Part shown: positions 1-33,474 of the stretch, piece after piece | Numbering within the stretch: the first letter of the stretch is position 1 | Layout: every line of letters starts with the position of its first letter | From: an uncultured Pelagibacteraceae bacterium | Lineage (GTDB): Bacteria > Pseudomonadota > Alphaproteobacteria > Pelagibacterales > Pelagibacteraceae | Reading direction: 5' to 3' | Length of the DNA: 33,474 nucleotides | Assembly: GCA_902519465.1 (NCBI GenBank) | Contig: CABYJW010000010.1 | Span: forward strand, 1-33,474 | The notes under the pieces: generated by a model | The model's input: the letters and a program-made list of their open reading frames with translations, nothing else | The model's database searches: none | Told to the model about the DNA's origin: nothing | Position numbers and translations under genes: made by a program

Positions 1-1
1 C

Positions 2-961
2 TCTGCATTTATCAAAATAGTAGGACGGGTAATGGAAATTAATGGGTACAAAATACATTTTTATGGTATTGCTAGAAAAAATAGTAAAAATAGTAAAAAT
101 AGAAAAAATATTTTAAGGTCATTAATTAAACGGAAAGTTGTTAAGATTTTAAATTTAGATATAAATAAAGAGTTCAAACTAAATAAAAAAATTGATTATT
201 GTCTCCACGGTGCTTCAACAACTGCACCTAAAAAGTATTTATCAAATCCAACCGAAGTAATTTTGCCAAACAGTATGGGTTTAATAAACTTGTTAAAAAG
301 CATCGAAAATAAAAGATTAAAGAAATTTATATTCTTAAGCTCTTCTGAGGTATATGGAAATTTTTCTGCATTATATAAAAGAAAAAAATCATTCTTTGAG
401 AATGAGTATGGTTCTATCGATTGTACAAATATCAATTCTTCATTAGCATTATCCAAAAAATTTGGTGAAAATTATCTATACTCCTGGGGAAAAGAGCAAA
501 GTATTAATACGAATTCTGTAAGATTATTTCACTCATATGGACCTTTTATGAAACTTGGAGATGGAAGAATACATTCTGATTTGGTCAAAAACGTAATAAT
601 GAAAAGAAATTTATTAATTAATGGAAACCCTAAGGTACGAAGAGCTTTTTGTTATATCTCCGATGTGATATCAGGAATTTTGACAATTATGTTTTTTGGT
701 AAAAATAGACAGTCTTATAACTTGGCAAATCCCAAAGAGACATATAGCGTAAAAAAAATTGCTGAAATAATTCAAGAAAATCAAAAAAATAATTATAATG
801 TTAAAATTATATTTAATAAAAATAACAAAATTAAAAGAAATGATTTTTTTTATCCTAAACCGTCAATCGAAAAGCTTAAAAAAATTGGTTGGAAACCCAG
901 AATAAGTATTAAAGAAGGTTTAATGAGTACAATAAACTATTTTAAAAAGAATAAAATTTAA
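2..961 (+). CDS. NAD-dependent epimerase/dehydratase, extended SDR (5' end cut by window edge)
   Basis: Likely a nucleotide-sugar epimerase, dehydratase or decarboxylase-type SDR acting in cytosolic sugar-nucleotide synthesis. The frame is open to base 2. The residues upstream of the ATG at 32 (SAFIKIVGRV) align with the end of the N-terminal Rossmann glycine loop, so that ATG is internal and the true start lies left of the window. Family landmarks present are LSSSEVYG, an RLFHSYGPFMKLGDGR stretch and RAFCYISDV. The match is best to the dTDP-glucose 4,6-dehydratase/UDP-glucuronate decarboxylase branch. The YxxxK catalytic motif reads LALSK: Leu (bases 443-445) replaces the expected Tyr. The gene is first in an overlapping operon, sharing one base (TAATG) with the next gene. 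Substrate is unknown; the family call is firm. Confidence 0.8.
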   Translation, partial: SAFIKIVGRVMEINGYKIHFYGIARKNSKNSKNRKNILRSLIKRKVVKILNLDINKEFKLNKKIDYCLHGASTTAPKKYLSNPTEVILPNSMGLINLLKSIENKRLKKFIFLSSSEVYGNFSALYKRKKSFFENEYGSIDCTNINSSLALSKKFGENYLYSWGKEQSINTNSVRLFHSYGPFMKLGDGRIHSDLVKNVIMKRNLLINGNPKVRRAFCYISDVISGILTIMFFGKNRQSYNLANPKETYSVKKIAEIIQENQKNNYNVKIIFNKNNKIKRNDFFYPKPSIEKLKKIGWKPRISIKEGLMSTINYFKKNKI

Positions 962-2730
962 TGTTAGTAGCTGATTACATATTAAAATTCTTTTATGAAA
1001 AAAAAGTAAAAGATATTTTTCTACTTACTGGGGGTGCGGCCTCTTTTATAGTAGATGCATTTTCAAGGCAAAATAAAGTTAAATTTACATGCGTAGGTCA
1101 CGAGCAATCATCAGCTATGATGGCAGATGCTTACTCAAGAGTAGGCCCAAACTTTTCTGCAACACTCAGCTCCTCTGGCCCAGGCGGTCAAAACTTAGTA
1201 ACAGGCATTGCCTGTTCTTGGTTTGACTCGATTCCCGTGATGCATATTACAGGGAATGTTAACACTTACGAGTCGATTGGTGCACAAAAAGGAACCAAAG
1301 GCGTTAGACAGGTAGGTTTTCAAGAAACAGATGTAGTTTCAATGGTCAAACCTATTACGAAGTACGCAGTAAAAATTAGAAGTAGTAAAGAAATAATTAG
1401 AGAATTAGAAAAAGCTTATCAAATTGCAATATCAGGGAGACCTGGACCAGTCCTCATAGATATTCCAATGGATATTCAGAGGAAAAAAATAATATTAAAA
1501 GATAATAAAAATAAAAGAAAAAAACTAGAAAAATATAAACCAGGTAAGATTGATATAAAAAAGATAGACAAACTAATCTATTTAATAAATAAATCATCGA
1601 GGCCAGTTTTACTAATTGGTGGTGGAGTACGAATTTCAAATAGTGTAAATGTACTCGATAAAATTTTGCAAAAACTAAAAATTCCTATAGTTACTACATG
1701 GAGTGGAGCTGATGGTGTTGATCACTATAATAAAAATTTTGTAGGGACAGCTGGAGTTTATGGGACAAGACCAGCAAACTTTACTATTCAAAATAGTGAT
1801 TTATTAATTTGTTTAGGCACAAGACTGGAAACTAGACTTACAGGAGGGAAACCTAATACATTCGCAAAAAATTCAAAAATAATAGTTGTCGATATAGATA
1901 AAAATGAATTAAGTAAAAAAAGAGGAATAAACATTGATACTGCCATCAATATGAATTTGAAATCTTTTTTACCGATTTTTAATCAAAAATTAAAAATTAA
2001 AAATGATGATAAATGGAACCAATGGAAAAAAATTTGTAAAAAATGGAATACCAAATACCCAATTATTGATAAAAAATATTATTCACAAAATCAATATGTG
2101 AATCCATATGTTTTCCTTGAAAAATTGTCTAAATATTTAAAACAAAATGACATTATAGTTTCAGCAACCGGTGCACATCTGACTTGGGCGATGCAGGCAT
2201 TAAAATTAAAAAAGAACCAACGTATGTTTTCGGCGTTTGGAAACTCGCCAATGGGCTATGCACTACCTGCATCGATAGGCGCATGCATTGCCAAAGGAAA
2301 AAAGAAAAGAATTATTTGTTTAGATGGGGACGGTAGTTTGCAAATAAATTTACAAGAGCTTCAAACAATAAATTACTACAAGCTACCAATTAAACTAGTT
2401 TTGATGAATAACGATGGATACGGTATAATTAAACAATTTAAAGAACTTTATCTTAAAACAAAAAGCGATTTATCCTGGAAAGGGATATCGAACCCAAATT
2501 TTGAAAAATTATCGAAAACTTATAATCTTAAATATTTTATAGTTACAAATAATAAAAATATAGATGGTAATTTAAAAAAATTTTTAAGTCAAAAAGGAGC
2601 GGGGTTTTTAGAGGTAAAGATTAGTCCTAAGCAAAAAATTTTACCAAAACTAACGTTTGGAGACTCAATTGAGAATACTTATCCTTATCTATCTAAAAAA
2701 GAGTTAAAGAAGAATATTATTAAAACCTAA
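961..2730 (+). CDS. ThDP-dependent acetolactate synthase-like enzyme, probable sugar-branching or carboligase role
   Basis: A 589-residue enzyme with the three-domain architecture of the acetolactate synthase/pyruvate oxidase family. The cofactor-activating Glu is E48 in GHEQSSAMMADAYSR. The ThDP/Mg motif is GDGS (456-459) with NN at 483-484, the expected spacing. Domain order is Pyr (about 1-170), central (about 190-330) and PP (about 380-560). True acetolactate synthase would sit with an ilvN regulatory subunit. Here the neighbours are CDP-glucose genes, the setting of YerE, which transfers a two-carbon unit from pyruvate to a CDP-4-keto-deoxyhexose in yersiniose synthesis. I infer a YerE-like branching role; a plain acetolactate synthase paralogue is the alternative. 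It starts inside the previous stop codon and is followed 11 bases later by the cytidylyltransferase. Confidence 0.8.
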   Translation: MLVADYILKFFYEKKVKDIFLLTGGAASFIVDAFSRQNKVKFTCVGHEQSSAMMADAYSRVGPNFSATLSSSGPGGQNLVTGIACSWFDSIPVMHITGNVNTYESIGAQKGTKGVRQVGFQETDVVSMVKPITKYAVKIRSSKEIIRELEKAYQIAISGRPGPVLIDIPMDIQRKKIILKDNKNKRKKLEKYKPGKIDIKKIDKLIYLINKSSRPVLLIGGGVRISNSVNVLDKILQKLKIPIVTTWSGADGVDHYNKNFVGTAGVYGTRPANFTIQNSDLLICLGTRLETRLTGGKPNTFAKNSKIIVVDIDKNELSKKRGINIDTAINMNLKSFLPIFNQKLKIKNDDKWNQWKKICKKWNTKYPIIDKKYYSQNQYVNPYVFLEKLSKYLKQNDIIVSATGAHLTWAMQALKLKKNQRMFSAFGNSPMGYALPASIGACIAKGKKKRIICLDGDGSLQINLQELQTINYYKLPIKLVLMNNDGYGIIKQFKELYLKTKSDLSWKGISNPNFEKLSKTYNLKYFIVTNNKNIDGNLKKFLSQKGAGFLEVKISPKQKILPKLTFGDSIENTYPYLSKKELKKNIIKT

Positions 2731-2741
2731 TTAATATACTT

Positions 2742-3446
2742 ATGAAAGTTGTGATATTGTGCGGCGGAAAAGGAACACGTTTAGGCGTTGATACTAAAAC
2801 AATGCCGAAACCAATGGTAAAAATCGACAAAGATCCAATACTTGTTCACATATTAAAATTGTATGAAAAATATGGGTATAAGGATTTTATCCTAGCTCTG
2901 GGTTATAAAGGTGAATATATAAAAAAATTTTTCAAAAAAAGAAAAAGTAAATTAAAAATTAAATTAGTTAAAACTGGCAACAATACTTTAACAGGTACAA
3001 GACTTTTAAAATTAAAAAGATATCTATCTAACGAAGAAAATTTTATGCTAACTTATGGTGATGGCTTATCTAACCAAAATCTAAATAAACTAGTGACTTT
3101 TCATAAAAGCCATAAAAAAATTGGGACAATGACAGTTGTAAGGCCCCCTGTGAGATTTGGCGAAGTAAGCTTAGTTGGAAAAAATGTAAAAAAATTTAGA
3201 GAAAAACCTCAAATAAAATCTGGTTGGATAAATGGTGGTTTTTTTGTCTTCAATAGAAAATTTTTTAAATTTTTAAAAACAAACTCAAATGAGATGCTCG
3301 AGAGAGCTCCACTCGAGAATTTAGTAAAAAAAAGACAATTAAAAGCTTTTAAACATAATGGTTTCTGGCAGTGTATGGATACACCGAGAGATAAAGAATT
3401 TTTAAAAAAATTAATCAAATCTAAAAATGCACCATGGATAATTTAA
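2742..3446 (+). CDS. rfbF: glucose-1-phosphate cytidylyltransferase
   Basis: Makes CDP-glucose from CTP and glucose-1-phosphate, the entry step to CDP-deoxysugars (RfbF/DdhA family). The nucleotidyltransferase signature GGKGTRL is at residues 8-14, followed by MPKPMVKI. LTYGDGLS is the metal-binding Asp region. The C-terminal block GGFFVFNRKF, ERAPLENL and GFWQCMDTPRDK is characteristic of RfbF rather than of thymidylyl- or uridylyltransferases. At 234 residues it is roughly 20 shorter than typical members (about 257); the missing part appears to be the loop before KTGNNTLTG. The 3' end overlaps the CDP-glucose 4,6-dehydratase start by 13 bases, which supports a shared pathway. Confidence 0.93.
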   Translation: MKVVILCGGKGTRLGVDTKTMPKPMVKIDKDPILVHILKLYEKYGYKDFILALGYKGEYIKKFFKKRKSKLKIKLVKTGNNTLTGTRLLKLKRYLSNEENFMLTYGDGLSNQNLNKLVTFHKSHKKIGTMTVVRPPVRFGEVSLVGKNVKKFREKPQIKSGWINGGFFVFNRKFFKFLKTNSNEMLERAPLENLVKKRQLKAFKHNGFWQCMDTPRDKEFLKKLIKSKNAPWII

Positions 3447-4495
3447 ATAAATTTTTTAGGGGAAAGAAAGTATTTATTACCGGGCACACTGGTTTTAAAG
3501 GAAGTTGGTTAACTAGTGTTCTAATAAAATTAGGGGCTAAAGTTTGTGGATACTCAAAAATTGACGAAAAAAAAGATCAATATATTAAATTATGTTATTC
3601 GCAAAAAGCAAAAAATATATACGGAGACATATTAAATTATAAAAAATTAGAAAACTCTTTAAAAAAATTTAAACCTGATATAATTTTTCATTTAGCAGCT
3701 CAGGCTCTTGTTTCTAAATCTTATTCAGATCCTTATAATACATTTCAAACAAACACCGTTGGCACACTTAATATCTTAAATATTTCGAGAAACTTAAAAA
3801 ACCTTAAATGCCTAGTAATTATTACTTCAGATAAATGTTATAGAAACATTGAAATAAAGAGAGGCTATAAAGAGAACGATATTTTAGGCGGAGACGATCC
3901 CTACAGCGCTTCAAAAGCAGCTGCAGAAATTATATTTAACGCTTATAATAAGTCTTTTTACAACCAAAGAAAAAAATTAGGTATTGCAACGACTAGGGCC
4001 GGAAATGTTATAGGTGGTGGTGATTGGTCTAAAGACAGAATAATACCGGATTGTATCAAAAGCATTAATAAAAAAAAGAAATTAACAATTAGGAACCCAA
4101 ATTCAACAAGACCATGGCAACATGTCTTGGAACCTGTATTTGGATATTTAATTTTGGCAATGAAATTATATAAAAAACCTGAAAAATTCACAGGTTCTTG
4201 GAATTTTGGACCACTATCTAATGAAACAATGAGTGTAAAAAATGTTGTAGATCTTTTATTTATTAATTTGAGCCTTGAAAAGAAAATCTTAATTAAAAAA
4301 GGAGTTTTTAAAGAGGCAAACCTATTAAAACTGAATTCAAAGAAATCTTTGAAAAAATTAAAATGGAAAAATTTTTGGAATATGAGGAAATCAATACAGG
4401 AAACTGCGAAATGGTACAAAGGCTATTTGGTCAAATCTGATATCAAAAAAATAACAAATTATCAAATTGATGAATATCTGAAATTATATGATTGA
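3434..4495 (+). CDS. rfbG: CDP-glucose 4,6-dehydratase
   Basis: Converts CDP-glucose to CDP-4-keto-6-deoxyglucose using bound NAD (RfbG/DdhB family). The Rossmann loop GHTGFKG spans residues 17-23. The active site shows TSDKCYRN and YSASK (the SDR Tyr and Lys). RAGNVIGGGDWSKDRIIPD and RPWQHVLEP are strongly diagnostic of this subfamily. The length (353 residues) is normal. It overlaps the upstream cytidylyltransferase by 13 bases and the downstream cupin by 8, so the three are co-translated and consecutive in the pathway. No CDP-4-keto-6-deoxyglucose 3-dehydrase (E1/AscC) is seen nearby, so whether the product is 3-deoxygenated cannot be told from this window. Confidence 0.94.
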   Translation: MDNLNKFFRGKKVFITGHTGFKGSWLTSVLIKLGAKVCGYSKIDEKKDQYIKLCYSQKAKNIYGDILNYKKLENSLKKFKPDIIFHLAAQALVSKSYSDPYNTFQTNTVGTLNILNISRNLKNLKCLVIITSDKCYRNIEIKRGYKENDILGGDDPYSASKAAAEIIFNAYNKSFYNQRKKLGIATTRAGNVIGGGDWSKDRIIPDCIKSINKKKKLTIRNPNSTRPWQHVLEPVFGYLILAMKLYKKPEKFTGSWNFGPLSNETMSVKNVVDLLFINLSLEKKILIKKGVFKEANLLKLNSKKSLKKLKWKNFWNMRKSIQETAKWYKGYLVKSDIKKITNYQIDEYLKLYD

Positions 4496-4934
4496 GGGAG
4501 TAAAAATTACACCACTAAAAAAGATTGATGATGATCGAGGTAGTGTTCTACATATGATGAGAAAAGACTCTCCAATTTTTAAGTCTTTTGGAGAAATATA
4601 TTTCTCAGTAGCTATTCCTGGCAAGATTAAAGCTTGGCATCTCCATAAAGAAACATTCCTGAATTATGCCTGTATTGATGGAACAATTAAACTTGTCCTA
4701 TTTGATGACCGAAAGGGTAGTTCAACAAAAAATCAAAAACAAGAAATTATACTTTCTACGAAAAATTATTTTCTTGTCACAGTGCCGCCGTTAATTTGGA
4801 ATGGGTTTGTAAATATCGGCAAGACAAATGCAATTTTAGCGAATTGTTCGACTGTTCCTTATAGCGACAACGAAATTATAAGAAAATCTCCTTTTGACAA
4901 TAACATTCCCTATAAATGGGTAATAGATAAGTGA
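4488..4934 (+). CDS. dTDP-4-dehydrorhamnose 3,5-epimerase-like cupin
   Basis: A 148-residue RmlC-like cupin. RmlC epimerises C3 and C5 of 4-keto-6-deoxy sugars; here the substrate is probably the CDP-linked keto sugar made by the preceding genes, which is inferred. Visible features are DDDRGSV near residues 14-20, WHLHK with candidate catalytic or metal His at 51 and 53, and the cupin strand VTVPPLIWNGFVN. It is shorter than canonical RmlC (about 180), as are many RmlC-like proteins in CDP-sugar cassettes. The start codon lies inside the end of the dehydratase gene (ATGATTGA), and its stop overlaps the GTG start of the reductase gene. Confidence 0.82.
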   Translation: MIEGVKITPLKKIDDDRGSVLHMMRKDSPIFKSFGEIYFSVAIPGKIKAWHLHKETFLNYACIDGTIKLVLFDDRKGSSTKNQKQEIILSTKNYFLVTVPPLIWNGFVNIGKTNAILANCSTVPYSDNEIIRKSPFDNNIPYKWVIDK

Positions 4935-5839
4935 ATATATTAATTACAGGTTCAAGAGGTTTTGTTGGAGGAAGGCTATCATCTTTTCTTATGAAAAAAG
5001 GATTCAAGGTAACAAAATTATCTAGATACAAAAAAAAAGGGTTTAACAAAATCGATTGGAAGTCAGATAAACAAATCGCTAAAGTATGTAGAGGACAGGA
5101 TATAATAATCAACTGTTTAGGTGTAGACATAAACCATGCAAATGATTACAAAAAAGCTCATCTAGTAAATTCATTTCTACCTAATAAACTCTTATCAATA
5201 GCAGATGATCAGGGCGTGAAATATTTTATCTTTTTATCTACCTATCATGTGTACGATCTAAGCGAAAAACAAATTAACGAGAATTCTAAAGTTAAACAAA
5301 CAAATAATTATAACAAAAGCAAAATTAAAGGTGAGAGAAATCTTTTAGATTATAAAAAAAAAACAAAATTAATTATTATAAGGCCTTGTAATTTATTTGG
5401 ACGACCTATTTATCAAAATAAAAATTGCTGGGGTTTACTTATCAATGAATTATCTAAAAAACTCGCATTAAACGAAAAAATTACTATAAGAGCTAAATCC
5501 AATGAATATAGAGCATACTCAAGCATAGAAAGTTTTAGTAATTTCATTTTAGCTTTATTGAGAAAAAAGAAAACAATAAAATTTAAAAATAATAATTTCA
5601 TAACTAACTATACAAGTAATTTTAATTTAAGAATTACAGATGTAATTCAAATTTTGTTTAAAATTTTTAAGAAAGAAAAAAAACAAATAAAAATATTTAC
5701 AAAGAAATTAAAAAATATTCCATATAAAAAAGTTTATTTGAGTTTAAATCAAAAAAAAATAAGTAGTAAGATTGATAAGTTTTTTTATAAAGAATTAAAT
5801 GATTTAAGAAAATATTTATTGAGTAATAAAAAAACATGA
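4931..5839 (+). CDS. NAD(P)-dependent sugar reductase/epimerase, SDR family
   Basis: An extended SDR of 302 residues. The cofactor loop GSRGFVGG starts at residue 7 (G7, G10, G13). The catalytic region shows FLSTYHVY and the intact YNKSK motif. It most resembles RmlD/WcaG-type reductases that complete 4-keto-deoxysugars, so I infer that it reduces the keto sugar made by the dehydratase and epimerase upstream. The start is GTG, overlapping the previous stop (GTGA). A run of ten A at 5354-5363 lies in the coding region. The 3' third is very AT-rich and Lys-rich. It overlaps the next gene by four bases (ATGA). Confidence 0.82.
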   Translation: MNILITGSRGFVGGRLSSFLMKKGFKVTKLSRYKKKGFNKIDWKSDKQIAKVCRGQDIIINCLGVDINHANDYKKAHLVNSFLPNKLLSIADDQGVKYFIFLSTYHVYDLSEKQINENSKVKQTNNYNKSKIKGERNLLDYKKKTKLIIIRPCNLFGRPIYQNKNCWGLLINELSKKLALNEKITIRAKSNEYRAYSSIESFSNFILALLRKKKTIKFKNNNFITNYTSNFNLRITDVIQILFKIFKKEKKQIKIFTKKLKNIPYKKVYLSLNQKKISSKIDKFFYKELNDLRKYLLSNKKT

Positions 5840-6747
5840 CCGCTTTTTCAATTATAATACCCACGTATAATCAAGCAAATCTGCTCTATAGATGTCTGAA
5901 ATCAGTAGAGCAACAAACTTTTAAAAATTATGAAGTGATAATAATAGATAATTATTCTAAGGATAATACCTCAAAAATAGTAAAAAAATTTGGTAAAAAA
6001 ATTAAATATTTCAAATTGAGAAATCATGGTGTTATTGCAAAATCAAGAAATTTAGGAATCAAAAAGTCTAAAGGTAAATGGATTTGTTTTTTAGACTCCG
6101 ACGACACATGGATGACTCATAAACTTCAAAAGTTATTTACGTTACAAAAACAGTCTTCCTTGGATATAATTTGTAATGCTGAATGGGTATTTAAAGGTAA
6201 AAAGAAAAAATTATGGGTTTATGGTCCAGAAGATAAAAATTTTTATTTAAAAATGATTTTGAAAGGAAATCGCTTTTCAACTTCAGGCACAAGTATAAAA
6301 AAAGGTTTCTTAAAAAAAAATAAATTATTTTTTAGTGAAAAAAAAAGTTTCGCAACATGTGAAGATTATGATTTTTTTTTAAGAATATCTAAATTAGGAT
6401 GTAATAAAAAATTTATTAATGAACCTCTTGGTTCTCACTTTTTTCATAGCAATAGCGCATCCCATAATTATACAAAACATAGAAAAGCTTTTATTTCAGT
6501 TTTAAAATTCCATTTTTCAGATAATAACTTTTTAAAAAAAAATTTCTGTATCAATAATATAGTATTTAGATATGACTTTAAATCCCTATGCTCAGATTTG
6601 TTTAGCTTAAAAAACTTTATAAAAAATTTTATTGAATTTTCAAAAACGTTGTTTAAAAATCCATTTAAATCTTCTATTCTACTCCTAGATTTTACATTAA
6701 TAAAATTCAGAAATATATTTTTTTATATTAAGTTTAGGGGACTTTAG
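5836..6747 (+). CDS. family 2 glycosyltransferase
   Basis: An inverting GT-A glycosyltransferase, probably cytoplasmic at the inner membrane, adding a sugar to a surface polysaccharide. The N-terminal SIIIPTYNQANLLYRCLKS is typical of GT2. The metal-binding DxD region is LDSDDTW (D87-D90). CEDYDFFLRIS is the usual downstream acidic motif. Length is 303 residues. It starts by a four-base ATGA overlap with the reductase gene and is the last gene of the operon. Its stop codon lies inside the tRNA-Val acceptor stem region, ten bases into the tRNA gene, so the C-terminal end was probably set by a rearrangement at the tRNA. Donor and acceptor cannot be inferred. Confidence 0.88.
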   Translation: MTAFSIIIPTYNQANLLYRCLKSVEQQTFKNYEVIIIDNYSKDNTSKIVKKFGKKIKYFKLRNHGVIAKSRNLGIKKSKGKWICFLDSDDTWMTHKLQKLFTLQKQSSLDIICNAEWVFKGKKKKLWVYGPEDKNFYLKMILKGNRFSTSGTSIKKGFLKKNKLFFSEKKSFATCEDYDFFLRISKLGCNKKFINEPLGSHFFHSNSASHNYTKHRKAFISVLKFHFSDNNFLKKNFCINNIVFRYDFKSLCSDLFSLKNFIKNFIEFSKTLFKNPFKSSILLLDFTLIKFRNIFFYIKFRGL

Positions 6748-6813
6748 CTCATCGGTTAGAGTGCTTGCTTGACATGCAAGAAGTGGTTGGTTCGATTCCA
6801 ACAAGTCCCACCA
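6738..6813 (+). tRNA. tRNA-Val (GAC)
   Basis: A complete 76-base cloverleaf. The acceptor stem GGGACTT pairs perfectly with AAGTCCC. The anticodon stem is CTTGC/GCAAG with loop TTGACAT, giving anticodon GAC at positions 34-36. The T arm is GTTGG TTCGATT CCAAC. The CCA end is encoded (6811-6813). The first ten bases overlap the end of the glycosyltransferase gene. It sits at the junction between the sugar operon and the oppositely oriented glycosyltransferase. Confidence 0.97.
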
Positions 6814-6827
6814 AAACAAAAATATAT

Positions 6828-7577
6828 TTATTTAAATCCGTACTTTTTTATTGAGTTAATTGAGATGAGTATTAAAGAAATTAAATTTTTATAAAAATTT
6901 AGTTTATTGTATCTCTTATTAATATACCAAACCCAATAAATATTTCTAATTTTATTACTTTGTAATGAATGTTTTAAAATTCTATAAAACATTATTGCAT
7001 TTTCGCATTTAAATGCATTATGTTCTTTGAGCATCTCGCACTTAAACAAATAATCTTCACATATCTTAAGTTTTTTAAATTTAATATTTTTTAAAATTGA
7101 TCTATTTATTACTATTGTGCTCATTGCAATAGAACTATTATAAATAAATTTTTTAAGATCAAATTCTTTGTTTACGTTAATTTTTTTTTTAAATACTTTG
7201 ATATTATTTTTACTTTTAAATGGAATATAATCAGTATAGGTAAATTTATATTTGTTTACATCCATAAAACTAATTTGATTCTTTAATTTATCTTTATTCC
7301 AATAATCGTCAGCATCAATAAAAGATATGTATTTCGATTTAGATAATCTCATTCCTAAATTTCTACAAAAATAAACACCTTTATTCTTTTTTAATTTTAA
7401 AAACTTTATTCTTGGGTCAGAATATTTATCTATAATTTTTATTGAGTTATCTGTGGAGTTGTCGTCTATAATAAATAAATTAAAGTCTTTGAAAGATTGG
7501 CCAAGGATTGAGTCAATTGTTTCTTGTAAGTAATTTTCTTTGTTAAAATTTGGTAAAATAATATCAACTAAGGCCAT
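6828..7577 (-). CDS. family 2 glycosyltransferase
   Basis: A GT-A glycosyltransferase of 249 residues when started at the ATG at 7577. The frame extends back to a TTG at 7622, but the family alignment begins at MALVDIILPNFNKENYL, so the ATG is preferred. The DxD region is FIDADDYW (D88-D91), and CEDYLFKCEML is the downstream acidic motif. It is transcribed toward tRNA-Val, convergent with the sugar operon and isolated from other genes, between tRNA-Val and 5S rRNA. It is strongly AT-rich with many Lys, Asn and Ile codons, like the rest of the presumed hypervariable block. Function is probably surface glycan assembly; its sugar is unknown. Confidence 0.87.
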   Translation of the reverse strand: MALVDIILPNFNKENYLQETIDSILGQSFKDFNLFIIDDNSTDNSIKIIDKYSDPRIKFLKLKKNKGVYFCRNLGMRLSKSKYISFIDADDYWNKDKLKNQISFMDVNKYKFTYTDYIPFKSKNNIKVFKKKINVNKEFDLKKFIYNSSIAMSTIVINRSILKNIKFKKLKICEDYLFKCEMLKEHNAFKCENAIMFYRILKHSLQSNKIRNIYWVWYINKRYNKLNFYKNLISLILISINSIKKYGFK

Positions 7578-7630
7578 TTTTTTCTTTAAGTTACTATATA
7601 AATTATTACCTAATTGTGTCAAAAACTGTA

Positions 7631-7659
7631 TTTACATACATATGAAAACATAATATATA
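7631..7659 (+). promoter_or_regulatory. candidate sigma-70 promoter for 5S rRNA
   Basis: TTTACA (7631-7636) and TATATA (7654-7659) are separated by 17 bases just before the 5S gene. An overlapping TAATAT (7651-7656) is an alternative -10. Because no 16S or 23S gene precedes this 5S gene in the window, a dedicated promoter is expected. The AT-rich background makes chance matches easy, so this is tentative. Confidence 0.4.
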
Positions 7660-7663
7660 GGTT

Positions 7664-7780
7664 TGCCTGGTAATTATTGCGAAGGGGTTATACCCGATCC
7701 CATTCCGAACTCGGAAGTCAAGCCCTTCAGCGCCGATGGTACTTTGTCTTAAGATACGGGAGAGTAGGACGTTGCCAGGC
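7664..7780 (+). rRNA. rrf: 5S ribosomal RNA
   Basis: About 117 bases with the universal 5S landmarks. The terminal helix TGCCTGG pairs with CCAGGC. The loop region shows CCCATTCCGAACTCGGAAGTC, followed by CAGCGCCGATGGTACT and GGGAGAGTAGGACG. Ends may be off by one or two bases. It is not preceded by 16S/23S genes: immediately upstream are glycosyltransferase and nucleotide-sugar genes. This matches the detached 5S of SAR11 genomes, in which a hypervariable region separates 23S from 5S. rpmJ begins seven bases after the mature 3' end. Confidence 0.97.
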
Positions 7781-7787
7781 TTAAATT

Positions 7788-7913
7788 ATGAGAGTAGCAA
7801 GTTCTTTAAAATCACTAAAAAAAAGAGACCTCGATTCAAAGATGGTTCGAAGGAGAGGTAAAATCTATATAATTAATAAAAAAAAACCTAAATTCAAAGC
7901 TAGACAAGGCTAA
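7788..7913 (+). CDS. rpmJ: 50S ribosomal protein L36
   Basis: A 41-residue basic protein beginning [20 protein letters not shown] and ending [12 protein letters not shown], which matches the alphaproteobacterial L36. It lacks the Cys/His zinc ligands of the other L36 type and carries the usual insertion of this C-minus form. It starts seven bases after 5S rRNA with no recognisable Shine-Dalgarno sequence, and pntAA follows nine bases later. It is a component of the 50S subunit. Confidence 0.95.
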
Positions 7914-7922
7914 TTTTTACTA

Positions 7923-9002
7923 ATGAATGTAGGGTCAACAAAAGAATTAAGTCCAGAAAAAAGAATTTCAATTACACCCGAAACATCCAAAAACTTTAAA
8001 AATTTAGGTTTAAAAGTCTTTTTAGAAAAAGGTTTTGGTGAAAGTTTAGGTTTTAGCGACAAGGATTATACTGATAATGGAGTGGAAATTTTAAACAGTC
8101 CTTCAGAAATTTTATCCAAAGTAGATTTGATTTGTAAAGTAAACTTCCCAGATGCTAAGGAGCTAGGACAAATTAAAGAAAACTCTCATTTAGTTGTATC
8201 AAATTATAATCCTGAAAAAGAAAAACAATTTCTTAAAAATAAAGTAAATATTTTTGCGTTAAATTTACTACCTAGAATAACAAGAGCTCAGTCAATGGAT
8301 GTTCTCTCTTCACAAGCTAATCTAGCAGGTTACAGAGCTGTTATAGAATCTATATATGAATACCAGAAGGCAGTTCCAATGATGATGACTGCAGCAGGTA
8401 CAGTTCCTGCAGCAAAAGTTTTAGTAGTTGGTGCAGGAGTTGCTGGATTACAAGCAATTGCAACTGCAAAAAGGTTAGGAGCGATAGTTTCTGCTACTGA
8501 TGTACGACTAACCGCAAAGGAACAAGTTGAGAGTTTAGGTGGAAAATTTTTAACAGTAGAGGGTTCTGAAAATTTAGAGACAAAAGGTGGTTACGCTAAA
8601 GAAGCAGGTGAGGATTTTAAGAAGAAACAAGCAGAAATGTTGGAAAACGCTGCATCAAAAAATGATATTATTATTTGTACCGCTTTAATACCTGGAAGAC
8701 CAGCGCCAAGAATTATAACAGAAAAAATGATAGACAAGATGAAATCTGGATCTATTATTTTTGACCTAGCTGTTGCCCAAGGTGGAAATGCAGCGTACTC
8801 AGAAGTAGATAAAGTTGTTAATAAAAAAGGAACAAAAATAATCGGAATATCTAATGTAATGAACAAATTACCTTTAACAGCGTCAAATTTATATGCAAAA
8901 AATTTATTTAGTTTTGTTAGAAATCTTTATAGTAAAGAAAAAAAACAATTTGTTATTAATCTTGAGGATGAAATTATTAAAAACACTTTGTTAAAGGAGT
9001 AG
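7923..9002 (+). CDS. pntAA: proton-translocating NAD(P) transhydrogenase, NAD(H)-binding subunit alpha-1
   Basis: Soluble domain I of the transhydrogenase, which binds NAD(H) and passes hydride to NADP in the PntB domain, driven by the proton gradient. It begins MNVGSTKELSPEKRISITPE, the expected start for this subunit. The Rossmann segment VLVVGAGVAGLQAIATAKRL and the following ATDVR are intact. Length is 359 residues, slightly under the Rhodospirillum subunit (about 384). The three-gene split arrangement (AA, AB, B) is usual in alphaproteobacteria. No clear Shine-Dalgarno sequence precedes it. Confidence 0.96.
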   Translation: MNVGSTKELSPEKRISITPETSKNFKNLGLKVFLEKGFGESLGFSDKDYTDNGVEILNSPSEILSKVDLICKVNFPDAKELGQIKENSHLVVSNYNPEKEKQFLKNKVNIFALNLLPRITRAQSMDVLSSQANLAGYRAVIESIYEYQKAVPMMMTAAGTVPAAKVLVVGAGVAGLQAIATAKRLGAIVSATDVRLTAKEQVESLGGKFLTVEGSENLETKGGYAKEAGEDFKKKQAEMLENAASKNDIIICTALIPGRPAPRIITEKMIDKMKSGSIIFDLAVAQGGNAAYSEVDKVVNKKGTKIIGISNVMNKLPLTASNLYAKNLFSFVRNLYSKEKKQFVINLEDEIIKNTLLKE

Positions 9003-9009
9003 AATTAAT

Positions 9010-9318
9010 ATGGAAATTGATCCGTTTATATTTAGGTTTAGTATTTTTATTTTAGCAATTTTTGTGGGTTACTATGTTGTTTGGAGTGTTACACCATCAC
9101 TTCATACTCCTTTAATGTCAGTGACTAACGCAATTTCATCAGTAATTATTGTTGGTGCAATCATTGCTGCATTAGCAGGGTCATCAGAAAATATTTTTGA
9201 AATATCAAGTATCTTTGGATTTTTAGCTATCGTTTTAGCAGCAGTAAATATTTTTGGTGGATTTTTAGTCACTCAAAGAATGCTCCAAATGTATAAGAAA
9301 AAGAAGAAAAATAAATAA
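9010..9318 (+). CDS. pntAB: NAD(P) transhydrogenase, membrane subunit alpha-2
   Basis: A small membrane subunit of 102 residues with three hydrophobic helices (roughly residues 6-26, 36-56 and 65-90). It forms part of the proton channel with PntB. It starts seven bases after pntAA, and its stop codon shares a base with the pntB start (TAATG), so the subunits are translated together. The Lys-rich C terminus probably faces the cytoplasm. Confidence 0.95.
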   Translation: MEIDPFIFRFSIFILAIFVGYYVVWSVTPSLHTPLMSVTNAISSVIIVGAIIAALAGSSENIFEISSIFGFLAIVLAAVNIFGGFLVTQRMLQMYKKKKKNK

Positions 9319-10715
9319 TGATTTCAGCAAACTTATCAGCAATATTTTATTTAGTTTCTGGAATACTTTTTATTCTTGCGCTTAGAGGTTTATCTTCACC
9401 TGAAACATCTAGGCAGGGAAACCTTTTTGGAATTCTAGGAATGATAATTGCTATAACTGTTACTTTTCTAACAGTAGGTAACTTTTCTACTTCAACAATT
9501 TATGTGTTTATATTTCTACTTGTTGGTGGAGCAATTGGAGCATTCATTGCTTTTAAAATTCCAATGACTGCTATGCCAGAGTTAGTAGCTGGTTTTCATA
9601 GTCTTGTTGGTTTAGCTGCAGTTTTTGTAGCTATATCTGCATTTAAAAATCCAGAAGCTTTTAACCTTGGTATCCCAGGCGATATAAAACTGGCAAGCTT
9701 GATTGAGATGTCAATTGGTGCAGCAGTAGGTGCAATTACCTTTTCTGGTTCAATAATAGCTTTTTTAAAACTAAGAGGGATAATGTCAGGATCGCCTATT
9801 ACTTTTCCTGGCCAACACATTGTTAATTTATTAATTGGAATATCAATTTTTGTATTAATTTATTTTTTATGTAGCTCACAGTCAGAAAGCTTCTTTTGGA
9901 GCATGATTGCAATATCTTTTTTAATTGGTGTTCTTTTAATTATTCCAATTGGTGGAGCAGATATGCCTGTAGTAATTTCAATGTTAAATTCTTACTCAGG
10001 CTGGGCAGCAGCTGGTATTGGTTTTACTTTAGAAAATACAGCATTAATAATAACAGGAGCACTTGTAGGATCATCTGGTGCAATTCTTTCATATATAATG
10101 TGTAAGGGAATGAACAGATCATTCTTTAGTGTGATACTTGGTGGATTTGGTGGAGACGCAAGCGTTAGCAAAGATAAGAAAAAAGATCAAAAGCCAGTTA
10201 AGAGCGGTAATGCAGAAGATGCAGCATTTCTTTTAAAAAATGCTTCTTCAGTAATTATCGTACCAGGATATGGTATGGCAGTTGCACAAGCTCAACATGC
10301 ATTAAGGGAGATGGTAGATACTTTAAAGAAAAACGATATTAAAGTTTCTTATGCTGTTCACCCTGTAGCTGGAAGAATGCCTGGACACATGAATGTATTA
10401 TTAGCAGAAGCAAACGTGCCATATGATGAAGTATTTGAATTAGACGATATTAATAATGACTTTGCAAATACAGATGTTGCTTTTGTAATTGGTGCTAACG
10501 ATGTTACTAACCCTGTCGCAAAAACAGATCCGCAGAGCCCAATTTTTGGAATGCCAGTATTAGATGTTGAAAAATGTAAGTCTGTTTTATTCGTTAAAAG
10601 AAGTTTATCCCCAGGGTATGCAGGTGTCGATAATGAACTATTCTATAGAGAAAATACAATGATGTTATTTGCTGATGCAAAAAAAATGACAGAAGATATA
10701 GTTAAGAATATTTAA
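9318..10715 (+). CDS. pntB: NAD(P) transhydrogenase subunit beta
   Basis: The NADP(H)-binding subunit. The N-terminal 270 or so residues hold multiple membrane helices, including the AGFHSLVGLAAVF segment with the conserved His of the proton path. A charged linker follows (KDKKKDQK), then the NADP domain with GYGMAVAQAQHALREM, HPVAGRMPGHMNVLLAEA and GANDVTNPVA. At 465 residues it is full length. The complex makes NADPH for biosynthesis at the cost of proton-motive force. It is followed two bases later by the transaldolase gene. Confidence 0.96.
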   Translation: MISANLSAIFYLVSGILFILALRGLSSPETSRQGNLFGILGMIIAITVTFLTVGNFSTSTIYVFIFLLVGGAIGAFIAFKIPMTAMPELVAGFHSLVGLAAVFVAISAFKNPEAFNLGIPGDIKLASLIEMSIGAAVGAITFSGSIIAFLKLRGIMSGSPITFPGQHIVNLLIGISIFVLIYFLCSSQSESFFWSMIAISFLIGVLLIIPIGGADMPVVISMLNSYSGWAAAGIGFTLENTALIITGALVGSSGAILSYIMCKGMNRSFFSVILGGFGGDASVSKDKKKDQKPVKSGNAEDAAFLLKNASSVIIVPGYGMAVAQAQHALREMVDTLKKNDIKVSYAVHPVAGRMPGHMNVLLAEANVPYDEVFELDDINNDFANTDVAFVIGANDVTNPVAKTDPQSPIFGMPVLDVEKCKSVLFVKRSLSPGYAGVDNELFYRENTMMLFADAKKMTEDIVKNI

Positions 10716-10717
10716 AA

Positions 10718-11419
10718 ATGCCTAAAACCAAAATTTTTTGTGATATTGCTGACAGTAAGGCAATAAATAATTTTAATAAAAAATCAATTGTAAATGGTTT
10801 CACTACCAATCCAAGCTTAATGAGAAAAGCTGGGGCCAAAAGTTATGAAAAATATTCAAAAATTTTATTAAAAATTTGTAAAAAGAAACCAATTTCTTTA
10901 GAAGTTTTTGCAGATAATTTAAAAGATATGGAAAAACAAGCTTTAAAAATAAACTCTTGGGGTAAAAATATTTATGTTAAAATCCCTGTAGTAAACAGCA
11001 AAGGCAAGTTCACCGGTCAATTGATAAGAAAATTAAACAAAAAAAGAATTAAACTTAATATAACTGCTGTTTACACAATTGCTCAAGTTAAGAAGATAAA
11101 TAAATGTCTTGATAATAAAACCAATTCAATCATTTCAATTTTTTCTGGTCGTATGGCTGATGTTGGAAAAGATCCAGTACCCATTATCAAAAAAGCTGTT
11201 CAAATGACCAATAAAAAAAATAAGGTTGAAATACTTTGGGCAAGCGTAAGAGAGCCGTATAACTATATTCAAGCTAAACAATTAGGTTGCCAAATCATTA
11301 CAATGCCACCTAAAATAATTGAAAAAGTATCTAATTTCGGAAAGTCATTTGACCGACTAACAAAAGATACTGTGATAGCATTCTTAAAAGATAGTAGAAA
11401 ATCAAAGTTTAGAATTTAG
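10718..11419 (+). CDS. tal: small transaldolase / fructose-6-phosphate aldolase family protein
   Basis: A Schiff-base aldolase of the TalC/FSA subfamily, probably transaldolase of the non-oxidative pentose phosphate pathway, or a fructose-6-phosphate aldolase. D9 in FCDIAD, the TTNPSL motif (29-34) and the Schiff-base lysine K88 in IYVKIPVV are in the expected places. NITAVYT and FSGRMADVGKDP complete the barrel motifs. Length is 233 residues, a little over the usual 215-220. It follows pntB by two bases, so probably shares its transcript. It converges with the DMT permease gene with a single base between their stop codons, leaving no room for a separate terminator. Confidence 0.9.
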   Translation: MPKTKIFCDIADSKAINNFNKKSIVNGFTTNPSLMRKAGAKSYEKYSKILLKICKKKPISLEVFADNLKDMEKQALKINSWGKNIYVKIPVVNSKGKFTGQLIRKLNKKRIKLNITAVYTIAQVKKINKCLDNKTNSIISIFSGRMADVGKDPVPIIKKAVQMTNKKNKVEILWASVREPYNYIQAKQLGCQIITMPPKIIEKVSNFGKSFDRLTKDTVIAFLKDSRKSKFRI

Positions 11420-11420
11420 A

Positions 11421-12341
11421 TTATTTCTTAATAGGAATAGTTGGGTGTCTTGCTGTTGAAGTAACAATATTTTTCTTAAGCTGCATTTCTCTAAACACAA
11501 TATATAAACCTGCGCCTATTATTATTATATTTCCGATATAATTATTTAATGTTGGAATTTCAGAGAAAATAAAATAACCCACCAAAACCCCACCAAATAT
11601 TTGCACATAAAGAATTGAGCCAAAAATAGCTCCGGGTAAATGTCTTGCTGCATTTACTACAAAAATTGTTGCAATTCCCCTCATTAAACCTGCAGCCCCA
11701 TTTAACATTAAGTGGTCTAGAGAGACTGGCTTAAAAATAAATAAGGCAAAAACTCCCGTTAAAACAAGCATTAATATTTTTCCATAAATCAAAAATGAGA
11801 ATAGATTTTCTTTAACACCGTACTTTCTAACTATTAAATAACTTGCTGAAGCAAATATTGGGCAGAAAAGCGCTAAAAAAATATAATTATCATACTCTGT
11901 GCCAAAAGGATTAATGGAAATTATTGCTCCAATAAAACCAATCAATATTGCTGTGAACCTTTTCCATCTTACCACTTCACCTAAAAATAAAACTGACCCA
12001 ATAGTGATTAACAAAGGAATTAAAAATACAATGCTGTACATCGTAACCATCGGTAAGCGATAAAATCCTGTGTAACCAAAAAATAATGCTAAAGCCATTG
12101 TTAAAGCTCTAAAAAAATGAACTGTAAAGTTAGCTTTTTTTAATTTTCTCCAACCGTTTAAAGTTTGTGTGTATAAAACTATTGGGATTAAAGCGAACCA
12201 GGAATTTACAAAAATAATTTGAACAATTGAATAATCTGAACCTAAATATTTAACAATAGAGTCACTTCCTACAAACAGGAAATAAGCAAAGCATGCAAGA
12301 ATAAAGTCTGTAAGGTAGACCCTTTCCGTAACTGATTTCAT
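11421..12341 (-). CDS. DMT-superfamily (EamA) permease
   Basis: An inner-membrane protein of 306 residues with about ten helices in two EamA repeats (roughly 8-140 and 150-285). The ends are basic (KKNIVTS, PTIPIKK). EamA proteins export or import small metabolites; the substrate cannot be read from sequence. It lies 40 bases downstream of livG in the same direction and may be the fourth gene of the livK-livM-livG unit. A short inverted repeat (TTAGTT/AACTAA) in the gap and a TATATT stretch could instead give it its own promoter. Confidence 0.88.
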   Translation of the reverse strand: MKSVTERVYLTDFILACFAYFLFVGSDSIVKYLGSDYSIVQIIFVNSWFALIPIVLYTQTLNGWRKLKKANFTVHFFRALTMALALFFGYTGFYRLPMVTMYSIVFLIPLLITIGSVLFLGEVVRWKRFTAILIGFIGAIISINPFGTEYDNYIFLALFCPIFASASYLIVRKYGVKENLFSFLIYGKILMLVLTGVFALFIFKPVSLDHLMLNGAAGLMRGIATIFVVNAARHLPGAIFGSILYVQIFGGVLVGYFIFSEIPTLNNYIGNIIIIGAGLYIVFREMQLKKNIVTSTARHPTIPIKK

Positions 12342-12381
12342 TGAAGCTTAGTTTATTAACTAAAATAATATACCGGTTGTA

Positions 12382-13179
12382 TTAAACTGCAAGTGCTTTT
12401 CTCATTTCTTCGTCATCCATTTTTTTACCTAGATAAGCCTCAATTACAGCGTTATCATCCTTGATCTGGGTAGGGGTACCCTCTGCTATCTTTTCACCAT
12501 GATCAAGAACTGTAACTTTACTGCAGGTATCCATAACCACTTTTAATATGTGCTCAATTATAATTAGTGTTAAGCCGTATTTTTCTTTTAACCGCATTAA
12601 TATCTTCATCAAATTATCAACGTTCACTGGTGATAGACCCGCAGCAGGTTCATCTAACATTAATAACTTTGGTTTTCCTGCAATAGCTCTAGCTAAAACA
12701 AGAAGTCTTCTTTGACCTCCTGATAGTTCACTCGCATTTAACTCTGCGTAGTCAGCCAAACCAACAAAAGAAAGAAGCTCCATCATTTCCTCTTTAATGG
12801 TTTTCTCTTGATCCCATATCTTTTTTCTACCAGTAACAGCATCAATAAAACTATATGGTACTAAAGTATGATAGCCTGACATTACATTGTTTATTACTGA
12901 CATATCTTGATACAACCTTAGTAATTGAAATGTTCTAGCTAATCCAAGCTCTCCAACTTTGTGTGGAGGCTCATTAGTAATATCCTTACCATCAAACTCA
13001 ATGTAGCTACCTGGATCTGGTTCATAAACACCAGATACTAAATTAAAAAAAGTACTTTTTCCTGAACCATTTGGTCCGATAATTCCTCTAATTTCGTTTG
13101 CTGGCAATTCAAAATCAACTTTATTTATAGCTTTTAATCCACCAAATGCTTTCATTAACTTTTTTGTTTTTAATAACAT
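12382..13179 (-). CDS. livG: HAAT-family ABC transporter ATPase, LivG type
   Basis: One of two ATPases of a branched-chain-amino-acid/amide-type importer. Walker A is GPNGSGKST (35-43). The signature is LSGGQRRLLVLARAI. Walker B is LLMLDEPAAGLSP, followed by the switch His in IIEH. The C-terminal extension (about 20 residues after AYLGKK) is normal for LivG. It is transcribed from livM, with which it shares one base. Its partner ATPase LivF and permease LivH are on the opposite strand beyond livK. Confidence 0.94.
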   Translation of the reverse strand: MLLKTKKLMKAFGGLKAINKVDFELPANEIRGIIGPNGSGKSTFFNLVSGVYEPDPGSYIEFDGKDITNEPPHKVGELGLARTFQLLRLYQDMSVINNVMSGYHTLVPYSFIDAVTGRKKIWDQEKTIKEEMMELLSFVGLADYAELNASELSGGQRRLLVLARAIAGKPKLLMLDEPAAGLSPVNVDNLMKILMRLKEKYGLTLIIIEHILKVVMDTCSKVTVLDHGEKIAEGTPTQIKDDNAVIEAYLGKKMDDEEMRKALAV

Positions 13180-14168
13180 TATTTACTCGCTGCTCCTGTT
13201 TTGGTTTTAAATCTTCTATCAATAAAATATTTGTCGATAAATCCACCAATACCCTTAGGCATAAATAGAATTGTTAATACAATTGTTAATCCAAAAATAA
13301 ATAATTGATATTCATAAAGAGGTCTTGTTAAATCATAGACAATCGTAATAATAATAGCTCCAATTATTCCTCCCCAAATATGGCCTAAACCACCAAAAAC
13401 AACCATGGCTAAGAAAGTTACCATTTCAATTACAGTATAATTGTTTGGATGAATATATCCTGGAGGTAAATGAGCGTATACTGCACCCGCACCTCCTGCA
13501 AACATTGCGCTTAAAACGAAAGCTAGCATTTTATGTTTTTTTACATTTATTCCTGATGCTGCTGCAGAAATCGGATCTTCTCTCACAGCCATAAAAGCTC
13601 TTCCAACTGAAGATCTTAAAACACTAAAAGAAAAATAAATTGCGATAAGCATTACTGGCATCGCTATATAATAATATTTATCTGGAGTATCAAAGGGTAC
13701 TCCAAAAATTATTGGCTGAGGTATATTGGAAATCCCATAAGTTGACATAAAAAAATCTCCATTTTCAATAAATAATCGTATTGCCTCTCCACCACCAAGG
13801 GTAGCTAAGGCTAAATATGGACCTTCTAATCTAAAAGATGGAATTGCGAAAGCCACACCAAATAAACCAGCTATTAATATGGCTGCAGGCAAAGTTAACC
13901 ACAAACCAGAACCTAAATATAAAAACATACATCCAGCGGTGTATGAACCAACCGCATATATCCCAACATGTCCTACAGTAACCTGTCCACAAAATCCTTT
14001 AACAATATTCAGTCCTGCAGCAACAATAATATTAATGCAAATTAAACTTGCTAAATGTGATTGATATAAATCTGTAAAAAAAACAGATGGGACCAACATT
14101 AAAATTATAAAAGCAATAATAAAACCTAGAAAAGGATATTGTCTTATAATTTCTTTGAATTTATCCAT
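13179..14168 (-). CDS. livM: HAAT-family ABC transporter permease, LivM type
   Basis: An inner-membrane permease subunit of 329 residues with about nine hydrophobic segments. Diagnostic stretches are FCGQVTVGHVGIYAVGSYTAG near residue 60, SAAASGINVKKHKMLAFVLSA (the EAA-like cytoplasmic loop contacting the ATPases) and MVVFGGLGHIWGGIIGA. It forms a heterodimer with LivH. It sits between livK and livG. A terminator-like hairpin separates it from livK, so it is probably made in lower amounts than the binding protein. Confidence 0.94.
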   Translation of the reverse strand: MDKFKEIIRQYPFLGFIIAFIILMLVPSVFFTDLYQSHLASLICINIIVAAGLNIVKGFCGQVTVGHVGIYAVGSYTAGCMFLYLGSGLWLTLPAAILIAGLFGVAFAIPSFRLEGPYLALATLGGGEAIRLFIENGDFFMSTYGISNIPQPIIFGVPFDTPDKYYYIAMPVMLIAIYFSFSVLRSSVGRAFMAVREDPISAAASGINVKKHKMLAFVLSAMFAGGAGAVYAHLPPGYIHPNNYTVIEMVTFLAMVVFGGLGHIWGGIIGAIIITIVYDLTRPLYEYQLFIFGLTIVLTILFMPKGIGGFIDKYFIDRRFKTKTGAASK

Positions 14169-14193
14169 TTTTTATTGCCTTAAGATTAAAAAA

Positions 14194-14221
14194 TGAGCGG
14201 TAGTAATTAAACTACCGCTCA
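14194..14221 (-). terminator. intercistronic hairpin with U-tract between livK and livM
   Basis: A perfect 11-base inverted repeat (TGAGCGGTAGT and ACTACCGCTCA) with a six-base AT loop lies 13 bases after the livK stop. Read on the minus strand it is followed by six T, the form of an intrinsic terminator. Its GC-rich stem stands out in this AT-rich genome. It probably ends most livK transcripts, or protects their 3' ends, and lets a minority read through to livM and livG. Confidence 0.8.
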
Positions 14222-14234
14222 CAAATTTTAGTTA

Positions 14235-15431
14235 TTAAAGACCTGCGCTAGCGTTAAATGTAACTGTACCAGCAACTTTAGTCTTCCAGTTTTTACCACC
14301 TTTAGTGTACTCGATCATAACAGGTGTTCTGTTACCATCTCTACACTCAGGCGTACCAGCAGCACAGAAGCTGATTGGTCCCGAAGCTAAACCAGTAAAG
14401 TTAGTTATACCAGCTATAGCGTCTCTTACAGCTTTTCTATCAGATGCAAGATCACCGCTAAATCCTTTTTCTGCTTTTTCTAATGCAGGTTTTAACATAG
14501 TTAATAAATCCTCCATTTGAGAAAAGTCGTGACCAGGAACTACTCCATATCTTTTCTTAATATGTTTTACAAAGTCTTTAGCTATCGGTCTTGTGTCTGA
14601 AGCGGCAAATGCTGCAGCGTAAGAAACACCAACAGCGGCTTTACCAGCGTTTGTTGGAACTTCAACTTTTGATGCAACTGAGTTTGCTACTCTTGCAACA
14701 CTCTTTGGTATACCGACTTCGTAAGATTGTACTAAACATCTTACAGTTTCATCGACTAGACCTGAGCATACAAGTGCATCTGGATTAGTTGCTTTAGCTT
14801 TTAATAAATAAGATCTAAAGTCAGTTTCTTTTTCTCCAGCTTGTGCTTCGTAAACAGGATCAACACCATACTCTGATTTCACGTATGCGATCATAGATTT
14901 TGAAAAATCCATACTAGCTTGGTCAGGTACATAGATATGAGCTATCTTCGTACCAGCATTTTCTGCTGTGAACTTAGCTTGTACTATTTTGTAAAATCTA
15001 GATGATACAGGAACTCTGAATATCCATTCACTTCCTGTTAACGTGATTTTTGAACTTGTTGAGTGTGGAATGATTTGTGGAACTTTAGCTTTAGAAATTA
15101 CTGGTACCATTGGTAAAGTAACTGAACTACAGCTAGATCCAATTATAACGTGAACGTTATCTTGGTATGCAAGCTTTGTAGCATTTGCAACACCTTTTTC
15201 AGATTTACATTCATCATTGTAAAGTATCAAATCAACTTTTTTTCCGTTAATACCGCCAGAAGAATTCCACTCCGCAACAGTATCTTGAATTAACTCACCA
15301 TGTTTATAGCCAACATCAGATAGCATTCTAAATGAAACACCAATTTTGATGTCTTTAGCTTGTGCTACTGAAGTAACTAGTAAACTAACAGCAAGTAATA
15401 AACTTGAAAAAATTATATTTATTTTTTTCAT
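14235..15431 (-). CDS. livK: periplasmic substrate-binding protein of HAAT-family ABC transporter
   Basis: A type I periplasmic binding protein of 398 residues. A signal peptide is clear: MKK, a hydrophobic core, then a likely cut after AQA at residue 25. The mature part begins KDIKIGVSFRML, and lobes follow the LivK/AmiC/urea-binding pattern (IIGSSCSSVTLPMVPVISKAKVP, FRVPVSSRFYKI). Six or so Cys residues could form disulfides. GC and codon use look higher than neighbours, typical of a highly expressed SAR11 binding protein. A strong Shine-Dalgarno (AAGGGAG) precedes the ATG. The ligand is unknown: relatives bind amino acids, amides, urea or aromatic acids. The linked CoA-ligase cluster hints at a carboxylate. 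Confidence 0.93.
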   Translation of the reverse strand: MKKINIIFSSLLLAVSLLVTSVAQAKDIKIGVSFRMLSDVGYKHGELIQDTVAEWNSSGGINGKKVDLILYNDECKSEKGVANATKLAYQDNVHVIIGSSCSSVTLPMVPVISKAKVPQIIPHSTSSKITLTGSEWIFRVPVSSRFYKIVQAKFTAENAGTKIAHIYVPDQASMDFSKSMIAYVKSEYGVDPVYEAQAGEKETDFRSYLLKAKATNPDALVCSGLVDETVRCLVQSYEVGIPKSVARVANSVASKVEVPTNAGKAAVGVSYAAAFAASDTRPIAKDFVKHIKKRYGVVPGHDFSQMEDLLTMLKPALEKAEKGFSGDLASDRKAVRDAIAGITNFTGLASGPISFCAAGTPECRDGNRTPVMIEYTKGGKNWKTKVAGTVTFNASAGL

Positions 15432-15537
15432 GTTTCTCCCTTCTTTAATTTATGTATCTTCGGCGTTTTTAATTGACGACGAAGCCTTTATTTAATTAAA
15501 TGTATTAGATTAAAGAAACAATTTTAAGTCAACAGCT
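15432..15537. promoter_or_regulatory. divergent promoter region of the transporter/catabolic island, with operator-like inverted repeat
   Basis: The 106-base gap between the divergent livK and livF starts is the longest non-coding gap in the window. TTGACG (15473-15478) and TTAAAT (15496-15501), 17 bases apart, form a candidate rightward promoter. An inverted repeat CTTCGGCG (15458-15465) and CGACGAAG (15477-15484), 7 of 8 bases complementary, overlaps its -35 element and is GC-rich against an AT-rich background, as expected for an operator. No regulator gene is adjacent. The promoter call is tentative; the repeat is directly visible. Confidence 0.45.
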
Positions 15538-16263
15538 ATGCTCAAAATAAAAAACTTAATTTCTGGTTACGGTTCAGTGCAAATACTAAACGGAGCCAAT
15601 ATGAAAGTAGATAATCAATCCATAGTTGCATTACTTGGCGGAAATGGAACAGGTAAATCCACTATATTAAAAGCTTGCTCAGGAATAATTAGAACTTGGA
15701 AAGGAAGTATAAATTTTAATGGAGAAGACATTCAAAATTTACCGCCACACAACATTGTAGAAAAAGGTTTGGTTCAAGTCACTCAAGGAAAAGACGTTTT
15801 TCCTGCTATGACAGTTTTAGAAAATTTAAGATTAGGAGGTTTTACACTTAAATCAAAGCAAACATTAAATGATAATATAGAAAAAGTTTTTAATTATTTT
15901 CCAAGATTAAATGAAAGAAAAAGCCAGTTGGCTGCAACTTTATCAGGCGGTGAATTACAAATGCTTTGTATTGGAAGGGGTTTAATGTCAAATCCTAAGA
16001 TGATCATGCTAGATGAACCAAGTGCAGCGCTAGCACCGCAAATTGTTTTAGATATTTTTAAAAATATTAATAAAATTAGAAAAGATGGCCTAACAGTTTT
16101 GGTAGTAGAACAAAATGTTAGAATGGCTCTTTTGCTTGCAGATTACGGTTATGTAATAAAGGACGGAGTAATTAATGTTGAGGGAGAGTCTAAAAAATTG
16201 ATGTACGACGAGTCTGTGAAAGATTCATATTTAGGTGGGGGAGGTACAACAGCAAATGTTTAA
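15538..16263 (+). CDS. livF: HAAT-family ABC transporter ATPase, LivF type
   Basis: The second ATPase of the importer, 241 residues. Walker A GGNGTGKST is at 34-42 (Gly replaces the more usual Pro or Arg before the Asn). The signature is LSGGELQMLCIGRGLM. Walker B is MIMLDEPSAALAP. VVEQNVRMALLLADYGYVIKDG is diagnostic of LivF. It is the first gene of the rightward arm, divergent from livK. Its end overlaps livH, and the Gly-rich C terminus (GGGGTTANV) is encoded by the livH ribosome-binding region. Confidence 0.94.
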   Translation: MLKIKNLISGYGSVQILNGANMKVDNQSIVALLGGNGTGKSTILKACSGIIRTWKGSINFNGEDIQNLPPHNIVEKGLVQVTQGKDVFPAMTVLENLRLGGFTLKSKQTLNDNIEKVFNYFPRLNERKSQLAATLSGGELQMLCIGRGLMSNPKMIMLDEPSAALAPQIVLDIFKNINKIRKDGLTVLVVEQNVRMALLLADYGYVIKDGVINVEGESKKLMYDESVKDSYLGGGGTTANV

Positions 16264-17293
16264 AGGTTTTAAACTTACAAGAAAACTTGAAAATACTTTG
16301 ATGTTAGTTTTTACGTTAATTTTTCTAGGATACATCAGTATGAGCCCAGATATGAATCTAGAGTCTCTTAAAGGTGTATTAATAATCGGTATCACTGTGG
16401 GAATAATTTATGGACTAGTAGCTGTAGGAATTTCTCTAATTTATACAGGACTAGATGTAGTTAATTTTTCACACGGAGAATTTTTCATGCTCGGAGCATT
16501 TACTGGTTTAACAGTTTATAATTTTCTAATCGATGGAGAATTAATTTACGCAATTTTTCCTGATGCTTACGGATGGGTGGGTTATGTTATAGGTTTATTT
16601 TTTGCATTTGTAGTAATGGGTTTGTTTGGTGTTTTAATAGAAAGAGTATTTTTAAGACCTCTCACAAAAAAAGGTGGAGGTTATACTGTTGCCGGGATGG
16701 GAATTATTATTTGTGGTTTTGGCTTATCAGTTGTCTTATTAAACTTAGCTTACATAATTTGGAATCCAACAGCACATCCTTTTCATGCAGATTTAGGATT
16801 ACCAATTAATATAGGTGGCGTGACGTTGCCAATGACATATTTATGGATGTTGGTTACAGGATTTACTGTGGCAGGCGCTTTATATTTCTTTTTAAATAAA
16901 ACTAAAATGGGCTTAGGTGTTCGAGCCGTAGCGCACTCAAAGGTAATCTCCAACTTAGTTGGAATTAATGTACCACTTTATATATCAATTATATTTGGAA
17001 TAGCATGTGCGTTAGCAGGCTTAGCTGGAACGTTGGTAGGACCAACTTACCAAGTAGTTGTGTATATGGGTTACATAATTTTATTAAAAGCATTTGCTTC
17101 AGCAGTTGTTGGTGGATTTGGAAGTTTACCTGGTGCTATTGTTGGAGGTTTTACTGTAGGTTTATTTGAAACATCATGCGCATTTTTCATTTCCGGAAGC
17201 CACAAAGATGCATATGCATTTCTATTAATGATTGTTGTCTTACTTATAAAACCAACTGGGTTCTTTGGTGTTCAAGTTAAAATGAAAGCTTAA
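16256..17293 (+). CDS. livH: HAAT-family ABC transporter permease, LivH type
   Basis: An inner-membrane permease of 345 residues with about eight hydrophobic segments; the partner of LivM. Diagnostic stretches are GLVAVGISLIYTGLDVVNFSHGEFFMLGAF, FLRPL near the first cytoplasmic loop and VVGGFGSLPGAIVGG. I start it at the ATG at 16256 (MFKGFKL), which has GGAGG about 12 bases upstream. An in-frame GTG at 16235 would add seven residues and a longer overlap with livF. Its stop is directly followed by the ATG of the next gene, so transporter and enzymes are one transcription unit. Confidence 0.92.
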   Translation: MFKGFKLTRKLENTLMLVFTLIFLGYISMSPDMNLESLKGVLIIGITVGIIYGLVAVGISLIYTGLDVVNFSHGEFFMLGAFTGLTVYNFLIDGELIYAIFPDAYGWVGYVIGLFFAFVVMGLFGVLIERVFLRPLTKKGGGYTVAGMGIIICGFGLSVVLLNLAYIIWNPTAHPFHADLGLPINIGGVTLPMTYLWMLVTGFTVAGALYFFLNKTKMGLGVRAVAHSKVISNLVGINVPLYISIIFGIACALAGLAGTLVGPTYQVVVYMGYIILLKAFASAVVGGFGSLPGAIVGGFTVGLFETSCAFFISGSHKDAYAFLLMIVVLLIKPTGFFGVQVKMKA

Positions 17294-18238
17294 ATGATTA
17301 AAAAAGACACAAAAGTTGCTGTGCTCGGCGCTGGTGCTATGGGTTGCCTATTCGGAGGTTTGCTGGCAGAGAAAGGTCTCGAAGTAGTTCTCATTGACGT
17401 TTGGCAAGAACACGTAGATGAGATTAATAAAAAAGGACTTAAGATGATGGGACACGGCGGTGATCGTATTGTTAAAATCAAAGCAACTACAGAACCAAAA
17501 AAACTTGGTAAATACGATGCAATAATAATAATGTGTAAAGCAACCGCATTAGAAAATGCACTCTCAAATGCCAAAAATATTATCGGAGATAATACTTTAC
17601 TCATGTCTTTTCAAAACGGGATTGGTCATGAAGAAATAATGCAAAATATTGCTGGTAAAGATAAAGTTTTAGGCGGATCAACAACACAAGCCTCAAGTAT
17701 TCAAGGACCAGGTATAATTCAAAATCATGCGAGCCTACCTTCATGGATTGGTGAATACCAGGGTGGATCGAGTGAAAGAGTAAAAAATTTGGCTGAAACA
17801 TTCACATCTCACGGATTAGAAACGATTGCAGAAGATAATATTAAGAAAAGAAAGTGGATGAAACTGTTCGCATTAACAGCCATAGGACCTTTATCTGCAA
17901 TTTTTGATTTACACCATACTGATTTGTACATTTCTAATAAAAATCAAGATATGTCTAGAAATCTTGGAAAAAATATTATTTTAGAAACTCGAGCTGTAGC
18001 TAAAGCTGATGGGGTAGATGTTAGTGAGACAGAGTGTTTGGAAATGTTTAATAGAATCGTAGATTCAAGACAAACAAATAAATCATCTATGGCTTTTGAT
18101 GTTATTAAAAATAGAAAAACTGAAATAGATTTTATAAGTGGCGCCGTCTCGAAAATTGGAAAAAAGCACGGAATTAAAACACCATTAAATGATCTAATGT
18201 ATAACATTATCAAAATCAAAGAGGGAATGTACGTATAA
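17294..18238 (+). CDS. ketopantoate reductase (PanE/ApbA) family dehydrogenase
   Basis: An NADP-dependent 2-keto acid reductase-type protein of 314 residues. The N-terminal Rossmann motif is VLGAGAMGCLFGGLLAEKG, followed by FQNGIGHEE (the conserved NG motif) and a C-terminal helical domain with KRKWMKLF holding the probable catalytic Lys. Genuine ketopantoate reductase would serve pantothenate synthesis. Here the gene is embedded with no gap between livH and an acyl-CoA synthetase, so a catabolic 2-hydroxy/2-keto acid oxidoreductase role is more likely (inference). Confidence 0.85.
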   Translation: MIKKDTKVAVLGAGAMGCLFGGLLAEKGLEVVLIDVWQEHVDEINKKGLKMMGHGGDRIVKIKATTEPKKLGKYDAIIIMCKATALENALSNAKNIIGDNTLLMSFQNGIGHEEIMQNIAGKDKVLGGSTTQASSIQGPGIIQNHASLPSWIGEYQGGSSERVKNLAETFTSHGLETIAEDNIKKRKWMKLFALTAIGPLSAIFDLHHTDLYISNKNQDMSRNLGKNIILETRAVAKADGVDVSETECLEMFNRIVDSRQTNKSSMAFDVIKNRKTEIDFISGAVSKIGKKHGIKTPLNDLMYNIIKIKEGMYV

Positions 18239-18245
18239 GATCTCA

Positions 18246-20165
18246 ATGACAAAAAAAGTCATATGGAATCCACCAGCTGAACTAATCGAAAATTCTAAAC
18301 TTACAAAGTTTATAAAGCACTGTTCAGTCAAAAATTACGATGAACTCGAAATCAAGAGTCAATCGGATCCAGGATGGTTATGGGAAAATGTAATAAAATT
18401 TGCAGATATAAAATTTTTTAAAAATTACAAAAAAATCATAGATGAAGCAAATGGAGCACCTTGGACAAAGTGGTGCGTCGGTGGCACAACAAATATTGTG
18501 TTAAATTGCATTGATCGTCATAAAGATAAGGATTTTTTTAAAAACCAATTTATTTATTCAGAAAAAGAAAATGGCGAAAGTTCATCAATTACTTATGAGG
18601 AATTTGATAAACAAATTTCAAAAGTAGGTAACGTTTTGAAGACAAACGGTTTTAAGAAAGGCGATGTTATTGCACTATATATGCCACAAATTATTGAAAC
18701 TTATATTTCTTATTTTGCAATATTAAAAATTGGCTGCGTTGTCTTACCTCTCTTCTCAGGATACGGAGCTAGTGCAGTAGTTGAAAGATTAAAAATAGCA
18801 AAAGCAAAAGGAATTTTTACAGTCAGTCATACTTTTAGAAAAGGAAAAGAGATTAAAATGTTAGATACGATAAAGAAAGAAGTTACTGAAATACAGAACA
18901 TTAAAAATATATTTTTGGTTGGCAATGACAAAGGAAAGAAAATATTTAATTGGGATAATTTTAAAAATGTATCCGATAAATTAAAAACTGAAGAAATGGA
19001 GTCAGAAGACCCTGCAATCATTCATTTCACTTCGGGGACAACAGGAAAACCAAAAGGGTGCGTCTACAGTCATATAGGTTTAGTTACAAAAATGGCTTTT
19101 GACGAAGGAGTGTTAGCTGACTTTAAACAAAAAGATATTCACATGTGTATGGCTGACATGGGGTGGATGGTAGGTTCCAAGTCAGCAACTATTGCCTCTT
19201 CTCACGGAGCAAAAATGGTTATTGCCGAAGGAGTTCCTGACTTCCCAGATGAAGTTAGATTTTGGAAATTAATAGAAAAATATAAAGTTTCTTGGGTAGA
19301 GTTATCTCCTGCTTTAATTCGATCTCAAATGATTAAAGACAAAAAAAAATTTGAAGATTTAGATTTAAGTTCCTTAAGAATAGTTTGTACAGGTGGAGAA
19401 CCTTGGACAGACAAACCATGGAAGTGGTTATTTGAATTCATTGGGAAATCAAAAGTTCCAATCATGAACTCTGCTGGTGGAACAGAAGTTTCTGGATCTA
19501 TCCTGCATTGCTGTTTGCATAGACCGTTTAAAGTTGGATCTTTTAATGCACCCATTCCTGGAATGAGTGCAGATATTGTAGATTCAAAAGGAGAGAAAGT
19601 ATCTATCGACCAGATGGGAGAATTGGTAATGAGAAAATCATCAATAGGTTTAACCAAAAGTTTATGGAACGATGATGAAAGATACATTCAGAATTATTGG
19701 AACGTTATAAAAAAAAACTTATGGGTTCATGGTGATTTAGCCAGTAAAGATAAAGATGGTCATTGGTATTTACATGGAAGGTCAGACGATACAATTAAAG
19801 TTTCTGGTAAAAGAATAGGACCATCGGAGCTAGAAAGTGTAATTATAAAAAGTGGGAAAGCCAAAGAGGTAGCAGCCGTTGGAATTCCAGATGAGGACAA
19901 AGGATCTAAGATAATCTTATCTATAGTTCCTTTAGAAAGTGAGAAAAACCTTAACGAAAACTTATTTATTGATTTAATTATAAAAGATTTAGGAAAATCA
20001 TTTAAGCCTGATAAAGTAATATTTGTTAAAGATTTGCCTAAAACAAGAAATATGAAAATAATGAGAAGAGTTATAAAATCTTGTTTAACAAATAAAGACC
20101 CTGGGGATGTTTCAACTTTACTAAATCCAGAGTCAGTAGAAGAGATAAAACAATATGCATTTTAA
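18246..20165 (+). CDS. AMP-forming acyl-CoA synthetase (acetyl/acetoacetyl-CoA synthetase-like)
   Basis: Activates a carboxylic acid to its CoA thioester through an acyl-adenylate. The 639 residues include the N-terminal ACS-type extension (DPGWLWENVIKFADIKFF, APWTKWCVGGTTNI). The P-loop FTSGTTGKPKG lies at about 261-271. The A5 motif is GGTEVSG, and HGDLASKDKDGHWYLHGRSDD is present. The C-terminal catalytic Lys is in PKTRNMKIMRR (about residue 605); most ACS proteins have SGK there, so NMK is unusual. It follows the PanE-like gene by seven bases and overlaps the crotonase gene by 11. The substrate is unknown and is presumably what the linked importer carries. Confidence 0.88.
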   Translation: MTKKVIWNPPAELIENSKLTKFIKHCSVKNYDELEIKSQSDPGWLWENVIKFADIKFFKNYKKIIDEANGAPWTKWCVGGTTNIVLNCIDRHKDKDFFKNQFIYSEKENGESSSITYEEFDKQISKVGNVLKTNGFKKGDVIALYMPQIIETYISYFAILKIGCVVLPLFSGYGASAVVERLKIAKAKGIFTVSHTFRKGKEIKMLDTIKKEVTEIQNIKNIFLVGNDKGKKIFNWDNFKNVSDKLKTEEMESEDPAIIHFTSGTTGKPKGCVYSHIGLVTKMAFDEGVLADFKQKDIHMCMADMGWMVGSKSATIASSHGAKMVIAEGVPDFPDEVRFWKLIEKYKVSWVELSPALIRSQMIKDKKKFEDLDLSSLRIVCTGGEPWTDKPWKWLFEFIGKSKVPIMNSAGGTEVSGSILHCCLHRPFKVGSFNAPIPGMSADIVDSKGEKVSIDQMGELVMRKSSIGLTKSLWNDDERYIQNYWNVIKKNLWVHGDLASKDKDGHWYLHGRSDDTIKVSGKRIGPSELESVIIKSGKAKEVAAVGIPDEDKGSKIILSIVPLESEKNLNENLFIDLIIKDLGKSFKPDKVIFVKDLPKTRNMKIMRRVIKSCLTNKDPGDVSTLLNPESVEEIKQYAF

Positions 20166-20925
20166 AGATATAACATATGATGTTAAAAGTGATTATGCTC
20201 ATGTCACTATAAATAGACCAAAAGTATTAAATGCTTTCACACCTGTTACGCTTCAAGAATTAAAAACTGCTCTTGATAGTGCCGAAAAAGATAAAAATGT
20301 AGGTGTAATAATTTTATCTGGTACTGGGGGCAAAGCTTTTTGTGCAGGCGGAGATATGAATTGGGAAAGTTCAAAAGAGTTCCAAGATCATGAATATGAA
20401 TTTCATATTCATTTAACAAAATGTAGTAAACCAATTATTGCAAAAGTAGATGGATACGCAATTGGAGGAGGAAACCATATGGCATATTTCTGCGATCTGA
20501 CAATTGCTAGTGAGAATTCAATTTTTGGACAAAACGGACCAAGGGTTGGTTCACCCGCGGGTGGAGCAATCGTTGCACATTCTGCAAACATTCTTGGCCA
20601 TAAAAGAGCTAGAGAAATGTGGATGACATGCAAAAGATATTCTGCAAAAGAGATGATGAACTGGGGACTAGTCAACTCAGTTGTAAAAAAAGAAAATTTA
20701 GATGATGAAGTAAAAAAGTATGGTGATGAAATATTAAAAGGAGCACCCACTTGTATAAAGATTTTAAAGGCCAGTTTTAGAAAACAATTTGAAGAAATTT
20801 TAAAAATTACACAAAAAAGTATGGTGGATGAAATTGCTCCAGGATATTTTAAAACTGGCGAACAATCTGAAGGAGCTAAAGCTTTTTTAGAAAAAAGAAA
20901 GCCAGATTTTAAAAAATTTCGTTAA
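20155..20925 (+). CDS. crotonase-superfamily protein, BadI/MenB-like
   Basis: An enoyl-CoA hydratase/isomerase-fold protein of 256 residues. The oxyanion-hole segments are GGKAFCAGGDMN (about 60-71) and YAIGGGNHMA. The region REMWMTCKRYSAKEMMNWGLVN and the end EGAKAFLEKRKPDFKKF closely resemble BadI (2-ketocyclohexanecarboxyl-CoA hydrolase, a ring-opening enzyme) and MenB. In those families the GP(K/R)xGSxD segment carries a key Asp; here it reads GPRVGSPAGG, with A135 in that place. So the fold and CoA-thioester substrate class are firm, but the reaction is open. It overlaps the CoA synthetase gene and shares one base with the next gene. Confidence 0.85.
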   Translation: MHFKDITYDVKSDYAHVTINRPKVLNAFTPVTLQELKTALDSAEKDKNVGVIILSGTGGKAFCAGGDMNWESSKEFQDHEYEFHIHLTKCSKPIIAKVDGYAIGGGNHMAYFCDLTIASENSIFGQNGPRVGSPAGGAIVAHSANILGHKRAREMWMTCKRYSAKEMMNWGLVNSVVKKENLDDEVKKYGDEILKGAPTCIKILKASFRKQFEEILKITQKSMVDEIAPGYFKTGEQSEGAKAFLEKRKPDFKKFR

Positions 20926-22013
20926 TGAAAATCAAATCAATCAAAGCAATCACTTTGAGTATGCCATTTAGCCATGGCGGAAAGAAAGTAATTTTTCATG
21001 GAAAAGAATGGAAAAGTTTAGAATTTAACTTAATAAGACTGGAAACTGATAACGGAATAGTAGGATGGGGAGAAGCTTTTGGTTACACAAGTTGGAAAGC
21101 TGTAAAAATTGCTATTGAGGATATGGTAGCTCCCTTACTTATAGGAAAAGAGATAAGCAATATTCCAGAGCTTCTTTTAACACTTCAAAAATCTTTACAC
21201 TTATTTGGTAGATATGGGATTACAATGTTTGCGATATCTGGAGTTGAAATAGCTTTGTGGGATGCCTTAGGAAAAGAAAAAGATAAACCAGTTCACGAAC
21301 TATTAGGAAAAAAAAATAAAGATTTATTTAAAGCCTATTCTAGTCTTTTTAGATATGGAGATCCAAAAATTGTAGAACAAAAATGCAGACAATCATTAGA
21401 CGATGGTTATCAAGCTATAAAACTACATGAAATAGAAAATAATTGTATTGAAGCCGGCAGAAAAGGCACAGGCAATCTTCCTTTAATGCTAGATACTAAC
21501 TGTCCATGGACTTATGAGGAAACTCTAGCCAAAAAAGATTTTTTAAAAAATATGAAGCTTACTTGGTTAGAAGAACCTATATACCCACCAGAGGATTATG
21601 AAACTCTTGCTAAATTAAATAAAGAACTTGGAATACCAATAGCCTGTGGAGAGAATGCATGTACAGAATTTGAGTTTAAGTTAATGATCAAGCAAAAAGC
21701 TGCTACATATATTCAGCCGTCAGTAATTAAAGTTGGTGGTATTTATGAAATGTATAAAATTATACAACATGCGGAAAAAAATAATATTTCTGTAATGCCT
21801 CATACCGCTTATTTTGGACCAGGATTTCTTGCCACTCTTCAACTAGCATCCCTAATGAAAAAAGAAACGTATATAGAGAGATTTTATCTTGATATTGATC
21901 AAGAGTTTTATCCGAATTTTAAAAAAGCTATAAATGGAAAATATAAATTGCCCTCAGGTCCTGGCTTAGGTATGGACTTAGACTATAAAAGGTTAAGTAA
22001 ATATGAAATATAG
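20925..22013 (+). CDS. mandelate racemase/muconate lactonizing enzyme-like protein (enolase superfamily)
   Basis: A 362-residue capping-domain plus TIM-barrel protein of the enolase superfamily, which abstracts the alpha proton of a carboxylate bound to Mg. The metal ligands are visible: D190 (LMLDTN), E216 (WLEEP) and E243 (CGEN). The second-strand motif is K166-L-H168 rather than KxK. H293 (MPHTAYFGPG) stands where mandelate racemase has its His, but the partner Asp is S266 (QPSVIKVGG). The reaction (racemase, dehydratase or epimerase) is therefore not assignable. It is part of the tight operon, sharing one base with the crotonase gene and 11 with the CitE-like gene. Confidence 0.87.
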   Translation: MKIKSIKAITLSMPFSHGGKKVIFHGKEWKSLEFNLIRLETDNGIVGWGEAFGYTSWKAVKIAIEDMVAPLLIGKEISNIPELLLTLQKSLHLFGRYGITMFAISGVEIALWDALGKEKDKPVHELLGKKNKDLFKAYSSLFRYGDPKIVEQKCRQSLDDGYQAIKLHEIENNCIEAGRKGTGNLPLMLDTNCPWTYEETLAKKDFLKNMKLTWLEEPIYPPEDYETLAKLNKELGIPIACGENACTEFEFKLMIKQKAATYIQPSVIKVGGIYEMYKIIQHAEKNNISVMPHTAYFGPGFLATLQLASLMKKETYIERFYLDIDQEFYPNFKKAINGKYKLPSGPGLGMDLDYKRLSKYEI

Positions 22014-22644
22014 ATCAGTTTTATTTGTTCCTGGTCACGAAGAAAAAAAAATAAAAAAAGCTTATACTTTAGATGCTGATCTAGTTGTAATTGACTTGGA
22101 GTCAACCGTTCCTGATGATGAAAAACAAAATGCAAGACAAATTATCAAAAATTGTAAAGTAGATAAAAATAAAACTTATATTAGGATTAACAATATTGGA
22201 GATTTAGACTTTGTAGTTAAAGAGGAATTTATTGGCATTTTTCTTCCTTTTACCGAAAGTAGAAAACAACTTTTAAATATTGATAAAATTTTAAAATCAA
22301 ATGAAAAACTTAAAACAGATATAATTCCAATTATAGAAAGTGAAAAGGGGATTGAAAACCTTAGGGAAATTTGTGAGTTTGAAGAAAGGATTAAAGTTAT
22401 CTCTTTTGGATCACATGATTTAGCTAAGTCTATTAATCTCAAAGTATCTGATGATGAAAATGAAATTCTCAATTATAGAAAACTTATAGTCTCACATTCA
22501 AAAAACCCTATTGATACTTCATATCTTAATTTTAAAGATTTAATAGGTTTTGAGAAGTCATGTAATTTAGCCAAGAGCATCGGGTTTGCTGGAAAAGCTT
22601 GTATCCATCCTGGACAAGTTGATATATCAAATAAAATATTTTAA
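22003..22644 (+). CDS. short HpcH/HpaI aldolase / CitE-like lyase family protein
   Basis: Belongs to the citrate lyase beta-subunit/malyl-CoA lyase fold, Mg-dependent enzymes that cleave or form C-C bonds in 2-oxo or hydroxyacyl-CoA compounds. Landmarks are RSVLFVPGHEEKKIKKA, VVIDLESTVPDDEK, IIPIIESEKG (metal Glu), SFGSHDLA (metal Asp region, usually G.EDL) and GKACIHPGQV. At 213 residues it ends just after the IHP motif, so it lacks the C-terminal lid helices (about 60 residues) that complete the active site in many family members. It overlaps the enolase-superfamily gene by 11 bases and shares one base with the next gene. Function is not assignable beyond the family. Confidence 0.8.
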   Translation: MKYRSVLFVPGHEEKKIKKAYTLDADLVVIDLESTVPDDEKQNARQIIKNCKVDKNKTYIRINNIGDLDFVVKEEFIGIFLPFTESRKQLLNIDKILKSNEKLKTDIIPIIESEKGIENLREICEFEERIKVISFGSHDLAKSINLKVSDDENEILNYRKLIVSHSKNPIDTSYLNFKDLIGFEKSCNLAKSIGFAGKACIHPGQVDISNKIF

Positions 22645-23684
22645 TGAAAAGTAAAACCAAAATAGCCGTGGTTGGTATTGGATTAATGGGCAGCCAACAC
22701 TTAATAGCTATTAAAAATTCTAAAAAAGCAGTTTTGCATTCAATAGTGGATATAAACGAAAGGTCAAGAGCGCACGCCAAAAAATTTAACGTTCCATTTT
22801 ACAAAAACTCATCAGCATTAATTAAAAATAATAAACCTGACGCTGTGATTGTTGCAACACCTAATCAATTTCATGAAAAGCATACCATTAGCTTTTTAAA
22901 TGCTAAAATTCCTGTTTTATTAGAAAAACCAATCTCTAGTAACATCCAAAAAGCCAAAAAAATTATTTCATCTTCAAGAAAAAATAAGACTCATTTACTA
23001 ATTGGATATCACAGGCGGCATAATTCAATTTCAACAAAAGTTAAAAATAAAATAAATAATGGTAAATTAGGAAAAATCGTATCAGTTAATGTGATGTGCT
23101 GGTTATACAAAAATAAAGAATGGTTTAAAGAGAAATGGAGAGTAAAAAAGGGCGGGGGTCCATTGGGTATAAATCTTGTTCATGATATCGATTTAATTTG
23201 TTATTTGTTAGGACCAGTTGATTATGTGCAAGCATCATCTTCAAATAAAATCAGAAAATATGATGTCGAAGATACTGCAGTTGTAAATTTTGTTTTTAAA
23301 TCAGGAGCATTAGGTAGTCTGAGTGTTTCAGACACAATAGTATCACCATGGAGCTACGAACTAACCGCAGGCGAAAACCCCGCTTATCCAATAACAAATC
23401 AATCTGCTTACTACATTGGCGGTACAAAAAGCTCAATACAATTTCCAAATTATAAAGAATGGTACAATAAAAAAGAGAGAAGTTGGTGGAAGCCAATATT
23501 ACATAAAGATGAGAGCACTCGCGAAAGTAGATATACACTTACAAACCAGATTAATCATTTATGTGATGTTGTTAATAAAAAAACAAAACCCAAAATTACC
23601 GGAGAAGATGGTTTGGCATCACTTAAAATATTTGCAGCAATTATTGAAAGTGCAAAAACAGGGAAAAAAGTTAAAATTAAATAA
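22644..23684 (+). CDS. Gfo/Idh/MocA-family oxidoreductase
   Basis: An NAD(P)-dependent dehydrogenase of 346 residues, of the family that oxidises sugars, inositols or other hydroxy compounds. The Rossmann loop is VVGIGLMGSQHL (residues 9-20). LLEKPISSN is the conserved EKP motif, and GINLVHDIDLICYLLG carries the catalytic-region Asp and His. It is the last gene of the eight-gene rightward operon starting at livF. Its stop overlaps the 3' end of the convergent hydratase-like gene by eight bases. The substrate is unknown. Confidence 0.88.
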   Translation: MKSKTKIAVVGIGLMGSQHLIAIKNSKKAVLHSIVDINERSRAHAKKFNVPFYKNSSALIKNNKPDAVIVATPNQFHEKHTISFLNAKIPVLLEKPISSNIQKAKKIISSSRKNKTHLLIGYHRRHNSISTKVKNKINNGKLGKIVSVNVMCWLYKNKEWFKEKWRVKKGGGPLGINLVHDIDLICYLLGPVDYVQASSSNKIRKYDVEDTAVVNFVFKSGALGSLSVSDTIVSPWSYELTAGENPAYPITNQSAYYIGGTKSSIQFPNYKEWYNKKERSWWKPILHKDESTRESRYTLTNQINHLCDVVNKKTKPKITGEDGLASLKIFAAIIESAKTGKKVKIK

Positions 23685-24447
23685 AATCTAAATTTATTTT
23701 TCCTAAATTTCTAAAGTCGACTTTAAGTTTGTCACCTTTATTGACTTTAAAAGGTTGAATAACAGAACCAGTCATAAACCAATCACCCTTTTTAAAAGTT
23801 ACAGGATCATCTTTAAACTCATCAATTATACATTTAATTGCTAGTTTTGGACCAGCTCGCTTTTCTCCTTTAAAAAAAGGTTCTGTTACTTTTCCATTTA
23901 AATTTATTTCAACTTGAATTGTGTCTAAGTCAACTTTATCGAGATTTTGTATTTTATCTCCAACAACTATTGCTCCAGCACCACCATTATCTGCAATATT
24001 TAAATTCATCATTCCAACTGGATCTAAACCTTTTTTAGAATCTGAATGGACTCTTGTAGATACAAGTTCTAAAGCTATATAAGCCTCGTAGTTTCCTATT
24101 TTATTTTCAGCACCAGGTATCATTTTTGTATCCTCCAAAAATTTTAAACAAAATTCACATTCAAGAATACAATCAGGTACTTTACTGTATTCAATTTTTG
24201 ACAGGTTCATTAAAACTGTTTCATCTATAATTTTTCCAATCATAGGACCTTCGACTTTTGCACCGTCTTGCAAATTCTTCGATACCAATCCAATTTTCCA
24301 ACCAACTGTTTTTTTCTTTAAGACCGCGTGGAATTGTTTTTGAATTGCGTGAGAATCTTCTCTATTTTTTGGAAGTTCATCTGATTTAAGTTGAATTAAA
24401 TCTCTTTTTATCCATGCATCTGCTAATTTTTCTGCTAATGTATTCAT
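23677..24447 (-). CDS. 2-keto-4-pentenoate hydratase-like protein (fumarylacetoacetase superfamily)
   Basis: A 256-residue member of the MhpD-like hydratase/decarboxylase group, which hydrates 2-hydroxy-dienoates late in meta-cleavage pathways or acts on related 2-keto acids. VGWKIGLVS near residue 50 matches the conserved substrate loop. The metal ligands are probably the Glu pair in LECEFCLKF and the Glu in YIALELVSTRV. FFKGEKRAGP and GDWFMTGSVIQPF match the C-terminal barrel. It converges with the Gfo/Idh gene (8-base overlap) and diverges from the DUF1907 gene with 17 bases between start codons. Its location suggests it serves the same pathway as the island. Confidence 0.83.
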   Translation of the reverse strand: MNTLAEKLADAWIKRDLIQLKSDELPKNREDSHAIQKQFHAVLKKKTVGWKIGLVSKNLQDGAKVEGPMIGKIIDETVLMNLSKIEYSKVPDCILECEFCLKFLEDTKMIPGAENKIGNYEAYIALELVSTRVHSDSKKGLDPVGMMNLNIADNGGAGAIVVGDKIQNLDKVDLDTIQVEINLNGKVTEPFFKGEKRAGPKLAIKCIIDEFKDDPVTFKKGDWFMTGSVIQPFKVNKGDKLKVDFRNLGKINLDFI

Positions 24448-24464
24448 ATCCTATAAATAATCAC

Positions 24465-25433
24465 ATGAAGCTAAAATTTGAAAGTGGAAAATTTGCAACA
24501 CCCTCTCTAGAAGACGTAAAAAAAGCTTTATTAACTGGTCTGAAGGAGAATTACGAACAAGTAAATATTCAAATTGTTGACTGTCCAAACTTAAAAGACT
24601 GGGGTTGTCCATCTGAAGGAATTTCAGGAAATGAGAAGATAATAGATGTTGGTGGAGAACCTTATATGCATGATAAAAGATTTATTGGAACAGAATTTGA
24701 TTATGCAGAAATTGCCAAGAACATTGGTTCAGAAAAATCATATGCTTTAGGTGCTGGCTCAGGAGCTATGTCTTGTTTAAATGGACATTGTGGTGAGTTA
24801 GTTATTAATGAAAATTTTATTACCTCAGAGTCAAAATCTGTAATCGCAAGAGTTGGAAAGAATAAAGAGTGTATAGTTAGTAAATATACCGAAAAGAAGC
24901 ATGGAGGTTTATCAAATATTTATTACTCTGATGGAAAAAAAGGAAAGGTAATTCAAATAAAAATAAAAAAAAGAATTGGCAAACAAGGTTCTTTATCCCA
25001 AGCGATGAGAAATTCACTAAAAACACATCTTCCAGTAAAAGGAAATAGCCATGTAGCTCTAGCAGGTGTAATTAGAATTCTTAATGGAAAAATAAAATCA
25101 CACGTTCAGCCAGACTATGATGATATTAAAATAGATTACTATGATCCAAATCAAATGAAATGTATAAAAGATTTTTTACAATTCTATGAACCTGTAGGAC
25201 CAGAGTTACAATGTTATTCAGTTCTTTGGACTGGAGACCCTACTGGTGGGAATTTAAATCTTAGAGAGTCGGGCGAACATACCCATTTTCATTCTTATAA
25301 ACATTTAAAGGATGCTGGACATTATCACTTTGATGTTAGCCCAGAAGAAATTAACTATATTGGGTATTTTAATATTCCAAAAGAAGTGCACAGGGTTAAC
25401 AATATTTATAAGGAATTGTCTCAAAAAAAATAA
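24465..25433 (+). CDS. DUF1907 family protein, homologue of human C11orf54 (PTD012) ester hydrolase
   Basis: A 322-residue cytosolic metalloprotein. Similarity to C11orf54 runs from the start (SLEDVKKALLTGLKENYEQV, VDCPNL) through GAGSGAMSCL and HVALAGVIRILNGKIKSHV to the C-terminal GEHTHFHSY...GHYHFD. The zinc site in PTD012 is built from three His of this last motif; here H272, H274 and H286 or H288 are the candidates. PTD012 has weak esterase activity in vitro; the physiological reaction is unknown. The frame extends to an ATG at 24414, but that extension is antisense to the hydratase start and does not match the family, so I choose 24465. No Shine-Dalgarno sequence is visible. Confidence 0.87.
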   Translation: MKLKFESGKFATPSLEDVKKALLTGLKENYEQVNIQIVDCPNLKDWGCPSEGISGNEKIIDVGGEPYMHDKRFIGTEFDYAEIAKNIGSEKSYALGAGSGAMSCLNGHCGELVINENFITSESKSVIARVGKNKECIVSKYTEKKHGGLSNIYYSDGKKGKVIQIKIKKRIGKQGSLSQAMRNSLKTHLPVKGNSHVALAGVIRILNGKIKSHVQPDYDDIKIDYYDPNQMKCIKDFLQFYEPVGPELQCYSVLWTGDPTGGNLNLRESGEHTHFHSYKHLKDAGHYHFDVSPEEINYIGYFNIPKEVHRVNNIYKELSQKK

Positions 25434-25466
25434 TCTAATGATCGATAAAATATAAAGTCTTCTAAT

Positions 25467-25543
<77 letters not shown>

Positions 25544-25547
25544 ATAA

Positions 25548-25760
25548 TTATTTTTTGGGTCTTTTTAAATTTATTGCCTGCAATTTACCTCGTTCTTCTT
25601 TGATTTCAAATTGAATTATTTGATTTTCTTTTAAAATTCTAAATTTTGATTTTTCCAGTGCAGAAACATGTAAAAATACGTCTTTTTGATTCTCTTCTTC
25701 AAGCGTTATAAAGCCATAACCTTTTTTTGAATTGAACCATTTAACCCTACCTAATGGCAT
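25548..25760 (-). CDS. cold-shock domain protein (CspA family)
   Basis: A 70-residue single-stranded nucleic-acid chaperone. RNP1 is KGYGFITL (residues 13-20) and RNP2 is VFLHVSAL (28-35). The opening MPLGRVKWFNSKKGYG is typical, and the Lys/Arg-rich tail (LKRPKK) adds charge. A good Shine-Dalgarno (AGGAGAG) precedes the ATG. It lies 25 bases after rpsU and four bases before tRNA-fMet, suggesting one transcript. Confidence 0.94.
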   Translation of the reverse strand: MPLGRVKWFNSKKGYGFITLEEENQKDVFLHVSALEKSKFRILKENQIIQFEIKEERGKLQAINLKRPKK

Positions 25761-25785
25761 AATACTCTCCTAATATTTTGGGAGG

Positions 25786-25980
25786 CTACAATCGATTTCT
25801 TAGACGTTGATTTTTTTTAACTCTTTTAAGATTTTCAAGTTTAATTCTTTTCTTTTTTTCAGAAGGCTTTTCGTAAATGCTCTTCATTTTTATAATTTTA
25901 AAAAAACCTTCTTTTTGAAGCTTTCTTTTAAGAACTCTTAAAGCTTGTTCTACATTATTATCTTTAACGTCTATTTTAAT
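25786..25980 (-). CDS. rpsU: 30S ribosomal protein S21, apparent ATT start codon
   Basis: A 64-residue basic protein reading (M)KIDVKDNNVEQALRVLKRK, then GFFKIIKMKSIYEKPSEKKKR, which is clearly S21. The family alignment places the initiator at an ATT codon (25980-25978): no ATG, GTG or TTG occurs in frame at or near this point. GGAGG sits four bases upstream. S21 joins the 30S platform and helps mRNA recognition. It is upstream of the cold-shock gene and downstream of purE by 61 bases. The alternative is an ATA two codons in (residues IDVKD), which fits the family less well. Confidence 0.9.
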   Translation of the reverse strand: MKIDVKDNNVEQALRVLKRKLQKEGFFKIIKMKSIYEKPSEKKKRIKLENLKRVKKNQRLRNRL

Positions 25981-25984
25981 AAAT

Positions 25985-25989
25985 CCTCC
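25985..25989 (-). promoter_or_regulatory. Shine-Dalgarno GGAGG of rpsU, deciding the ATT start
   Basis: A full GGAGG, rare in this window, lies four bases before the ATT. An ATG overlapping this site (25991-25989) opens only a six-codon frame (MEDLLK) that stops inside rpsU, so it is not the S21 start. The strong ribosome-binding site argues that translation really begins at or very near the ATT. Confidence 0.7.
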
Positions 25990-26041
25990 ATAATTTCAAA
26001 CAGGTAGTTATCACGATGTATGGATATTGTCTATATTAGTT

Positions 26042-26533
26042 TTAATATGGCCTTTTAGGAATATTACTTTCAAAATCAGATCTAAATTTTTTAAGCTTTT
26101 CTTTAATTTTTGGATATTTACGACTTAAAATAGCAATTGCAAACAAAGCAGAATTTTTGGCTCCTGCTTTTCCAATTGCTAAAGTAGCAACAGGAACTCC
26201 AGCCGGCATCTGTACAGTGGAATAAAGGCTGTCCACACCGTTAGTTACACTAGGCATTGGTACACCTAGAACAGGTATGGTTGTTAATGCAGCTGTAACA
26301 CCTGCCAAATGTGCTGCTCCACCAGCTGCCGCAATAATTACTTCATAATTTTTTTTTTCAGCTTCCTCAATAAATTTTTCCAATCTTTTAGGAGTCCGGT
26401 GAGCAGATATTACTCTTGCATCGTGATTAATTCCAAATTCCTTAAATACCTCACTACAGTGTTCCATAACACCCTTCCAATCAGACTTACTACCCATTAT
26501 TATTCCGACTGTAGGTTCTTTAGTTGTTTTCAT
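26042..26533 (-). CDS. purE: 5-(carboxyamino)imidazole ribonucleotide mutase (class I PurE)
   Basis: Rearranges N5-CAIR to CAIR in purine synthesis. 163 residues from the ATG at 26533; the frame extends to a TTG two codons earlier. Class I motifs are intact: MGSKSDW, VISAHRTP (active-site His), AAGGAAHLAGVTA and DSLYSTVQMPAGVPVAT. It overlaps the upstream trcR gene by 14 bases. Class I PurE needs PurK to make N5-CAIR, yet no purK follows: rpsU comes next. Confidence 0.95.
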   Translation of the reverse strand: MKTTKEPTVGIIMGSKSDWKGVMEHCSEVFKEFGINHDARVISAHRTPKRLEKFIEEAEKKNYEVIIAAAGGAAHLAGVTAALTTIPVLGVPMPSVTNGVDSLYSTVQMPAGVPVATLAIGKAGAKNSALFAIAILSRKYPKIKEKLKKFRSDFESNIPKRPY

Positions 26534-27167
26534 TTGCAATTTCTACTTTCTCTTCATCTTCTTTTTTTATTTCTTCTTTCACTTCTTCTTTTTTTTCCTG
26601 CATCTTTAACTCTTTTTCTTTCAATTTTTTTAATCTTTTTACTCTTCTATCTGCTTTACCTACAGCTTTTTCAAATTGTAATTGACTACACAGACCTAAA
26701 ATTACCGGATCTTTTGCGGTAAGATTTGAAAGATTCCAATAAGTTCTATTTCTTATCAAGCCAACAGTAGCTTTTGTACTTCCAACAAGCTTAGCTATTT
26801 GTCCATCAGACAATTGAGCAAAATTTTTAACCATCCACAAAACTGAGTCCGGTCTATCTTTTCTCTTGGACAAAGGTGTATATTTAGCTTTTTTTCTTTC
26901 TTTGGAAACTACAACTTCTTGAGTTTTCTTTGTGAGAATTAATGGCCTTGCTTCATCTTTTGAACTTAAATCAATTTCTTCCCTAGTTAATTGACCAGCT
27001 AAAATCGGATTATAAGCTTTAATACCCTTAGCAACATCACCGTCAGCAATTCCCTTTACTTCAAGTTCATGTAAATTACAGAAGTTTGCGATTTGTTTAA
27101 AGCTTAATGTAGTATTTTCAACCAGCCAAACTGCAGTTGCTTTTGGCATGAATGGTGCTTCTGACAT
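26520..27167 (-). CDS. trcR: TrcR/DUF1013 transcriptional cell-cycle regulator
   Basis: A 215-residue protein of the alphaproteobacterial DUF1013 family, named TrcR in cell-cycle work. Conserved blocks are MPKATAVWLVENTTLSFKQIANFC (residues 7-30), LEVKGIADGDVAKGI, GQLTREEI, YTPLSKRKDRPD and QIAKLVGSTKATVGLIRNRTYWN, the last a probable helix-turn-helix. The final 50 or so residues are a charged Lys/Glu tail, likely coiled-coil or disordered and not well conserved. It lies between rpmE (seven bases upstream) and purE (14-base overlap), so all three are probably co-transcribed. Detailed function in SAR11 is unknown. Confidence 0.88.
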   Translation of the reverse strand: MSEAPFMPKATAVWLVENTTLSFKQIANFCNLHELEVKGIADGDVAKGIKAYNPILAGQLTREEIDLSSKDEARPLILTKKTQEVVVSKERKKAKYTPLSKRKDRPDSVLWMVKNFAQLSDGQIAKLVGSTKATVGLIRNRTYWNLSNLTAKDPVILGLCSQLQFEKAVGKADRRVKRLKKLKEKELKMQEKKEEVKEEIKKEDEEKVEIANENN

Positions 27168-27174
27168 AATTTTT

Positions 27175-27402
27175 TTAATTCTTCTTATCCCTCAAATTAA
27201 CAAATTTTTTATTATATTTACTTACTCTACCTTTATCTAAAATTTTTTGAGTACCACCCGTCCAGGCTGAATGAGATTTAGGATCAATATCAAGCTTTAA
27301 AGTATCCCCTTCTTTACCCCAAGTTGACATAGTCTCAAATTTTGATCCATCAGTCATCTGTACATTTATCTTATGGTAATTTGGATGAATTTTCTTTTTC
27401 AT
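27175..27402 (-). CDS. rpmE: 50S ribosomal protein L31
   Basis: A 75-residue protein reading [20 protein letters not shown], then [25 protein letters not shown], and ending in a basic tail. It is the zinc-free L31 form of alphaproteobacteria: the CxxC pairs are absent. First gene of a probable rpmE-trcR-purE unit. A good promoter match lies immediately upstream, close enough to the ATG to give a very short or absent leader. Confidence 0.95.
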
Positions 27403-27412
27403 TTTAAAGATT

Positions 27413-27439
27413 ATTATAATAATATGGTTTCTTGCTCAA
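27413..27439 (-). promoter_or_regulatory. candidate promoter for rpmE, inside a 14-base palindrome
   Basis: On the minus strand TTGAGC (27439-27434) is followed after 15 bases by a consensus TATAAT (27418-27413). The -10 lies in a perfect palindrome ATTATTATAATAAT (27410-27423). The spacer is shorter than the optimal 17, and the AT-rich background lowers confidence. The position in the 44-base suhB-rpmE gap is right for a promoter. Confidence 0.4.
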
Positions 27440-27446
27440 TATTTTT

Positions 27447-28226
27447 TTATAACAAATTTGTTAAATCTTCGTGTATTTTACTGTTAGTTGCTACAATATC
27501 AATTTTTTTACCCATAAAATCCTTTTCTTTAATGGGATTAATAAAACCCCCCGACTCTTTGATCAATATAATTCCTGCAGCTATATCCCAATAATTTATC
27601 TCTCTCTGCCAATATCCATCATATCTTCCTGCAGCTACATATGCGAGATCTAAAGCAGCACTTCCAGATTTTCTAATATGTGAATTTGTTTTCAAAGACA
27701 CTTTTTTATATTCATCCAAAATTGCCTCTTTAATTTTACTAGTAGACTTGGGACCGCCTGTTACTAAACAAGAATTTCTAAATTCAGATTTGTTTGAAAC
27801 TCTCATCCTTGTGTTATTTAAATATGCACCTGATCCTTTATGAGCACCAAACATTTCATCTTTAATTGGATCATAAATAATACCACTTATAATCTCACCA
27901 TTTTCCTCGTATGCCAAAGAAATCGCAAAATGAGGAAGACCATTTAAAAAATTAAATGTTCCATCTATAGGGTCTATAATCCACCTTTTATCTTTATACT
28001 TTCCATCTATCGAACCACTCTCTTCTGTTAAAAATGAATATTCAGATTTTTCAAGTTCTTTCATGAGAACTTTTTCAACACGTTTATCCGAAGCTGTTAC
28101 AAAATCGCCTGGACTTTTTTCTGAAACTTGTAATTTTTCAATTTCACCAAAGTCTCTAATTAAAATTTTAGACGCTTTCATACAAGCTTTATGCATTAGA
28201 TTAAATTGTGGAGAGTTGATTTTCAT
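27447..28226 (-). CDS. suhB: inositol monophosphatase family protein
   Basis: An Mg-dependent phosphatase of the IMPase family, 259 residues from the ATG at 28226 (a TTG one codon earlier is less likely). Metal-site motifs are EESG (about 69-72), WIIDPIDGTFNF and YWDIAAGIILIKESGG. Substrates may be inositol-1-phosphate or similar sugar phosphates; SuhB also aids rRNA transcription in E. coli, which cannot be judged here. It overlaps the efp stop by one base (TGATG) and ends the tkt-pgk-fba-thiE-efp-suhB run. Confidence 0.9.
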   Translation of the reverse strand: MKINSPQFNLMHKACMKASKILIRDFGEIEKLQVSEKSPGDFVTASDKRVEKVLMKELEKSEYSFLTEESGSIDGKYKDKRWIIDPIDGTFNFLNGLPHFAISLAYEENGEIISGIIYDPIKDEMFGAHKGSGAYLNNTRMRVSNKSEFRNSCLVTGGPKSTSKIKEAILDEYKKVSLKTNSHIRKSGSAALDLAYVAAGRYDGYWQREINYWDIAAGIILIKESGGFINPIKEKDFMGKKIDIVATNSKIHEDLTNLL

Positions 28227-28789
28227 CAATTTATTTTTTTAACATATTCAAGGGTTCTACTATCAAGAATGATTTTATTTCCTTCTTCAATAAATGGAGG
28301 TACCATTATATCTAATCCATTATTTAGCTTTGCAGGTTTATAAGAAGAGGCCGCAGTTTGACCCTTTACAACTCCTTCAGTACTTTTTACTTCACATTCT
28401 ATGTTAGTTGGTAAATCTACTGAAATTGCTTTTTCATCAAGAAAAGATATTGTGACTTGTAAATTTTCACTAAGTAATTTAATTTTTTCATCTAAAATAT
28501 CTTTTTTAATAGATATTTGTTCAAAGTTATCAGGATCCATAAAAAAACATACTGAGTCATCAGAATATAAATAATTAAAATTCTTTTCTTCAAGAATGGA
28601 TCTCTCAATATTTTCACTTGACCTGAATCTTTGATTAAGCTTTGTGCCTTTTGTAATACTTTTAAGTTCTACTTGATTGAAAGCACCACCTTTACCTGGT
28701 TTTACATGTTGAGCCTTTAGAACTGTCCAATGGTCATTTTTAAATTCAATGATCATTCCAGGTTTAATTTCATTTCCTTGTATTTTCAT
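28226..28789 (-). CDS. efp: elongation factor P
   Basis: 187 residues with the three-domain EF-P layout. It relieves ribosome stalling at polyproline. It starts MKIQGNEIKPGMIIEFKN. The loop residue normally modified at domain I is K33 in KPGKGGAF. FRSSENIERSILEEKNF and the C-terminal VPPFIEEGNKIILDSRTLEYV are characteristic. It abuts the thiE-like stop with no gap. No modification gene (epmA/epmB) is in the window. Confidence 0.95.
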   Translation of the reverse strand: MKIQGNEIKPGMIIEFKNDHWTVLKAQHVKPGKGGAFNQVELKSITKGTKLNQRFRSSENIERSILEEKNFNYLYSDDSVCFFMDPDNFEQISIKKDILDEKIKLLSENLQVTISFLDEKAISVDLPTNIECEVKSTEGVVKGQTAASSYKPAKLNNGLDIMVPPFIEEGNKIILDSRTLEYVKKIN

Positions 28790-29395
28790 TTAATTAAATT
28801 TTTTAATAGCATCTTTTGGTTTTAAGCGAGGGTTATTCCAAATAAAACTTGATATTGCAAGATAATTTAGTCCAAATTTTATTAAACCTTTATAATTTTT
28901 ATTATTTATACCTCCAATTCCAACTATTGGTATTTTACTTTTGCGCTTACACCATACGATCAAATTTTTTTTTGCTCTTTTTGCATTTGGTTTAAGTTTT
29001 GATTTAAAAAATGAGCCTACAGCTAAATAATTAGGTTTATCTTCAAGAGCGGCTGATATTAATTTTTTAGAACCGTGGCAGGTAACACCAATAATTTTAT
29101 TAGTTTTTAAAAACTTTTTGGAATTTTTTATAGAACCATCAGATTGTCCTAAATGACAACCATCAGCTTTTATTTTATTCACTAAATCTGGAAAGTCGTT
29201 AATTATAAAGTTAACTTTATACTTTCTTGTTATTTTTCTTATCTTTTTTCCAATTCTTATAATCTTTGATTTTGGATATGATTTAAGTCGAAGCTGAAAA
29301 TATTTAACTTTTTTGGAAGCTAGAACTTGATCCAAGTCTTTATAAAAGTTTTTACTTATTTTATTGGGTGATATTAAATATATAAATTTTCTCAA
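28790..29395 (-). CDS. thiE: thiamine-phosphate synthase family protein (ThiE/TenI-like)
   Basis: A TIM-barrel protein of 201 residues. ThiE joins HMP-pyrophosphate and thiazole phosphate to thiamine phosphate. Motifs seen are FQLRLKS, INDFPDL, ADGCHLGQSDGS, GVTCHGSKK and PIVGIGGINNKN. Two places depart from ThiE: HLGQSD for HLGQED, and AVGSFFKSKLKP where ThiE has a GPIF.T.TK phosphate loop. It may therefore be a diverged synthase or a TenI-type relative. The start is TTG (no ATG, GTG or nearer candidate is available), two bases after the fba stop, so it is translationally linked to fba. Confidence 0.75.
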   Translation of the reverse strand: MRKFIYLISPNKISKNFYKDLDQVLASKKVKYFQLRLKSYPKSKIIRIGKKIRKITRKYKVNFIINDFPDLVNKIKADGCHLGQSDGSIKNSKKFLKTNKIIGVTCHGSKKLISAALEDKPNYLAVGSFFKSKLKPNAKRAKKNLIVWCKRKSKIPIVGIGGINNKNYKGLIKFGLNYLAISSFIWNNPRLKPKDAIKKFN

Positions 29396-29397
29396 TT

Positions 29398-30414
29398 TTA
29401 CGCTGCAAAATTTTGCTCAAGCTTTTCATCCCATTTTGCTTGTGTCGAGGCACCATTCATATTTGCTCGATGATCAAACACTTTTTGAACTTTTCTTGTA
29501 TCGCTCATTGATTTGGACCAAGTTTTCAAAGCAGACTGTTGTAAAGCTCTACCGTAAGAGAAAGTGAAATGAAAAGTTGTATCATTGATTTTATTAATTT
29601 CATTTAAATTTTTCGTAGCTTCAACCTCACTTTGCCCCCCCGATAGAAAGGCAACACCAGGAACTTCTTTAGGCATATTCTTTTTCAAACAATCTAAAGT
29701 CTTTCTCGCTATTTCTTCGCTAGAAACCTTTTGCTTGCAACTTGCACCAGGAAGAATCATGTTTGGTTTAAGAACAGTTCCTTTTAAATTTATGTTGTGT
29801 ATTGCAAGTTCCTTATAACATTCGCTAAGCACTTTACTTGTAACTTCATAGCATTTATCAATTGTATGTTCTCCGTCCATTAAAACTTCAGGTTCTACGA
29901 TTGGAACCATTTTTGCTTCCTGAACTATTGCAGCGTATCTTGCCAAAGCATGTGCATTTGATTTTATACATTGATCACTTGGCTGTGATGATGAAATAGA
30001 ATATACAGCTCGCCATTTTGCAAATCTTGCTCCTAAATCATAGTACTCCTTCATTCTATCTCTTAAACCATCTAAACCTTCAGTAATTTTTTCTTTATCC
30101 GAACCAGCTAAACTTTTTGCACCTTTATCGACCTTTATGCCTGGGATTGCCCCGCTTTTTTTAATTAATTCTGGAATAGAAATACCGCTACTAGATGTCT
30201 GTCTTAAAGTTTCATCAAATAATATTACACCGCTTATAGATGTTTTCATTGAATTAGATGAGAACAAAGTTTCTCTAAAATTAAGCCTATTTTTTTCTGT
30301 ACATTCGACATTTACACTCTTCAACCTCTTTTCCATTGTTCCAGTGCTCTCGTCTGCTGCAAGTATTCCTTTACCTTTAGCTACCATCATTTTTGCTATT
30401 TCTTCTATATTCAT
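29398..30414 (-). CDS. fba: class I fructose-bisphosphate aldolase
   Basis: A Schiff-base aldolase cleaving fructose-1,6-bisphosphate in glycolysis/gluconeogenesis. 338 residues. LAADESTGTMEKRL near residues 18-31 and the Schiff-base Lys K216 in VLKPNMILPG are diagnostic; FAKWRAVYSI, VEPEVL and FLSGGQSEVEAT also match. The enzyme is the eukaryote-like class I type rather than the zinc class II type. It follows pgk by five bases. Confidence 0.95.
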   Translation of the reverse strand: MNIEEIAKMMVAKGKGILAADESTGTMEKRLKSVNVECTEKNRLNFRETLFSSNSMKTSISGVILFDETLRQTSSSGISIPELIKKSGAIPGIKVDKGAKSLAGSDKEKITEGLDGLRDRMKEYYDLGARFAKWRAVYSISSSQPSDQCIKSNAHALARYAAIVQEAKMVPIVEPEVLMDGEHTIDKCYEVTSKVLSECYKELAIHNINLKGTVLKPNMILPGASCKQKVSSEEIARKTLDCLKKNMPKEVPGVAFLSGGQSEVEATKNLNEINKINDTTFHFTFSYGRALQQSALKTWSKSMSDTRKVQKVFDHRANMNGASTQAKWDEKLEQNFAA

Positions 30415-30419
30415 AAATT

Positions 30420-31613
30420 TCAGTTTTTTTTTAATACTTGTATACCAGGCAGCTCTTTCCCTTCAAGAGATTCTAAGAATGCACCACCGGCTGTTGATAA
30501 ATGTGTAAAAACCTTTTCAAGTCCAGTATTTTTGATTGCCGCAACAGTATCTCCCCCACCAACAATAGATATTAAGGACTTAGATTTTGTATTCTTAGCA
30601 ATTTTTTTGGCTATTAATTCTGAACCAACTGAAAAATTTTTATTTTCATAATATCCTGCAGGCCCATTCCAAAATACAGTATTTGAATTATCTATAGTTT
30701 TACTAATTAATTCTATAGTTTTTCTACCAATATCTAAAATCATATCTTTAGAACTTACATCATCCAATGACTTATATATTGAGCTTCCATCAGCATTTGT
30801 AGAAGTATTACAATCAACAGGAATAATAATGTTACATTTATTTTTCTCTGCTGTAGTAATTATATCTTTAACTATATTTTCTGAGTCTTTTTCTACAAGT
30901 GAGGCGCCAATGTTTAAGCCATTAAATTTTAAAAAATTATTAGCCATAGCACCCACAATTACAATATTATCTGCATTTATTGATAAACTTGATAAAATAT
31001 TTATTTTGGTTGAAACTTTCGAGCCTCCAATGATGCAGGTAACTGGTCTTTTTTTATTCTTTAGTATTAGGTCAATAGAATGTGTTTCTTTTTCTAAAGT
31101 TGGCCCTCCATAACTGTCAATGAATTTAGTTATTTTATGTATTGATGCTTGCTTTCTATGTGAACATGAAAAAGCTTCATTTATAAAAATATCTCCAAGA
31201 CCGGCAAGTTTTTTCGCAAAGGACTCTTCATTGCTTTCTTCCTCTTTAAAAAAACGAATATTTTCAAATAAAAGCATTTCTCCACAAGCAAGTTTATTAC
31301 TGGCCTCAACAGCATTATTATCCAGATCATTTTGATAAAAATATATTTTCTGTTTCAAATTTTTTTTGAAATAATCAAATATTGGATTAAGAGATAATTC
31401 TGGCACTACCTTTCCCTTTGGTCTCCCCAGGTGTGTAATTAAAATAACTTTTGCTTTTTTCTTAAGAAGTTTATTTAAAAAAGGGATGACAACCCTAATT
31501 CTAGTATCATCCTCAATTTTAAAATTTTTAATTGGAACATTTAAATCTAATCTAACAATTACTCGTTTATTATCAATTTGAATACTATCAGAGAAAATTT
31601 TTAAATCAGACAT
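30420..31613 (-). CDS. pgk: phosphoglycerate kinase
   Basis: Interconverts 1,3-bisphosphoglycerate and 3-phosphoglycerate with ADP/ATP. 397 residues, full length. VIVRLDLNVP, LITHLGRPKG, FSCSHRKQAS, CIIGGSKVSTK, VFWNGPAGYYE and SIVGGGDTVAAI are all in order; FSCSHR replaces the commoner F.TAHR. It lies eight bases after transketolase and five before fba. gap, which often sits between tkt and pgk in alphaproteobacteria, is absent here. Confidence 0.96.
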   Translation of the reverse strand: MSDLKIFSDSIQIDNKRVIVRLDLNVPIKNFKIEDDTRIRVVIPFLNKLLKKKAKVILITHLGRPKGKVVPELSLNPIFDYFKKNLKQKIYFYQNDLDNNAVEASNKLACGEMLLFENIRFFKEEESNEESFAKKLAGLGDIFINEAFSCSHRKQASIHKITKFIDSYGGPTLEKETHSIDLILKNKKRPVTCIIGGSKVSTKINILSSLSINADNIVIVGAMANNFLKFNGLNIGASLVEKDSENIVKDIITTAEKNKCNIIIPVDCNTSTNADGSSIYKSLDDVSSKDMILDIGRKTIELISKTIDNSNTVFWNGPAGYYENKNFSVGSELIAKKIAKNTKSKSLISIVGGGDTVAAIKNTGLEKVFTHLSTAGGAFLESLEGKELPGIQVLKKN

Positions 31614-31621
31614 TTGTCTAA

Positions 31622-33474
31622 TTATTTACCAACCTTAGATTTTGCAATTTTTACTATCTCATCACTAGTTAAGTTGAATAATTTGTAAATATCTTTGTAT
31701 GGGGCACTTCTTCCAAATGTAGTGAGACCGAGAGATACACCATCTTTCCCTACTATACTTTTCCAGCCAGACGTAGTTGAAGCTTCAATTGATATTTTAA
31801 ATGTATTTTTTCCAAACATTTCATCTTTGTATGACTCTGTTTGATTTTGAAATATGTCATAGCAAGGTATCGAAATAACTTTTGAATTGATATTTATACC
31901 CTTAAGTTTTTCTTGAGCTTCTAAAGCAATTTCAACCTCTGATCCCGAAGCCAGAATAGATACTTCAGCATTCTCTGAAGTTTCTTTTAATACGTAACCA
32001 CCTTTGGAACACATATTTTCTCCAGACTTGTGCTCACTCACGTAAGGTAGTTTTTGTCTTGACAAAACAATTGCACTCGGATTATTTTTACTTTTTAAAG
32101 CAATTTCCCAACATTCAAGAGTTTCATTTATATCTGCAGGCCTAAAAACATTTAAATTTGGTATTGCCCTTAAATGCTCTAACTGCTCTATGGGTTGATG
32201 AGTTGGGCCATCTTCGCCAAGACCAATAGAGTCATGTGAAAAAATATAAATCACTCTTAAATTCATTATTGCTGACAATCTAAGCGAAGGCTTAAGGTAG
32301 TCTGAGAAAATCAAAAAAGTGCCACCAAAAGGTATAATACCTCCGTATAAAGCAAGTCCATTCATAATTCCTGCCATTGCGTGTTCTCTAACGCCATAAT
32401 GAATATAATTTCCGTTAAAATTTTTAGATGTAATGACTTTAGATTTATCGGTTTTTGTATTGTTAGAACCGCTCAGATCTGCAGATCCTCCAATAAGTTC
32501 TGGTACATCATTTGATATACTAATAATAACCGAAGATGAGCATTGTCTTGTTGCCATTTTAGGCTTTGATTGAAAATATTTTAGCTTTTCATCGCCGAAT
32601 ATTTTATCCAAAGATATGGGAAGATCTCCTTTTAATAACCGTTTATATTCATCTTGAATCTTGGTATTTTTCTTTTTTAAAGTGCTATTCCACTCATCTT
32701 CTATTTTCTCGCCCTTATTGCCAATTTCTCTCCAAGAATTCAACAATTCACCTGGTACTTGGAAAGGATCGTGTTTCCAATTAAGTTTTTTTCTAACTAA
32801 TTTTATTTCGTCATCACCAAGAGGAGCGCCATGAGAAGATGCTTTACCTGACTTATTTGGCGATCCAAATCCAATTATTGTTTTACATGAAATTATTGTT
32901 GGTTTTTTTGACTTGTTTGCCTTTTTAATTGCATTGAAAATTTGCTTATAATTGTGACCATTAATTTCCTGAAAAGACCAACCATAACTCTCAAATCTCT
33001 TTTTATAATTGTCCGAAACACTTAAAGATGTTGAACCGTCTATAGAAATTTTATTATTATCGAAAAATACAATTAAATTTTTTAAATTTAAATGTCCGGC
33101 TAAACTCATTGCTTCATGACTAATTCCTTCCATCAAGTCCCCATCACTGGCAATTACATAAGTTTTATTATTTATAATATCTGATCCAAATTTTTTTCTT
33201 AAAACTTCTTGACCTATTGCCATCCCAACAGAATTTGCCAAACCCTGACCTAATGGACCAGTTGTTGTTTCAATTCCAGATGATTTTTGATATTCGGGAT
33301 GGCCTGCACATATTGAGTTAAGTTGTCTAAAATTTTTTATATCTTCAATTTGTATTTTTGTATAACCCGTAAGGTAAAGCAAAGAATATAAAAGCATCGA
33401 CCCATGACCAGCAGATAAAATAAATCTGTCTCTGTTCAACCAATCGGGATTTTTGGGATTAAACTTCAGGTAGT
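31622..33474 (-). CDS. tkt: transketolase (5' end cut by window edge)
   Basis: A ThDP-dependent two-carbon transfer enzyme of the pentose phosphate pathway. The frame is open to the right edge: the residues before the apparent TTG start at 33439 read YLKFNPKNPDW, which align within transketolase, so roughly 40-50 N-terminal residues are outside the window. Motifs are SAGHGSMLLYSLLYLTGY, GPLGQGLANSVGMAIG, the ThDP site SDGDLMEGISHEA with its downstream DNNKISIDG, YGVREHAMAGIMNG and SIGLGEDGPTHQPIEQL. It is upstream of pgk in the same direction. Confidence 0.95.
   Translation of the reverse strand, partial: YLKFNPKNPDWLNRDRFILSAGHGSMLLYSLLYLTGYTKIQIEDIKNFRQLNSICAGHPEYQKSSGIETTTGPLGQGLANSVGMAIGQEVLRKKFGSDIINNKTYVIASDGDLMEGISHEAMSLAGHLNLKNLIVFFDNNKISIDGSTSLSVSDNYKKRFESYGWSFQEINGHNYKQIFNAIKKANKSKKPTIISCKTIIGFGSPNKSGKASSHGAPLGDDEIKLVRKKLNWKHDPFQVPGELLNSWREIGNKGEKIEDEWNSTLKKKNTKIQDEYKRLLKGDLPISLDKIFGDEKLKYFQSKPKMATRQCSSSVIISISNDVPELIGGSADLSGSNNTKTDKSKVITSKNFNGNYIHYGVREHAMAGIMNGLALYGGIIPFGGTFLIFSDYLKPSLRLSAIMNLRVIYIFSHDSIGLGEDGPTHQPIEQLEHLRAIPNLNVFRPADINETLECWEIALKSKNNPSAIVLSRQKLPYVSEHKSGENMCSKGGYVLKETSENAEVSILASGSEVEIALEAQEKLKGININSKVISIPCYDIFQNQTESYKDEMFGKNTFKISIEASTTSGWKSIVGKDGVSLGLTTFGRSAPYKDIYKLFNLTSDEIVKIAKSKVGK

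Follow-up and report, generated by a model that had tools for sequence, protein, structure and literature searches.

An AUU start codon conserved in the SAR11 gene for ribosomal protein bS21 and its possible use in translational control

In the window, which is the whole stretch of 33,474 nucleotides analysed here, the rpsU gene encoding ribosomal protein bS21 starts with ATT, and the same codon is kept in all rpsU loci found in the genus and in nearly all family genomes that match the searched 5' end. We are nearly certain that AUU is the true rpsU start codon in SAR11. From these sequences, it seems fairly probable that this true start has been kept as a throttle on translation, which would depend on the Shine–Dalgarno (SD) sequence, would probably be sensitive to IF3, and would most likely serve bS21 feedback. 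The features of the locus are listed in Table 1.

Table 1. Features of the rpsU locus in the window
Feature	Position	Strand	Description and basis
rpsU (ribosomal protein bS21)	25786..25980	minus	64 codons beginning with ATT, then TAG; Pfam PF01165 and reading frame
Initiation codon ATT	25978..25980	minus	Sequence; conserved in genus and family
Shine–Dalgarno GGAGG	25985..25989	minus	4 nt before ATT; sequence
Promoter-like TAGACA - 17 nt - TAACTA	26005..26033	minus	24 nt before ATT
Overlapping ATG frame MEDLLK*	25971..25991	minus	Sequence; not conserved
Cold-shock domain gene	25548..25760	minus	Pfam CSD E=6e-22; next downstream of rpsU
Initiator tRNA-fMet	25467..25543	minus	ARAGORN tRNA-Met, anticodon CAT, C1/A72 mismatch; 4 nt after cold-shock stop

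The rpsU product passed the bS21 domain test (Pfam Ribosomal_S21, E=4.9e-16, score 58.6 bits, curated cut-off 27), and its frame closes with TAG at 25788-25786 (minus strand). The earlier note on this DNA had placed ATT in the initiator position behind a GGAGG four bases upstream, with no ATG, GTG or TTG available, and each part of this description agrees with the window. The spacer between GGAGG and ATT is ATTT (25984-25981, minus strand), ATT is followed by AAA ATA GAC GTT, and the upstream frame reaches its closing TGA without any of the three codons.

An rpsU match was found in 24 of the 31 genomes of the window's genus, and all 24 loci, the window's own included, carry ATT. For the family, 397 genomes were searched with a pattern of ATT or ATG before K-x-[DE]-V-K, in which x is an NTN codon. 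The results showed that 318 genomes matched, and that the ATG-only version matched 7 of the 397, all seven in one genus; at least 311 genomes therefore carry ATT. In the remaining 79, the gene may be absent from incomplete assemblies or divergent in the searched stretch. The ATT genomes include single-contig ones of 99-100% completeness (G032, G038, G045, G050, and G068). Among the matches listed for the family's rpsU pattern are single-cell genomes of Candidatus Pelagibacter ubique, HIMB114 and named Pelagibacteraceae, together with one Rhodospirillaceae-titled record, and these relatives place the window in SAR11. The first codon of 190 distinct family loci is ATT in 183 and ATG in 7, whereas codons 2-9 are variable. 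A local sequencing error at ATT, the objection that the earlier note had itself raised, is ruled out because the orthologues compared across SAR11 retain the codon. Two family loci (L319 and L320, in G193 and G125) have the rpsU frame interrupted by stops, through either assembly error or decay. One contig (G089:C12) has two rpsU matches of equal score, at 4754-4909 (minus) and 20401-20556 (plus), perhaps an assembly duplication.

Beyond the family, the 37 rpsU loci of the sister family f2 have a GTN codon preceded by ATA (36) or ATC (1), which we infer to be the start there, and GGAGG lies 8 nt upstream in 36 of them, L059 having none. The rest of the Alphaproteobacteria was surveyed with one genome per family (110 rpsU loci from 107 genomes), and the script counted GTG in 50, ATG in 21, TTG in 16, ATC in 9, ATA in 6, CTG in 4, and ACG and ATT in one each, with two unread. 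Inspection by eye gave ATG for L136 and GTG for L209, and in L149 and L206 it located an ATG or TTG two codons farther upstream, so that ATG accounts for 21-23 and non-NTG starts for 19-21 of the 110. In 38 loci the usual start, codon -5, is something other than NTG, and 34 of these show ATG or a near-cognate at codon -6, the four exceptions including the two misread loci; among the other 72 loci, 4 do so. Across the Alphaproteobacteria, rpsU mostly avoids ATG. As controls, bL27 has ATG in all 30 loci fetched, from 111 genomes with a match, and non-alphaproteobacterial rpsU has ATG in 29 of 29, these being the best-scoring loci among 177 genomes with a match and not a random sample. Two pelagiphage S21 genes were also seen (L331, 395-598; L332, 395-604): that of HTVC008M has an annotated ATG and no GGAGG in the preceding 20 nt, and that of Mosig has TTG with GGAGG. 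Judging from its start region, the HTVC008M gene would avoid the AUU start typical of the host.

The same survey bears on whether the control is purely of the infC type, with the level of IF3 relative to 30S subunits setting the use of AUU and bS21 uninvolved. Read by eye, infC has ATA or ATC in 14 of 30 loci of other Alphaproteobacteria (10 of the 30 were unread by the script) and ATA in 3 of 3 loci of f2, and one report describes rising IF3 as disfavouring the decoding of AUU by anticodon CAU in vitro (PMC10158994). Both the loci of other Alphaproteobacteria and the in vitro result speak for such control, but in SAR11 family f1 (L271-L296) infC has an apparent GTG directly after TAA in 18 of 23 loci, again by eye, and the exceptional SD of rpsU would be left unexplained. 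We regard this explanation as somewhat unlikely. Because of the apparent GTG of f1 infC, any IF3-dependent control through AUU would lack its classical partner there.

We analyzed the coupling between start codon and SD in 85 distinct family loci, for which the seven ATG loci were deliberately sought. All 78 ATT loci have an SD (GGAGG in 76, GGAG in 2) and none of the seven ATG loci has one, and neither mixed state (ATG with SD, or ATT without) was found among the 85. The distance from GGAGG to ATT in family loci is 4, 5, 6 or 9 nt. Judging from this pattern, ATG without SD looks like an alternative state, and its occurrence in 7 genomes means that AUU is not indispensable. A single origin of this state was not supported, since a quick tree (about 1.8 kb of context from 65 loci, 6 of the 7 ATG loci included) did not group the ATG loci, on weak data; several switches, exchange between lineages, or noise in the tree are possible.

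To set the SD of rpsU against a genomic baseline, gene starts were picked by a simple rule in two genomes, and the SD counts for both are estimates. In 800 kb of the SAR11 genome G032, GGAGG occurs in the SD window of 4 of 785 predicted genes. A pairing energy of -8 or lower was found for 26 genes against 4 in a control window, an enrichment that suggests a working anti-SD, and one of -10 or lower for 3 genes against 2. With -10.6, the rpsU SD would come second among 786 there, although this rank alone proves little because the counts at -10 hardly differ from the control. Within the first 400 kb of G032, four-base SDs were not commoner than in the control (24 against 20 of 372 genes). In G014, which belongs to the window's genus, they occur in 47 of 245 genes against 18 in the control, with GGAGG in 7, and since SDs are commoner there the rpsU SD is less exceptional. 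Pattern scans for the 16S 3' tail found none in the stretches taken of G032 and G014.

In Flavobacterium, as one report describes, rpsU is autoregulated and bS21-deficient ribosomes can pair with its strong SD (PMC9976891). A purely equivalent control in SAR11 would have the strong SD recognised by ribosomes that lack bS21 and expose their anti-SD, with AUU only cutting the SD-blind background. The scarcity of strong SDs in G032, the exceptional SD of rpsU, and the loss of the SD together with AUU are consistent with it. On the other side, the equivalent of Tyr54 appears to be missing, by extrapolation of an alignment, and the other SAR11 genes with strong SDs argue that the anti-SD is not generally closed. 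Taken together, we consider this explanation rather unlikely.

The surroundings of the gene were then compared. A tRNA-fMet gene lies within 600 nt after rpsU in all 21 distinct genus loci whose flank is long enough for scoring, a condition that excludes one further genus locus, and follows rpsU directly or behind a cold-shock gene in 39 of 49 further f1 loci; the latter count was 39 of 52 before two f2 loci and a paralogue from a contaminated genome were left out. In at least 21 of these 39 linked loci the tRNA begins 3-7 nt past the rpsU stop. Near rpsU, no tRNA-fMet was found in any of 27 f2 loci or of 30 other loci of the class. The window's tRNA has the C1/A72 mismatch that marks initiator tRNAs, and its anticodon-stem "3GC" pairs, read from the sequence, are A-U/G-C/G-C. 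The tRNA-fMet behind rpsU is the only tRNA-Met found in the 800 kb of G032. An altered initiator anticodon was rejected, since the gene reads CAT, a reading that is blind to modification. The linkage is also no requirement for AUU, since 10 of the 49 further f1 loci have ATT without it.

An element similar to the promoter-like one of the window precedes 154 of the 190 distinct rpsU loci, with a spacer of 17 in 133, and the same type of element precedes 28 of 785 genes of G032, with a spacer of 17 in 5; a general promoter scan did not report the TAGACA-17-TAACTA element. Its position points to an rpsU leader of roughly 16-19 nt, which is short for a folded regulator, and the arrangement of the genes suggests that rpsU, the cold-shock gene and tRNA-fMet are co-transcribed. 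CCTCC directly after the rpsU stop opposes AGGAG before the cold-shock gene (25758-25790, minus strand); as an SD sequester it was rejected, being present in only 5 of 173 loci. A wider reading, which we put forward tentatively and hold to be unlikely, is that rpsU with its AUU, sometimes the cold-shock gene, and tRNA-fMet form one short-leader unit that both senses and sets initiation capacity, in which the decoding of AUU would rise when initiator tRNA and 30S subunits outrun IF3 and more bS21 would be made. If so, two components of initiation would be made together, and bS21 would be tuned by the leniency of initiation.

Next to be weighed is that AUU is real but a tolerated frozen accident, with the strong SD compensating and no regulation. 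The 10 family loci that keep AUU without tRNA linkage and the existence of ATG relatives without SD would fit such an accident. However, ATG is one base away, yet ATT, ATA, ATC, CTG, GTG and TTG recur across families, and bL27 has ATG throughout its 30 loci, so we judge a frozen accident to be improbable.

The other candidate starts around the SD were also analyzed. As the earlier note had described, an ATG at 25991-25989 (minus strand) opens a six-codon frame across the SD, ATGGAGGATTTATTAAAATAG (MEDLLK*). The ATGGAGG overlap occurs in 9 of 24 genus loci and in 8 of the 190 distinct family loci, and from this distribution the minigene is probably without meaning; a frameshift from it is ruled out, the ATG not being conserved. 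Codon 3 is ATA in 179 of the 190 loci, ATC in 7, ATT in 3 and GTA in 1, and this variability, GTA included, disfavours a start at AUA. Family loci from L424 onward were retrieved by a GGAGG..ATT pattern and are biased; the 84 loci left without them comprise 53 with ATT and no in-frame NTG upstream, 19 with ATT in which the TTG of TTGGAGG is the sole in-frame NTG, 5 with ATT and another NTG, and 7 with ATG. Translation beginning elsewhere, whether at codon 3, at an in-frame TTG over the SD or through a frameshift out of the six-codon ATG frame, is thus highly improbable. Although this TTG is the sole in-frame NTG in 87 of the 190 distinct loci and the overlapping ATG is present in over a third of the genus loci, 53 of the 77 ATT loci retrieved independently of the ATT pattern lack any in-frame NTG upstream, codon 3 varies, and the overlapping ATG is rare in the family.

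We therefore return to the throttle as the favoured explanation. In SAR11 rpsU, fMet-tRNA almost certainly initiates at a true AUU codon, which has presumably been retained for its weakness and would make bS21 synthesis dependent on SD pairing and on lenient checking of the start codon. AUU would bar SD-independent initiation and transmit the stringency of IF3, and the SD would admit subunits with a free anti-SD. Efficient translation of rpsU would require that 30S subunits whose anti-SD is free outnumber those that IF3 can police. bS21 joins the 30S subunit late, and its output would thus follow the supply of subunits that are young or poor in bS21, much as infC combines AUU with IF3 and Flavobacterium rpsU offers its strong SD to bS21-deficient ribosomes. 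Either the IF3 or the bS21 signal may dominate. E. coli bS21 probably aids, and does not block, SD pairing, and because of this and of the missing Tyr54 counterpart, the effect of bS21 in the loop may have either sign. SAR11 rpsU joins both cis features, the AUU codon and the strong SD. Autoregulation is plausible on these comparisons, and gains support from the avoidance of ATG in the class, the exceptional SD in G032 and the linked initiator tRNA.

AUU starts are usually treated as infC curiosities. In SAR11, one of the ocean's most abundant bacterial groups, AUU has become fixed as the start of a ribosomal protein gene and is the extreme of a class-wide avoidance of ATG in rpsU. None of the titles, abstracts and passages covered in the open-access literature dealt with rpsU starting at a codon other than AUG, in SAR11 or in Alphaproteobacteria at large, though one survey of non-AUG-preferring genes (arXiv 2008.10758) may list rpsU. 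Regulation of rpsU through its start is likely and, as far as this literature goes, would be a new form of start-codon-based control. The natural series of start codons on rpsU (AUU, AUA, AUC, CUG, UUG, GUG, and AUG), with the coupled loss of the SD, suits tests of start choice, SD strength, IF3 and bS21 in combination. Gene callers limited to ATG, GTG and TTG are expected to miss or truncate SAR11 S21.

Among known systems, the Flavobacteriales share with SAR11 the same gene and an exceptional SD where the genome uses SDs little, but the SAR11 start codon is AUU, and occlusion of the anti-SD would be hypothetical in SAR11. The pairing energy of SAR11 rpsU with a 9-nt anti-SD is -9.3 to -11.6, against less than -13 kcal/mol by another method for the Flavobacteriales. 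In an alignment to 7jil_z, which we take to be F. johnsoniae bS21, residues 4-49 match SAR11 bS21 residues 3-48; Tyr54, which redirects the 16S tail, lies beyond the matched stretch, and by extrapolation its SAR11 counterpart would be Arg53, not tyrosine. The E. coli infC gene, encoding IF3, reportedly has an AUU start and controls itself through this codon. SAR11 rpsU is likewise a translation-machinery gene with a start of the AUU class, an AUU/AUC/AUA codon conserved in its orthologues, and would share the start-codon-based feedback. In contrast to infC, the product is bS21 and not IF3, and rpsU has a very strong SD with an apparently short leader, features read from sequence. E. coli rpsT, the autoregulated gene for the 30S protein bS20, is said to start with UUG; SAR11 rpsU resembles it as a 30S protein gene with a non-AUG start, whereas UUG is a standard alternative start and the protein is a different one.
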